From contig NC_026497.1 in NCBI RefSeq assembly GCF_000328475.2, positions 186,001-250,000 of the forward strand: a stretch of 64,000 nucleotides of DNA, written 5' to 3'. How positions within the stretch are numbered: position 1 is the first letter of the stretch; every line of letters starts with the position of its first letter. The position numbers and the translations under genes are program-made. The DNA comes from Mycosarcoma maydis. Lineage: Eukaryota; Basidiomycota; Ustilaginomycetes; Ustilaginales. This document shows positions 1 to 64,000 of this stretch, piece by piece. Under the pieces are notes generated by a model. That model ran no database searches and was not told the origin of the DNA. It worked only from the letters and a program-made list of their open reading frames with translations.

Positions 1-197
1 GTGATTCACGACTCGTGACTATGACTGTGTGGGGACTGGTTGAGCTCCTCTCCCTGCCGCTTGTGGCTGTCTTCAAACTTCCACCTGTTTCGTGTTTGAT
101 TCATCAAAACCGAAGAGCGTGTGCGTGCGCCAACAAGCTATTTGCCACCAGACAAGCTTGGTCTGTTTCTGCAAGCCACCGTCATCTTGTCGCAAAC

Positions 198-1463
198 ATG
201 CTCGCTCGATCCAGCACGCTTGTGCTCAACAACGCTAGACTTCATCTAGTCACTGCTCGGGCGGCTTTGTCATGCTTTCTTCCACAGTTCCAGGCTGCTC
301 GCACGTTTTCATCTACCAATGTCACCACCGACTCTACCGAGAGCTTGAAGTTCCCACCCGATGGTGATCGAAAGGACGCAGGCGAATTTCCACCTCTTCA
401 TCGGCTTAGATATCTTCTCGACGAGCCCGTGGGCCGGAGCCAGAAAGAATTGATTACAGAGCTCTCAGACGATGATGTCAGTCACCTACCTATCGTCATC
501 AGTAGTCGCAAGAAGTGGAGACTCGCTGAACCCGGCTTCACTTTGCCGCTTCGTGAAAAACCTGTTCTCAGCGACCAGACTGCTTTTTCCGCCTGTTCGA
601 ATGGCGAATACCTCTACAATGTGTTCAGCATGCCATCTTTGCTGCATCTCAAGCAATTTCACAAGCAAGTCGCCGAACTGTTTGACGAAGAGGGAAGAAC
701 CGTCGACCCCGTAATCCTGTTGGATTCACGATCCCGAGTCCTCGTCATTGGTCTACCATCATATGTCGGCCTCGAAGCGCCGTTTCCTGCCAAACGAAAC
801 CTTGAGGTGATCACCAAGCTCTTGGCCGACTACAGGTCAAAAGAACCGTCGGACGAGCGCAGGAGCCAAGTTGCACAGCGTTTGCGAGCCCATGTCGTGA
901 CCCACGGCTTTAGGAAGCAAGCCCATCACGTCAGCTTTCTACTCTATTCGCTGTACGAAACGGTAAGGAATGCATCGGAAGAGGAGATCCTGAACGGGGA
1001 ATTCCAGGTTCCAGCCTGGGCTAGACCTCCTGCGCGCACCGGTAGTATCGAAGATAGCGTACCGGTGGATGTAAATTCCAAAGGAACCCGTGATATTGCT
1101 CAAAGGGCTTCAAATACCTGGCAGAAGGAAAGAAGGAAGAACAGCAAGGGTAACAAGGGCACGGCTAACAGCAAACCATTCTTGCCCAGAAAGGAACAGT
1201 CGAGCATGGCCGATAGGTTAAGGCCCGATAATCCCAAGTTGCCTGAAGCAAGAGCGTCTGCCGACGAGATGGGCATCAAGAAGCCGGTCGATGTAAACGA
1301 GGTCAAGCCAGACGATCCCAGCCTGCCTGAGGCAGATACTTTCGCAGCACAGGACCGAGAGGCGCACAAGCCAAGTGACGATGTGCAAGATCTAAAGGAA
1401 CATGTCCCGTTCCCAACGCCTATAGCAGAAGAGTTGGGAATCAAAAAGCCCACCGAGTCCTGA
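198..1463 (+). CDS. Putative mitochondrial protein of unknown function
   Basis: 421 residues if translation starts at the ATG at 198. An in-frame ATG at 21 exists, but it lies inside the dispersed GTGATTCACGA-type intergenic repeat, so 198 is preferred. From 198 the first 40 or so residues are rich in Arg, Ser, Leu and Ala with no acidic residue and end in ARTFSS, which looks like a cleavable mitochondrial presequence. The middle (about residues 65-280) has the balanced composition of a folded domain, but I do not recognise the family. The C-terminal 100 residues are Lys/Glu/Pro-rich and carry degenerate repeats: a PDNPKLPEA/PDDPSLPEA pair, and GIKKP twice, the second at the C-terminus. The gene is real by length, composition and stop position. 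Location in mitochondria is an inference from the N-terminus only. Confidence 0.8.
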   Translation: MLARSSTLVLNNARLHLVTARAALSCFLPQFQAARTFSSTNVTTDSTESLKFPPDGDRKDAGEFPPLHRLRYLLDEPVGRSQKELITELSDDDVSHLPIVISSRKKWRLAEPGFTLPLREKPVLSDQTAFSACSNGEYLYNVFSMPSLLHLKQFHKQVAELFDEEGRTVDPVILLDSRSRVLVIGLPSYVGLEAPFPAKRNLEVITKLLADYRSKEPSDERRSQVAQRLRAHVVTHGFRKQAHHVSFLLYSLYETVRNASEEEILNGEFQVPAWARPPARTGSIEDSVPVDVNSKGTRDIAQRASNTWQKERRKNSKGNKGTANSKPFLPRKEQSSMADRLRPDNPKLPEARASADEMGIKKPVDVNEVKPDDPSLPEADTFAAQDREAHKPSDDVQDLKEHVPFPTPIAEELGIKKPTES

Positions 1464-1980
1464 AACATAGTACGCTACCATAGTCCACTTATCTGGCTTC
1501 TCCGGAATCCCTCATGCATTTCTAGCCAGGAGGCTTCAATCGGTTCGGTTTGGAATGCGCTTTGCCTCTGTCCCTTCTGTCTTCTGTGTGCGAGTGAAGG
1601 TGCGATCGTGTCGAGAGTGTAGAAGAGATTGTGAGGATAGAGTCGCTGAGTGGCGATTGTGAATGCGTTTGCGCATACACGTCAGGTTAGGGTTAAACAG
1701 GTCGAGAATCACGAATCACGAATCACGAATATCACACGATTTTAAGAGTTCCAACCGTCCGCGGAGTTGTCGAAGCTGAAACTGCTGTTTGGGTCTTTGA
1801 GACTGAAGTTGTAGGCGTGAGTCGAGTCGTATGTGTTGTGCAAAACACGAGAAGAACAACACCTCTTCTTGGCAGCTTTGGAATCATCCCCTCCACCTTT
1901 GCAAAGGAGCAATCATCATCAGCCTCTGTTTGACGAGCAGAACCACGACCATTGGAAGCATCCCAGCCGCTCTGTCAACA
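1464..1980. other. Intergenic region with telobox-like motif
   Basis: This gap serves as the 3' region of the preceding gene and the promoter of the nuclease gene. It holds a tandem of the dispersed CACGAAT motif at about 1708-1730 and a GGTTAGGGTTA motif at 1685-1695. An in-frame ATG at 1831 could extend the next protein by 50 residues, but that segment has no recognisable features. Confidence 0.5.
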
Positions 1981-3714
1981 ATGACCGAATCGGCCGCCAC
2001 AGGCACGGTTCCAGCCAAGAATGCCAAGCAGAAAAACCGACCATCTCCAGAGGAAATCGAGGCCAAACGGCGAGAGCGTGCCGCCAAGAAGGACAAGGAA
2101 GCCGCCCAAAAGGCAGCCAAAGAAGCCGAGCTCGCTGCAGCCATTGCCGCCAACGGCAAGATCCCCAACGGACATCTGGACGAGCATGGAAACATCCTCT
2201 TTGTTCCGCGTGATTGGGCTTCCGTCATCGATTTGAAATCACGACCAGACGGCAGATCGAACCGGCAGAAAGTCCGTCTTGTCAGCTGGAACATTCTTGC
2301 GCAAGGTCTAGTACGAAGAACGCTCTTCCCCGGATCCGACTGCCTCAAGTTCAAGGACCGCTCCATAGGGCTCACCGCCGAGCTCTCGAGTCGCACAGGC
2401 CACGGTTGGGATGTGGGCTGCTTTCAAGAAGTGGACCGAATGGACGTACACGGCGAGACCATGACAAACGACGGCTTCAGCTACATATACGAGAAAGGAT
2501 ACCGACAAAAGCAACACGGTCTGCTCGTGGCATGGAGACGAGACTTGTTTGGTGAAAAGGCGCATCGCCAGCTCACCATCGACCTCGACGCAGAGAGCGT
2601 AGCTAGCACTAACGAGCCCGTCAGAACGGCATGTTCCAGAGTCACACGCAACATTGGGCTATTTGTAGCACTTTGCACTGCGTCAGCTTCGAGTCCTGGA
2701 CTGATTGTGGCGACAACACACCTGTTCTGGCATCCGATGCACGCGTACGAGCGAGCACGTCAGTCTGGCATTTTGGTGCGAAAGCTGCAAGAGTTTCGAA
2801 ACGAGTTGGGCGAGCAGTGGAACGAGGCACCTTGCATCTTGGCCGGAGACTTTAACGACCAGCCTCACTCTGCGACGTATCGCCTTTTGACCGGTCGCAA
2901 GTTGACTCAGCATTGTCTCGATGAGGTAGTGTCCTCTAGTGTGGTGCACAAAAGCATGGACGAACGAAAAGAGAAAGGTGGCGTATCAAACGGCTTCGCA
3001 TCTGGTACGACCGAGCCAGCGCGCGATGCTCCTGCCAATAAGTCAATTCCTGCGATGAGCGAGGTTTTCGACCATCTACAGAAGCAAGTCCAAGCGGACG
3101 ACCAAGAGGTAGAGCAAGAAAAAGGTGCAGAGGAAGATGAGGAGGAAGATGAGGAGGAAGACGAGGCGGACGACCGCATGCTCAAAAACTGCCGTGTTGC
3201 CACTGCAGAGGATGCTCTCTTGTCGATGGACGAACTGCTTCAACTTCACGACGTCGCTCGCCCTCGTCCAGGCCCGATTCCAGCACAAGTCACCTCTAAC
3301 ACTGCACCGACGCAAGTTGCACTATCCTCGCACCTCGGCTCTGTGTATGGTCTGCACTACGGTAGTGTAAAAGACCCATCCGAGCAGGGTAACTTTTTTG
3401 GCTCGCCCACTCGAGGCCGAGAACGATGGGATGATACCGAATGGACGCCCGACACGCCAAATTGCCACACGGGTGACAGCACCGAGCCGATGTGGACCAT
3501 CTTTTCGAGCCTCTTTTCTCTCACGCTCGACTACATCTTTATGCTGCCCAAAGACAAGCAGGGTGTACAGGCCTCACCAGCTCCGATGGAAGCTTATCCA
3601 ACGGTGACACGGTTGCTTCGCACGCACCCAACAGACACGCTGCAACCCGGTGTGCCGAGAAAAGGGGTCTGCGCATCGGATCACATTGCTATCGGCGCCG
3701 AAATCGAATTGTAA
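1981..3714 (+). CDS. CCR4/Ngl2-type endonuclease/exonuclease/phosphatase-family RNase
   Basis: 577 residues from the ATG at 1981. The start at 1981 opens with a Lys/Ala/Glu-rich leader typical of this family; the in-frame ATG at 1831 is less likely. The exonuclease-endonuclease-phosphatase fold is shown by its ordered motifs: SWNILAQ near residue 101, CFQEVDRMD with the metal-binding Glu near 151, THLFWHP near 246, AGDFNDQP with Asp and Asn near 290-292, and a terminal SDH (Asp567-His568). Proteins of this kind (yeast Ngl1-3) are Mg-dependent 3' exonucleases; Ngl2 trims the 3' end of 5.8S rRNA. Between the Asp/Asn motif and the last catalytic motif there is an insert of about 200 residues with an acidic Glu/Asp run (nt 3112-3168). 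All catalytic residues appear present. Assignment to Ngl2 rather than another Ngl member is less sure. Confidence 0.85.
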   Translation: MTESAATGTVPAKNAKQKNRPSPEEIEAKRRERAAKKDKEAAQKAAKEAELAAAIAANGKIPNGHLDEHGNILFVPRDWASVIDLKSRPDGRSNRQKVRLVSWNILAQGLVRRTLFPGSDCLKFKDRSIGLTAELSSRTGHGWDVGCFQEVDRMDVHGETMTNDGFSYIYEKGYRQKQHGLLVAWRRDLFGEKAHRQLTIDLDAESVASTNEPVRTACSRVTRNIGLFVALCTASASSPGLIVATTHLFWHPMHAYERARQSGILVRKLQEFRNELGEQWNEAPCILAGDFNDQPHSATYRLLTGRKLTQHCLDEVVSSSVVHKSMDERKEKGGVSNGFASGTTEPARDAPANKSIPAMSEVFDHLQKQVQADDQEVEQEKGAEEDEEEDEEEDEADDRMLKNCRVATAEDALLSMDELLQLHDVARPRPGPIPAQVTSNTAPTQVALSSHLGSVYGLHYGSVKDPSEQGNFFGSPTRGRERWDDTEWTPDTPNCHTGDSTEPMWTIFSSLFSLTLDYIFMLPKDKQGVQASPAPMEAYPTVTRLLRTHPTDTLQPGVPRKGVCASDHIAIGAEIEL

Positions 3715-4291
3715 TAGACTTGGCCGTCGTCTCTTTCTTTCAAAGTCACTGACAGCTGCAAGACCTTGTAGCCGTCTGGTGATAGAGCGCAACACGGCCG
3801 ATTGCGTTGGCAATCTGTGACACTCGTGGCTGAATGTGTGCGTAATATGCACGATGTTGATGGTGCTTGGAACAAGCGCGTGCAGCTCCACTTCGTGCTT
3901 GCGTGATGCGCGCGCTTCATCACCCTCGTGACTCACAGACTCGTGACTGAGAACACGAACGCACGAGACCCTTAATCGTGAATCGTTACAGAGTCATTCA
4001 CGATTCACTCACGACTAATTTCACAATCCGAGCCGTGAGCGTCCGCTTCCATCTCGACTTGTTCATGATTCATCGTCGAAACAATCGCGAATCACGAATG
4101 TCAGCTGTCTAGTCGTGATCGCTGTTGATCATGGCAGGCTCGCACCAACGTCAAAAAACGCACATCCAAGCGAACGACGCCATAGTCAAAATATTGGTCC
4201 GATATCGGTATCGTAGCTCAGCTCCGCTCGCAATCGAACACAGTCGCTGATAAACACGCCTCCAGGAACCAAAGCAAAACCGAGATTCGGC
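3715..4291. other. Intergenic region dense in the TCACGA-type motif
   Basis: About 577 bp separating the nuclease from FIG4. From about 3920 to 4110 it carries a cluster of dispersed motif copies in both orientations (for example ATTCACGATTCACTCACGAC near 3996). No RNA gene or further ORF is supported. Confidence 0.5.
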
Positions 4292-7200
4292 ATGACTGAT
4301 ACTCGAGATCAAGCAGAGCCTGGTATGAAAACCACGACCACCAGCCTCCCACCTGCATCTGCGGTATCTTTATCAAACAGTGCGGATCAGGTCCAACCCG
4401 AGTCGAGCACCCCCACTGTTGCATCATTGTCCCTGAGTCGATCTCCAGAGCAAGTCGCCGTATTTGCAGAGCATGCAGCTCGTCGAGAAGGCAATGCTTC
4501 ACCCACAGATACTCATGCCAAGCCAAATGTGACGCAGCCCACCCCTAAAGAAGTCCGTGCTACCACAGCCACCAACATCAAGACCGCCAACACCATCCCA
4601 GATCCAGCCGTCTCGCTATCCACCTCTAGACCCAACATGCTGCCACCACCTAAACTCAGTACGGCTGCCTCTTCTTTCATCAATCCTACACCTACATTGA
4701 CTCCCGGCTCGACATGGGGCCCCTCCGCCGCTTCAGCAGCAGCCGCTCGCGCCGAAGCTGCCGAGCCCGGAAGGATTGGCGATCTCAAACGTTTCACTCT
4801 ATGGGAGACAAAGACTCGCTTCTATCTCGTCGCTTACAACACCAGTCAGACCAGATTTCGAATCCTCAAGGTCGACCGAACACCGCCGAGCGCAAGCTTG
4901 CCTTCACGCGCCAATGTCGACTACGAACGCACCCGCGATCACAACGTCAGCACCATCAATGGCGCCCAACCCAGCCAGCCAGCCACGCCATCCGCCATCA
5001 GCGTGAATTCATCGGCAGCACTACAACCTCCGGCCAAATCTGTCGACGCCAAAGCCGATGTCGGCAAAGTGACCAGAGTCAATACACCAGCAAGCACGGC
5101 TGACTGCTCAGTCCATGGGCAACGCTACCTCTCGCTAGACGACCCTCAAATTTGCAGGCTAAACCGACGCATGCTTGATGCTAAACAAATTCCCCGCGAT
5201 GCTGGAACAGCATCCGCTGCTACTGCAGCTGCGCCTTCCACCAAACCCGCTACTGGGGCATCATCTTCCAAGCTGACAGCTACGCCCAACTCAGGTGCTG
5301 ATGCCAATCCCAACACCGCAGCAGGTATATCAACACCAAAACTAGGCGAGCCAAGTCCAACTCAGAAAGCTGCTGGTTCAACATCCAAAGCTGCACCAGC
5401 TGACTGGGAACTCAACGTTACCTCTGACCGTGTTGTCTACTCACGAACCCAGCTCGCTGAGCTCCTCGAAATGATCCGCGAGGGTAATCGTGCCACTGGC
5501 GGTCTTCACGAAGTTGGCCGGTTCTTTGGCATTGTCGGCTTCATCCGGTTCACAAGCACCTACTACATGGTGCTGATCAGTCGTCGCAGCGTAGTCGCCC
5601 TCATTGGCGGCCATTACATATACCACTGTGACGAGACGGTCATCCTACCAGTCTGTCATGCATCTGTGCTCGCCTCGCTCCCAGGTCGAACAAAGCTAGT
5701 AGAGCAAGAGGAGGCACGCCTGCTCCACCTCTTCAAGCAGGTCGATCTCAGCAAAAACTTTTATTTTAGCTACACTTACGACTTGACCAAGACACTCCAA
5801 GACAATCTCACCTCGTCTCCTGGCGATCCTCTGGAACAAGCCAGCTCCGTTTCTCCTTCCAATAAACCTCTTACAGCGTGGGGATACAATGAAAAGTTCA
5901 TCTGGAACCACTACCTGCTACTCCCAGCTTTTGCCGCCTCGGAGCACCTACAACCCCACGAGGATCCACGAAACGAGTGGGTGCTTCCACTCGTCTACGG
6001 ATTTGTCGATCAAGCCAAACTCAGCGTACTCAACCGAACCATCTACACGACCTTGATCGCCCGAAGATCGCGGCATTTCGCCGGTGCGCGCTTTCTCAAG
6101 CGAGGCATCAACGAACGAGGTCACGTAGCTAACGACGTTGAGACAGAGCAAATTGTCAGTGAGGCACTCACCACTCCCTTTTTTGCTCCCGGCCGCAAGC
6201 GATTCGAGCCAAGAGACAGACATCCTCCTCCTAAATCAAGTGCTGTGCGAGCCGGCCCCGACCTGATCAGAGCAAGTCGATTGCGAGAGAAGCCGATCTC
6301 CCCGCCTGCGTTCCCCGTGGTTGCCAGCACACATGGAAGGAAGAACTCTAAGCGATGTATACAGCACAATGCAGAAGGCGACGACGAGGTCGACGACGAC
6401 GAGTGTTTTGATTACCTCCCGCTGGACGCTTCGCCTCGCTACACGTCATATGTTATGATGAGAGGTAGTATTCCTGTCTATTGGACTCAAGACTCGACCA
6501 ACATGTCACCTCGTCCTCCGATCGAAATTTCGCTCGTAGATCCCTACTACTCGGCTGCAGCGCTCCATTTCGACGAGCTCTTCCACCGCTACGGCACTCC
6601 TGTTATCGTCCTCAACTTGATCAAAAGCAAAGAGAAGCAAGAGCGCGAGGGCAAACTCCTGCGAGCTTTTACAGAATGCATCAGCTACCTCAACCAGTTC
6701 TTGCCGTCTGACAAGAAGATCCGCTACATTGCATGGGACATGAGTCGAGCCAGTAAAGATCACGGCCAAGACGTCATTGGTATTCTCGAAGATATTGCTC
6801 AGGAAACTCTCGATACCACTCACTTCTTCCACTCTGGTCCCGAACCTGGCGCCGTGCGGTCCCAAGTGAGTGCCCAAAGCAATCTCCCAGCTCGAAGAGA
6901 GACTGTCCTGCTGCAAGAAGGTGTCGCGAGGGTCAATTGCGTCGACTGCCTGGACAGGACCAACGCGGCCCAGTTCATCATTGGTAAAGCAGCTTTCGGT
7001 CGCCAACTACATGCTCTTGGGCTGTTGGATGACCCCTCACTACCCTTTGACTCGGATGCAGTCAATATGCTTACTGAAATGTACCACGACCTCGGTGACA
7101 CCATTGCCATGCAGTATGGAGGGTCTGCCCTGGCCCATACTACGGACACCTACAGGAAGATCAACCAATGGACTTCTCACTCGCGCGACGTACTTGAAAG

Positions 7201-8845
7201 TATGAAGCGGTACTACGCGAATTCGTTCGCCGACGCCGACAAGCAAGCTGCCATCAACTTATTCCTCGGCGTGGACCCTTCGGCTCCCGATTTCTCGCCG
7301 CATGTCTTCCCCGAGATCATCGTGATGCCCTCTGCAGGAACGGCACGCGGCGAGCACGACGCTCGCGGGGGTGGCGCGAAAGCAGTGCGCGCTGTGCCCT
7401 TCCGGCCGCATTATCAAAACTGGTTTGACCCTCTCCACCTCAAGCCGCGAGGATCAATCGAGGCGCGCCAGCGCAGGCTCAAGGAGGTCGCCAATGCCGA
7501 TGCAGGCTTCTGGGCCGAGTACTATCGTCCGAGTCTCTTCACGGATCTCAACCGTCACCATGCGTTTAAGATGACAGCTGTACACCAGTACTCCGACTTG
7601 CACGGCGGAGTCTCTCACACTTCGGGTGGCTTGGGAATGCCACACAGTCAGTCTACCGGCGCCTTGAGCATGTATCCGACACAGATGGGTGGTACAGGAG
7701 ACCTTTCCCGTCACACCCGCTCAGCTTCCAACTCGAGCTTATCTTCGGTAACGATCAACTCCGTGCAAGCCGAATTGATGGGTGCATATCCTAGCCCCTT
7801 CAAGCCGCGAGGCGGAGTCGCTGATTCTACAGCATATCGTCATCCAGCACGTCGGTCAATTGACGATGCTCACAGCTTTTCCACGCAATCGTCCGCGACC
7901 ATGGTCAACGATCCTCGAAGTCCAATTTCGCCTCAGGACGGACAACTGGTCCCCGCCTTGCCGGCAAATTCGACGAGCACACTGCCGCCCTCCAAGGCTA
8001 TCATCGGTGGGGTCAGACGCTGGATCTCGATCAACAGACCGGGAGGCTCGCCTCGTCTCGGGGGCATGGGACATCGCAAATCGAAGCGCTACAGCATCGC
8101 ATCTTCCGTTGGTGGCGATGATGAAAATGGCGATCCTCGAAGAAATGACAGCGTAACATCCGATTGTAAAAGTGGTGTTCCTGGCGCTCACGCCTCTCTA
8201 TCTTCGGCAAATGTCAATGGCGGCTTTGACCCGCACACGTTCAACTTTGCTGGCCGATGGCAGACTGTCAACCCGGTTGGTCCCGCGGTTGCTGGGTCCA
8301 ACGTCGCGATTGAGGCTGCGCTGACCAAGGCGTGCAATCCACAGATCTCGGAAGAGGAAGAGTCTGAGTATGCTTTCTATACGACGCAGTTTCTGAACGA
8401 ATATGCGCGGCCAAACGACAGCGATGACGTTGACGACATTGTCGATGCTACCGATCTTGCGCGCGGACATGCCAAACAAGCGAGGACCGTCAGAGCAGCG
8501 CTGACCGATCACCATCTGATCGACGAAAAGGACATTCAGATTTACGAAGAAGGCGTGGCTGTCAGCGATGGCAAGCCGGCAGCGGTGGAGCGATTCGTAT
8601 GCTACTCTGTCATAGACCCTGTGTTGGTCACACATGCCAATACTGCCAGCCAACTCGCTTTCCCTATAGCGAATACCGCGTATCAGCCGATTCCGATGAG
8701 TGCAGCTGGCTCCACCAGCACTGCCACTGGCGCCATACCGGCGCAACCCGCGCCAGGAGCGTCGGGCCTGACGGCGTCTGAGGCAAAGATTCGTGCTTAC
8801 AGCTCATGGCTGTCGTTAGGTCAAACAAAGCTGACCAGCTTCTGA
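4292..8845 (+). CDS. FIG4: Polyphosphoinositide phosphatase Fig4 (SAC domain)
   Basis: 1517 residues, one exon. The N-terminal core begins at about residue 165 with FTLWETKTRFYLV, typical of Fig4, and the SAC catalytic motif CVDCLDRT is at residues 883-890 (Cys883, Arg889 of CX5R). The enzyme removes the 5-phosphate of PI(3,5)P2 and works with Vac14 and the kinase Fab1 on vacuolar/endosomal membranes. The protein is much longer than the yeast enzyme (about 880 residues). The extra length lies in a disordered N-terminus (1-160), a Ser/Ala/Thr/Pro-rich insert (about 290-370) that splits the N-terminal SAC part, an acidic insert near 690-710, and a long C-terminal tail after about residue 1050 with Ser-rich and basic patches. 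It converges on SF3A2 with about 200 bp between stops. Confidence 0.95.
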   Translation: MTDTRDQAEPGMKTTTTSLPPASAVSLSNSADQVQPESSTPTVASLSLSRSPEQVAVFAEHAARREGNASPTDTHAKPNVTQPTPKEVRATTATNIKTANTIPDPAVSLSTSRPNMLPPPKLSTAASSFINPTPTLTPGSTWGPSAASAAAARAEAAEPGRIGDLKRFTLWETKTRFYLVAYNTSQTRFRILKVDRTPPSASLPSRANVDYERTRDHNVSTINGAQPSQPATPSAISVNSSAALQPPAKSVDAKADVGKVTRVNTPASTADCSVHGQRYLSLDDPQICRLNRRMLDAKQIPRDAGTASAATAAAPSTKPATGASSSKLTATPNSGADANPNTAAGISTPKLGEPSPTQKAAGSTSKAAPADWELNVTSDRVVYSRTQLAELLEMIREGNRATGGLHEVGRFFGIVGFIRFTSTYYMVLISRRSVVALIGGHYIYHCDETVILPVCHASVLASLPGRTKLVEQEEARLLHLFKQVDLSKNFYFSYTYDLTKTLQDNLTSSPGDPLEQASSVSPSNKPLTAWGYNEKFIWNHYLLLPAFAASEHLQPHEDPRNEWVLPLVYGFVDQAKLSVLNRTIYTTLIARRSRHFAGARFLKRGINERGHVANDVETEQIVSEALTTPFFAPGRKRFEPRDRHPPPKSSAVRAGPDLIRASRLREKPISPPAFPVVASTHGRKNSKRCIQHNAEGDDEVDDDECFDYLPLDASPRYTSYVMMRGSIPVYWTQDSTNMSPRPPIEISLVDPYYSAAALHFDELFHRYGTPVIVLNLIKSKEKQEREGKLLRAFTECISYLNQFLPSDKKIRYIAWDMSRASKDHGQDVIGILEDIAQETLDTTHFFHSGPEPGAVRSQVSAQSNLPARRETVLLQEGVARVNCVDCLDRTNAAQFIIGKAAFGRQLHALGLLDDPSLPFDSDAVNMLTEMYHDLGDTIAMQYGGSALAHTTDTYRKINQWTSHSRDVLESMKRYYANSFADADKQAAINLFLGVDPSAPDFSPHVFPEIIVMPSAGTARGEHDARGGGAKAVRAVPFRPHYQNWFDPLHLKPRGSIEARQRRLKEVANADAGFWAEYYRPSLFTDLNRHHAFKMTAVHQYSDLHGGVSHTSGGLGMPHSQSTGALSMYPTQMGGTGDLSRHTRSASNSSLSSVTINSVQAELMGAYPSPFKPRGGVADSTAYRHPARRSIDDAHSFSTQSSATMVNDPRSPISPQDGQLVPALPANSTSTLPPSKAIIGGVRRWISINRPGGSPRLGGMGHRKSKRYSIASSVGGDDENGDPRRNDSVTSDCKSGVPGAHASLSSANVNGGFDPHTFNFAGRWQTVNPVGPAVAGSNVAIEAALTKACNPQISEEEESEYAFYTTQFLNEYARPNDSDDVDDIVDATDLARGHAKQARTVRAALTDHHLIDEKDIQIYEEGVAVSDGKPAAVERFVCYSVIDPVLVTHANTASQLAFPIANTAYQPIPMSAAGSTSTATGAIPAQPAPGASGLTASEAKIRAYSSWLSLGQTKLTSF

Positions 8846-9046
8846 TGCCGACGTGCTGGGCATCGTGTCAAGAGAAACAGCAATCAAAAGCTGGAATGTG
8901 TAGACAAAGTCACAGTGGAGGGTGTGTGATGATGCTGTTTTGAGTGTGTAACGAATACAAAGATTGATAAAAATACAAAGTGGGGAGCACTGAGACTAGG
9001 GCTGGGATGTGCGCAGGGGTATGTGGTGGGAAGCTAGGACGAAGGG

Positions 9047-9760
9047 TCATTTGAACATGACTTGGATGGAAAAGGTCTTGCCGTCAGGGTCAAAGTAGCT
9101 CCAGGTTGAAGGCTCGGGTTTTGGCCTGGCGCCTGGAGCGGATGATGTGACAAGCCCTGTGTCTTTCCTGTCAATTTCGCGGCTTTGGAGCTTGAACGCT
9201 ATCGTTTCGTATGGCTCGGCTGCTACGACGAGATACTGATAATTGCGATCTGGGGTTTCTATTTTTTGCTCAAAGGAGCCCATGAACCGATGCATTGGCA
9301 TCACGCCTTGCTTGATCTCTGGCAATGAGATCTGAAACAGCAGACCCAGTCTTCCACCTTCGCCGCCTTCCAGCAGTGGCTCGCGCACTTTGCTGACCTT
9401 GTAACCTGGACGACCGATCTTGACAAACTGCTTTTTCGGTACAGATTCAGCAGCAGATGCAGTGATGAGCTTGTTCGAGTCGTATGCATTTTCTTTGGCC
9501 TCCCTAGCTGCTCGACGAGCAAGGTTCGTTTGATGTTTTTTGCCTTGTGTATGCGCGAGGTAGCTTCCTTCGTTTGTGTGCAGTGTCAAACAGAGTCTGC
9601 ATTCGAGACCGCCGAGATGGTTTTTGAGAAGATACGGATCTTTGGCGAGATCAATCGTCTCGAGTGCAAGCTTTCGTAGACGGTCGCGACGGTCGACATT
9701 GCTCTCAGAAGCTCCGGCAATACCGCCACCTTTGTTGCCTCCTCTCGATGAAAAATCCAT
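9047..9760 (-). CDS. PRP11: Splicing factor 3A subunit 2 (SF3A2 / Prp11)
   Basis: 237 residues from the ATG at 9758-9760. The reading frame stays open for 96 more codons upstream, but that part is made of dispersed repeats, while MDFSSRGG matches the family N-terminus exactly. A matrin-type C2H2 zinc finger spans residues 54-76 (Cys54, Cys57, His70, His76) within the conserved NHLGGLECRLCLTLHTNEG context, followed by KIGRPGYKV, the AAEPYETIAFK block and a C-terminus ending SIQVMFK. This is a core component of the U2 snRNP SF3a complex, which contacts the branch-site region during prespliceosome assembly. Length and domain order are standard. It sits head to head with the proteasome gene, sharing a promoter of about 500 bp. 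Confidence 0.96.
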   Translation of the reverse strand: MDFSSRGGNKGGGIAGASESNVDRRDRLRKLALETIDLAKDPYLLKNHLGGLECRLCLTLHTNEGSYLAHTQGKKHQTNLARRAAREAKENAYDSNKLITASAAESVPKKQFVKIGRPGYKVSKVREPLLEGGEGGRLGLLFQISLPEIKQGVMPMHRFMGSFEQKIETPDRNYQYLVVAAEPYETIAFKLQSREIDRKDTGLVTSSAPGARPKPEPSTWSYFDPDGKTFSIQVMFK

Positions 9761-10267
9761 GTCGAGTTTTGTGACGACACTGCGATGCAAGCGGATGAGC
9801 GTCAAAGTCAGAAAGAGAAGAGTGAGAAAGGGACGAGAATCACGAATTCTGAGTCGTGAGTGGGTCGCGAGTGTGGAGCTGGAATCGTGTATCACGAATC
9901 GTGACTTCTCCGATGTCCGGATTCTTCGACTAAAAGCAACAAGCGTGAAGCGTGAAGCGCGAAGCAACCACGCACGTTCGATATTCATGTCAGTGTTACA
10001 TCGGCTACCGAGGCAACGCTGATTTTCCAGCTTAGAGGAGACGATCACTCCACATCAAACCAACTCCTGCAACGCGTTCTCAGGCGCTGATGTTTGAGAC
10101 CACGCAAGCTCAGTGGAAAGCCGCTTGAGCCACTCTCTTGGTTTCACGTTTTTGCTACCTACAGCACCAACATTAATCTTCATCATCACATCTATCACCA
10201 CTTTCGCAAACACCTCTAAAAGGCATTACCACCATCCGCTAGAAAGCTTCACAACGCACTCCTCATC
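9761..10267. promoter_or_regulatory. Divergent promoter of SF3A2 and proteasome beta-7
   Basis: 507 bp between the two start codons. The half next to SF3A2 contains dispersed motif copies (about 9837-9905). The half next to the proteasome gene is rich in CA/CT, ending in a short pyrimidine- and adenine-rich leader. I see no clear TATA box. Confidence 0.5.
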
Positions 10268-11068
10268 ATGATCAACTTCCACCCAGGCCAGAGCTGGTCC
10301 TCCCAGCCAAACCAGGCATATGTCAACATGGGCACGCCTTCGTTCAGCACGGCAGCTGCTTCATCCTCTTCCGACCCAACATCACACACTTCGCAACCCA
10401 TCGTCACGGGTACGTCAGTGCTCGGTATCAAGTACAAGGATGGAATCATGCTGGCCACCGACACACTTGCCTCGTACGGCTCGCTCGCCCGTTTCATGGA
10501 CATCACTCGAATCTCGCAGTTCGGTCAAAACACGCTGATCGGCGCTAGCGGTGACATGAGCGACTGGCAGTACGTCCAGCACATGCTCAACAAGCTCATC
10601 ACATCCGAAGATGTCGCTGCCGATGGACACAACTTGACACCTACCCAGATCTACGCCTATCTGGCCCGAGTGATGTATCAACGAAGATCGAAGATCAACC
10701 CTCTGTGGAACTCGTTTGTTCTCGGAGGCGTTGACCCCAAGGATGGCACGCCATTCTTAGGCTATGTGGATTTGCTCGGCACTACTTTCACCAGCAGCAC
10801 CATCGCCACTGGATTCGGTCTGCACTTGGCCCAACCGCTATTGCGAAAGATGGTCGAGGGCAGGGAGGACACTTTGACGGAAGCAGAGGCAAAGGAAATT
10901 CTGGAGAACTGCATGAAGGTGTTGTTCTACCGTGATGCGAGATCTTTGAACAGATTCCGTATTGCTAAGGTTACAAGGGATGGATGCGAGATCTCGGAGC
11001 CGTACAGCGTTCCCACCTCTTGGGGCTTTGCTGAAATGCTGCGCGGCTACGGTCCTCAGACTCAATAG
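10268..11068 (+). CDS. PRE4: 20S proteasome subunit beta-7 (PSMB4 / Pre4)
   Basis: 266 residues. It has a short propeptide-like N-terminus (about 45 residues), then QPIVTGTSVLGIKYKDGIML, the hallmark start of the beta-7 mature chain, followed by LASYGSLARF, GASGDMSDWQY and a C-terminal region with LGYVDLLGTTFTSSTIATG. Beta-7 is a non-catalytic beta subunit of the 20S core whose C-terminal extension helps join the half proteasomes, and it supports the post-acidic activity of its neighbour. The residue at the mature N-terminus is not placed as an active Thr1, as expected for this subunit. Length is normal for the family. Confidence 0.96.
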   Translation: MINFHPGQSWSSQPNQAYVNMGTPSFSTAAASSSSDPTSHTSQPIVTGTSVLGIKYKDGIMLATDTLASYGSLARFMDITRISQFGQNTLIGASGDMSDWQYVQHMLNKLITSEDVAADGHNLTPTQIYAYLARVMYQRRSKINPLWNSFVLGGVDPKDGTPFLGYVDLLGTTFTSSTIATGFGLHLAQPLLRKMVEGREDTLTEAEAKEILENCMKVLFYRDARSLNRFRIAKVTRDGCEISEPYSVPTSWGFAEMLRGYGPQTQ

Positions 11069-13357
11069 AGTCGCAGAGCGCTAACTTCAATCGCACCCCA
11101 TCAATTCACCATCTGTTCCGCTTGATGCACTGTACCAATATCTCTGCTTCCCCTCTATGGCACGTTTCTATGTTGTGTGCTTTTTCACCCAAGTCGTTCG
11201 AGCATCACAGTCACAGTGCTGAAGAGAGACTCAATTGGCTCGGCGCTGTGGCGCTCCCGCCTTCCAGCAATCGCCTGCGTTCTGCGGCAACCCATTCTGC
11301 GCACAGCAGTGCAAGTTGACATCCAGTTATCGATCAGACTGTCGCTTTATGGGGGGCGTCGGCTGCTAAAAAATTGAGCTTCCAATGGTAAACTGAGCAA
11401 CTGACAGGTTCTATAGTTGTTGGGTCTCGATCTTTGAAGCGGCCTCACTTCCAGTTTGCCCTGTGATATCTCGAGGCGCAAGAGATGGCGCCACATTCAG
11501 CATGATCTTCGGCAGATCCGTCGTGGAAAAGTGATTCAGGTACCAGCATGTTCGTCGATCGATTCCAAGGTTCACAATCGTCGGATGCTCCGATCTGAAC
11601 CTGCGCCAAAGATGTGCGACTATCAGAAAAGTTCAGATTGTAGCGATAGGTCTAACAAGGATCTGATCAACGCACGATGCACGACGCACTGGCGATGCAC
11701 CTTTCTCTTTTATTCCCAGAACACAGTACGGGTGACGACAAGTTGGGATGGAAACAAGCAGACGATGTTCCTGCACATCGTTGTTCGTCATCGACATGCA
11801 ACCTACTTCAAAGCTCAACACAACTTACAAACTTTGTTTTGAAGGAGAAGTCGAACAGCTCTCTGCGTCGTACAGTGACACACTGGGTAAGATCAACTAG
11901 ACCAAGCTGTACTTACGCGCGATGCGCCCCAGGAGCGCACAGTGGCAATCGTGAATCACGAATGTTGGCGAACATCGACACGAGCTCCAAGTAAACAGTC
12001 ACTTGAAAATATTTCATGCCTTGGCGTCGGTGACTCGGAGGAGTTCCACATCAAGTTTTTACATCACCTTGCTTCTGAAACGGATCATAGGCGTGTAGAT
12101 ACGTGCCGTTATCGAATGGATGCTGTTTCACCTCCCGACCTCTTGACGCGGTCTTGCGGCGTAGATTTCGATATGAAAGCGGTCAAATGGGATCGGAACC
12201 CACCGAAATCTACAATCATAGACAAAGCATATCATCACGGTACGGAAAGTGCACGGCTCGGCGAAAGATTTTACCACGCTAGCTTGCGACCCACCAACCT
12301 GAAACCGTTGAGCTTTATTTGGCCGCGCGCGGCCGGGGGCTGTGCATGTCGAAGCAGAAACCCAACTCGCCAGATGTCAAACCTTGCTAGCTACTGCTGA
12401 TGCGACAGGCGCTTCGCAGTACACAAATCTGACTGCTGTCCAGGTTAGCCACCGGTCTCAGGGCTCGCTTGCGCAACATGGGCCTGATCAGCTTCGTCCA
12501 TGACACTTCGGGCAGCAGCAGACATACCTACTACCATAGACAAGATGAGCCCAACAGCAAAGGTAGCATTACTCGAGCTTGCGAACATATCATAGAGGAG
12601 CCTTCCTCCTGTCTTTCACATCGACCTCAATGCCCTCTATGGCCAGGACATGTCTGCGAGACGCGTGCCCGACATCATCGTGATCGAGGCGGAAAGACCG
12701 AATCAAATTTTGCCTTGTCGACACGCACTCGGAAGTTTCCCGACAGGTTTAGCTGGCGCCTTGATTATCACAGAAGATGCTCTAGGACTCCATGAGGACA
12801 CTAAGGCCCTTCATTTCTCAGCCGAATGCACAACACTGTCGTTTGCATTTCAGCCTCGCTTCGGAGATCTAGCAGGCCTCAGGCAATGTGATCAGTCTGC
12901 CGTCAGGTGGGCGGAATGGAGACGGACGTCCCGTCTCATCAGTTCATGCTTCCAATTGACTGACACCATCCTGGAGTTGTCTACCTTTTGGCACCGTCAC
13001 CCACCAGGTCATTTCCCTCTGTGTAGCTGCAAACGTAAACAGCGCCATTGCCACCGGTGGGCTGCTTACCCGCCTTGTCTTCTGCAACCGTTTTCGCAAC
13101 CAGCCTGCCATTTCCAGCTTCATCGGCCCACCCGGACAGCCACTGGCTCTGTTTTGCTGCGATGCCGACGGGACAGATGCGCGATTTTGGCCTCTACTGC
13201 TACGCGAAACGCGAGAGACAGGTCGGATATAAGCAACTCGAGTCCCACGACTCCTCCTCTCGTATCTACCCAGCCTTCTGTCCCTAGCTTCCAATCCTTA
13301 TCCAACCTACTCGCTCCGCAGCTTGAGCGTATCCTCAGCCGTTGCGGTCTTTACAAT
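11069..13357. other. Long intergenic region upstream of the multicopper oxidase
   Basis: About 2.3 kb without a supportable gene, the second largest gap. The frame of the oxidase stays open back to 12650, and other short frames exist, but none resembles a protein family and all lack typical codon balance. It holds a GC-rich palindromic patch (CCGCGCGCGGCC near 12322) and one dispersed repeat (about 11949-11962). Long upstream regions are common for regulated secreted enzymes in fungi, so this is most likely promoter. Confidence 0.4.
13227..13233 (+). promoter_or_regulatory. TATA-like element of the multicopper oxidase
   Basis: The sequence GATATAAG lies about 125 bp before the oxidase ATG, a plausible spacing for a TATA box with a short leader. 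This fits a strongly inducible gene, but the transcription start is unknown. Confidence 0.35.
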
Positions 13358-15490
13358 ATGAGGCTTTCTTTGGTTTCATTGGCTCTGCTAGGGCTGGCCG
13401 CAAACCATGCTTTAGCTTTTCCCGCCTCACTCGGTGACGTCAAACGTAATACTGACCACGCGCCATACTTTGATACTGACAAGAGCGCGCTCGATCCGGA
13501 CCTAACGCTCGGACCAGACATGTTGGGAAGCGATGATGTCGACGAATTTGTGCGTCGCATCGATCAGGTCCTCCAGAGCTACGAACCGGATCTGTCATCG
13601 TTTGGTCTCGGTCCGGTGCCCGGTTTCTGGCCAGGTCATCGTCATGGCGATGCACACAATCATGGACCACCTCATGCACATGAGGATGGTCACAAGGACC
13701 AGGGCCATCAAGTTCCCGGATCTCGCCCCATTAATGGCAAGCCCCCTAAAGACACCTGCAAGCCCAAACCCCCAAGCGGCGTTTCGCACAAGTGTGAAAA
13801 ACGAGACTTTACCCCACAGACGCGCGAGTTCGACTGGACCATCACCTACGGTCATTCTGCTCCGGACGGCTTTCTCAAGAAACGTATCCTGGTCAACGGG
13901 CAGTCACCCGGACCTCTGATCGAAGCGAATGAAGGCGACACCATCGTTGTCAAGGTCAGAAATTTGCTCGACCAAGGCACCTCGATCCATTGGCACGGCA
14001 TGTTCCAAAACAGTACGCCCTTCATGGACGGTATTGCCGGATTTTCGCAGTGTCCAATCCCTCCGCGTGGCCATCTCACGTATCGCTTCAAGATTGAGGG
14101 TCAGTACGGCTCTTACTGGTGGCACAGCCATTCCAAGATGCAATACACCGACGGTCTTTACGGCGGCTTGATCGTCCACTCCAAGAGAGACCCTTATCAG
14201 AAATGTCGAGACTATGACGACGAGCGTGTGTTTTTGTTCGCCGACAACTACCACGACTTTGCCGACTACATTGTCCAGCAGCTACTTTCGGCGAATGGCT
14301 ACAATGGAACGGCGGCAGCACCGTCGCCCCAGTCTGGTCTCATCAATGGAGCAGGTCAGTTTAACTGTGCTGCTTTGGCACATGCTAAGGGGAAGCAGCC
14401 AGGTATGCCAACCAGATGCACCCAACTACCCACGCCGACGATGGACGTCGAGCCCAACAAGAAATACCGCTTCCGTTTCATCAACACCGGTTCGCACGCT
14501 CAGCACATCATCTCGATCGACAACCATGAGTTGGAGGTGATCGCCGCAGATGGTACGCCGGTCAAACCGCATAAAGTGCACCGTGTACCGATTCACAATG
14601 GTCAGAGGCACGATGTATTTGTTGACACAAACCAAGGTAGCGATGGCGACAGCTTCTTGCTGCGTTCAGCGATGATGACGGCTTGCTTCTCGTTTGTCGA
14701 TCCACTGCTTGACCCTGTTGCCAACCTTACGTTGCAGTACAGGTTGCCTGGTAGTAAGATCGCTCCGAAGCGGCCAGTGCCGCACGATTGGAAGGATGCG
14801 ATGGGCAGCCAGTGTCAAGACCTGAAGGATTCCGAGCTTGTTCCAGCTATCGACACGTCGGTTCCACCGAACCACAATCTGGGCTCGCTCGGCATCTTCA
14901 ACTCGCAGTTCGGTAACCTGCAGTTGGCCAACGGTACTACGCTCGGTCGGTTCTTTGTCGACAATGTTACGCAGACCAACTACGTCAACAAGCCGTACCT
15001 CGAAGTGACGCACGCGGGCGGGCAGATCAACTCGTCCACTGTCGCCTCACTGCTCATCCCGGACGATGTATGGGTTGCAGATATCGTCATCAACAACGAG
15101 GACAGCTTCCTGGACCATCCATTTCACCTCCACGCTACTGACATGCACATCGTCGCGCGTGGATCTGGATCTATGACGCAGGCGCAGTGGATAGCTTTGA
15201 ACCAGAACGCACAGCCTCAAAATGGCAATGCGAGCGCGTTGAATTTGAAGAATCCGCTGAGGAGAGATACAATCACGGTGCCGCGCTCAAGTTTTGTGGT
15301 GGTTCGGATCATCCCGGATCTACCGGGTGTTTGGGCGATGCACTGTCACATTGCGATGCATGTGGCCGAGGGATTGATGGCGGCGATTGCGATTCATCCG
15401 CACAAGATCCGAGAGTTGAAGTTCAGTCAGGAGGTGTTGGATCTGTGCTTGGTCTCGCGCGCCGCACTGAACGAGGTCGAGCCGGCGTAG
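13358..15490 (+). CDS. Secreted multicopper oxidase (laccase-like) with His-rich N-terminus
   Basis: 710 residues from the ATG at 13358, chosen because it begins a classic signal peptide (MRLSLVSLALLGLAANHALA) and lies behind a TATA-like element; the longer upstream frame has no family similarity. All four copper-ligand motifs are visible: HWHG at 211-214, WWHSHS with His256 and His258, HPFHLH at 587-592, and HCHIAMH at 662-668. The axial position ten residues after Cys663 is Leu673, as in laccases of medium to high potential. There is no C-terminal membrane anchor, which argues against an Fet3-type iron-uptake oxidase. Between signal peptide and first cupredoxin domain lies an unusual stretch of about 150 residues holding eight His in 24 residues (94-117) and a Pro/Lys/Cys-rich part. 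It probably oxidises phenols or metals outside the cell; the substrate cannot be read from sequence. Confidence 0.92.
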   Translation: MRLSLVSLALLGLAANHALAFPASLGDVKRNTDHAPYFDTDKSALDPDLTLGPDMLGSDDVDEFVRRIDQVLQSYEPDLSSFGLGPVPGFWPGHRHGDAHNHGPPHAHEDGHKDQGHQVPGSRPINGKPPKDTCKPKPPSGVSHKCEKRDFTPQTREFDWTITYGHSAPDGFLKKRILVNGQSPGPLIEANEGDTIVVKVRNLLDQGTSIHWHGMFQNSTPFMDGIAGFSQCPIPPRGHLTYRFKIEGQYGSYWWHSHSKMQYTDGLYGGLIVHSKRDPYQKCRDYDDERVFLFADNYHDFADYIVQQLLSANGYNGTAAAPSPQSGLINGAGQFNCAALAHAKGKQPGMPTRCTQLPTPTMDVEPNKKYRFRFINTGSHAQHIISIDNHELEVIAADGTPVKPHKVHRVPIHNGQRHDVFVDTNQGSDGDSFLLRSAMMTACFSFVDPLLDPVANLTLQYRLPGSKIAPKRPVPHDWKDAMGSQCQDLKDSELVPAIDTSVPPNHNLGSLGIFNSQFGNLQLANGTTLGRFFVDNVTQTNYVNKPYLEVTHAGGQINSSTVASLLIPDDVWVADIVINNEDSFLDHPFHLHATDMHIVARGSGSMTQAQWIALNQNAQPQNGNASALNLKNPLRRDTITVPRSSFVVVRIIPDLPGVWAMHCHIAMHVAEGLMAAIAIHPHKIRELKFSQEVLDLCLVSRAALNEVEPA

Positions 15491-15877
15491 ATTTGCCAAG
15501 ACACGCTGCTGAGGTGTAAAGGTTGCAGGTTTCTTCTGTTTCGCATTCGTGATTCGAATTCCGTGTCGTCTTGGTCAAAATGCTTCTCTGTTCGACTCAT
15601 TCACGATTGGCATGCTCTTTTCACGGACATTCAGACGTTACGATCGTCCCATCGACTGATTTTTGTCCTGTCAACGTCGGCTGGTCGAAGTAAATCCGAC
15701 AGGTCGTTTGTAAACGGTCGACTACAAGGCAGTGCAGTTGATTGATTGTATCTACTGAGCTTGAGCGATGGCAGGGTGTGATTTGGGAAGAAGTGGGAAT
15801 GCATTGCGTGCAAGGATGAAAAGAAAAGGGTACAAGTACATGTGTTTTGACAAGGATCGGGAGGGAAAAGGGGAACC
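15491..15877. other. Convergent 3' region between multicopper oxidase and CSL factor
   Basis: 387 bp between two stop codons, with dispersed motif copies around 15543-15606. It probably holds both transcripts' 3' UTRs; no other element is seen. Confidence 0.4.
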
Positions 15878-18800
15878 TCAAATGATTCTTACGCTCCAAG
15901 CGCCATCGTTGGGAGGGCCGGCTAGGTCGCCCAAGCCGAAACCGAGCTGTTTGAGGACGTCAGCAGTGGTGTCGTGACCGGTCGCCTTCATGAGTTGTAC
16001 GAGGTCTTCGCAGACGATGTGACGGCCGGAATGGTAGGCGGTGCCATCGGAGTCATTGACAAAGATGAGTGGGAGGAGGACGTGCGGAGGGATGGGAGCC
16101 GAGGTGGGAGACGAGCGTCTTGCTGTGAGCGCGACTTTGATCATCTCACGAATGGCCGGGAGCGTCACGGTGATGTAGGTTTCGGGATCGGTCGAGGTCG
16201 AGGTCGAGGTCGAGGTCGAGGTAGAGGGAGCGTTGGTGGAGTGAGATACTTTGAGTGGGCCCAAGCTGCCGGCCCAGACGTCGAGGGGGATTGGGTCCGA
16301 GGTGATGGCGGCAGGGACGATAAAGTTGGTTACGGTGGTGACCAGAGTGTGTCTGGTTTGGTCGTAGATGGGCATGGATGTGATCAGTGGGAACGGCGTC
16401 ATAGGCACCTCACACGGCCCCTCGTCCTTGGACGCCTGAGTAGCACTTGTATCAAAGTAGGAATACTCGAATCGCGAAACGCCAATGACGGTCCACACAA
16501 ACGCATCGTCCACTTCGTCCACCAGCTTGATTCCCGGTGCATTCTCCTTGGGCACGGCCACCGTCTTGGGTGTTGCGTAGACGACTGAATTGGTCTCGCC
16601 CGTATGGTGCTTGTCTGATGTATGGGCAGGAAGCTGGCCCACGCCCAGCGCTTCTTCGTGCGTCTGTGCAAATGCAACTGCCAGAGACTGTTGTCCGACC
16701 TTTTCCGGCGAAATGTGCATCCATCCACCAGGGACCATACCACAGAGGTAGCTGCGTGGGGTGGAGAAGTTGGACTCGAGATGCTCGGAATCGCCAAATA
16801 CGGTTTCGCTATCGTTGCTGGGCACGAAGCGCATCAAAGCTACCTTTTGCATTTGTCCAACGGGACCAAACAGGTTGAGATCATCCTTTTCCTTGGTTTC
16901 CGATCCAACGTTGGCGCTCGTCGAAGTCGCGCCTGTGGGGGCGGAGCTGACAGCCGTCTCACCACCATCGATCTTGATGGCCGACTGAACACTGCTCCCT
17001 GGCTTCTCTATGTGATTGCTTGTCGATGCACCAGCTCCAAGAGACGTAGAAGGATTGGCGTGGGAGACCGACTTGCTGACAGTAGCCAGCTTGTCACGCA
17101 AAGCTGGATCGATCGGGACTCTACGAGACTTGTTGCCCGTGCCTGCTTTTAAGAGTACAGACGGCGGATCCAACTGCGGAAGCTGCACCTGGCCTTTATC
17201 CACTTTGCACACGACGAGCGGGTCACTACTAAAACCCGTATTGACGTCGGTCAGGACGATGGTTGAACCGTACGTGACGCTGTCCGCTTCGGCTCCGGCA
17301 AGCTCGGCAAGCGGAGGTCGTGAAATGAGCGTGATGCGATAGGTGGACCAGTCTCCATTGTGAACAGTGAGATCGCCTCCATTGCTGCTGCGCATGTACT
17401 TTGTTCGAGCCGTCTGAGAATTGATGCGGTTGTAAAGCGAAATCATGGAGCCGTTCTTTACTTGATTCAGCTCGCCTCTTGGCTTGGCCGTCTTCTTGGA
17501 GGATTTCGAGATGATGGTGACAGGTGCCGACTCAAATGAAGCCCACGCCAACTCCTTGGGCAGTCGCGAGAGCACTTCGGAACCATTTTCAATTGGCTCG
17601 TTGGCAGGGCTTCCGATACTCATGGCAGGTGAAAGAGCGTCGGCAGCCCGTGACTTTTTGAGCGGGCTGAAGATGGGCAGATGCGGCTCTAGTCCTGAAG
17701 GGCGCAGAAGATTAAGTTGTAGGCGGAACGATTTAGACCGACCGGTAGGTGTCACGTAGAGCGAGCGCATCTTTGTTTCCAGGCGGCCGTCGAGCACTGC
17801 AACATTCTCGTTGGAGAAATATTCATCCGTGTCACCACGAACGACAAGACTGACACGGCACTGATCTTCTTCGGGGTCTTCCGAGCTGAGTGGAGTGAGT
17901 AGCGTAGCAGCACCATGCTCTGCGTAACGCCGCAAGGGACCAGTGATGCTGATGATGGGTGGGGGGTTGAAGAAGCGCTTCTCGGATCCGTAGCTCTTCT
18001 GCGCTACCGAGGCATGTGAGCATCGGATGGTGGTCATCTTAGTCTTTGAAGGATCTGCTGCCGGTATCGGACCAGTGACCGAATTCGGTTTGGTCAAGGT
18101 ATCTATGCTGGCAATGTATTCGGAGAGGGCCTTCTCGACTCTGCTGCGGCGCTCCATTGGGCCGATCTCGCGGTACTTTCGCTTTCCGAGCACCTTTTTG
18201 GGCTTCTTGACGACCTTGGGTTGCTTTTGCGGCGACGGCTTGGACTTGACAGTGCTCTCCTCTGCTTGTTTCGCTTTTGCTGCATCCGTGTCTGTGGCAG
18301 CTTCGGTAGCGAGGCTGGAAGAGACACGTGCCTGAAGACTGGCCATGAACTGCTCCAGACTGGCTGTGAGTGCATCGTCGCCAACCGAGCTGGCTTTCGG
18401 TTCGGTCTCGGTGGTCGCAGTGGGAATAGAAGCATCCTGCACGCCGTTTGAGATAGTGAATTCGTGCTGCTGCTGGTTCACAGATTCTTGTGGAAAAAGA
18501 TTGGCTTCTCGGAGCAGTTTATCGACGAAATTTTGAGCGGCACTGTCAGCGGAGGTAGAGGATGGCTCAGATTCGGAAGTGATGGATGCTGTTTGAGTGG
18601 CCGCATCGGGGATAGACTGGGACGCGGATTGTGCAAGGACATCCTGTGTCGGTGGTGGTGCAGGTGAGCCGGGCTGCGGCGTGGGCATGAGCGAAGCGAT
18701 GAGCGTCTCGAACGAGGCAATGTCCTCGGCTGTAGCGGGCGTGCCGTTGGCTTGTGTGGGCGTATCGTAGGGGCTGTTGACGATCGAGTCTTGCCTTGGC

Positions 18801-19162
18801 GTATGCTGTGGCTCTGCAGAAGACGGACGAAGCTGATTGGCAAGCCCTGCAGTGAATGCCTGGATCTGTTCTTCCAACGACGGCTCATGCTCGCCCGTCT
18901 TGTCTTGTGCTGTAGCGGCGGGGAGAAAGCTGACTAAATTGGACGTGTCGAGTGATGGAATGCCGTCCATGATGGTGAGATCCGGAGACGGACGATCTTC
19001 CGAAGTGTCAAATCCACTGGTGCGGTTTTGATGCGTATTATCACCCGTGTCCGCTGGCTGAGGCTCTCCGGACTCGAGTCCGGACTTGGAGCTGCTTTGA
19101 TCTGGTGGGTTGGCGGCTGCGCTAGAGGCACCAGCCGAGTCTATCGACTCGCCCGCCTCCAT
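15878..19162 (-). CDS. CSL (CBF1/RBP-Jkappa/Su(H)/Lag-1) family transcription factor
   Basis: 1094 residues, one exon. After a disordered Ser/Thr/Gln/Pro-rich N-terminus of about 370 residues with a basic patch (KKPKKVLGKRKYREIGP) comes the DNA-binding core: CSHASVAQKSYGSEKRFF from about residue 381 (RHR-N, the DNA-contact segment) and SLYNRINSQTARTKYM near 570 (beta-trefoil). The C-terminal Rel-like part includes an ITVTLPAIREM strand region near 985-1005. CSL proteins bind GTGGGAA-type sites. In animals they end the Notch pathway; fungi have no Notch, and fission yeast Cbf11/Cbf12 control cell adhesion, lipid metabolism and cell division. The extended N-terminus and loops suggest the longer fungal class. 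A (Ser-Thr)n run is encoded by a GAGGTC hexamer array at about 16190-16224. It is head to head with SUMO. Confidence 0.9.
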   Translation of the reverse strand: MEAGESIDSAGASSAAANPPDQSSSKSGLESGEPQPADTGDNTHQNRTSGFDTSEDRPSPDLTIMDGIPSLDTSNLVSFLPAATAQDKTGEHEPSLEEQIQAFTAGLANQLRPSSAEPQHTPRQDSIVNSPYDTPTQANGTPATAEDIASFETLIASLMPTPQPGSPAPPPTQDVLAQSASQSIPDAATQTASITSESEPSSTSADSAAQNFVDKLLREANLFPQESVNQQQHEFTISNGVQDASIPTATTETEPKASSVGDDALTASLEQFMASLQARVSSSLATEAATDTDAAKAKQAEESTVKSKPSPQKQPKVVKKPKKVLGKRKYREIGPMERRSRVEKALSEYIASIDTLTKPNSVTGPIPAADPSKTKMTTIRCSHASVAQKSYGSEKRFFNPPPIISITGPLRRYAEHGAATLLTPLSSEDPEEDQCRVSLVVRGDTDEYFSNENVAVLDGRLETKMRSLYVTPTGRSKSFRLQLNLLRPSGLEPHLPIFSPLKKSRAADALSPAMSIGSPANEPIENGSEVLSRLPKELAWASFESAPVTIISKSSKKTAKPRGELNQVKNGSMISLYNRINSQTARTKYMRSSNGGDLTVHNGDWSTYRITLISRPPLAELAGAEADSVTYGSTIVLTDVNTGFSSDPLVVCKVDKGQVQLPQLDPPSVLLKAGTGNKSRRVPIDPALRDKLATVSKSVSHANPSTSLGAGASTSNHIEKPGSSVQSAIKIDGGETAVSSAPTGATSTSANVGSETKEKDDLNLFGPVGQMQKVALMRFVPSNDSETVFGDSEHLESNFSTPRSYLCGMVPGGWMHISPEKVGQQSLAVAFAQTHEEALGVGQLPAHTSDKHHTGETNSVVYATPKTVAVPKENAPGIKLVDEVDDAFVWTVIGVSRFEYSYFDTSATQASKDEGPCEVPMTPFPLITSMPIYDQTRHTLVTTVTNFIVPAAITSDPIPLDVWAGSLGPLKVSHSTNAPSTSTSTSTSTSTDPETYITVTLPAIREMIKVALTARRSSPTSAPIPPHVLLPLIFVNDSDGTAYHSGRHIVCEDLVQLMKATGHDTTADVLKQLGFGLGDLAGPPNDGAWSVRII
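16190..16224. repeat. GAGGTC hexanucleotide microsatellite within CSL gene
   Basis: Nearly perfect tandem GAGGTC units that on the minus strand encode alternating Ser and Thr in a loop of the CSL protein. Length polymorphism here would keep the frame. Confidence 0.7.
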
Positions 19163-19993
19163 TCTTTCGATGCTACGCGCTTGCTGCTTGGCTCGATCCG
19201 GTGCGCATTCGCTCGAGTGAGTCGCTGAAGAGGTATGGATGGAGGGTCGAGGAAATAAGCCGCTGGATCGCTACCAATGTCGCTACTGTAGGCGCGAATG
19301 TGATACTGCGTACGCTTCAACAGCACCGTGTAGATCTGTGTTTCTTGTCGGTGTGTGGGATGACGCGGAGTTGTGAGTGTGCAACGGGGGAATGACTTGC
19401 AGTCTGATGGAAGCGTTGCTGGTCGTGGTGAGTTTCAGGGTTCTGACTTGGTTTTGACAACTAAGTTAAGAAGATCCAAAAACTTTGAGGCAAGAATTCA
19501 AGGCAGCACACCACGGACCACTTTTTGTACCTCCGTGAAGAGGAAATAACAAGTCGTGAGTTACGATTCTTGAAAATAACACCAAAAAGGCTGAACAAAA
19601 TCCACGAGATAAATCAACCACAAAAAAAGAACAGAACAGAACAGAACAAAAGTTGGTGCGATCCTCTGTGCTCCTCCACTCTAAACTTGCACAGATTGGC
19701 GCACGCGTTGACACTCGTGACTCGGTTCCGAGCGCTGTTTTGTGGTACAGAAGAGAGAGAAAAGATAGTCGTGAGTAGCTGAGTTGAGTTGGCACGTCTT
19801 GATCCAGTCAATTTCTGTATGCACAACGCGACTTTGTTTGTCGAGTAGGCTTGCCACAAAGATTGACACGCGAACGTCACACTCTGTGGCTGCTCCTCTT
19901 GTTTCCACATCCTATTCTGCATTCTCTCTCGTCCTCGCGCTGTGTATACACCTTCACGCTTCCAGTCCATACCACACGGAATCTCGCATCAAG
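19163..19993. promoter_or_regulatory. Divergent promoter of CSL factor and SUMO
   Basis: 831 bp between the start codons. It contains an A-rich run (about 19600-19650) and a pyrimidine-rich leader next to the SUMO ATG. No other gene is supported. Confidence 0.45.
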
Positions 19994-20453
19994 ATGGCTG
20001 AATCAGACAATGCGCAGCCCAAGCCCGAGGGCGGTGAGCAGCTCAACATCAAGGTCAAAGATGCCGATGGAAACGAGGTCTTCTTCAAGGTCAAGCGCAC
20101 CACCAAGCTCTCCAAGCTCAAGAAGGCGTACGCAGAGAGGATGGGCAAGCCCGAAAACAGCGTCCGCTTCATCTTTGACGGCCAGCGTATCGGTGACAAC
20201 GACACTGCCGAGACTGTAAGTAACGAATGAATGACTTGCACAGCTGCCAACGTGCTTGGCGCCTACTTTGCGCACGCTCAATCAAGATGGCTGACAGCAT
20301 TGTGCTATACATCTCTTGCGTTTTGGCTCGCTTTCTTACCATATACTGCACACTACTCTTCTCGTCGATCGCTGGTCTGTGTACCTGTTGCAGCTCGGTA
20401 TGGAGGACCAAGACGAAATTGACGCAATGATCGAGCAGCTCGGCGGCTGCTAA
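19994..20453 (+). CDS. SMT3: Ubiquitin-like modifier SUMO (Smt3), two exons
   Basis: 93 residues from two exons, 19994-20215 and 20394-20453, joined in phase 0. The intron of 178 nt has donor GTAAGT and acceptor TTGCAG. Exon 1 encodes the disordered N-terminus and most of the ubiquitin fold (LNIKVKDADGNEVFFKVKRT, then a segment with RFIFDGQRI). Exon 2 encodes LGMEDQDEIDAMIEQLGGC and the stop. SUMO is conjugated to lysines via its Gly-Gly after removal of the tail; here the tail after Gly-Gly is a single Cys. It acts in nuclear processes, septins and genome stability. The unspliced frame stops 12 nt after the donor, so splicing is needed for function. Shorter than a track of long ORFs would show; the join is my reading of the splice signals. 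Confidence 0.95.
20216..20393 (+). other. Intron of the SUMO gene
   Basis: Donor GTAAGT after codon 74 and acceptor TTGCAG. A CTGAC branch-like motif occurs near 20290, rather far from the acceptor. Retention would delete the Gly-Gly C-terminus, so this intron could gate SUMO conjugation. Confidence 0.85.
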
Positions 20454-21225
20454 ACCAGCTCGCGGCTCGATCGCTAGACATCTTCCATATACCCTCCATC
20501 TCCTATCCGTCTCCTCTCTGGGCCGCAACGACGTGTCGATTTCGCTAGTTGCGGCTCTCGTCTTGCACCATCGCTCACTCCTACCTCGTCGCAATTGATT
20601 GATCCAAGCGCGTTTTCCTCTGCGCCTAGCAAAAGTCAACGTTATAGCTACCGCGCGACGACTGCCATGCTTCGCATTTGCGTAGCTCGACGCGTTGGTG
20701 GCGAGATTGCCACCTATACACCGCATTCCAGCTCGGCATGAACACGGACCAATCCATGCATCTGCATTCACGTCATAGCCCAATCCTTCTCTTGCGCCCC
20801 ACGTCGCACTTGGCATTCGCACAGAACATCCTCGCGCTTGCAGGCGCAAGTACGTTTCTGTTTGTACTCGATCTTTTTTCGTCGCCAATGTATTTGTTTT
20901 TGATCTCTGACTGCGCTAGACAAGCGATTCAGCAGCATGTCTATACACCTCAAGGAGAGACTGATGCTGGATGTTGCAAGGCGACTGATGTGGTAAAAGC
21001 GGATGGGGTCGGGTGGATGACGACTCAGCAGCACACGGGGACGGCCGTCGAGGCTGACCGGCCAAAGGAATCAATAGACAGGGTATCGTATTGCAGACAT
21101 ATCAAGCAATGTGGTGGACACAGGAAGAGCGATGGCGAGCTAAAGACAAGAGCGAGTGCGCAGAGTGTAGCTAGCAGAGAAAGTAGTTTGTCAATCGGGC
21201 GTGCTTGGATTTGGTGAGGCGACGG
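20454..21225. other. Intergenic region between SUMO and the microprotein gene
   Basis: 772 bp between the SUMO stop and the stop of the minus-strand microprotein gene. Open frames here on both strands show no family resemblance and biased composition. I see nothing supportable. Confidence 0.4.
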
Positions 21226-21640
21226 TTAGACTTTGGATCGGCGTCTTGCGCCGCCTCCGCATCGACAGCAGAGGACGTCGGCAATACAGTTGAATGTGGC
21301 GGTCAAGCAGGATGCGATGGCCGAGACGCTGCGTTTTACCGACCAAGCAGGCGTATGTACGAGTTTCAAAGTGTCAGTTAGCGCTCGGAACCAAAGCCGA
21401 ATCGGCACGATCCAGGCATACTCACATGGTGTGCAAGATGCTACCGATGGCCGAGAAGATGGTATGCAACAGCCCGGCGATAGCCGAGACGATGCTGTTC
21501 AGACACGAAGCTACAGCTGCGCATCGCAACGTCAAGATGCATACCAGCAGAGCACACAGTAAATAGGCCGTTGGCGGCTGAGTCGATGAATAGCTTTTGC
21601 ATCCACACGCGAGGTCGAGCAGAGAATACTTACCTCCCAT
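21226..21640 (-). CDS. Three-exon hydrophobic microprotein with Cys/Arg-rich C-terminus
   Basis: Reconstructed by me as three exons on the minus strand: 21640-21634 (7 nt), 21516-21426 (91 nt) and 21328-21226 (103 nt), together 67 codons including the stop (66 residues). Intron 1 has GTAAGT and GCGCAG; intron 2 has GTGAGT, a perfect CTAAC branch motif (GCTAACTGAC) and CGCAG. The protein starts MGAVASCLNSIVSAIAGLL, repeats a Ser-Ala-Ile/Ile-Gly-Ser pattern with spaced small and hydrophobic residues, and ends CCRCGGGARRRSKV. It resembles small basidiomycete proteins of the same plan (hydrophobic repeats, Cys pairs, Arg-rich tail), whose function is not known to me. The MG start followed by Ser at position 6 could be myristoylated and Cys7 palmitoylated. 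Both joins preserve frame and pattern, which supports the model. Confidence 0.75.
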
Positions 21641-22700
21641 GATGGCGAGTTCGAGGCAGGGATGATAGGTATTGCGAAACTGTCCTGAGCGTGCGGCGTG
21701 CGGATCTCAATGCGGAGGTGAGGAAGCTGGGGTACGGCGTGGCACGGTTCGATAGCACGTTTCGGACTGATTAAGTATGTTTTTTTAGCTCGCATCCATG
21801 TGCGGATGGATGAGGGTCTGGAGCAGGCGTGTCTCATGTCCCTGTTACAGCTGAGTGGCATGGCACGACCACACGACGTTTTCGCTCAGGCTTCTTGTGG
21901 AGTCTATGCTATGCCATCACGGCAAAGGCTCGAGCGATTCCGTGACAACGAGCTACCTCATTGCGCGTCCGACCGCGCACCAAAGCTGCAGGATGAGAGA
22001 GCAACCAGGCACGGCTGGATTCGCAGCAATCACAGCGCCGAGCACAGTAGCATGGGAGGCGCAACGTATGACGTCCACGTCGTTTTCTGTGCGCGTGGCT
22101 TGCGGCTTAGAGTGCTAAGTGTGCATGAAGACCAGCTGATTCTTGATTGTGCGGAGTCACGGTCGCTGCGTGGCTGTTCGAGAGAGCCAGAGAGCCAGAG
22201 AGCCAGCCAAACTTGAAAGTTGACTCTGCGTCATGACGTTGGCGCTTCCACAGATTACAGATTTGGGCGCAAACGTGAACGCAAACAGTCGTGAGTCTCA
22301 GTCACGCGTAGCAAGCGTGAAGCTTCAAGTGACGCACGCCATTTTTCGGACCCCTAAGTCACATGATTCATCTTGTCGTTTGTAGCCGCCCAGATGTGGC
22401 GCTGGCTCGCAGAGTGGCATCCACTTTGAGATTTGCCAAGTTCCTGCGCTCGTGAGACGGCTGAGTGTTCGCGTTCGGTGCGAACTCTTCGCCAGGATGT
22501 TGACATACACGATCCCAGGTCCCTACCAAGATTCGTGATTGCTCCCAGCTCCATCTCAACGACGAGGGTCAACTGGCGCGAAATCTTTCAATTCTCAAAA
22601 AGAGGTGGTGCAAATACGAGTGATTTTTGGGCGTGAGATACAAAGTAACTATAGCAAGCAATCCATGTGGGTAAACGATCGTATCGCCCCTTGCCATGTC
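21641..22700. other. Intergenic region between microprotein gene and TOM70
   Basis: 1060 bp: promoter of the microprotein gene on one side, 3' region of TOM70 on the other. It contains three tandem AGAGCCAG units at 22183-22206. Plus-strand frames in 21800-22216 do not resemble proteins. Confidence 0.4.
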
Positions 22701-24671
22701 TCAGAGCATGCCGGCCATCTGACCGAGAGCTGCACCCTGTTCCGGATACTCCTGGATAAACTTCAACTGTGCCCTGCTTGCGTTTTCGTAGGTCAAGGCG
22801 TTGATCAACTCGGGTTCGGTCCTGGCGATCTTGGCGGACCTCTCAAAGTACTGGATGGCATCCTGAATCTTGCCCTGCTGCAAACTCAACTGCGCCAGAG
22901 TAGCCACGGCGACATCGCAATCCGCGTCCTTTTCGAGCGCCTTGCGACACAATTCTTCGGCTGCTCCGATGTCCTGTTTCCACTGGAAGAGCGCCAGAGC
23001 CTTGTTGATCATAGGCAAAACGTTGGTCGAGCCCGATTTCGAAGCCTCGATTTCGATCGCCTTGTCAAACTTGTCCATCGCTTCCTCAAACTTCTGCTGA
23101 TCCAGTAGCAGCTCACCGTAGTAGTTGTACGCTTCTGAAGACGTGTCAAAGTTGCGCAGCAGTTTGCGGAACGCCGCGGTCGAGTGGCCGATGTTGTTGT
23201 TCTTGTAGTGCGCAACAGCGTATTGCACCTGCGAAAAGATAAAAGTGTCATCCAGCGACGTCGACTTCTCGTAATCCTTGATGGCAGCTTCGAACTCGCC
23301 CAGGATAAAGTTAACCTGTCCGCGGTGGTAGTAGATGTCTGGGTCTTCAGCGTCGGCTTCGATGGCCTTGTCAAAGTCCTTGAATGCTGCCTCCTTGTCC
23401 GAAAGCTCCATGTGCACTGACGCCTTCTTCACCCACGACTGCACGTACTTGGGTCGAAGCGACGTGCTGCGTTCCAGATCTGCAAGTGCTTCTTTGGCGT
23501 TGCCAATCACAAACTTGAATGTGCCGCGCATGTTGTACGCGTTGGCCTCGAGATCTTGGTTGCTAAGTCCCTGCTCGATGGCCTCGCTGAACAAGGTAAA
23601 TGCGTGCGGGTAGCTCTTGGCCTCCAAAGCATCGTAAGCCTTGAGTAGCGTCTCGTCGCCTTGGCTCGGCTTTTCGGGTAGGCTGGGCTTGGGCTTGGCA
23701 CGGAACGCTTCGAGGTATGCGGTGACAAACGTAGGCGAAGGCAATTTGGGCTCGCGGCTCTTGAGGATGTCCTGAGCCTTTCCAGTGGCGAGTTTGCGCA
23801 GCACGCGCTCGACGCTCTCGGTAGCTGTTTGATCCTTAAACTGGCCCAGGATGGCAACGGCGGTAAAGTCGGCAAGCGAGTCAAACAGAAGCTCTGCCTT
23901 GTGCTCACCAATCCCCTCTTCGCCCTCCTTGGGGTTACCGAGCTGCTCCTTGGCCACAGCACGACGGTTTAGCGCCTTGACGTAGACACGGTCCATCTTG
24001 AGCGCCTCGTCGCAGTCATCGATCACCTGCTGAGGCTTGCTCAGGTTGGCGTAACACGCGGCACGGTTCGAGTAGAAGACGGCCATGGGGTGAGCAGCGA
24101 TAGCCTTGGTGTAGTGAGCGATCGCCTTTTCAAATTGACGATTCGAGTAGGCCTTGTTGCCGAGTGTCTTGAGATGCTGCGACAGGCTCTCGCGCTTTGC
24201 CTGAGGCAATTTGAGGATCTCGGATTCAGGCAATTCAGCAAGCTGGTCGTCGGTCGCCTCGTCGAGCAATGGGCCTGCTGCATCGGATGGCAAACCATCG
24301 GTACGTTGCGAAGGAGCATCCGTCGACGACGATCCACTGGCAGCCCCAGCGCCAGTCGGCTTTTTCTTGGTGGCCTTCTTCTTCTTCTTCTTGTTGGCAG
24401 AGCCCACGGTAGCACCAGTGGACGAGCCTGCCTTTTCGTCGTCATCGCTGTCGCTGACGGTGCCCTTTGCTTTTGCCTTGGACGAGGATCGAGAGTATAG
24501 GTAGTATCCGCCCAAAGCCAGCGTACCGGTCGCCAGAGCGATCACGAGCGTGCGGTTCTCTTCCACCCATTTTGAGAGTTTGTTTGCCGTGTTGTTGGCA
24601 GTGAGCTGCGCGCGGTCGGCGGCTCGTGCTGCCTGTTGCGAGGCTTGCTGTGCATTGGGAATCGGCGCCAT
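22701..24671 (-). CDS. TOM70: Mitochondrial import receptor Tom70
   Basis: 656 residues from the ATG at 24669-24671 (MAPIPNAQQ); the frame is open for 54 more codons upstream but that part is leader-like. An Ala/Gln-rich N-terminus is followed by one transmembrane segment at about 41-59 (TLVIALATGTLALGGYYLY), then a Lys-rich, Ser/Ala-rich linker and an array of tetratricopeptide repeats, including NKAYSNRQFEKAIAHYTKAI and YSNRAACYANL in the chaperone-clamp region and KASVHMELSDKEAAFKDFDK further on. Tom70 is anchored in the outer mitochondrial membrane and receives Hsp70/Hsp90-bound carrier preproteins. Length (yeast 617) and topology fit. It is head to head with the PLP enzyme, across a gap that holds a nine-unit heptamer array. 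Confidence 0.96.
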   Translation of the reverse strand: MAPIPNAQQASQQAARAADRAQLTANNTANKLSKWVEENRTLVIALATGTLALGGYYLYSRSSSKAKAKGTVSDSDDDEKAGSSTGATVGSANKKKKKKATKKKPTGAGAASGSSSTDAPSQRTDGLPSDAAGPLLDEATDDQLAELPESEILKLPQAKRESLSQHLKTLGNKAYSNRQFEKAIAHYTKAIAAHPMAVFYSNRAACYANLSKPQQVIDDCDEALKMDRVYVKALNRRAVAKEQLGNPKEGEEGIGEHKAELLFDSLADFTAVAILGQFKDQTATESVERVLRKLATGKAQDILKSREPKLPSPTFVTAYLEAFRAKPKPSLPEKPSQGDETLLKAYDALEAKSYPHAFTLFSEAIEQGLSNQDLEANAYNMRGTFKFVIGNAKEALADLERSTSLRPKYVQSWVKKASVHMELSDKEAAFKDFDKAIEADAEDPDIYYHRGQVNFILGEFEAAIKDYEKSTSLDDTFIFSQVQYAVAHYKNNNIGHSTAAFRKLLRNFDTSSEAYNYYGELLLDQQKFEEAMDKFDKAIEIEASKSGSTNVLPMINKALALFQWKQDIGAAEELCRKALEKDADCDVAVATLAQLSLQQGKIQDAIQYFERSAKIARTEPELINALTYENASRAQLKFIQEYPEQGAALGQMAGML

Positions 24672-25493
24672 GCTTCCAAATTGAGGAGACTCTGGCAAAG
24701 ATTTTGGCGCAAGGGTGGATCGTGAGTGCGATGGAAAGGAACGAGAGACGTGAAAGCAGGAAGAACTCACGACTCTGATGTGCGCGTTGTGGAGCGTCTG
24801 AGCGGATTCACCGCTGCGCATTGGCAGACACAAAATTCACGATTCGTGATTCGTGATTGCCGGCTAGAGACGGAAGCGGCGTGAGGTGCCGAGTCGAGAG
24901 TCATGAGTGTGCCTTTCTCCTAGTCCAGAGAAGGTGCACGAAGAAATCACGAATCGAGCCTCTTTGTTCAAGTTTTTTACTTTCTCAGTCACGAGTAAGT
25001 TATTTCTAATTTCCTAGATTTCTAGGCTGCTGCTGCGCAACCGTGTCAAAGCTGTCATCTCAGTGTGAACAAAACCGAGCGCCCAAAATCGTGAATCGTG
25101 AATCGTGAATCGTGAATCGTGAATCGTGAATCGTGAATCGTGAATCGTGAATCGCCGCTTTCAATTGTTAGATTGCATGAACCCAAGGCCAGGACCGAAA
25201 TGTGGAGCAAGGCACGAGGCGTGAGGTTCGTGATTCACGATTTGTTGTTTTCTTTGTACGAGCTGAGCTGTGCTGTACCGTGCGGAAAGAAGAATGCTTT
25301 TTGGCTGAGCCCGATCAGAACGCCGAGCGAGTACCGGCGGAGGACAACGTGGGTGAAGGTCGAGATAGGACGACAAACTCTATCCAACAGGAAAGAGGCT
25401 ATTTAAACTGCTCTGTGGCTCTCGTCAAGGCAAGCATCGCCCCCGTTGCCTTCCGTTATCACACCACGACACTTGCCGATACATCCTAGAAGA
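24672..25493. promoter_or_regulatory. Divergent promoter of TOM70 and the PLP enzyme with heptamer array
   Basis: 822 bp between start codons. It includes dispersed motif copies at 24838-24860 and 24946-24958 and the tandem AATCGTG array at 25087-25154. Confidence 0.5.
25087..25154. repeat. Nine-unit tandem of the heptamer AATCGTG
   Basis: Nine perfect copies of the 7-bp unit AATCGTG run from 25087 to 25149, followed by a partial AATCG. The unit is the same as the dispersed intergenic motif found throughout the window, here expanded in tandem. Confidence 0.95.
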
Positions 25494-26822
25494 ATGGTCT
25501 CGTTCAAAGACATTCAAGAGGCGCACGTCCGTGTCTCACCGTACACTCACTATACGCCCGTACTCACCAACCAGGCGATCGACCAACTCGCGACCGAGTC
25601 ACTCTTTGGCCCTGCCACATCTGCTTCTCCTTCGCCCAGACCTCGCATACGTCTCGCCTTTAAAGCCGAGCATCTTCAGCGCGTAGGAGCATTCAAGTAC
25701 CGAGGCGCTACCAACTCTGTGCTTGTCCACCTCGGCGCAGCTAAAGCGCAACACGATGCCTCGGCATCCAAATCGACCAAGTTCAGCCCGGGCAAGCTGG
25801 TTGTTGTAACGCATTCCAGCGGAAACCATGCTGCTGCGCTTGCGTGTGCTGCCAAGTCGGCCGGCTGTGTCGCAGCGGTTGTGATGCCGAACAACGCGCC
25901 CAAGCCGAAGAAGGAGGCGGTTGCTGGGTACGGCGCCAGAATCACGTTCTGCGAGCCAACGCTCGAGGCACGTGAATCGACGGCCGAGGCTGTCATGCAG
26001 GATTACGAGAAGCAGGGGTATATCGTGCGCTTTGTACATCCGTATGATGAGCCATTAGTGATTGCTGGGCAGGGAACGATGGCGCTCGAATTGCTGGATC
26101 AGGCTGCACAACTGGAGGAGTGGGCAACTTGCTCGCATGCAGCTGATCGCATACCGTCAAACGCAAGACCACTGCATGGTACAAGAAACGTCGCTCCCTC
26201 CGGCCCGAAGGCGGAGTCAGTATGGCGAAAGAGAGACATGTCGGAAGCTGCGCTCGATATCATCATCGCTCCCGTTGGAGGCGGAGGAATGCTCTCTGGT
26301 GTCGCTACCGCAATCAAGGGAGCCGACGACCGAATCGTTGTCATCGGCGCTGAGCCCGACCTAGTCGACGACGCTTTCCACTCATACCAAACAGGTTCAG
26401 TACAACAGCCACCGCAGCCTCCGAAAACCATCTGCGATGGACTCCTCACCTCGCTCTCGCCTCTGACACTCGAACACATCCGAAATCACGTCGATGGCAT
26501 CGTCACGGCTCGTGAAGAAAACGTGCTGAAAGCCTTACAGCTGCACTGGACCCGACAGAAGCAGTTTGTCGAACCAAGCGCTGCCGTTGGCCTTGCTACC
26601 GTGCTGCAAGGCTTCAATCAAGCTGCAGAGCAGGCAGGTGGTGCTTTGACAGACTCGACCAATCGATCCCTTTGGGGTCTCCGAGACTGGGTACACCACC
26701 TGGCTGATCAAAAACGTCAAAAAGGCGAGACGCAACCCGAGATTCGCATTGGTATCATCTGGAGCGGTGGCAACATGGAAGTCGGAAAAGTAGTGGCCAA
26801 GTTCGAAGAGTATGGATTGTAA
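25494..26822 (+). CDS. PLP-dependent serine racemase / threonine dehydratase-family enzyme (Sry1-like)
   Basis: 442 residues from ATG 25494 (MVSFKDIQEAHVRVSPYTHYTP, a typical start of the serine racemase group). The fold-type II PLP lysine is Lys68 in AFKYRGA; the substrate-loop SSGNHAAALA and the phosphate-binding PVGGGGMLSG follow, and the C-terminus has SGGN near the end for the PLP ring. Relatives either racemise L-serine, dehydrate serine/threonine, or, as yeast Sry1, deaminate threo-3-hydroxyaspartate. The exact reaction cannot be fixed by eye. Compared with the usual 320-340 residues there is an insert of about 50 residues before PVGGGG (around 215-258). The stop lies only 11 bp from the stop of convergent FMC1. 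Confidence 0.9.
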   Translation: MVSFKDIQEAHVRVSPYTHYTPVLTNQAIDQLATESLFGPATSASPSPRPRIRLAFKAEHLQRVGAFKYRGATNSVLVHLGAAKAQHDASASKSTKFSPGKLVVVTHSSGNHAAALACAAKSAGCVAAVVMPNNAPKPKKEAVAGYGARITFCEPTLEARESTAEAVMQDYEKQGYIVRFVHPYDEPLVIAGQGTMALELLDQAAQLEEWATCSHAADRIPSNARPLHGTRNVAPSGPKAESVWRKRDMSEAALDIIIAPVGGGGMLSGVATAIKGADDRIVVIGAEPDLVDDAFHSYQTGSVQQPPQPPKTICDGLLTSLSPLTLEHIRNHVDGIVTAREENVLKALQLHWTRQKQFVEPSAAVGLATVLQGFNQAAEQAGGALTDSTNRSLWGLRDWVHHLADQKRQKGETQPEIRIGIIWSGGNMEVGKVVAKFEEYGL

Positions 26823-26833
26823 CATGTTTTGCA

Positions 26834-27534
26834 TCAATCTTTGGCAATCGGTGGTCGCAACGGCCCGCCAACGTTATGGCCGTCACCTTTGCCTGAATAA
26901 AGTTGGTCTTCACGATGATCTTTGTCCTGTTTGTATTGATCTTGAGCGATCTGTGCGCTTTCGCGGTAGTTGTTGGAGGATTCGGATGTGGCGTCATGGG
27001 TGATAGGGACATCAAGGCCTACGCGACGTGCTGTAAGTCGTACACGTTCCTCTTCCGTCATGCCGACGGTGGGGTTGTATCGTTGGAGCAGCTCCTGTGA
27101 AGACCGACAACGATCACAACAGAAGGAGAAAAGGTGTCAGCAGAGTCTTTACGAGGATCAGCGACTGCTGTGCGAACAACTTACCGAATGCAAGGCTTTG
27201 TTCTGAAGAAAGACGTGCAAGTTTTCGAGGTTCTGCTCTTGGATCTCAGCAGACGTCTTTGACGGCGCAATGAAAGGGTGGTAATCGCGACCGCTGGGTT
27301 GCTGCTGCGACTCGGTTGATGGTGCGTCCTTCAAGTTGTCGTACCTGTTCTGCAGGTAAGCTACGAGCGGACCGGTTTTTGCCTGCAGGAATGTACCAAG
27401 GGACCAGAAAGTTCAGTCAGCCGAATCTCCCAAACCCGAGCCAGGCTGCTAGTACCTACCGAGCGCTCGGCTTCCTTGAGGACGTTCTCGTAAAGTGCCT
27501 TGACGGCTGAAGATCTTGTCGCTGTCGCAAGCAT
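26834..27534 (-). CDS. FMC1: ATP synthase assembly factor Fmc1 (LYR-like), three exons
   Basis: 177 residues from three exons on the minus strand: 27534-27460 (25 codons), 27382-27185 (66 codons) and 27094-26834 (86 codons plus stop); all joins are phase 0. Introns of 77 and 90 nt have donors GTAGGT and GTAAGT, acceptors CTGCAG and TCACAG, and GCTGAC branch motifs. The protein has SSAVKALYENVLKEAERS, then LQNKALHSELLQRYNPTVGM and EEERVRLTARRVGLDVP, the fungal Fmc1 signature. Yeast Fmc1 is a matrix protein needed, with the chaperone Atp12, to assemble the F1 part of ATP synthase at high temperature. The C-terminus of about 55 residues is hydrophilic. Family assignment rests on remembered sequence pattern. 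Confidence 0.82.
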
Positions 27535-28731
27535 CCTCAGTCAGCTGTGTGTGAGCGTTTGGAATCGACTTTCTTGATGGAAGGCTGTGTGTTTATGAGT
27601 AAAGTGTCAGTGTCAGTTGTGAGTCCAGCTCAACGTGCAAGGGTCTCCAACTTCCGCTATCCGAACTTGGTTCGGGTCTCTGCTCTCGCGCGTGTAACCC
27701 TTTTCCTGCTTTGCGCACCGAACAGCGAAGGAGCGAGGGAAAAAAAAGTAAAGTAAGAAAGAAAGAAGAAAAGAAAAAAAAATGCATCTCGAGCAATCAA
27801 GAATCAAGAATAATTTGCGCTGTTCCTCGTGTATCGTGTCTCGTGTCTCACGTCTCACGTCTCACGTCTCGTCTCGGTCTCACATCCATTCTTCTCAACT
27901 TACACCATCATCCTGCTCGAGTTGTTCCGACCAGCCTCCGTCGATGGGTTGCACTGCTTCCATGGTAAGTTTTTATCAATGATTGTTCTCGAGCAACGCT
28001 TCCTCGACATGTCGCATTCTGAAACGCGTCAATCAGTCGTGTATCTGCACACTCTTTGGCATACGCCCCCCTCCCAAGAACAAGGATGATATCTACCCCG
28101 ATGGGCGGACATAAACACCCCTGCGCTTCCCTTCTCTTCTTCTCGTTTAGCTCTCGTGTACAAATTTGAGCGGCGGTTGCAAGACGCATGCGCTCGCATG
28201 TGGATAAAAAAGGGCCAGGCATTTGTTGATATCTACATCGGATACTGAGTTTTTGGGTTGGCGTGACCAGAGTCTTGTCTTGCCTGGCAGTTGTGGGACC
28301 TTGCTAGCGCTTAAGAAGAGATCCAAGCAAGAATGCCTTGCTGACCTGTCCTTATTCTGTTTGCCTGGTATGCTTTATAGATGTTTGCAATTTCACCATT
28401 CCACCGTGCTACTATTACAAGGTACGATCACAGGCCTTGCGTCTGTTCGCGTGTATTTGCTGAGTGGATTTGGCGGCGTGAGCTTGTTCATGTGCTCCAG
28501 TTCAGCTGGAACCGTGTATGAGGCCATCAGTCTTGAGGGAGCAGTCGAAGCTCGCTGCTCACAATGCAAGCAATCACGAGTGCCGTGGACAGTTTGGTTG
28601 TGTGTACCGCGGCGGAGGAATTATCCTCGGAAGACGGCGAGTGCAGGTTCAGGGTGCTTTCAACTTATAAAGTCCAACCAAGCTCTCTTGCACCAATTCG
28701 TCCATGCTCTTCCAGTGTCGAGGTTGTCAAC
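27535..28731. promoter_or_regulatory. Divergent FMC1/Shg1-like promoter region with repeats
   Basis: 1197 bp. It contains a purine-rich tract (about 27736-27782), three tandem TCTCACG heptamers (27846-27866) and a possible tiny spliced reading frame listed separately. No other gene is supported. Confidence 0.4.
27944..28114 (+). CDS. Possible spliced short peptide with myristoylation-type start
   Basis: A speculative model: exon 27944-27964 encodes MGCTASM and is followed directly by a strong GTAAGT donor; an acceptor CTCCCAAG at 28071-28078 would join it in frame to a second exon ending in TAA at 28112-28114, giving MGCTASMNKDDIYPDGRT. The Met-Gly-Cys start with Ser at position 6 is a classical acylation signal. 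No branch site is convincing and other acceptors (for example at 28150) are possible, in which case this exon would begin a different protein. It could equally be a 5' leader intron of the downstream gene. Confidence 0.2.
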
Positions 28732-29796
28732 ATGAGTGCCGCCAATCTGACCTCTCCTACCGCTCCTACACCATCAGTCGCAGCTGTACAGTCAACGTTG
28801 GAGGGTAGTCAAACCCAGAATTTCGATGCGTCTCCAACGAGTGCTGTGACAACTGCTTCAGACAAGCCATCGAGCACCAGCGCGCATGCGAGCGGATCCA
28901 AATCTGCGCCGAGTGATGCTGTTGTCACAGGGCTGACACCAGAGCAAGTGTTGCAGGAGCTTAAACGGAGTGGATATGTGGATCAATTGCGGCGTCGAAT
29001 GTACGATGCTTTCGTCGCCACGACGGTTAGTGGCAATGGTGTGCCTTCGAGTACGAGTGCCCAGGCTGTCGATGGTGGTGCGCAGAAGAGCTCGATTCCA
29101 CCACCACTCGCTTCTGCTACTGCTTTGGCATCGTCCGTCTCTGTCTCTGCTGAAGCTCTCGAGTTGAAACCATCAAATCTTGTTGCGAATTCCACGACAG
29201 TCCCGCCTCCCATGCCCAATAACACTCCATCAGCCTCAGCTACAACCCCGGATCTCGACACCAAACCTCGCTTCCTCACTTACCTCTCCACGCTCCTCAC
29301 CGAACATATTGTGCGTGATCATAGCAATCTGCGAATGTCAGACTCCAGAGGTCAACAAGATTCGCTCCTCAAACGACTTGAGTCCGACCCTGTCGATCAC
29401 GCGCACCGCGATGCGTTGGGCGAGGCGACGGTGTACGATTTGTTGGTAAAACACATCGTTGCTGCAGATAAGCAAACAGGTGCACTGGCGACGAAAGCGA
29501 TGCTGGATGCGCACAACGGATGGGTGGGAAAGGAGGTGACAGGCAGGATCCGAGAGGTGATCCGAGAAATGGTACATCCAAGCGCTAAGGACGGCGGCGA
29601 AGAGGATGATGAAGAAGAAGACGACGACGATGACCAAGACGAGAACAAGCCAGATCAAGACACCGTGACCACTACGGATGCCGCTATCGACACAAAGCCT
29701 TCCTTCCATGCAACGACAACACAGCCAACACAAAGCTCTGCATTGCAACCTCTTCCATCACCATCGCATTCCACCCATGACACTCAACGAGGCTAA
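28732..29796 (+). CDS. Shg1/BOD1-domain protein (possible COMPASS subunit)
   Basis: 354 residues from the ATG at 28732; the frame is open 56 codons further up but without similarity. A Ser/Thr/Ala-rich start precedes TPEQVLQELKRSGYVDQLRRR, which matches the beginning of the Shg1/BOD1 domain (a Lys-Ser-Gly, Asp, Leu-Arg-Arg pattern). The helical rest of the domain (FLTYLSTLLTEHIVRDHSNL and onward) follows after a low-complexity insert of about 70 residues. The tail is strongly acidic (EEDDEEEDDDDDQ). Shg1 is a small subunit of the Set1 COMPASS H3K4 methyltransferase in yeasts. The assignment is moderate because the domain is short and split. Its stop is two bases from the stop of the convergent gene. 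Confidence 0.62.
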   Translation: MSAANLTSPTAPTPSVAAVQSTLEGSQTQNFDASPTSAVTTASDKPSSTSAHASGSKSAPSDAVVTGLTPEQVLQELKRSGYVDQLRRRMYDAFVATTVSGNGVPSSTSAQAVDGGAQKSSIPPPLASATALASSVSVSAEALELKPSNLVANSTTVPPPMPNNTPSASATTPDLDTKPRFLTYLSTLLTEHIVRDHSNLRMSDSRGQQDSLLKRLESDPVDHAHRDALGEATVYDLLVKHIVAADKQTGALATKAMLDAHNGWVGKEVTGRIREVIREMVHPSAKDGGEEDDEEEDDDDDQDENKPDQDTVTTTDAAIDTKPSFHATTTQPTQSSALQPLPSPSHSTHDTQRG

Positions 29797-29798
29797 CA

Positions 29799-32309
29799 TC
29801 ACAACAACCAACGGAACATCGGCCAGCCTTTGTACACCTTGACCCTCGCCTGTGCTCCATTTGCATCATCGCAGAGCGTCGACGTCAACAGCCTCAAGTA
29901 CTGCGAACCCAACGTCTCGACCAACTCCACATCGAGCTTGTTCCCTGCACTCAAGCCCAGTGAAGCCATATCCTTGGCATCCAGTTCGATCTGCAACCCG
30001 GCCTGCACTTTGGCCACCAACAACTGCGAAATCTCACTCTCGTCGCCATCGCTGTCTTCTTGTCCTTGCACATCCTCCTGTTCGATCTGAGCCAATCTGT
30101 CTTCCAAAACGTCGAGGAGGCCAGAGATGAGCGCTGTGGTCCAGTGCGACCATACCATCCATAACGAGTCGGAGATGATGGAGCGCAGGCGTGTGTGTTG
30201 TTCCTGATCAAAGTGCCATGCGGAAGGGTCCAGAAGGAGATCACCGCCTGTAGAAGAGCGGGCGTAGAGGCTGCGATCCGTGCTTCGACGTCGATGGAGC
30301 GAAGCGTGCGACATCGAGAGTCGGTCGGATTCGTGATTACCAGAACCGCGCACAGGGCTTGCGCCAACCGCAGCGAGGAGTGGGTCAGGTGGTACGAGGT
30401 GGTGAAGGTGATGATGGCGATGGGTGTGAGAGAGATCAAGACCTTCGGTATCAGAGGAGCTATTGGTGCTCGTGTGCTGGTCCTGCACGGGCATGGCTCG
30501 TGGCTGAACATCGCCAGAACGACCGGCGTCGATGGTAGCAAGGGGCACATCGGGCTCAGCAGACAAAGCACTGCGTCGTTCTTCCTCCTCTTCGTCCTCG
30601 GCTGCGATCTCTCGATCCTCGGCTTGATCCAAGTCGTCCTGGTCTTCATCGCTCTCATCCTCGGGCATGACTAGAATGCTCGCTCGCACACCTCCGTCCC
30701 CTCGGATGCCCAATGGCAACACGTAGGCAGCCGGAAGTCCGTATCGCCAGTGACTGGGGAGGAACCACCACCCTGCGAGCCAGTATCTCAGAAACGCCAG
30801 CACTGCGCTCAACGTTCCTGCACCGCTGCGACGCGGGGATCGCGCACATCCGCCTCGCCACTGCGAAACCGCATCTGTCTGCTCGTGTGTATACTCGATG
30901 TCGCCATTGCGCTCCAAATGCTGGTCCTCGGATCGACGAGATGTGGAGCGGCCCAGCTTGTTCTTCGATTTACGACGGCTGACGCAGGCGCCCGCGCCTA
31001 AGCGTTCGGCTCGTTCGGCGTGACGTTGCGCCTGAGCATCAAGCTCATTGAATGTGGCAAATTCTCGAGTTGTCCAGCTCTGCGAATTAAGCTGAGCCTT
31101 TGCAGCACCGCGGCCAGCGGCAGCAGCAGCAGCAGCAGCTGACGGACGAACAACAGTGGACAAACGAGCCATAGTCGTGGCGTTTTCCAAGCAGGCTTCG
31201 TCCAACAAACCTTTCGAATCAGACGTGATGAGCGGTGTCAAGTCGAGGACGCTGTCGAATAGATGCGGCTTCTCCAGGAGGATCTTATCCGTCGACCAAG
31301 CGATCCAGCTCGGCTGCAACATTGTTTCTGTATTTTCGTTGCGTCGTTTTGCCTCGTCTTCCAACGCTGAAATGTCATGTACTCCAATCTGACCTTTGAC
31401 CTGAACAATCCAACGACGAGCAAACGCTTGTAGATTTTCGTGCCTTTTGCCGGACCTAGCGATCCCCAGAGCCACGAGATCTGCGAGGTTGTATCCTAGT
31501 TGTGCGGCGTAGACGATGGGCGGAGATGGCGAAAAGATGAGCAAGCGATGACGTGGAAGCATGAGTTTCTTGAGCAAGTGTGGCAGAAGCGCTCCGAGCG
31601 AACCGCAGAGCGCAGGCATGTGCGAGATGGGGTCGTGTGGCAGGTTGCGTGGATCTCGACGACGTCTCATGCGCAACTGCTTCATGCGCTTTTCGTCCAT
31701 CGTCCTGATGTCTGGTGCGCTGATGGTGTCGCTCCGAGCCTTGTGCATCTCATAATATGTCCTGAGCGGCGAGAGGTCTTCGGGATTGTGTACTAATTCA
31801 TCGGCAAGCGTTTCCAGGTTGGACAGATGCGGTACGATGGCGAGTTGCTGAGCTAAAGAAGACGAGTATTGGTCGAGGCGTCCTTCGCATTGAAGGATGA
31901 GCCCTACGCTGACCATGCGGGCTCCACGTTGAGCGCAAGAATCTGCGCTAGTGTCATCGAGCTTGACATTACGGAAACAAGCGACGCCGGTACTGCCTTT
32001 ATGAGAGGTTTGAAAATAGATGACGTCCTTTTCGATGAGATGGCCGCCGCTAGGGAGCACTTTCCATTCGACACCTGTGAGGTCGAGCACGTGATCCTGA
32101 TCGGGCTTGGGTAGTGTGTCATCATCATCGATATCTATGAGCTTGGCTTGAGTGCTACTGTCACTCTTCGAGGGAGAAGGGTACTGGTAATCGATCTGGT
32201 TGCCATGTCGAACGTGAAAGCGTGCCAGGAAAATCGTGAGCACGTTGGCTGGCAAGAGGCTGAGGTTGGGCGCCGAGCTTGGACCTGCCTCTGCTTGAGC
32301 CTCCACCAT
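29799..32309 (-). CDS. DENND11/LCHN-like protein (DENN-related)
   Basis: 836 residues, one exon. The N-terminus reads IFLARFHVRHGNQIDYQYP, later LDLTGVEWKVLPSGGHLIEK and VIYFQTSHKGSTGVACF, the order and pattern of the LCHN/DENND11 family, related to AVL9 and other longin-DENN Rab regulators. The middle carries GALLPHLLKKLMLPRHRLLIFSPSP-type DENN elements, then a poly-Ala run (nt 31119-31138), a basic linker, an acidic disordered stretch and Ser/His-rich inserts that make it longer than the human protein (455 residues). The likely role is guanine-nucleotide exchange or membrane trafficking. The C-terminus ends KGWPMFRWLL. The 3' end abuts the Shg1-like gene so closely that the mature transcripts must overlap. 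Confidence 0.7.
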   Translation of the reverse strand: MVEAQAEAGPSSAPNLSLLPANVLTIFLARFHVRHGNQIDYQYPSPSKSDSSTQAKLIDIDDDDTLPKPDQDHVLDLTGVEWKVLPSGGHLIEKDVIYFQTSHKGSTGVACFRNVKLDDTSADSCAQRGARMVSVGLILQCEGRLDQYSSSLAQQLAIVPHLSNLETLADELVHNPEDLSPLRTYYEMHKARSDTISAPDIRTMDEKRMKQLRMRRRRDPRNLPHDPISHMPALCGSLGALLPHLLKKLMLPRHRLLIFSPSPPIVYAAQLGYNLADLVALGIARSGKRHENLQAFARRWIVQVKGQIGVHDISALEDEAKRRNENTETMLQPSWIAWSTDKILLEKPHLFDSVLDLTPLITSDSKGLLDEACLENATTMARLSTVVRPSAAAAAAAAGRGAAKAQLNSQSWTTREFATFNELDAQAQRHAERAERLGAGACVSRRKSKNKLGRSTSRRSEDQHLERNGDIEYTHEQTDAVSQWRGGCARSPRRSGAGTLSAVLAFLRYWLAGWWFLPSHWRYGLPAAYVLPLGIRGDGGVRASILVMPEDESDEDQDDLDQAEDREIAAEDEEEEERRSALSAEPDVPLATIDAGRSGDVQPRAMPVQDQHTSTNSSSDTEGLDLSHTHRHHHLHHLVPPDPLLAAVGASPVRGSGNHESDRLSMSHASLHRRRSTDRSLYARSSTGGDLLLDPSAWHFDQEQHTRLRSIISDSLWMVWSHWTTALISGLLDVLEDRLAQIEQEDVQGQEDSDGDESEISQLLVAKVQAGLQIELDAKDMASLGLSAGNKLDVELVETLGSQYLRLLTSTLCDDANGAQARVKVYKGWPMFRWLL

Positions 32310-33097
32310 GGTTGCTGGCTGTTTGGCGAAAGACGTAAGCCGATTCTAGCAAAGGTGATGGGGGTTTGGAGATGAGGTGGAATTCGAGAACGTAATACAA
32401 ACGCGGTACAAGCAACCCCGCCATCCGATTTGCGCGCCAAGTCACAGTCCAAGCGCCACACGCAGGGTCTCCCAGTCTCCCAGTCTCCCAGTCTCACAGT
32501 TACAAGTCTCCCATGTCTGGTCTCGAGGTACTGTATGTGATAATCGCTTGAACGTGGGAAAGTCAAGTTGATTCGTGATTATCCAGATGCGTGAGTCGTG
32601 AGTGACTACCGCTCGAAAATCATCTTTCGTGTTTCACAGTCTGGTGCTATAAACTCGTGACGGTAGAAAATTCCGGTTTCGGCGTAGGCGCCTGCAATCA
32701 CGAATCTTGGCACGCACCACCAGTCGACGAATAAGACGTGAGAGATTTCGACGCAATCGGAATCGGTGAATCACACGCTTCCTCGTACACCTCAGACAAA
32801 GTGATACACGCCTTTTGTCATTCTCAACAGCCCATCTCTTCACGGCGCACGATTCGGTTTGCCTTCTGAAACGGTGGCCTTGGCAGTACTCACTGTCACA
32901 CGCACATACATCACATAGTCTGTTCATCCGGGAAAAAAAAACCCGTCTATGATCAAGTGCATTTCCTCTAGAAATGGCCAAAGGTATGGACACCAACGCA
33001 CGAATCCATTTGTTGACGGACTCGGACGAGCCAGAAAGTGGAACGATGCGCGACGTTTTCAGCATCACACGGCTACCGAATCCGCGACAGATGCAAG
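32310..33097. other. Intergenic region with TCTCCCAG tandem repeat
   Basis: 788 bp: promoter of the DENND11-like gene and 3' region of the carrier. It has three perfect TCTCCCAG units plus one variant at 32468-32499, and dispersed motif copies near 32570 and 32695. The overlapping minus-strand frame is not gene-like. Confidence 0.45.
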
Positions 33098-34161
33098 TTA
33101 GAAAACCTTGTTCATGGCTTGCAGCGAAACCTCGACACCGAGGAAAGTAGCTGCGTTGGCAGGGAAGGCACGAGCCATGGCAGGACCAAAGCCCTTGAAG
33201 AGCGCCTTGACGCCGTCCTTGGCAACCGTCTTTCGTGCACAGTCGAGGAAACCGCTGTACGTGCCGTGCGGAGCGCCCTGGTAGCGCGACTTGATGACAT
33301 CGGGAGGAATTGCAAGTGCCCACATGGCCATACCTGCCAGACCACCTGCCGTGAGCACATTGAGGAAGTTGAGCTGTTGAGGATCCTGTCCTGCGGGCGT
33401 CAACATACGCTTCGAGGCCTCGTAGGCGCAAAAGTAAGCAGCCGAGCCTGGACCGTCACGGGCGAGGGTGGCACCAGTGCCGCGGAAGATCGACTTGAGA
33501 CCGCCTTCCTTGTACAGCTGTCGCACTACATCCACAGGGCCGTTGTACGTGGGACCGGTGCTGCCGCTCTGACCTTGCAATTGCAATAGCACCTTGACAC
33601 GTTCTGCTGGTCCCGCGACCAGAGTGGTAGGAATCGCACTGAAGAAACCGGCAAAGGCAAGCTCAGGGATCGAGAGCTTGGGATCGGTACGGCTGGGAGT
33701 CATGGCGTACACCAGTTTCTTACCCATATCGTACGACCAGAAGGAAAGCGCAAAGATGGGCGTCACACCGATCAAGGGTGGTCCCATACCACGATACATT
33801 CTGTAGGAGCGTCAAGTAAGGGCAAAGTCAAACTCGCGTCAGTCCCAGTTTCGTTCTCCTTTTCTGCCCAATCTTCTGTCAAGCGTCGAGCGAAGGCCCG
33901 CCCGCGAGCCGAGGCATGTGTCACTCACCCCTTGATACCATCTGCCTTGATGGTCTTCTTGACTACGTCCAAACCGCCAGTATATGTGCCGTCAGCTGCA
34001 GTTTGCAGACGGGTCTTGGTAAGATCGAAGGGGTGTCCGACAAGCACCGAGCAAACACCACCGAATCCGCCCGAAAGGAAAGACTTGATCGACGAGGTAG
34101 CCTGCTTCTTCTGCTCGAACTCCTCGTCCTTGATGGCGGCCGAAGTCTGATCGTCGGCCAT
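33098..34161 (-). CDS. CRC1: Mitochondrial carnitine/acylcarnitine carrier, two exons
   Basis: 311 residues from exons 34161-33929 and 33800-33098, joined within a Gly codon (GG|A); the 128-nt intron has GTGAGT and CTACAG. It has the threefold mitochondrial-carrier plan with signature motifs PFDLTKTRLQ, PAERVKVLLQ and PPDVIKSRYQ, six expected membrane helices, and features of the carnitine subgroup: MGPPLIGVTPIFALSFWSYD, ARDGPGSAAYFCAYE and a C-terminal FPANAATFLGVEVSLQAMN. It exchanges acylcarnitine for carnitine across the inner membrane, linking peroxisomal and cytosolic acyl units to mitochondrial oxidation. Length is standard. The 5' side contains a 38-bp poly(dA:dT) tract about 340 bp before the start. 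Confidence 0.93.
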
Positions 34162-34497
34162 CGTGAAAACAATAGATTAGAGATAACGAGAAGGAGAGAA
34201 AGGAAGCCGGCGCGAAACGGAAAGACTTGCAAGCAGAATGATGGCGAGTGTCAGCCAAGGGGTGTTCTGCCGCGCAAATTTGAGGTTGAGAGATTGAGAC
34301 TCGGGTTGATGGTCAAGAAGGAAAGAGACGAGAGACGGCAGAGACGTGGAACAACTCACGACTCACGACTCTGGTTCCAAGTGTGGACCGGGAAGCGACG
34401 CCAACGACCTTTGCCGGCAAAGAGCCAAGGCGGTCAGGCTGAGGCAGAGGTTGTGTGTTTGTCTTGTCAATTTCCGCTTCAACCAACCGCGATCGGG

Positions 34498-34537
<40 letters not shown>

Positions 34538-35396
34538 GGCTACCCCGCTTCCCGTCGCTCTTGAATTTCGCTATTCTGAAAGGCGATCCGACAGATCTTC
34601 TTGAGCTTCACGCTTTGCACTCTCTGTGACTACACGCAACTCACGACTTGCAAATCGGTCAATTTTAAAAGCTCTCACCGCCTTGAACCGAGAGCGTTCT
34701 CGCTAATTTCACCGCCTCATGACGCCTCTCATTTCACGATTTTCATGTTTCGTGCGTGGCTGGCGCTGCTGATTCACGCTTCACGCTTCGTGCTTCACCA
34801 TCCGCATCTGCTTCTGCTTCTGCTTCTTCTTCTTCTCATTCCCCGTCCCAGGCGGTCTATTTCCGATCTTGTCCGCCCTGCAAGTTGGATATAACAAGAC
34901 TAGTCACTGCTCAACGGACACTTGCGGGGCTCCGACTGTATCTGGCTCGATGGATGGAACGAACAAGATTCCATCACAGGTCGCAGTCGTTGCTCTCCAG
35001 AACCGGTGAGGTACGAGACATTGACCGGATCACTGAAAGAATGAAGTGCCGGTCGTAGATTCACACATCTCGTGTTTGAATGCTTATGCGGCTGCGCGTC
35101 ACCGTTCAACAGCCAATCAAATCAAAAATCGTGTGAGTGAGTTGAGTGTTTCGGAAGAAGAGCGCGTGAAATTGAAGGCGAGAAGCATTCAAATCGGGGA
35201 CTCGGATCCAACTCCATCACCGATCAACACTCGCACTAGACGCATCTCGCACATTGCAGGTCATTCGTGTTTGCGGCTGTACAAATGCAACTTCGGACGG
35301 ATAGTGGTACATGATGCGATGTGGATAGGTAGGAGCGGTGTGACATGTCGTGCTTGCAAGGGCCAGGTGTGTTGATTGGCAGTGCATTGCTCTGAC
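34162..35396. other. Intergenic region with a long poly(T) tract and CTTCTG repeat
   Basis: 1235 bp between carrier start and the COX16-ERV1 stop. It contains the T38 run (34499-34536) and a TCTGCT/TCTTCT microsatellite (about 34805-34838). No ORF here is convincing; the plus-strand frame that crosses the carrier exon is a shadow. Confidence 0.45.
34499..34536. repeat. 38-bp uninterrupted poly(T) homopolymer
   Basis: Thirty-eight consecutive T on the plus strand. Relative to the carrier gene it is a poly(A) tract at about -338 to -375 from the start codon, a position where poly(dA:dT) tracts often exclude nucleosomes. Its exact length may be a sequencing estimate. Confidence 0.9.
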
Positions 35397-36413
35397 TCAG
35401 TCGCAGCTGCCGTCAGCAGGCCCCTGAAGCCATCTCTCGGACAGCTTGGCTTCAGTGCAGGCGAATGTTGGCTTTCCGAGACGCTGGTTGACCTCGTTAT
35501 GAATGCCACAGAGCCACTTTCGCAGTGATGGTCCAGAGCGTACGGCGCTGGCAAGTTTCAAGTTGCTATCCTCCCATCCGCCCTCTTTGTCCTCCCGTTG
35601 GTACTCTTCTCCCAGCGCTTCAGCACAGGAGTGGCACGGGTAAATGTGAGGTAGGGCACGGAAGAGAGCAAGCATCGAGTTTTTCTGCTGAGCAGATGGA
35701 TCCTCAGGAAAGTAGGCTGCAGCAGAGTGCAAAAGGGTCCAAGCAGATCGACCAAGTTCCCCGCCGTCAGGTGGACATGCATTTGTCGATGATGAGGTGG
35801 CGGCTATTGCTGCTGCTGAGACTGCTGCTTTGGCGCGGATCGAATCTCGACTTTCGCTGCTTTGCGGAGACGCCTTGGCACCTTTCATAGCAGCAGCAAA
35901 AGCTAGCTTCGAGTTGCAAGCACGGCATGGTTTGCCGTCTGGGCCAAGCACCACTTGGGGTTGCTTACTGGAGGTACGTACGTTATCGGCGCTAAACCCG
36001 TTGCTCTTCTCACTTGCAGCGTCTCGATCCGAGAGATTCTCGGTCTGAATCGACTTGTACATTGTTGGCGCCACACCCCATTCTGCAACACCGTCGGGAC
36101 GCTCGATCCTCTTTGGCTCCCAGTCGTCCAACTCATCCTGCTTTGATTGCAGCTTGAAGTATTCTTCACGAATATCGATCCTTTTCCGATCCTTCTTCAT
36201 GCGCAGCTCCTCTTCTTTGGATATGGTTTGCACCTTGGTCGCATTGTAGTCGTATCGTGTCTGTGTAAGGTTGGCCAGTCCGAAACTAGCTCCAACGATG
36301 GTCGCCAGGAAGGGGAGTCCAAAGAAGAGCAGTGGCCTGCGTCGTACTTGAGGCGCCAACCTCGCCAGCCACGAATTTGACTTTCGTAGCGGCTTCGACT
36401 CGAATGTTGGCAT
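35397..36413 (-). CDS. COX16-ERV1 fusion: cytochrome oxidase assembly factor joined to FAD sulfhydryl oxidase
   Basis: 338 residues, one exon. Residues 1-115 match COX16: PQVRRRPLLFFGLPFLATIV, a transmembrane helix at about 27-47, FGLANLTQTRYDY, EEYFKLQSKQDELDDWE. A linker of about 40 residues follows. Residues 156-338 match Erv1/ALR: shuttle pair C163-R-A-C166, NACPPDGGELGRSAWTLLHS, active-site YPC260HSC263, FAD-binding HNEVNQRLGKP (305-315), structural pair C302/C319 with 17-residue spacing as in yeast, and C-terminal DGSCD. All functional cysteines are present. COX16 is an inner-membrane assembly factor for cytochrome oxidase whose C-terminal part faces the intermembrane space; Erv1 is the intermembrane-space oxidase that reoxidises Mia40. 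The topology is therefore compatible. Two donor-like sites (GTACGT at 35981, GTAAGC at 35968) lie in the linker, but no acceptor nearby looks usable. It is head to head with the PLA2-ACPS gene. Confidence 0.9.
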   Translation of the reverse strand: MPTFESKPLRKSNSWLARLAPQVRRRPLLFFGLPFLATIVGASFGLANLTQTRYDYNATKVQTISKEEELRMKKDRKRIDIREEYFKLQSKQDELDDWEPKRIERPDGVAEWGVAPTMYKSIQTENLSDRDAASEKSNGFSADNVRTSSKQPQVVLGPDGKPCRACNSKLAFAAAMKGAKASPQSSESRDSIRAKAAVSAAAIAATSSSTNACPPDGGELGRSAWTLLHSAAAYFPEDPSAQQKNSMLALFRALPHIYPCHSCAEALGEEYQREDKEGGWEDSNLKLASAVRSGPSLRKWLCGIHNEVNQRLGKPTFACTEAKLSERWLQGPADGSCD

Positions 36414-36938
36414 CCTTAGGCCAGCTCCAGCAGTTCAAGTCTGTGCGTGGGATCGTTGCAAGCGTGTGATAATACGAAGCAGCAGAAGAAGGGCTGAATG
36501 CCACAGAGTCAGTGCACCTCAGACCCTTTTGCTGCGGACCATTCACGATTACTCGCCGTCTTCCGAAAAGAAGAACCAAAAAAAACAACCGTGAATATTA
36601 CAAAACAAAGGTAAGTTAAGTCAAAGTTACGAAGAAGTGAAATTATGGAGCCTCTTGCTTAGGTTGGGATAACTGACTGTGACTATAATTGTTATTCGTG
36701 ATTACCACCGGTTCGTGATTTGATATTCACGATTATTAATCCAGAGCGGAGCGTGGAGGTGAGAAGCCGCCGACATCCTGCCAAGGCTGCATGAACGTGG
36801 GCCACGTTGAGCCAGGCTTGCTTCGTTACGCCCTTTTGTCCTTCTTACGACTTGTACAAGCAGTCGCTCGTCCTCCTCACCATCATCAGGTCCGCCAACA
36901 GCTGGCAAAGGTAAAGGCATGCACATACAAATGCGGCG
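36414..36938. promoter_or_regulatory. Divergent promoter between the two composite genes
   Basis: 525 bp between start codons of COX16-ERV1 and PLA2-ACPS, with an A-rich patch near 36566-36612 and dispersed motif copies near 36694-36737. A shared control region would co-regulate both genes. Confidence 0.45.
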
Positions 36939-39914
36939 ATGCCCATCTTGACGTCCTTACGCCAGAGACCGACTTATCTCTACGTCAAGGTATACTGCCT
37001 CTGTGCGCTCGTCACTCTTTTTCAAGCAGCTCCCGTATCTTCTCGCATTCCACAACTCGGACAGACCCTCCAACTCAGCAAGTACAGCCTCATACGGACA
37101 CGTTTGGGTCCACGTATTGTACCTGTCGAAGAAGCCACTCCTCTGCTGAGCCACCACGCCTCGACGTCTTCGCAAGCTGACCACCCTCAATCACCAAACG
37201 AGGTCATTATCTCGAGCGATGTACTTGGCCAAGGCGAACAAGGGTCCGTGATCAAAAAGCTTCTGAGACGATGGTCGGGTAGAGCAAGGGATCTCGCCCA
37301 TGTCAAACGCCTGCTCGCTGCTGATGCCAAGGATACTAAGGCCTATCCCGAGCTTCACTGGGATGCAAATGTCCGTAGGTCCTCAGCGCTGCATCCTGAG
37401 GAGGTCAATTTTTTGCGCAAAAGACAGCAACGCTTGTCATCGCAAGGTCAAGACCATCTGAAACGCTTCCTCAACCTTCCAGCAGCAGAGAAAGTGGACC
37501 CCCGCGATGTGCCACTGGTTGCACTCGGCGGTTCGGGTGGCGGCTACCGAGCCATGTACGGCTTTGCAGGCTTGATCGCCGCAGCCAAACGTTCCAAGCT
37601 GTGGGACTGCATTTCCTGGGCTGGAGGAGTGAGCGGAAGCTGTTGGACGCTGGCCGCCTATTACAGCATCGCATATCAAGATGCAGACCGTCTCGTCAGG
37701 CACTATCTAGCTGTTGCAACCGAGCTTGCGCATCCCATGAGCGTCCATGCGCTAGATACAGTGGCAAGAAGCAGCCGTGGTGTCTACTTCCTACTGGGTC
37801 CCCTTGTACGCAAAGCGCAAGCTGGTATAGTGGGACTTGGCATCATGGATCTCTATGCCACACTGACCACCTCGTACCAATTCTTGTCAAGAGAACCGAG
37901 AGCGAGACTGAGCAGAGCCAGCTTTCAGTTCTCCAAAGTCTGGTCTCGATCGGGGATCAGCTCTGGACACGAGCCTCTGCCCATCTTCACGGCTGTCCGT
38001 GTAGCACCTCACGATGCACCAGGTGTCCGACCGCATTCCGACTCATCGCTCAGCAAGGGTCAGCCCCCAAAACGCGCCCTCACACAGCATCAGTCGGCAG
38101 CGTCGACTGCGCTAGCGCCCGACCGCGCCTCGTACGTTTCAGATCCACCGTCGAATGCTCAATTATCGTCTGCCGTTGATAACAGAACAGATGTGTTTGC
38201 CCTCCCTGCTGCTAAAGGGTACTTTCAGTGGTTCGAGGCGACTCCGCTCGAAGTTGGAAGTGCCGATGTACAAGGCTATATCCCAACGTGGGCGTGGGGT
38301 CGTCCGTTCGTTTCTGGCCGCTCGCTGGACCGTAGACCAGAAGGATCTCTTTCTCTTCTGTTGGGTCAGTGCACAAGCGCTCCTGCAGGCCCACTGACTG
38401 GCTACATCACAGCTCTGCTGGCGTCCCTGCCAAAGGGCACCGCCATGTCACGCACCCTGCACTTTTTCAACAACTTTGTCCGGATGAAGCGATGGGAGCG
38501 CAGATGGGGAAATCCACTTCGTGCAGGTGACGAGCCCAATCCATTTTACGGCCTCAATGTCTCTCCTGTGTCCAGAATCAGTGGTAACAGCGTAGCGACC
38601 ACCAGCATCCTAGGCATCGGCATCGATATTTTGCATGTACCGCGCCTACGGCAGCTCGCACAGCGTCGCAAGTGCTTATCAAATGACGTCTCGGCTGGTG
38701 CGAACGAGTGCTCCAAAGGTCATCGGATAGGCGAGCTGGCAGCATTGAATAAGCTAGCCAAACGTATCCTTTGCGAATCGGAGTGGGAGGAGTATCACGA
38801 TCTCGCACAATCTCAGTCCGAGACCTCTGCCACGTACACGCACCTCGAGCAGTTCATCGCAAATCGATGGAGTGCAAAAGAAGCTGCTTACAAGGCATTG
38901 TACCCGAAATGGGTCGTCTCTTGGAAAGAGCTTTGCGTGCATAAGCCTGGTGCTTCAGATGGAAGCGTCAACGTTGGTCCGCTTGAGCAAAAAGGCTTTC
39001 GCACCAGGAAGCCCTCGCTGTCTTTTTCGGAAGAGTGGCGATCAAAGCATCCAGATATCTCGTCGATACCCAAGCTCCACCTTAGCCTTTCGCACGATGG
39101 CGAGTATGTAGTGGCCAACGTGCTAGTTGAAGACACGACCACTTTTTTGAACAATGCAAAGACAAGGAATGCTGAGGCATTTGACGAACTTAGCGTCTCG
39201 CTTCCGTCTTACGACGCAAACCTGGGCACGTTGGAGGATGGTACCGAGTTAGAGCTGGGTAGCAATCCTTTATCGCTTCCAGCCGTCACACAGGCGCAGA
39301 GTACAGACAAGGTGGAAGACGACACCAAACGCAGCACTCCATGGGAATCACAAGGACGCATCCGACTCATGGATGCGGGCATGTCCAACAACCTTCCAAA
39401 CCACATTCTGGCACGCAAAGAACGCTCCGCCGACATCATCATCGCCTTTGATGCCTCTTCCGACGTACAAGCAGGCTCAGCAATGCAACGCATTCACAAT
39501 TTCGCCGACGACTGCCAAATCACGCTATCGGACCAAACGCATCTCTTTGACCCGATCCAACCTGTTTGCACAGACCAGGAGAACAAGGTGGATCGATCGA
39601 TCGAATTGAAATTTCTCGACCAGTACGCACGAGTTCTACAAGGCGTACGGGATGAGGACGGATCGACGTTCTGGCTGATCTACTGCCCTTTGCTGCCCAA
39701 TCCTACAAATCCAGGGTATGATCCGAGCACTTCATCGTTCAGCAACTCGTACAACCTCGTTTGGACGCCTTCGCAGGTCAGGACATTGTTGGCGACTTCA
39801 GAGGCGAATCTGGAACTGTATGCTCTGCAAATGGTCAGACAGGTGATGCGCAAAATGTACTATGATAAGAAGGCTGCACGTCTTGCCTCCGCCTGCTTTC
39901 CGAACAATGTTTGA
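36939..39914 (+). CDS. cPLA2-type phospholipase with a nested holo-ACP synthase domain
   Basis: 991 residues, one exon. The first 60 residues have several Arg/Lys and no acidic residue, with a hydrophobic stretch (about 13-31), suggesting mitochondrial targeting or an N-terminal anchor. A cPLA2-family catalytic domain begins near 185: VALGGSGGGYRAMYGF (oxyanion Arg) and AGGVSGSCW with nucleophile Ser232. The matching catalytic Asp812 is in RIRLMDAGMSNNLP, followed by a C-terminal lipase part (ADIIIAFDASSDVQ). Between NPFYGL (about 536) and Asp812 lies a full AcpS-type phosphopantetheinyl transferase (about 554-732): GIGIDILHVPRL with metal-binding Asp563, ANRWSAKEAAYKALYP with Glu648, and LHLSLSHDGEYVVANVLVE. 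AcpS transfers phosphopantetheine from CoA to acyl carrier protein. The frame is continuous and both halves keep their key residues. Whether both activities operate in one chain is inference. Confidence 0.88.
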   Translation: MPILTSLRQRPTYLYVKVYCLCALVTLFQAAPVSSRIPQLGQTLQLSKYSLIRTRLGPRIVPVEEATPLLSHHASTSSQADHPQSPNEVIISSDVLGQGEQGSVIKKLLRRWSGRARDLAHVKRLLAADAKDTKAYPELHWDANVRRSSALHPEEVNFLRKRQQRLSSQGQDHLKRFLNLPAAEKVDPRDVPLVALGGSGGGYRAMYGFAGLIAAAKRSKLWDCISWAGGVSGSCWTLAAYYSIAYQDADRLVRHYLAVATELAHPMSVHALDTVARSSRGVYFLLGPLVRKAQAGIVGLGIMDLYATLTTSYQFLSREPRARLSRASFQFSKVWSRSGISSGHEPLPIFTAVRVAPHDAPGVRPHSDSSLSKGQPPKRALTQHQSAASTALAPDRASYVSDPPSNAQLSSAVDNRTDVFALPAAKGYFQWFEATPLEVGSADVQGYIPTWAWGRPFVSGRSLDRRPEGSLSLLLGQCTSAPAGPLTGYITALLASLPKGTAMSRTLHFFNNFVRMKRWERRWGNPLRAGDEPNPFYGLNVSPVSRISGNSVATTSILGIGIDILHVPRLRQLAQRRKCLSNDVSAGANECSKGHRIGELAALNKLAKRILCESEWEEYHDLAQSQSETSATYTHLEQFIANRWSAKEAAYKALYPKWVVSWKELCVHKPGASDGSVNVGPLEQKGFRTRKPSLSFSEEWRSKHPDISSIPKLHLSLSHDGEYVVANVLVEDTTTFLNNAKTRNAEAFDELSVSLPSYDANLGTLEDGTELELGSNPLSLPAVTQAQSTDKVEDDTKRSTPWESQGRIRLMDAGMSNNLPNHILARKERSADIIIAFDASSDVQAGSAMQRIHNFADDCQITLSDQTHLFDPIQPVCTDQENKVDRSIELKFLDQYARVLQGVRDEDGSTFWLIYCPLLPNPTNPGYDPSTSSFSNSYNLVWTPSQVRTLLATSEANLELYALQMVRQVMRKMYYDKKAARLASACFPNNV

Positions 39915-40001
39915 AGTATAGGTCCGATTCACACTGACAGACGTATAAGCATCGTGCAGCGTTGCTTGCTGATCCGAGCCGCTTCTGGGCTAATGTGTGT
40001 T

Positions 40002-41279
40002 CTATGTGTTTTTCAGCAACCAGCCATCGACCCAATTGGCGCGTGTATCGGTCTGCGGTTCCGAAGCGCTCAGATGTCGCCAGAGACTCTCGAGTCTCCT
40101 CACTGCCTTGTCTCTATTCTCTTGGCTGTTATCCGGTTTCAACGCCTCTTCTATCGTTTCTTTGAGGACCGGAGAGACGCCGTATACGTCGTCGATGTAG
40201 GTGGAGGCTCCAAACCAACGGGTGATCTTACGAATGACTGCTCTTCCCCTATCATCCACGCTTTCGCTCTCTGTGACATGGGACGACTCTTGGCGTCCTG
40301 TTGAGGCAAAGATACTCGAAAGTGCGTCTTGGGGAGTGCGAGCGTAGACGCCTTGTTGTGCAGCTCGGTTGTCGGGGCGTGGGATGACGAGGTCGCGTTG
40401 CGATTGCGTCGAGGCTTGCGCTTCGGCGAGTGCAAGGTGCAAGGCTGCTTGTTCGCGCGTAAAGCTCGGGTGCGAAGGCGAAGGTGCGCGGTAGTGCGGT
40501 GAGAATTGCGAGAGCACTGTTTCTGATAAACGCGTCGTGGGTGTGGGTGCTGATGCTTGTGCATGCGACTCTTCGGCGTCGAGCAGTGCAATGATGTCGT
40601 CGGATTGCACAAGCGGGGCTGCGACCACAAAACTCGCATTCGACGCTTGGGCAGGTGCTACTGACTGGTCCTTTCGCACCGACGCATGCAGAGGTGCATC
40701 CAAGTCGGTGTATGTGTCAACGCGTCTCGCGGTTGTCGGATCCAAGCCAGTCGCCTGCCACCGAATCGGTGCTTGCTGAGCTGCATCCCAGCTGTGCTCC
40801 AACTTGTCGACTCCTTGTCCGATCGTATCCTGCGCCAATTCCTCCTTTGCCGCAGTCTCGCTGCTGCCCTCGTTCAGCATCAAGCCACGTTGGAAGTGCT
40901 CAAACATCTTCTCCGCTTCAGCTGATGCTTCCCCAACTCCACTTGCCGAGGAACGAAACGTACCGGTGCGCGAGCTTTCCACTGTCGAATCAGCTGCGGT
41001 GGGTGATGAGCGCAGATCTTGGACCAACCAATCTCTCAACTCACCACTGCGTTCTGCCGACGACGAGCCGAAACGCTGAGGATCGTGCTTGCCACTGGCG
41101 CCGATGGTTTGCATCACCGAGCTGAGCTGTGACGATGCCATTGTGGTGCGCAGTGCTGCTGCTAAGCTCTGAGCCGTGCTGTTGGAACGCGTAGCTTGAT
41201 CGCTTCGAGCATCTTGTTCTTCATCGCGTCCAGATGACCGAGCTGGCGCTTTGCCTTTGCCCTTCGACTCGTCCGCCAT
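40002..41279 (-). CDS. Protein of unknown function, Ser/Ala/Gln-rich
   Basis: 425 residues from the first ATG in the frame (41277-41279, MADESKGKGKAPARSS); the open frame extends upstream without an ATG. The sequence is polar, rich in Ser, Ala and Gln, with a short helical segment AEKMFEHFQRGLML and a more ordered, Trp-containing C-terminus (VIRKITRWFGASTYIDDVYG, LESLWRHLSA, ending WVDGWLLKNT). Several Trp-hydrophobic short motifs (LRDWLVQDL, IRWQATGL) could be peptide-docking sites. I recognise no family. It converges on the PLA2-ACPS gene with about 87 bp between stops, and its composition and frame preservation support a real gene. Confidence 0.7.
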   Translation of the reverse strand: MADESKGKGKAPARSSGRDEEQDARSDQATRSNSTAQSLAAALRTTMASSQLSSVMQTIGASGKHDPQRFGSSSAERSGELRDWLVQDLRSSPTAADSTVESSRTGTFRSSASGVGEASAEAEKMFEHFQRGLMLNEGSSETAAKEELAQDTIGQGVDKLEHSWDAAQQAPIRWQATGLDPTTARRVDTYTDLDAPLHASVRKDQSVAPAQASNASFVVAAPLVQSDDIIALLDAEESHAQASAPTPTTRLSETVLSQFSPHYRAPSPSHPSFTREQAALHLALAEAQASTQSQRDLVIPRPDNRAAQQGVYARTPQDALSSIFASTGRQESSHVTESESVDDRGRAVIRKITRWFGASTYIDDVYGVSPVLKETIEEALKPDNSQENRDKAVRRLESLWRHLSASEPQTDTRANWVDGWLLKNT

Positions 41280-41953
41280 CCTTCTGCACGCTCGAGCAAA
41301 ACTCGGCTTCGCAAGTACCGTATCTGTGAGTCGTAGTAAAGTGCCTACTTGCAGTAGAGACTGTGCTGTTGTCCCGTGGCTCGTGGCTCGTGGTTGTCGC
41401 CAGTGCAGCCAAGTTCGAGTTCTCCACAATTCACGATTCGTGCTTGTGCGTCAAGTCACCCTGACACAATACTCACACTCCGTCTCGGCGTGTGAAAGAA
41501 ATTGCGCAATGAAATCTCCGAATCCCGAACCCGCCCGATTACCGCCGCTCGTGACTCTCCCCTCTCCCCTCTCCACTTATACACCAAAGCTCAGTTTTAG
41601 CACGAAATCAGACAGACGCCGCGGAAAGAGTGAGCAACATCTGCAATGCACGACCGTTGATGTGATATGTCAAGAGAAACACGGCTATGCGTCTAGTGCT
41701 ACTGTGACGAAAATCCGAAAATGATGGATGCTAAGGAAAACAATTGTGAATGACGGGCTAGAACGACAGCATGAACGGGACGCGATGAGCCATTGGCCAG
41801 AACTGGGGCCATGGAAAATTCGATTTTGTGAGAGGGTATCTGAAGACGATTCGAGGAGACTGGATAACAGCGTCACGGTACAAGGCGGGAGGTATGAGAA
41901 AGAGACAGAAGATGGAGAATGGAGAATGGAGAATGGAGAATGGAGAATGGAGA
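41280..41953. other. Intergenic region with GGAGAAT minisatellite
   Basis: 674 bp between the unknown gene's start and the stop of the pseudo-DEAD-box gene. Five GGAGAAT units at 41914-41948 lie immediately next to that stop codon. Confidence 0.5.
41914..41948. repeat. Five-unit tandem of heptamer GGAGAAT
   Basis: Five perfect 7-bp units in the presumed 3' UTR of the pseudo-DEAD-box gene, ending five bases before its stop codon. Confidence 0.95.
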
Positions 41954-44900
41954 TCAAAAGTTGAGGATCTGCTTCGGATCCATAGGCAGCTCCGCCATCT
42001 TACACCCAAGATGGCACTCGAGTGTCCTAAGCATCTCGACATCGCCTCTAGGCCCACCTGAGGCGGTGACGACATTCACACACACGCTAGGCCTTGCCAT
42101 ACCCCCAGCGGCAGCGCAACTGATCTTGTCCTTGTACTCCTCGACAGAGCGAGGCATGTCGTAGAACACAACGAGCGGAATCTGATGCACTTCTTTGGGG
42201 TTGACGGCTAGCTCGCACACCACAAGCGCCTTGCATGGACGACTGTTTGTGTTGTTGCCGCCGTACCCTCCCGGCGTGGCAAATGTAGCGCTGCTGGCGA
42301 CATTGTAGTTGGTCCCAAACTGTGAAGTGGGCGACCGGAATCTTGCCAGCGTCTGTTGACGCGTGTACGAGTTCATGTCGCGGTTCAGACCCAGCGCTTC
42401 AATGCCTTTGGATGAGAGCTTGTAGATGAGCGCTTCTTGCGTTGCAATGTTGGCGCAGTAGATGACTGTCTGGCCAAAGTCAATGTCTTCGAGCAGATCC
42501 GAGATCAGGTCGAGCTTCATCTCCCCGGCAGGATTGTGAGAAAGACCCGGGATCGGGCTTGCTGTACCCATGCCGCCGTTCGAGGTCACAGCTACATAGA
42601 GATAGTACTGTCGCAGACCCTTCAACGCGGACATCATGGGATCCTTGGCTGTGCTGATGCTCGAGTTGACTGGATGCGCACCAAGAGCATTGGTGGGCTG
42701 CGAAACGTCGCGCTGAGAGCTCATGGTCTGCATGGCTGAGCCTAGGCCATGAGGTCCTCCCTTGGTGAATGAGCCGCCTGGACCCGACTGCATAGTAGTG
42801 CCGCCACCAGCCGTGCCTGCACCATCACGACGAACAAGCACGCGCACCGATTCGCGAAGATGAATCGACTGTGCAAAGTTTAGCACATCCTGGGGCACGG
42901 TGTTCGAAAAGAGTGCGACCTGTCGATCGATTGTGGCTGCTGCGCTTGTAGAGCTTCCCAGGTTCTCGTTCGGCTTTTCGAACGGCGCAAAGATTGTGTT
43001 GCCGCTACCTTGAGGCAACCCTGGGCTGAGGCCTCCAGCATCTCTGGCCGTATTTGCACTCACAGTTGGCAAAGGCAGTACTCGAAGCATTGTGCTAACG
43101 TGATCAGCTAGGTTTCGAGCAATGAGCTGATCTACCTCGTCCAAAACCACGATTCGTGCCTCGTTTGGCTTGATTGTAGCGCTTCCTGGCCCTTTGCCGT
43201 GGACATGCAGAGAGGAAGCGTTGTTGGTCATGTAAGTGAACAGCTCGCTCATTTTCTGCGGGGTGCCAACTACAACGTGTGGCCATGCCTGAACGAGCGA
43301 TTGGGCCTCGTGGTGAACGTCAGTGCAGCTGGCCGCGACCATGTGCACACGGATGCCAAGAGGGGCGCCAAGACCCAAAGCCATGCGCTGCGCCTGGGTT
43401 GCCTGATCAACGGTGGTCGACACGATCAGTGCAATCGGACCACGGTTGGACGCAGTCTGTCCGGGGCCGCCAGTTTCGTTGAGGACGTTGAGAACCAGTT
43501 GCAACGAAGGAATGACATACGATGCGATCCTTTCCTGTGTGGGCGGAGCTTGGGCGATGATATCGCTTCCCCGCAGAAGGAAGGGCAAGGCGCGTTGCTG
43601 GATCTTGTTTGGCGGTCCGAGGCCATACTTGAGAATGGAGCGCAGCAAGTCAGGATGCAGATTGAGATGCTCCCACTTGGACACAACCGCGTTGGGTTGG
43701 ATCATACCAGTGCCAGCCTGAGCTGCGTTGGTTGTGCCAGGTGCGGCCTCGTCGAGGTTTGGACCTGCTCCAGTTGTACTGCCGGCTTGACTAGGACCTT
43801 GGCCGCGGGCGTTACCGCTCTGGCCGGATGAGTTCCAACGTCGATCCGCGCCGTGGTCTTGTCCCCGAACGTTGGGTCCGCTCCAGCCTCGATTGTTACC
43901 TGAGGGACGTGGACTGAGCGTGTTCAAGGACGCAAACGACCCATTGGGGCCTGTATTGAATGATCCGTTGGGATTGCTGCCAACACGAGGCGAAGCAGCG
44001 CGCTCGAGAGCGCCTGGACCTCCCAATTGGGGCGTTCCTAGCATTCCGCCCGTCGATCCAAGGCCCAAACCTGTAAGCGAAGGTGTCGAAGGGGGTACAG
44101 CGCTGCCTAGACCGTTACTCTGTAGTGTCAGCAGGTGAGAGACGCTGTTGGCCAGAGCACTAACTTGGGCGTTGAGCGAGCGCATTTCCTCGGTTGTGTA
44201 GCCTCCCGCTGCCGCTGCGCCCTGCGTGAGGTTTGCTCCGCTGTTGGAGAGACTTGATGGAGGGAGTGCTTTGGTACGCTCGAGCAGGAGCGAAACATTT
44301 CGAGAAATGCCCGAGATCTGGCGTGAGAAGTCCTTCATGCCACTCTCTACTCGCGTCAGACGTTCGAGCATGTCTTTGATTACGGCTGACTCGACTGTGG
44401 CCTCTTCAAAAGGGCCTGTAGGCTTGTCCAAGATGTAGCCTGCAGAAACGGAGCGAAGAGGCGGCTGGTTCGGAAAGCCCGAGCCGCTAAGCGGGCTTCC
44501 GACGGGCGAATGGGCGATGGAAGGACCACCGTTTCCGATCGTCGCTGCTGTAGGCGAGAGTAAGCCACCGGACAGATTCATATAGGATGGAACCGCCAAT
44601 GTTGGAGTCATACGACCAGCTGCTGCTGTTGCTGCTGCTAATGCTATGTCCGAACGGCCGCTCCGTCCCAACGAGCCTGAATTCAAGCTAGGAGAGATAT
44701 GATAACTTGTGTGCCCCAGCTGGTTGTCAAATGCCGACTTGAGAGACGGGTCCACGGGCCCGTGGTTGAATTGAGCCGAGGATGGGCGTTTTGACGCGAG
44801 GTCGAGACCTCCAAAGGCAGCATCAGTGTCGATACTGTGCGAAGCCAAAGGGGAAACGGAAACATGGTTGCCTTGGCTGCTGACTGGTCTTGCCGAGGCA

Positions 44901-45616
44901 GAGGCGGAAACGTCGCGGCTAGAAGGATGCACCCAAGAGCTTGGCCGAGGTCTGCCAAAATTGGAGCTTGATACATCGTGGCTGAGCGTAGAGGGAGACC
45001 GGCCAAAGGACAGAGCTGCCACCTGATCGTCCTGGTCGAAAGTGTGCTGCGCATCGAGGAAGAGTCTCGGAGTGCCAAACTCTGATTCGCCACTGGTATT
45101 GTTTCGATCGTGCGAACCGGCCCCGTTTTCATGGAGAGACGGCGATCGGACAGGTACTGAGAGGCCAACCTGCGCATGCATAGATCCTGGCAAAGGCGAA
45201 CGCGAGTTGGCTGAACGGAAGCTTTGCGTCGAAGCGGCGAAACTGTTGGATCGGCTGACCTCCGCTTGCTTCTGGCCATGACTGCTGGAGACAGCGCTGG
45301 TCCGAGTGCCGCCTATAACCCCAGCCCGAGGTACCGCATTAGTCATAGCAGAGTCAACAGATCTAACGGAATCATCCACGGCTATATTTGCACTGCTCCT
45401 GGCAGAGATGGCAGAGTTGGAGCGAGCAGGTGCGCCAGGCTTGTTGGGCAACGGATGAGTTCCGACACGCGAGGATTCGCCGCGTTCCAATGCGGTGTTT
45501 AGCGGCGTGCCTGCACCAAGGCCGCTCTGTTGATCCGCACCGGATGCGCCGATCCCGTTCTGAGAGGCATTGTTAGACCAGATGCTGTTTCCAGGCAGGA
45601 AAGGTGAGACCGACAT
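41954..45616 (-). CDS. Degenerate DEAD-box-like protein (pseudo-helicase) with long Ser/Gly-rich N-terminus
   Basis: 1220 residues, one exon. About 640 residues of Ser/Gly/Asn/Pro-rich sequence, containing a poly-Ala run and a predicted coiled coil near 410-450 (LERLTRVESGMKDFSRQISG), precede a two-RecA-domain core. The Q-motif region is recognisable (YGLGPPNKIQQRALPFLLRG) and so is the fold order. The ATPase motifs are altered: motif I, normally AxxGxGKT, reads AQAPPTQER; motif Ia reads STTVDQATQA; motif II reads LDEVDQLI, not DEAD; motif III reads FSNT; and the motif VI region reads YKDKISCAAAGGMARP instead of HRIGRxGR. Binding of eIF4A-like partners or RNA without ATP hydrolysis is plausible. 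The nearest relatives by pattern are eIF4A/FAL1/DDX-type helicases. Confidence 0.8.
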   Translation of the reverse strand: MSVSPFLPGNSIWSNNASQNGIGASGADQQSGLGAGTPLNTALERGESSRVGTHPLPNKPGAPARSNSAISARSSANIAVDDSVRSVDSAMTNAVPRAGVIGGTRTSAVSSSHGQKQAEVSRSNSFAASTQSFRSANSRSPLPGSMHAQVGLSVPVRSPSLHENGAGSHDRNNTSGESEFGTPRLFLDAQHTFDQDDQVAALSFGRSPSTLSHDVSSSNFGRPRPSSWVHPSSRDVSASASARPVSSQGNHVSVSPLASHSIDTDAAFGGLDLASKRPSSAQFNHGPVDPSLKSAFDNQLGHTSYHISPSLNSGSLGRSGRSDIALAAATAAAGRMTPTLAVPSYMNLSGGLLSPTAATIGNGGPSIAHSPVGSPLSGSGFPNQPPLRSVSAGYILDKPTGPFEEATVESAVIKDMLERLTRVESGMKDFSRQISGISRNVSLLLERTKALPPSSLSNSGANLTQGAAAAGGYTTEEMRSLNAQVSALANSVSHLLTLQSNGLGSAVPPSTPSLTGLGLGSTGGMLGTPQLGGPGALERAASPRVGSNPNGSFNTGPNGSFASLNTLSPRPSGNNRGWSGPNVRGQDHGADRRWNSSGQSGNARGQGPSQAGSTTGAGPNLDEAAPGTTNAAQAGTGMIQPNAVVSKWEHLNLHPDLLRSILKYGLGPPNKIQQRALPFLLRGSDIIAQAPPTQERIASYVIPSLQLVLNVLNETGGPGQTASNRGPIALIVSTTVDQATQAQRMALGLGAPLGIRVHMVAASCTDVHHEAQSLVQAWPHVVVGTPQKMSELFTYMTNNASSLHVHGKGPGSATIKPNEARIVVLDEVDQLIARNLADHVSTMLRVLPLPTVSANTARDAGGLSPGLPQGSGNTIFAPFEKPNENLGSSTSAAATIDRQVALFSNTVPQDVLNFAQSIHLRESVRVLVRRDGAGTAGGGTTMQSGPGGSFTKGGPHGLGSAMQTMSSQRDVSQPTNALGAHPVNSSISTAKDPMMSALKGLRQYYLYVAVTSNGGMGTASPIPGLSHNPAGEMKLDLISDLLEDIDFGQTVIYCANIATQEALIYKLSSKGIEALGLNRDMNSYTRQQTLARFRSPTSQFGTNYNVASSATFATPGGYGGNNTNSRPCKALVVCELAVNPKEVHQIPLVVFYDMPRSVEEYKDKISCAAAGGMARPSVCVNVVTASGGPRGDVEMLRTLECHLGCKMAELPMDPKQILNF

Positions 45617-46719
45617 GTTGAGACGCTACGTTGAGCAGCTGAATCAGCTGCCCTTGTCACTTGCTCTCGGAGCCTTCGAGCACAACAGTAGCGTTCAGAG
45701 ACGAGACTCGGAGAGACTGCAAAGTTGTCGGATGGAACGTCAAAGTCGAAAGCTGAGCAGCGAGGAACCGAATCAAGTTCTCAACGGATAGTGGAACGGC
45801 ACCCAAGAGGTGTTGGTTGGGGTTTAGCGCGCCTTTGCCTGGCTTGACGAGGTAAACGAAAGGGTTTCTTTCGCGCTGAGCAGTAAAGCGAGCTCAAACT
45901 GTTGGAAAAAAAGAGAAACCTAGGTATACAGTATGTGTGCTGTGGAAAAGACACGTCAACCGACCTCAAGCCGAGTCGTGAGTCCAACCAACACTCAGGA
46001 CTCTTGCCCAATGCACTCTCGGACGCGCGCGCTCTCTTTCTCTCTCTCCCCTCTCAGTCTGACCTTCTGATAGGTCTCGTGATGTTTTCTCAATTCGTGA
46101 TTAGGGGTCCAATCAAGACATACAGTATCAAACCGCCGAGCCAGCGCAACACTACATGCAAGCGTGCTGTGCAACGCATGCAAAGCCAATCCACAGTTAC
46201 GATTTTTGATTTTTGATTTTTGATTTTTTTTTTTTGATTTTTGGGAGTTGGGCCTCATCGTCGATCGTGCAACTGTCACAAATTGAGCAGGGGCTTTCAT
46301 TCGTGATTAGCCTCTGTCCTGAGCAGTAGGCTGCGAGGCTGCGATTCTCATTGTGCCACTCTTGGATCGAAGGTCCGTGCAAAAAAAGCTCGTGCTGCCG
46401 AAAGGATGCAATCGCGACGGTCTGTAGGATGATGTGGTCTTACAACACATAGCCCATTGCACCTGGCGGCTGTGAACAGAAAAGGAGCTGGCCGTCACGA
46501 ATGAACTCAAGGTCTCAAACAGCGCCGCTATAGCAGAGCAACTATACAAAGCCTGAGGTGGACTCAGCACGTCGGGCGAAATGCTTAGCGGTGAGAAGGT
46601 ATAGTACAAATGATGACGCGTGGACTGCGATGACACAACAGCTCGTATCACAGCCAAGCCGTCACAGAGGATACGGAGGCTTGTATGACATGGAGTTACC
46701 TGATTGCACTATTAAGCAA
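45617..46719. other. Intergenic region with GATTTTT tandem repeat
   Basis: 1103 bp: promoter of the pseudo-DEAD-box gene and 3' region of SEC22. Tandem GATTTTT heptamers (46201-46221, then a T12 variant and one more unit to 46242) are the only structure seen; a CTCTCTTTCTCTCTCTCC tract lies near 46031. Confidence 0.45.
46201..46242. repeat. GATTTTT heptamer array interrupted by poly(T)
   Basis: Three perfect GATTTTT units, one expanded unit (GA plus 12 T) and one further GATTTTT. Confidence 0.9.
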
Positions 46720-47400
46720 TCAAAAGAATTTGATCCAGATGATAAATAGGAACAGGAAACCTACCGCTCCGACGGGCGCCCATTTACGGAAAAGAGCATC
46801 TAGATTGATCTGTCGTGCAGCCTTGCGGTACTTGAGCGACTCATCTCGTAGCGACGACGACATGGTCGACATCTGATCCAGGCTGTCACCTCGCCAAAGC
46901 AGATCTTCCATGTTCTTTGTCATGATGCGCGTAACATCCTGCAGATCTTCGTTGAGTCGGTCCAAATTCGATGACGCTGCCGACTGAGCTGTGCGAGAGT
47001 CTTCGTAAAGTCGTTTGGTTCGCTGCATGAATGTGTCAAAGCTCACAAAAGCGTATGGACGGAGCGTTCTCTGTTCGACCTGATTTCCGTAGCTGCGCTC
47101 AAACTCTTTGGACAGCTCGTCAAGGTACGAGAAGGCCAGTTTGCGCGGATACGACTTTTCGGCGATGGTGAGGTATACGACGGACGATGGCATAGCAGGA
47201 GGCGGCGATATGAGGTAGTGCAGGGTATACTTGCCGCTCTCGATGCTGCATCGCTGTTCCGAAGACGGTGTGATGCGGCGAAAGATGAGCTTGGCTTGCT
47301 GCTTGTGCTCTGAGAGGTCAGTTTCGGTCTTGCCGTCATCGACGCTCTGCGCCAATGGCAGACCATCGGAGACTCTTGCAATCTGTGTTGAGAGTGGCAT
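46720..47400 (-). CDS. SEC22: R-SNARE Sec22
   Basis: 226 residues. A longin domain fills about residues 1-125 (QCRSIESG region replaced here by QRCSIESGKYTLHYLI, then YLTIAEKSYPRKLAFSYLDEL). The SNARE helix follows with the central-layer Arg at position 170 (NMEDLLWRGDSLDQM), and a single C-terminal transmembrane anchor covers 207-226. Sec22 works in vesicle traffic between ER and Golgi in both directions. Length matches the family closely and no intron is needed. A GTAGGT hexamer within the membrane-anchor codons is splice-donor-like, but the unspliced frame gives a perfect anchor. It is head to head with WHI2. Confidence 0.95.
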   Translation of the reverse strand: MPLSTQIARVSDGLPLAQSVDDGKTETDLSEHKQQAKLIFRRITPSSEQRCSIESGKYTLHYLISPPPAMPSSVVYLTIAEKSYPRKLAFSYLDELSKEFERSYGNQVEQRTLRPYAFVSFDTFMQRTKRLYEDSRTAQSAASSNLDRLNEDLQDVTRIMTKNMEDLLWRGDSLDQMSTMSSSLRDESLKYRKAARQINLDALFRKWAPVGAVGFLFLFIIWIKFF

Positions 47401-48166
47401 GTTTGCAGCTCGAGTGGAGTCTTACGGGATAGGATCGCCAACGATGATGAAGGTTGATCGTAACGATGGAAGGGCGAGAGCAGATTCGTGATTGCAGCTG
47501 GAAGAAACGCGTCAAGAAGGAACCAGTCGAGCCATGCCCACAGTCACGAGGCGACCAGTCACGCAGACCGCAACTCACGACTCTTACGTGGAGGACGGCT
47601 TTTTGGAGAAAGTGAGTTGCGTCGATCTGACAATCTGGAGTAAACCCACGTTCTTAGACCTAACAGCACGTGTTTGTTGACAAATTCGTGATTCGTGAAT
47701 CGTGAATTCTGCAACCAAGCAACAACAACGGCAGCGAGCGGCCTCGCCAAACCACAAATCGTGAATCACGACTCGTGACTGCGACTAAGGCGCTGTTTTG
47801 GCGATTTCCCCACCTCCAAAAAAAGTGACACGCAGACACAAGATCGAGCAAGCGACCTTGTATACCCATCGTCCGAGCCCGCGACAAGCCAAGTCGTCCG
47901 TAATCACGAATCCAGTCTTCATCATCTCCCCCCGGATCCCCATCTTGATTCCTAACCTGTGCATCCTTCACTGTATCGGGCTAGCTTTAACGTATCAGGC
48001 GGCGAAGGAGACATTCCTCGTACACACGCGCTCTTTGCGCCTGACCGTTACCTTCAACAACAACCTATCTTGTCATCGCTTATCAAACGCGCCATCTCTC
48101 AGCACCCATCGTTCATTCCGACACTCGACAGAACATTCAGACGATCTCCTCTAATCTGCACTCGCT
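47401..48166. promoter_or_regulatory. Divergent promoter of SEC22 and WHI2
   Basis: 766 bp between start codons. Dispersed motif copies are at about 47683-47708 and 47759-47778. The WHI2 side is CT-rich. No other gene is seen. Confidence 0.45.
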
Positions 48167-49336
48167 ATGATGGATGACGTCAATGACTTTTCGGGGCAGG
48201 ACCCTGGCACCCATCTCACGCTCGAATTGCGTGGTACACGCTTTACTATTGAGCGCGAAACCATGATGAACTTGCCCGAGTCGGTGCTGCTGTGCCTCTT
48301 CCCCAACGGTCTCATCCTCACCCGTCAGCCTCGCGTCCCGTCGCTGATGGATCAGGATGGCGAAGAGGACGAAGAGGAGCTGTACTTGGTCGACTTTGAT
48401 CCGCAGTGTCTCTCGTATGTCCTCAGCTTCTTCAAAACTGCGCAAGACGAGTTCTACGGCACAAGCGAGCTTTCTGGCAAGTATAGGCCCAGTTCATCCT
48501 ACGGCAACAACTCTGGTCTCTACCATTATGCTCAGGCGTCGGGAGAGGGTGTCGATGTTAACCAGGCCGGCATGTCGCAGATCCCATTGATGAACAAACA
48601 ACCCATCATTGTCTTGCGCGAGGAGCTCGAGTACTTTGCCATCCCACCAAAGACTGCTGCCGCTGCCCCTGGCGGCGCGGCGTTAGGTGTTGTCGACCCA
48701 GAGACGTTTGAGGGCACCGATCCGTCCACAGGTCACCCAACTTCGGCGCTTTTCCGACTCAAGTATGCATGCGGAGATGCTTTGCTCGACCGCAAGCAGA
48801 TCTTTACTGCTTTGCAACGAAATGTCAACAAGGAGAACAACTTGGCCGAACAGCACCTCATTGATATGCTGTGCATGAGCGGCTTCGATCGCGAGGACAC
48901 GTGGGGTTTTCGAGCGCTCGAACCGAATCGCTGCTGTATAACCTCGATTGCGCTCGTATTGCTCAAGACAGGCATCACACATGCAGGCGAGCTCGAGGCA
49001 GAAGGCATTCATCTGGACTCCTTGAATGCAGCCGAGTACCACGATCCCAGTGGTCAGACGAGCATGATGCACAACATCCGCGTTGACCACCAGCAGTTTG
49101 CAACCGCGCAGAAACTGCTCCTCTTTTGGCGCAAGCCCGCCAGGAAGTGCTGGTGGGATGGTATTGACATTGTCCTGCCTGCGTCGAGTCCAGAATCGGC
49201 ACACCCTTTTGAGCCAGAAGACCTGAACGACGCAAGCTTGACGGCGAAGGAGGTCGAGTTGCTCAAGTCAGGAAAGGGCAGAAAGGTACGAGTTTGGGCC
49301 CGAAGAGTGTGGACATTGGAGCTCAGCTTGATCTGA
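48167..49336 (+). CDS. WHI2: Whi2-like stress/growth regulator (BTB/KCTD-like)
   Basis: 389 residues, one exon; two ATGs are adjacent and either could start. LELRGTRFTIERETMMNLPE followed by SVLLCLFPNGLIL is the characteristic Whi2 opening, a KCTD-like BTB domain (about residues 17-150, with an acidic loop and LYLVDFDPQCLSYVLSFFK). The conserved C-terminal part has EYFAIPP, a helical region starting ALLDRKQIFTALQRNVNKEN and a final KKARKCWWDGIDI-like block (ARKCWWDGIDIVLP). Whi2 with its phosphatase partner Psr1 activates the general stress response and restrains TORC1 when amino acids are low. Length is slightly shorter than the yeast protein (486). Confidence 0.88.
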   Translation: MMDDVNDFSGQDPGTHLTLELRGTRFTIERETMMNLPESVLLCLFPNGLILTRQPRVPSLMDQDGEEDEEELYLVDFDPQCLSYVLSFFKTAQDEFYGTSELSGKYRPSSSYGNNSGLYHYAQASGEGVDVNQAGMSQIPLMNKQPIIVLREELEYFAIPPKTAAAAPGGAALGVVDPETFEGTDPSTGHPTSALFRLKYACGDALLDRKQIFTALQRNVNKENNLAEQHLIDMLCMSGFDREDTWGFRALEPNRCCITSIALVLLKTGITHAGELEAEGIHLDSLNAAEYHDPSGQTSMMHNIRVDHQQFATAQKLLLFWRKPARKCWWDGIDIVLPASSPESAHPFEPEDLNDASLTAKEVELLKSGKGRKVRVWARRVWTLELSLI

Positions 49337-49723
49337 TGCTAGGCTGTTCTCAGGTCACTGATGCGTGATGCAACCCCAAGCCGTACCGGCTCTATACCCA
49401 TTATTTTAGTATGTCATGCTACTTCTTACCTGAATATGGACATTCGTTATTCTGACGCTTTTCGATATCGCGGTCGTGCTGCCACTGAGCTTGTGAGCGT
49501 TTAAGAGGCGAGTTGGTCGCGCCCTTGCCTTGCTTTCGTGATTCAGTCGCACGGGAATTTTAGGAAGTGGTAGAACTCACGTGATGCGACCTTTAAAAAG
49601 CCAATTTCGACTTTCTTCTTGTAAGTCTGGACATTGCAGACCGTCATCTTCCACAAACCATCTACAGCATCAGCTCCACAACCCGCCACGATCGAGCATA
49701 TTGTCGAACTGTAAACGCTCGGA
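49337..49723. other. Intergenic region between WHI2 and RSM10
   Basis: 387 bp containing the WHI2 3' region and RSM10 promoter. I see no repeat array and no further gene. Confidence 0.4.
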
Positions 49724-50566
49724 ATGGCGTACAGATCAACGGGTATCGCCCGTCAGCTTTTCAACACTGCAGCTGTAGCATCGTGCACCTCGAAACCGAC
49801 GGCAGTACCTGTTGCCAGGACCTTTGCGTCTGTGCCTAGCCGCTCGAATGCGTCAACCTCTTCCTCTGTCACCTTGGATCAACTCCGCAAGCCATCTCAA
49901 CCATCGGCGTCGATTGAAAATGGCTCTTTGACAGCGACAGTAACGGCTGCCGAAAGCGACGCCGTTTCTGCTGCACCGGATGAAGAGCAATTTGTGCTGC
50001 CCAACTGCTTGCTTCCCACCGAAGCACTTGGACGTACGCATGGCATTCATGTTGCAACCCTACACCTGCGCTCCTACGAAGACGGTCGAGACAACCTGGA
50101 GCTTTTTGCCGACTTTGCGCGACGAGCAGCATTTGCGATCGGTATTGCTGCGAGCGGCGTCGCTTCGCTTCCCATCCGTACATCACTCTGGACGGTGCCT
50201 CGATCGCCATTTGTGCACAAAAAGTCGCAGGAAAATTTTTGGAGGAAGACGCACTCGAGAGCGATCAAGCTTTACGATGCCAACGACCAAGTGGTCGATC
50301 GCTGGTTGCATTTTCTGCGCATCCATGCTTTGCCCGGTGTAGGCCAGAAGGCCGAGCTGTTTCGATACCACGAAGTGGGTGTAGGCGGAAAGCTGATGGA
50401 GGAGGCAAAAGCTTTGCAGCGTTCAAGTACGACGGTTCTAGGTGGTGAAAAGAAGGGCACAGACGTTTCGCCGCCGCAAGGTTCGGCTGCGGAAAGCATC
50501 AAGAAGATCGCTGATAGAATTGTTGAAAACGAGATAGCAACGGAGACGCCGTCAGAGCTGAAGTAG
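49724..50566 (+). CDS. RSM10: Mitochondrial small-subunit ribosomal protein uS10m (Rsm10)
   Basis: 280 residues. A presequence-like N-terminus (first 40 residues with Arg, Ser, Ala and no acidic residue) precedes the uS10 domain at about 95-220: HGIHVATLHLRSYEDGRDNL, then LPIRTSLWTVPRSPFVHKKS and ENFWRKTHSRAIKLYDA, the diagnostic uS10m block, ending LRIHALPGVGQKAELFRY. It is part of the head of the mitoribosomal small subunit. The C-terminal 50 residues are an unconserved Lys/Glu/Ser tail. No intron. Confidence 0.95.
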   Translation: MAYRSTGIARQLFNTAAVASCTSKPTAVPVARTFASVPSRSNASTSSSVTLDQLRKPSQPSASIENGSLTATVTAAESDAVSAAPDEEQFVLPNCLLPTEALGRTHGIHVATLHLRSYEDGRDNLELFADFARRAAFAIGIAASGVASLPIRTSLWTVPRSPFVHKKSQENFWRKTHSRAIKLYDANDQVVDRWLHFLRIHALPGVGQKAELFRYHEVGVGGKLMEEAKALQRSSTTVLGGEKKGTDVSPPQGSAAESIKKIADRIVENEIATETPSELK

Positions 50567-51345
50567 GATAGGCGCATAGCATGAGAAGACGGCTAATGCG
50601 CCTTCAGAACCACGTATGATAGCATCGTACTGATCGAGCACATTCCATTCGTCATTAAGTTGACTACACGCGATCTGCCTGTTTGTGCTTGTTCGTCGTG
50701 TGTGTGCCTGGCTCACTCTGGCGGTATTCAGAGGTCTCTCTATCTCCTGCTCGCAATCATCGTGAATGGATTAAAGAAGGGGCCTCTCGCTTTGGCTCAC
50801 GCGCACGACCAGACGAGGCGTGGGTATGAGTCACAGAGCGTGACTTTCGCGAGGGTCGTGGGTGAGTTTCGTGTGTGTATGATTCAAATGGTTATCAAAT
50901 CATCGATGTGCTGTGTTTCGCGTCTGAGCGCGTGTCAAGCAAGGCTCCATCCAGTTTTGATTCGTGATTTATATTTGACCACAAAACGGTCCCGCTTCTG
51001 GTTCAGATTTGTGATTCCTGCGCAGGACCAGAGAAAGCTCTTTCATGCATGATTCATATCATCAACAGCGGCGGCTACAAGCACCAAGATGCTGTGAAAG
51101 GGTGGGTGGATTTGAGACTCGAGTGTCGATAGCCTCTTGTGCTTATCCGACGGCTGTGCACAGGCGCTCTGAGCATGCAAGATTGATGCAGTCACGAGTA
51201 TTTTTCCACAACGTGACAAAGCTCAAAATCAATCGTGAACCGTGAACTGTGAACTGTGAACCGTTAATCCACGAGCCAAATCGTGAATGAATCGTGAATG
51301 AATCACGAATGCGTCGTGCCTGTGACAAGCGTCGAGTCGTGAGTC

Positions 51346-51387
51346 GTGAATTGTGAATTGTGAATTGTGAATTGTGAATTGTGAATT
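51346..51387. repeat. Six-unit tandem of heptamer GTGAATT
   Basis: Six perfect 7-bp units, followed directly by GTGAATCACGAATCGTGAG, the consensus dispersed motif; the array looks like an expansion of a one-base variant of that motif. Confidence 0.95.
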
Positions 51388-51447
51388 GTGAATCACGAAT
51401 CGTGAGTGTTGTTCTTCAGCCGCCGCCTCCAACTCCGCACGCAGGGC

Positions 51448-51510
51448 GTAAGTCACTTCGCATTTGTCACGGTCATCAAACACACACTGACACTCACGAC
51501 TTGATAGCAG
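51448..51510 (+). other. Possible 5' leader intron of the Byr4-like gene
   Basis: Donor GTAAGT at 51448, CTGAC branch-like motif near 51487 and acceptor CAG at 51508-51510 give a 63-nt intron of typical form, lying in the leader. It changes no protein. Confidence 0.35.
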
Positions 51511-51974
51511 GCTGGCTCTTTAGCGCCTCACCATCGTCCCTTCTGTCCAATAAAGACGCACTATTAGGACACGGCCGCCACCGCAACTGCCACCGACAGC
51601 AGTCTTCCACTTCTTTTGCAAGACAATTACTCGCTTGCACGCGCGCCTGTATCCCCTGTACGCCTCGGGCCGTTCTCAGCCTCCTACATCCACTGCGTCG
51701 CATCGGGGTCCCCTGTCCCCTGTCAGCGCATCTCGACATCCAAGACAAGTCGGCTCAACAGAGCTCATGTCAGTCACACAAATCCAGCCCAGAACTGTCC
51801 AACCACGCCCACGCCTACTCGTACTCCGCTTTGCACGCTACCATTGAGGTATTTCTGCGATTGCCGCTGTCTTTTCAAGCTCATGTCTCGTTGCCTCGGC
51901 AGGCAGGCTCGATGAAGTCGGCTCCTTCTCACCACGCCTCACATACGGCGTAGCAAAACGTGTTTCGAGTCACG

Positions 51975-54900
51975 ATGCGATCTTCGCCATCTAGCTCGGT
52001 GGGCCAAAGCCGCTCGCCTCAGGCTTCGCAACGCTCGAGCCCTTCTCGAATAGCACACCGCCACCAGGTACGATCCGACCAATCCATCTTGGCCGCCAGA
52101 GTGGTTGTTGCGGAAGGAAGCGAATTCGTTCTTGAGCCTCTTCCAGTTCGAACCTCTCCTTTACCGTCCGCATCACCAACAGGACAACACAGACGCATAT
52201 CTGCTCCTAACCCACAATCCTATTCCTCACGACCGCCACCCTTCGCGCCATTGCCGCCCATCTCGAACTCCAGCGCACCACCTCGCGCAAGACAGGTGGA
52301 TCGCCCCTACCGTCCGCCGCCTTCGAGTAGCGCCCGCTTCTATGAACGCCAACAGCAACGTTGGTTGCTACAACATACTGACCCGCCACCGAATACACTC
52401 GAGAAATATTCAGCTCCCAGCTCCATTCCTCCGCTCTTGGCTTCACCTCCTCTTTCAACGTCTCGTCCATTCTCCGCAACCACCAGCCTCGTTCATGCAC
52501 ATCCTGCTTCACCATCACATTGCTTTCTGCTCGACGCAGAGCAACACAACCTCGCAGCTCGATCTCGCTCGGGCTCCAACGCTTCCCCTGTTTTACGTTC
52601 GAGGGCGAATAGTGTCAGCTCTCTAGCTCCACCTGCTACAACCCTTCGTGCTCGATCAGGCAGCGCAGGAAGCTTCACCCGCAGTCGTATCTCGAACGGT
52701 TACATGTCCAACGATGATGATGAAACCGTCGAAAACCAGCCTTTGCAGCTCATGTCAGCCGTACATCAGGACGCCAACGAACAGCAAGCACGGCCCAGAA
52801 GCGCGTCATTCCTCCCAACGCCATCCGACCATGATCCCTTACCTGCGTGCAAAAAGCAATCGCCAGAATCAACCTTTGTCGATACCACCTTGGGCGACTC
52901 TGGCGATGCTGACTGGGATGCCGAGCTCGGAATCTCTGAAACCGACCATGCAGAGCCTTTAAGGCTACCTTTACTTCCGTCAGCAGAGCACGTCTTGCAA
53001 TCCTCCCGTATCAGAATGTCCGACTCTATCCTTACTGCGCCGACTGCCGTCGTGGCGAGTAACATTACCAAAGACTCGTCCAACCCGCAGTCGTGCCTGC
53101 AAAGCATCAATGCTGCCGATCTCAGGGGTATTCGAGTAACTTCTGCCGTCAGCGAAAACTGGGATGACGACTTTCTTTTCCAAATCGATCAAGAGCCGAT
53201 CGACTCTGAGCCTCACAATAGCTACACCGGTCAAAGCCAAGTCGCAAGTGATCATCCTAACTCGGAGCGTGATTCGGCCGAGAGGCTACTACAGTCACAC
53301 GCAGACCAGATGGCAGCAAGCGAAGACGACGTTGAGAACTGGGACGATGCTTTTTCTTGGAATGCGGAGTCCATCTTCACGCCATCAGCCTCGACATCCT
53401 CCTCACTATACGACTTCATGCAGCGATCGGACGCGAACGACCGCTTGTCACTTGGAAACACGACTTATGCAAAATCAGCCTTGTCCCCAGAATTGCCACA
53501 GACCTTTAGCCGGCAAGCGGATTCAGCCAAAGGACATGTCCTGACGAGTCAAAAGAACAACCTTCCAACTGTTTCATCAATGACCTACGCCGCCGGCATC
53601 TCAGCTCGTCTTGCTGCACAATCTGATGGCGAGTCCCATCAAGCCAGACTTTTGCAGGACAGTGCCGACCACTCTGCTCCGCGCTATCCGGAATCTAAGC
53701 AATACAGCGCTCTCTCCCGAGATCGCGGCATGCGCAGCAAGACTCGGGTCGTCAATTGTCGCACTGATGACAGCGGGGATGAAACCGAGACCGAGATTCC
53801 CTCTAAAGAGGCTCTAGCGTCTGCATTGACTCGTCCTGCTCGCCGATCCCTAGGCTCAGCTCTTGGTTTCGACGTACGCCGCAAGAGTGTTGCCAAAGAC
53901 GCTGCAGTGGGCAAAGCGTCGCCTGTTTGTGTTGAGACTCAGAACAAAGACAATGTCGACTCTACGCAGGCAAAGTCTCACACGAGATCTCAGTCCAAGT
54001 CCAAAGTTGGCGCTCTGCAAAGATTCAGTTTCTCGCGCTCTCGTCTCAATGTCGCCAACGTGTCCAGCACCAGCATCAACGAAATGCAACAGGCAGAAGA
54101 AAGCCCTCAGCGGCCGTATGTCAACGATGCCAATAAGAGTCAAGCTTCTCTTCTCAGTCACGCGTCCACCTCATCGAGCACCTCCCGACACGGATCCACG
54201 CCAACCAGTCTGGAAAGGAGCTATAACATGCTCCGCAGCACCAGCTTCCGCCGGCTGCTTGGTCGTAGCGAGAAGAACAGTGGTGTCGCCATTCCCCGCA
54301 CAACAGTAGACCAGGCATCGACTCTGCGACGCGGATCTGACCCTTTCCACCCGATGCTGCCTGTCTCTAGCCCTCCAAGAGACAAAGTATCGGCTCACGC
54401 AGTCAATCAGGTGATGTCATCAACATCTGTTCGGAATACTTTCAGGCGTTCGATCGAGGTGACACCCACACGTCCCAAGAATCAGAGCGGCCGGAGAGGG
54501 AGTGACGGCTCTCAGCTTGATCTACTCGAGCAGGCCCTTTTCGATCGATCCAGCAGTTCAATTACATCTCCGACGTTCGTAAGACGTGCCAGGCAGCAAA
54601 GCGATGCGTCGAAGCCTACGAACCAGCAGCCCTGTGAAGGGTGCAATCCGCCTGCCGCTCGGCCATCGCTGCCTCTGGACTACAGTGGCATTCGACCTAG
54701 TCCCACATCGGGTCTCCGACGTGATCTTTCCAGCTCCAATACACTGCGCGCTGGCCTCAGCTTTGCACCCGGAAACGCCACCAAACCCAGTGTAGCGATC
54801 TCTGCACGACAATGGAATGCCTCCAAAGATACGTACGCGCCGGCGCACTCTGACGCCGCTTCAACCGATGGTTCAGCGGCACTATATCCATATAATGGTG

Positions 54901-57422
54901 AAAAGACGATGCGAGGCCCAGGCGGGCATAGTTCGGCGAGCAGATCAGTTTCGGCATCAACTGCGCATAGCCATACGAGTGTTGAGTCACTCTACGGCTA
55001 CAGAATGCGAAAGCAGATATCAACTTCAAGTGGAGCCGACGCACCTGACTCGGAGACCTCGTATGGCACCAGTAACGGAAGCTCTCCTCGGTTCGTGCGT
55101 CAGAGATCTTCCACGTCCAACTGCTATGCTGATGTTGGTTCTGCTATCGACACTAAGGACACAGCCTGGCTAGCTTCTGTTGACTTGTCTGGACAGCAGG
55201 AGTCTTCGAAACGGCACGAAATTCATCACGGTCGCGCTTCCAGCATGCCAGGCTCGCCTCTAGCTCTCGAAAACACTCTCGATGGCACGCCTGCAGTACC
55301 TCTTTTGCGCACTACTCGGAAGGATTTGGCTCCAGACACCTCATTGTCACCTTCCCAGATGACAAAGCAGATGCAAGTGGTGTCCGTGCCACCAGGTGTA
55401 CTTGACGCCACCTACCAGCAAGCACCGCCAAGCACCACAGATCCAGGAGTATTTCTGGCGAAGGAATTGAGCATGGACACAAGCGCGCCGAGCTTGGCTT
55501 CATCAAGTCAAGCGATGGCTCCATCAGCAGCGTCCATATCATCCCGAAGGACCGCTGCTCGACGCAACAGCCTGGGCGATCTGAAGATTCCCAGCCGAAT
55601 CAGCAAAGCTCAGACGGGCATTCGCAATAACATGAATCTGGTCCGCGATTTTGCCAAAGGCATTGAGGAATTAAAGGTACTGAAGGCGAGCTACATGGAT
55701 TACAAGATGAATACTCCACGCATAACATCCAACGCAGGAGAAAGCGTACAGAACTGGCTCGAATGCGCCGATGTACTCATAGGCCTCGGGGAAGGACGCA
55801 GCGAGTCTGACGCAACCGCACGCGTCGACACGTTGACTCACACGCCACTTTCCGAGCATGTCGACGGCCGATGCATCACCTTCTCCGATGCCTCTGCTAA
55901 TGTTGGTCCCACATCGCCTCTCGACCATCTAGCAAATCGGCAAATGTTGACTTCTGGTACCAGAAGTACCAGCGGCATGAGCCAGAGGACGACATCCACC
56001 ATGGATAGCGGGCGGAGCGTCGATGTGCATAGAGAGATCGACATCTTGTCTGTCATCCTGGGAGGACAAATGCTGACTGCTGCCTCTCACAGCGGGAGCC
56101 GATCGCATGCGCGCTACCAGGCTGAAGCGTATACCCGTGAAGATCTGCCACGTCAAAACAATACGTATCCGGTTCCGAGCTCGCAAGGTCATTCCATTGC
56201 CTCTATGGCGGACGAGTCAAAATTGGCTACGCCCAATGGCGAGACGTTTGGCGGAAAGCGAAACAGTGCAGATGATCGAGCAAGTACATCTGAGCGACCT
56301 GTCAAGACCGCACCTGGTCTCAGCAGCTCCTCGAATCCTAGCCTCGGAGATGTCTCTGAGCTCAATAGAGATGATGTTGGCGATGTCAATCGCAGTGCTA
56401 AGCGTCGCCTTCGAAGTGCCAGCCGTGCCGGGCTTCAAGGTCTCCGGGAGCTTCTCAAGGTATTTAAGGGAACACCTGTTGAAGACAGTGGTGCGGCCAT
56501 GTCAAAAGGAAGTGGGTTGACCGAAATTGAACCCGCGAGAGATGACGCAAAGGACCAACCAAGGTACTCGATCGACGGCGGCCCATTGACTCCCACGACA
56601 TCGAGACCGAAGCGCAAATCGATCACTTTGAAGCGTCGATCTTTCTTGCGTTCTAAGACATCGCTGGAGAGCGTGTCAGCCAAAGCTGCAGACATGCAGG
56701 TGCCGCCAGAGGCCACGCCGCCTTTGCCGTTGTCTGCTGATGTTGGCTGGTATTCGCAGCCCTCAGCATCCCAAAAAGACAAGCGAAAGCCAGAAATGTC
56801 ACCAGCCAAGTCTTCGCTCGACATGACGTGGGAGGCCGGATCAGCTGATCGTTCAACCCAAGGCTTTGAGCCTAGACGGCCGGCCACGGCAAGTTCAAAG
56901 GCGGTGAGACGTATCTCTTTCCAGTCAGTGCTCGGCGGAAACGGCGCCAAGCGACAATCCAAAGACGTAGCGCTAGTCAGTGAACCAAGTCCCAAGCGCA
57001 GCAACACTCTGCAACAACACGTCACACAAGTAAAATCGACGCAGCACGAGCGTTCACATTCTGTTGTTCAACACGGCTCGTCATTACAGCACGCTCGTCC
57101 AAGTCTTGTCACCGGAACCTGCGAGGTGTCCCGGATCGCATCGCTAGATCCACGTCGTGTAAGCACGTCAGTCGATACACTGCATCGTCAAGACCAGCTT
57201 CAGCTGCAGCTTGCGTCTCCTGCTGGTGCTTCGCGTACCGCACAGGTTCGAGCGCACAGCTCCACGGAAGGCACAGCACCGCAGCCACCGATGATACAGA
57301 AGCTAGCGCTGAGACCAGAAGCGATGCCAGGTCTGTTGGTCTACGTAATGGCGACCAAGCAGCATCTGCAAGCGGCCATTGACGAGATGGCTCCGTCGTC
57401 GAGGCGAGACGTGCTTCTCTAG
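51975..57422 (+). CDS. Byr4/Bfa1-like septation/mitotic-exit regulator, giant
   Basis: 1815 residues from ATG 51975 (the frame opens a few codons earlier with GTG). Most of the chain is Ser/Thr/Arg-rich and disordered. Three short acidic-aromatic repeats, DADWDAELGI (about 312), ENWDDDFLFQ (about 395) and ENWDDAFSW (about 455), match the WDDDF repeats of Byr4/Bfa1. A conserved helical block follows near 1213-1245 (RNNMNLVRDFAKGIEELKVL, continuing to LKASYMDYK). Byr4/Bfa1 with Bub2/Cdc16 forms the two-part GAP for Spg1/Tem1 at spindle poles and restrains septation or mitotic exit. The fission yeast protein has 665 residues, so this one is nearly three times longer. Assignment relies on short motifs and is moderate. 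Confidence 0.65.
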   Translation: MRSSPSSSVGQSRSPQASQRSSPSRIAHRHQVRSDQSILAARVVVAEGSEFVLEPLPVRTSPLPSASPTGQHRRISAPNPQSYSSRPPPFAPLPPISNSSAPPRARQVDRPYRPPPSSSARFYERQQQRWLLQHTDPPPNTLEKYSAPSSIPPLLASPPLSTSRPFSATTSLVHAHPASPSHCFLLDAEQHNLAARSRSGSNASPVLRSRANSVSSLAPPATTLRARSGSAGSFTRSRISNGYMSNDDDETVENQPLQLMSAVHQDANEQQARPRSASFLPTPSDHDPLPACKKQSPESTFVDTTLGDSGDADWDAELGISETDHAEPLRLPLLPSAEHVLQSSRIRMSDSILTAPTAVVASNITKDSSNPQSCLQSINAADLRGIRVTSAVSENWDDDFLFQIDQEPIDSEPHNSYTGQSQVASDHPNSERDSAERLLQSHADQMAASEDDVENWDDAFSWNAESIFTPSASTSSSLYDFMQRSDANDRLSLGNTTYAKSALSPELPQTFSRQADSAKGHVLTSQKNNLPTVSSMTYAAGISARLAAQSDGESHQARLLQDSADHSAPRYPESKQYSALSRDRGMRSKTRVVNCRTDDSGDETETEIPSKEALASALTRPARRSLGSALGFDVRRKSVAKDAAVGKASPVCVETQNKDNVDSTQAKSHTRSQSKSKVGALQRFSFSRSRLNVANVSSTSINEMQQAEESPQRPYVNDANKSQASLLSHASTSSSTSRHGSTPTSLERSYNMLRSTSFRRLLGRSEKNSGVAIPRTTVDQASTLRRGSDPFHPMLPVSSPPRDKVSAHAVNQVMSSTSVRNTFRRSIEVTPTRPKNQSGRRGSDGSQLDLLEQALFDRSSSSITSPTFVRRARQQSDASKPTNQQPCEGCNPPAARPSLPLDYSGIRPSPTSGLRRDLSSSNTLRAGLSFAPGNATKPSVAISARQWNASKDTYAPAHSDAASTDGSAALYPYNGEKTMRGPGGHSSASRSVSASTAHSHTSVESLYGYRMRKQISTSSGADAPDSETSYGTSNGSSPRFVRQRSSTSNCYADVGSAIDTKDTAWLASVDLSGQQESSKRHEIHHGRASSMPGSPLALENTLDGTPAVPLLRTTRKDLAPDTSLSPSQMTKQMQVVSVPPGVLDATYQQAPPSTTDPGVFLAKELSMDTSAPSLASSSQAMAPSAASISSRRTAARRNSLGDLKIPSRISKAQTGIRNNMNLVRDFAKGIEELKVLKASYMDYKMNTPRITSNAGESVQNWLECADVLIGLGEGRSESDATARVDTLTHTPLSEHVDGRCITFSDASANVGPTSPLDHLANRQMLTSGTRSTSGMSQRTTSTMDSGRSVDVHREIDILSVILGGQMLTAASHSGSRSHARYQAEAYTREDLPRQNNTYPVPSSQGHSIASMADESKLATPNGETFGGKRNSADDRASTSERPVKTAPGLSSSSNPSLGDVSELNRDDVGDVNRSAKRRLRSASRAGLQGLRELLKVFKGTPVEDSGAAMSKGSGLTEIEPARDDAKDQPRYSIDGGPLTPTTSRPKRKSITLKRRSFLRSKTSLESVSAKAADMQVPPEATPPLPLSADVGWYSQPSASQKDKRKPEMSPAKSSLDMTWEAGSADRSTQGFEPRRPATASSKAVRRISFQSVLGGNGAKRQSKDVALVSEPSPKRSNTLQQHVTQVKSTQHERSHSVVQHGSSLQHARPSLVTGTCEVSRIASLDPRRVSTSVDTLHRQDQLQLQLASPAGASRTAQVRAHSSTEGTAPQPPMIQKLALRPEAMPGLLVYVMATKQHLQAAIDEMAPSSRRDVLL

Positions 57423-58216
57423 CCCATGTGCACTATGCCATCCACACTCATTGTCTCTCGTTTTGGCTGTGCAAAAGTCGATGTAGAATCTAAGTTGGGC
57501 TCTCTCTCTTCTTGCCCTTTTGTTGGCTTGGATTGTGGTATGCGACAGAGAGAAGTGACATGTGGTGCTGGAAGCCAAGGAATGCAGTTGCTGGATGTTC
57601 AGACTGCACCCGGGCTGCGTCAGCCGGAAATTTATCAGACAAACACCAAGTTGCAGCCTGCACCGTTGCGTGGACACTTACTGAGCGAGATCGAGGTACA
57701 ACACTTCGCTTTGATTTGATGGTTTACATCAGAATCGAAGGCGTTCAAGCTTGGACAGACCTCTTTCATCACAAAGCCGCAGTTGGACAAACACAACTTG
57801 ACGAGGATGCTCGTTTTTTTCAGCTGGAACACGTGCTGTTTTGCAAGCTATACAGATGGACACTACTCGGTATTTTCGAACAGCTGATCGATCGAGACGT
57901 GTTGAGAGAAATGTCTCCATATTGCTAAGCTCATCTATGCTTCCAGCATCGAGACGAGCTTGCACTCGGCGCCGACAAGAAGCAGGTTGTTTGGAGCCGA
58001 ATTCACATGCTCAGACCGACGCTGCTATACATGTTTAACCCTGGTGATACAGTTCGTCGCAACCCGATAGAGGTCCGCATTGTAGCAGCCAACGTTGGTC
58101 GCTAGCCGACTTGAGCAAATCATAGATGGTCCATGCACTGCTCAGGGGATGTTGATACTCGTCGATACTATGCCTTGGCTTTGCTACGGGCGATGCGACA
58201 ACGATGGACGTCGCTG

Positions 58217-58602
58217 CTAATTGAGCGCTGTTTTGCTATGGACAACATACGCTTCCAGATCGTCTCGAACACGAGCGCTCAAGCTCGACGCAATCTTGTT
58301 CCGCCCCGCCGCTTTGATCAGACGTATCCCCGAAGTCGTGCGTCCTGGAAGGCATCCAAGTGAACACGCTCAATCGGGATAGTCGCATCATCACAGAGTG
58401 CCATGTCCAGGGACTCCCTTGTTGGCATGCGCTTGAGCTTCTCGACATGTTTGGTAATACAGCCGGCGGTGTTGGACGAGACCTTGGTCTGGTGGTGACC
58501 CACCTGGCCCAGGCTCGCCCCGTCGCTCGCGTGTTACCTGGCGGTGGCTGCGGACGTCACGAGCCATTTATTGATGCTCTGCGGTGGCGCCTTGACTTGA
58601 TG
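58217..58602 (-). pseudogene. Coding-like relic with an in-frame stop and a frameshift
   Basis: On the minus strand one frame reads a protein-like stretch from 58602 (SINKWLVTSAATAR, then a TAA at about 58537-58539) and continues with VGHHQTKVSSNTAGCITKHV and LKRMPTRESLDMALCDD until a TGA at about 58323. One frame over, the sequence resumes immediately with IRLIKAAGRNKIASSLSARV and DDLEAYVVHSKTALN before a TAG. The balanced Lys/Arg/Asp/Glu/Ala composition on both sides, and a frame change at the same point, suggest a decayed gene of at least 125 codons. The plus strand also has open frames, so it could be chance. I do not recognise the family. Confidence 0.3.
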
Positions 58603-58940
58603 TCATGGTAGTCATCGTAGGGAACAATAGCGAATCGACACTGTGTTTTGTTTTTCTAAAGCGAGAGAAAGAGAGTACAAACGAGCAAGACATGAGAGCG
58701 TGAGTCACGAATCGAACCAGACTTGGAGCGAACAGTGGCTCTCACGCGACGTGGGATTCGCGTCGCGTAAATTGGAATAAGTAAAGGTGTGTCGCGTTGC
58801 ACCGTGCAAGGCGAATCATGAATCTGACTCTCGAATCATGAATGGCGGACGAGAAAGACCTCCGACCGTGACAGGGTCCTGGAAGCTGTCAAACCGGTTC
58901 GCTTCTCGAAAGAGTTTCTGCGCAAACAATCACGAATCAT

Positions 58941-58976
58941 AATCACAATCACAATCACAATCACAATCACAATCAT
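58941..58976. repeat. AATCAC hexamer array
   Basis: Five perfect AATCAC units plus AATCAT, adjoining an AATCACGAATCAT copy of the dispersed motif. Confidence 0.9.
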
Positions 58977-59886
58977 TAGGATCAAATCGTACAATGTGAA
59001 TGGGCAAGAAAGCAAAAAGCAAACCCTTACCTTGCTCTAAACGAACCCGGACGATCGCTACGTGCATTTCATCCGCGTCTTTCGGTCAGACGGCCCGAAT
59101 TTGCAAAACGGCTTCAACTCCTGACAGCGCATCCCGGTTGCGAAGCAATCACCAGTGTAGCGACGGAAGCAAAGGATGCGATTCGTGATTGTGCTTCTTG
59201 GCGAGAGTGCGTTACGATCGAGACGTGCAGACAAGGAAACATGAACCCCGGAATATTTTTTAACTGTATGTTGTAATCGTGAATCGTGAATCGTCGGTCG
59301 TGCGTAAGTAACAAATGCCTCGCTTGTTCGTGGTTGGTGAAATAGACATGTCGAACAAATCTCAATCGTGAGTAACAGCGACGAGCCGCTCTGCTCTGTC
59401 TGTGTTCCGACATCGCCTGTTTACGAAAAGCGCCAACCAGAAGCCACGCCGCATTGCTATCCTGCTATGATCTGCTGATTCTCTGATCCGATCCCGGATC
59501 ATGAATGTAGAGCAGTGCAATCTCGATTGACATTTCACCTTCTTATAGTGAAAGCACTGGTAACTTAGCATCACGCTACTGTTGGCTCTCGCGTCTTGGT
59601 CGAACAAACGGGTTTGGGCCCGGTTGGTGATTGGACTAGGCTAAGCAATGCAAGTGCGCAGCGCAGCAGATACCGTATAAAGACAGACATCGGAGACTAG
59701 ATGACTAGACTAGCGGTCTTTCCAGTCGCCGAGAGATATCGACAAAAGCGGTGACAGGCGGGGGTCCAGATTGTGATTGTTCCGAGCCGAGTCGCGCTTG
59801 ATCTGGCAAAAAGCTGGCAGCAATTCATGAATGATCTGACACGTTCATACTAGACGCGCCGTCTCGTGATCGCCTTGTTGGTTCGC

Positions 59887-60033
59887 TCAGATGCCAAAGT
59901 GCCAACCACGTATGAGAGCGTCGTACAAAGTGGTCTCACCGCCGATTGAGATTGCGGGATCGACGTGAATCGACTTGTAAGGGAGCACATTCGCGTTGCT
60001 GGTTGGGGCGTGCGACCGTGTCTCGCTTATGCT
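59887..60033 (-). pseudogene. Short coding-like segment, possible last exon or relic
   Basis: An open minus-strand frame of 48 codons plus TGA with protein-like composition, including NVLPYKSIHVDPAISIGGE and TTLYDALIRGWHFGI before the stop at 59887-59889. Candidate acceptors (CCAG at 59999-60001, CAAG near 59974) precede it and a GTGAGT donor-like site lies at 60040, so it could be a terminal exon. No convincing upstream exon was found, so a relic is equally likely. Family unknown. Confidence 0.25.
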
Positions 60034-63000
60034 CACTCACGGTACTGTCCTTCCTTGCAGATTCCAGCTCTCTGAGACGTCAGACATCCCGAAATCGCTA
60101 AGACCGGCGGATCTCAGGCCACGCAACCACGCTCTTTGAGATGTAGTCAGAATAGCGGCATGTCCTTGTGTCTCGGGACTGCACCAACCAGCTCGTTTGA
60201 TTCGGGTTACGTTTTCAGACCACAGCACGCAAAGCAACCTCCGGGCGATGTGAAGCAAGTCGGCGTCATGCTGATGCTCTGCTCTGCACTGCACAATTCG
60301 ATTCACGATTTCGTCGTCCACGTGTGAACTTGGGTCCGAGCTTCTAAAAACACTAGATGGCGGCGTCTTGATGGTGCCGTTGGCAATGACTATCGATTCG
60401 CATGCGGTTCAAAATGAAAAGCGTAGGACCGCCGATTGACCATAGCACCCGTTCTGGGATTCATGATTCTCTTGCCCAAGCTCGGCACGAACTGGGTTCA
60501 ACTTTGTGAGCCCGAGACCTTGCGTGATTGAAGAAGCACATTGTGATAGACAAGCAAGTACCACCACATACATTTGCTCAACATCGTAATGAAAGAATTC
60601 ACTTGGTGATTCACCGTACTTTTTCTGTACACGTACTCGAAACCGTGAATTGACGACACTCGTTATACGCCAGTAAAGCTACCAATGTCTACCCTCAATG
60701 GCACGAGGTGTTTATGGAGATAACGACTAGAGAAGGACCAACACTAACTAACTAACTAACCCTACTACGGCTTTAAGGGCCGTCCGAGGTGCGTCAGGGG
60801 GTTTCAGGGGCTAAGGACTGCAGGAAACCAACACAGGTAAGTTAGGAGCGCGAACGTGGAAGCGTGAAGCACGAAGGAAGTTTTGAAATGTTAGGTCCAA
60901 TTACAGAGACAGTCGCGCATAGGCAGCCTTCAGCCACGAAGCAGCAGCAAGCAGCCATGGGCGTGCAGGCAGCACGCATCTGTGGTCACATGCGTCGTGC
61001 GTTACAGCTCATCTGTACTTGCATGTAGCCGAGCAAGGCGACACGGTCATAGACACGGTCCATTTGACTTTTAGCGAGTGGCTACCGAAAACCCCCTTGC
61101 ATCTTTAAACACCTGTCCAAAGGGTTCGCAAGGACAGTCATCGCACGCTTGTATCGTCGAAAGTTGATTCTATCTCAGGGCAACCAATGGGAGAGATACC
61201 GAGCTTGAAGAGCCCCGAGTGTATCAAGTTTCAGCTCATGCATTGTGCCGCAGAATTGACGACATGATACACACCTGTACAGCTTTGGCTGAGCTATGGC
61301 TGGCGTGCCTGATTGACAGAGCGGGGCAAAATCACTGAACTCGCCACGAGCTGAGACCCAGCGAGAGTGAGCACGACTCGTCCCGCAATGTAGCTTTGCT
61401 GTAGCACATTCGGTATTGCGCTGTTGGTGATGAGCTCAATCTATTTGCATTTTCACAAAGGCAAACCTCGATTTGGCTAGCAGCCGAAAAGTAACGTGCG
61501 AGTCCGTTCGTTGAATCGGCTCCCGCCAAAGCGCTTGGACGCCGCGCTTGGACGCCGAAACGCCAATCGCACTGTAACCGTCTCTGCGTCTCGGATCGAC
61601 GATTGCGTTTAGACAAGATTGCGTCTTGATTCGCAATTATTCGAAGGTGGTGCCGTCCTCATCCAGAGCCACAGGGAGATCGGGAGCGACGAATTTGTTT
61701 CTTTATTAGAGCTCCAGCGCTGCGAACATTCGAGTGCTCGTAATTGTAGATTCGTGTGCGTCCTGGTTAGTAGATTGAACCAATGCCAGCTTGCTCCCGA
61801 TAAGGCAAGACGAGCGCTTTCGCCGCAGTTTGACTCTGTCGGATCCCGGACAACCACATGAGACGTGTGGAAAAGGGCCATCGCGCGCCCAAGTCAAGCC
61901 ATCTTGGCAAAGCGCATGACCCACTTTCTGCACCTGGGCGCGACCACTTGGTCGATCTCTCTGCTGCACTGTGAGCGCGCAGTAAAATCAACAAAAGGAA
62001 AAGGCGTTTCTGAGGGAGCCACTCAATATGCCGACAGAAGCGGGAGAAAGGATGATCAGGGGGGGTTGCTGCACGGTTGACAGGCAGGATTGTGCACTCG
62101 CTACGCCGATTTGCGGGGTGGACAACAGTTTCAAGTTCTGTCACATCGATTTGGCTGCAAGATCGTTGACCATTTGGCAGCGCCCAAGCGTGACAAAACC
62201 CGAGCGGAGCCTAAATCCACTCTCACACTCTCATACCAGTCAGTGGTAAGAGACAGATATGGAAACTTATCCCACAGCCATTCTCGCTTATGTCCAAGCC
62301 GGTCTCAGATTCTGCTCGCAATCGAGAGCCTCTGACCTCACGCGAGAAGGTGATCAACCCCGTGGTCCAACCCGATTCTTCCTGAGACATGCACTCTTGT
62401 TTGCAATTCGACCCTCGAGAAACCAGGGCATGGCCTAGTATGAATTTGACTCGTCCCGACATGCTTGGCTGGAGACAAAGGCAAAGCTCATACACCGCTT
62501 AGCCAGTAGTCGTCAGCCTTTTCTCTCTTTGTGGCAGTGTTCTGTGTAGAACGCCAATCGGATCGGATCGCAAGCTAGAGAGAGAGAGAGAAGGGGAAAA
62601 CAAGACAATGCTCGAATCAAGTTGTGAGGACTCGACAGCAAGACGATTTGGGATAGATTCATTCCCTGGCTGGATCTCTCTATCTTTGCGACTCGTGATA
62701 ACATACGTGATTAGTTGGCGCGGCGATCCAGACCCATGCTTGCACGTTTACGAGTTGCACCTCGACAAGTGCGTGAGTCGTGAGTCGTGAGCGGTGAGTG
62801 GTGGGTTGGTGGTGGGTGGGTCTTGTTTAATTTAAATATATATCTATTCAATAAATGGAAACAGTGCGTTTTAGAGAGGATTGCAGCGCACATGTTGTCG
62901 TGTTCGTGATTCACAGTCGTGAATTAGGTGACAGGAGAGGCTAACAGAACAACGAGATACCGACTATTACAGTCGTGAGTCTCGAGTAACTAGCACCGAC

Positions 63001-63280
63001 GCTCTCCAAGGTTGCGAATCGTGCGTGCGTTCAGGGTCTGCTGTCGACTTGGTGGGCTTTTGGCCAGTCGTGAGTCTCACACGCCTCGAACGGGGGATAC
63101 TGGTAAGTTAAATGAATTACAGAATACAGCGCGCGCTTGTCGGTCACGCCGAAATTGTGAATCGGAAATTGTGAATCACGAATGTATTATATTATTAAAA
63201 CTTGAGCACTGTTCTCTGCTGGCTGCGATGGCTGCTATTCATGATTCGTGATTGTTTCGACAAACCCTGCAGCGTTGGGA

Positions 63281-64000
63281 TCGTTCTGGTCTCTTCCTGC
63301 TGCTGATCTTTGGCTACACTTGACGCTTGTGACTTGGTTGGCGCCCCATTCCACTCACAACTGTAGTGTTGATTTGGCACACCAGCTTCAGCCAATTTCC
63401 TGCTTGACATCCGCCGAGACTACATATTGGCCACGCCTGGCTCTTGATCATCCCTTCCGTCGTCTCCCTGTCCCATATCGCGACGCTTCACCTGCAGACC
63501 TTCCGTTCGACGAAGTAGGTGCCTTTTCACCACTCGCAACGCGGTCGCCTTCCGATACGCTCATCATCTCATCCACACTTTGTGCATCTTGCAAGTGGTT
63601 TGCCTTTGACGTTATCGTACCATTTGGATCACGCGTTCTTCGCCTTCTCCCACCGCATATTTTTCTTTTCGCTCCCACCGGTGCATCTCTTTCGTCACAG
63701 CTGGAAGCTTAGGATCCTATTCAACCGCATCGCAAAGCATTGTCTAGCAAAGCCTGATTCAGCTCGTCCTAGCAAAGCTTCTCCGTCTTGCACTTTGTAA
63801 GCTTGCTACCATTCGCTGCTTTCCTTCATCGGCCTCGATCTTTGTTCCCTTCTCCGCATCACGCTTCCCGAGTGCCACTGCATAATCCATCCGTAGTCGT
63901 TCCGCATATCGCATCGCATTGTCCGTTCCTCGTAGTGTCCTCTCCTTGTCCACATAGTCTTCTGCTCATCCGGTCGGCATCTGCCAGTGTACTCGCATTC
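63281..64000 (+). promoter_or_regulatory. Pyrimidine-rich leader, probably of a gene beyond the window
   Basis: About 700 bp with marked excess of C and T on the plus strand and TTCGTTCGCTCC-like composition typical of the region just before fungal start codons. The open frames within it are hydrophobic by pyrimidine bias and match nothing. A plus-strand gene probably starts after base 64000. Confidence 0.35.

Follow-up and report, generated by a model that had tools for sequence, protein, structure and literature searches.

A holo-ACP synthase-type domain nested between the catalytic residues of a cPLA2-like lipase is a candidate mitochondrial Ppt2 of smut fungi

Analysis of a 64,000-nucleotide window of the Mycosarcoma maydis genome (contig NC_026497.1, positions 186,001 to 250,000, forward strand) revealed a gene encoding a cPLA2-like lipase in which an AcpS (holo-ACP synthase)-type domain is positioned between the two catalytic residues. 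A Ppt2-type AcpS gene was probably inserted into this lipase in an ancestor of the smuts and the separate Ppt2 gene lost, so that the nested domain would be the only AcpS-type mitochondrial holo-ACP synthase of these fungi. A literature search of open-licence papers found no paper on such an AcpS-in-lipase fusion.

The plus-strand frame from 36915 to 39914 is open throughout, and an ATG at 36939 begins a protein of 991 amino acids (36939 to 39914). At the trinucleotide composition of the window, the chance of 998 stop-free codons is about 2e-13. The domain search proposed in the first-pass annotation of this DNA detected PLA2_B (4.6e-16; 58.8 bits, cut-off 23) and ACPS (1.1e-9; 38.8 bits, cut-off 25; residues 559 to 678), both above the Pfam cut-offs, and these two families alone were found in the 991-aa protein at E values up to 1. 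That annotation had also claimed that the lipase residues Ser232 and Asp812 flank an AcpS-type domain in one frame, and the frame, the Pfam matches, and the residue positions confirmed this. Ser232 lies in GVSGS and Asp812 in MDAG, and AcpS residues Asp563, Glu648, Lys652, and His719 lie between them. The serine-aspartate spacing, given earlier as 580 residues versus about 320 in human cPLA2-alpha, was found to be 580 versus 321 (Ser228 and Asp549 of 1cjy, identified by alignment). Codon usage within the AcpS part preferred the same frame (0.01 versus -0.30 and -0.23), a score that is weak in absolute terms. An artefact of the assembly or gene model is ruled out because both Pfam domains recur in the same layout in at least 19 smut-type proteins of several named species. 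A chance match is ruled out by the Pfam scores, the insert profile search described below, and the structural matches.

Two neighboring genes were recorded in the window. A minus-strand frame of 340 aa (35397 to 36419) fuses COX16 (residues 31 to 110) with Erv1/Alr (residues 224 to 330), both of which are mitochondrial families. It stands head to head with the lipase gene, and the two start codons are about 520 bases apart. A DEAD-box helicase-like protein is encoded at 41957 to 45616 on the minus strand, and its helicase match begins at residue 670 of 1220.

The lipase is divided into two parts. Part 1 (residues 142 to 540; 37362 to 38558) contains the glycine-rich loop (residues 197 to 202), Arg204, and the nucleophile Ser232 (37632 to 37634), and part 2 (residues 801 to 980; 39339 to 39878) contains the catalytic Asp812 (39372 to 39374). 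Pfam and the alignment with 1cjy recovered the PLA2_B domain, the GxSGS serine, the aspartate, the oxyanion glycines, and the arginine, and the predicted model shows the cPLA2 catalytic fold. No C2 domain was found in the 991-aa protein by Pfam at E values up to 1, and the protein is not classed as a calcium-dependent Group IVA cPLA2. The insert maps to roughly residues 442 to 533 of 1cjy, just before the catalytic aspartate, within a weak stretch of the alignment. In human cPLA2-alpha, the long loop before the catalytic aspartate carries a regulatory phosphorylation site. The N-terminal 50 residues (36939 to 37088) are conserved and basic, the first 63 residues include no acidic residue (the first is at position 64), and the most hydrophobic stretch spans about residues 16 to 34. 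This N-terminus is compatible with mitochondrial import and may represent a mitochondrial signal or an anchor.

The nested AcpS domain (residues 553 to 735; 38595 to 39143) contains the complete catalytic set by alignment, namely, Asp563 (38625 to 38627), Glu648 (38880 to 38882), Lys652 (38892 to 38894), and His719 (39093 to 39095), whose roles we take to be those of the bacterial AcpS residues. The domain is followed by a poorly conserved linker of low model confidence (residues 736 to 800; 39144 to 39338). Structures were predicted as single chains, and in the model both the lipase and the AcpS folds close, which answers a structural check proposed earlier. The AcpS domain was predicted with a pLDDT of 87.2 and has the single-unit AcpS fold; all 50 PDB matches listed for it are AcpS chains. 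Structural matches to neither cPLA2 nor AcpS, patatin-like lipases among them (VIA rows), were taken as shared folds and no more. Against the NCBIfam acpS equivalog TIGR00516, from a library of bacteria and archaea, the domain alone scored 47.6 bits and missed the cut-off of 59.8 bits. On the broader TIGR00556 (cut-off, 45.35), the domain alone scored above the threshold (52.4), and the whole protein fell just short of it (44.6). Within the top 120 of 685 matches to the AcpS part, all of the closest separate relatives that carry organism names are fungi by name.

The genome (19.66 Mb, 27 contigs) was searched exon by exon, and PF01648 matched three places: the C-terminus of the fatty acid synthase (FAS), an Sfp-type domain, and the nested lipase domain. 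When a separate fungal Ppt2 (P0132) served as the query of a six-frame search at E values up to 10, the nested gene alone was found. One candidate was scored, and the known FAS and Sfp-type domains were not recovered, so this search speaks only about near relatives. The search for another AcpS/Ppt2 gene that had been suggested thus gave no second AcpS-type match within the limits of an exon-by-exon search, which could miss a divergent or finely split Ppt2 gene. Contig C1 contains a mitochondrial-type ACP exon (DSLD motif; PP-binding, 5.4e-7). Upstream of this exon is a frame that opens with basic, presequence-like residues; taken by itself, this upstream stretch matches no Pfam family, and the exon and the frame were left unjoined. 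In PMC4659657, Ppt2/PptB is described as acting on mitochondrial ACP, Candida albicans Ppt2 as transferring phosphopantetheine to Acp1 in vitro and being essential, and Aspergillus fumigatus pptB as reported to be essential. The three PF01648 matches, the ACP exon, and this role of Ppt2/PptB elsewhere make Ppt2, the mitochondrial holo-ACP synthase, the most likely identity of the nested domain.

All three PF01648 matches belong to larger proteins (FAS, IDO-Sfp, and the lipase fusion). The Sfp-type gene (L019, 2142 to 5495, minus strand, contig C10) is one frame of 1118 aa that joins indoleamine 2,3-dioxygenase (IDO; residues 183 to 721) to an Sfp-type phosphopantetheinyl transferase (residues 861 to 1057). 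Three short smut-like entries (P0122, P0123, and P0127), which are included in none of the 21-row smut counts given below, were considered as separate smut Ppt2 proteins and rejected. P0122 contains lipase sequence, whereas in P0123 and P0127 the similarity to the nested proteins covers only part of the AcpS domain, the remainder having no BLAST match, and both look like fragments or broken or duplicated copies. P0130 (332 aa), a partial thioesterase-like hydrolase followed by AcpS, was rejected as a second hydrolase-AcpS fusion; its hydrolase match stops part-way through the profile, and a read-through gene model is therefore likely.

For the lipase and for the AcpS part, about 8000 candidates each were scored; 132 lipase relatives and 685 AcpS-part matches were found, and the best 120 of each were analysed. 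The nearest named proteins among the matches listed are from Pseudozyma, Sporisorium, and Ustilago. Both Pfam domains are present in 21 of the best 120 lipase relatives (of 132), and at least 19 of these (P0002 to P0020) are smut-type proteins of 978 to 1023 aa from several named species. A profile built from 21 smut-type inserts found 33 carriers among 121 sequences (the window protein plus the best 120 of 132 relatives): 22 are smut-type, among them the near-identical P0002, and 11 are not. For the 88 sequences left, E values exceeded 1 or there was no match. When the AcpS part alone was compared with long proteins, 21 of 624 candidates matched, all of them smut-type rows already among the lipase relatives; the ascomycete inserts were detected only by BLAST and by the insert profile.

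All 19 smut rows counted retain the Asp, Glu, Lys, and His of AcpS, and so, as read off the alignment, do P0024 and P0117 (21/21). Over the 19 rows, mean identity is 59% for the AcpS part (56% and 64% in its first two blocks and 75% in the last block), 73 to 94% for the lipase blocks, 66% for the linker at residues 351 to 426, and 31% for the linker after the AcpS domain. The AcpS part is thus less conserved than the lipase blocks and the first of these linkers and more conserved than the second. The retained catalytic residues therefore speak more strongly for constraint than the overall identity does. P0117 was left out of the residue and identity counts and of all lipase trees, and P0002 (near-identical) and P0024 (partial, 669 aa) were left out of the trees.

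The comparison with orthologues recommended by the first-pass annotation traced the insert in three states, intact in smuts and degenerate or absent in other fungi. In the 11 non-smut carriers among the 121 sequences, the insert is homologous and occupies the same site (E values of 4e-15 to 4e-29), and the eight carriers with organism names are all ascomycetes (Stachybotrys, Paramyrothecium, Thelonectria, Dactylonectria, Ilyonectria, and Mariannaea). Their inserts have lost the AcpS Asp and Glu in 11/11 cases and retain Lys in 7/11 and His in 3/11, whereas the lipase Ser, Asp, Arg, and glycine are retained in 11/11. The ascomycete lipase residues outlast the decay or loss of AcpS, which suggests that an active AcpS domain is dispensable for the lipase. 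Linker length was measured in sequences with both flanking motifs; in 29 of 121 a flanking motif was not found, and these were left out. The motif-to-motif distance is 16 to 113 residues in 56 insert-free ascomycete-type sequences and 101 to 215 residues in the insert-free sequences of Tilletia (two) and Malassezia (one). This variation in loop length, with the insert present or absent, supports the earlier proposal that a domain was inserted into a loop. A concealed AcpS in the linkers of Malassezia and Tilletia is ruled out, as no match was obtained in the three sequences even at an E value of 100. The Malassezia cPLA2-like protein P0119 ends in a ribosomal S10 domain (residues 1119 to 1215), which is either a fusion or a joined gene model.

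Lipase trees were built without the insert and rooted on Malassezia plus Tilletia. The ascomycete proteins fall inside the smuts, and P. flocculosa (P0020) branches first. In the 49-row tree with both outgroups, the branch that unites 18 smut rows with the ascomycetes and leaves P0020 outside received support of 100/99. In the trees with single outgroups, built from 11 smut rows plus 8 insert-bearing and 10 insert-free ones, the corresponding branch received 99/98 and 98/98. This placement suggests transfer of the fusion to ascomycetes followed by decay of the AcpS domain. Descent without transfer, in which a common ancestor of smuts and ascomycetes already had the insert and Malassezia and Tilletia lost it, is somewhat unlikely. 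Unity of the smuts was rejected with both outgroups (p 0.003), and P0028, an insert-free ascomycete-type lipase, is 62 to 64% identical to four smut rows versus 44% to Malassezia and 47% to Tilletia. On the other side, the AU test of smut unity was borderline with Malassezia alone (p 0.042) and gave no rejection with Tilletia alone (p 0.079), and the outgroup branches are long. Because of these long branches, we call the transfer from smuts to ascomycetes likely rather than shown. On the 49-row tree, which includes 17 of the 56 insert-free rows and has weak forks, the distribution of the insert takes 5 changes by parsimony or, with losses only, 7 ascomycete losses.

The presence of separate Ppt2-like proteins in Tilletia makes it likely that a separate gene came first, that insertion followed, and that the separate copy was then lost. 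In the poorly resolved AcpS tree (13 smut, 8 ascomycete-type, 3 Tilletia, and 24 other rows), a single origin of the nested copies was not rejected (p 0.349), and P0117 was placed among the separate proteins. This tree does not contradict the proposed order and resolves little.

Under the relocated-Ppt2 model, a Ppt2-type gene would have entered the gene of a fungal cPLA2-like lipase in a smut ancestor, in frame and at the loop that connects NPFYG to the catalytic-Asp strand; loss of the separate gene would have followed. The product would be a lipase in which two flexible linkers tether a self-contained AcpS domain, both activities presumably being kept. The lipase N-terminus would carry the AcpS domain to mitochondria, where, as the sole AcpS-type holo-ACP synthase of the fungus, it would move phosphopantetheine from CoA onto mitochondrial ACP. 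Several points weigh against this model: the missed TIGR00516 cut-off, the possible escape of a divergent or finely split Ppt2 from the genome searches, and the lower identity of the AcpS part in smuts than of the lipase blocks and the lipase linker. AcpS enzymes are trimers with shared active sites, so three fusion proteins would be required to assemble. In addition, an Aspergillus oryzae cPLA2-like protein is tabulated as an intermembrane-space protein (Takaya 2009, by way of a table row and reference in PMC4931635), the wrong side for a matrix ACP, which is a real topology problem.

Coupling of the two enzymes is not needed for the relocated-Ppt2 model. It is quite unlikely that phospholipid binding or hydrolysis gates ACP activation, or that an AcpS trimer assembles three lipases, such that membrane acyl turnover is tied to fatty acid and lipoate synthesis in mitochondria, a sharper form of the link proposed in the first-pass annotation. 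The insert does lie in the segment matching the human cPLA2-alpha loop, albeit by a weak alignment, and the architecture is retained in 21/21 smut-type inserts aligned; but the same conservation is also expected if the fusion simply became the only copy. The lipase residues kept beside degenerate AcpS domains, the 88 sequences that lack the insert, and the poorly conserved, low-confidence linker after AcpS also argue against coupling. A combined scenario is decidedly improbable: the smuts' only mitochondrial holo-ACP synthase would sit in a phospholipase, its trimer assembling lipases and phospholipid state gating ACP, and would later have crossed to ascomycetes, where AcpS died and was excised several times.

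An unused or structural AcpS domain, with the IDO-Sfp enzyme of contig C10 activating mitochondrial ACP in the way that a single human Sfp-type enzyme serves both compartments, is very unlikely. The genome does have an Sfp-type gene, and PMC4659657 describes the broad human enzyme; however, retention of the catalytic residues in all 21 smut inserts, versus loss of Asp and Glu in all 11 relatives, speaks against such a takeover. That AcpS is made on its own from an internal start or transcript, as a shorter protein, and that the fusion is not the working form is highly improbable: in-frame methionines occur at 503 and 516, the P0122 model begins at the equivalent of Met503, and P0024 is without about the first 330 residues, but at least 19 smut entries have the full-length layout, a product from either methionine would include lipase residues and has no obvious presequence, and P0122 is probably cut, because the longest contig of its source has 1981 bases.

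An enzyme of an organelle, essential in the fungi tested (PMC4659657) and separate in the other fungi seen, appears to have come to lie within a loop of an enzyme unrelated to it. One protein occurs in intact, degenerate, and insert-free states, and these offer a natural experiment on the origin, retention, and loss of nested domains. Annotators gain a candidate gene for Ppt2 in smuts, and whether phospholipid turnover is coupled to the activation of mitochondrial ACP becomes a directly testable question.

The smut protein was compared with the closest known systems. With fungal cPLA2-like lipases (PLA2_B, Aspergillus PlaA type), it shares the Ser/Asp dyad and the glycine-rich loop but differs in having a whole enzyme between the two catalytic residues; its lipase part has, in the predicted model, the same fold as human cPLA2 alpha and delta. 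The insert-bearing relatives (Stachybotrys, Ilyonectria, Dactylonectria, and others) have the same lipase and site but a degenerate AcpS without Asp and Glu. Fungal Ppt2/PptB and the nested domain have the AcpS fold and catalytic residues in common; the separate relatives are mostly about 116 to 251 aa, whereas the nested domain sits inside another enzyme and has extra loops. The earlier statement that fungal AcpS (Ppt2-like) is normally a separate protein holds elsewhere, as in Tilletia, whose Ppt2-like proteins are separate and have a basic, presequence-like N-terminus. The transferase domain of fungal FAS, which serves the synthase's own ACP, is terminal, in contrast to the nested position in the smut lipase.
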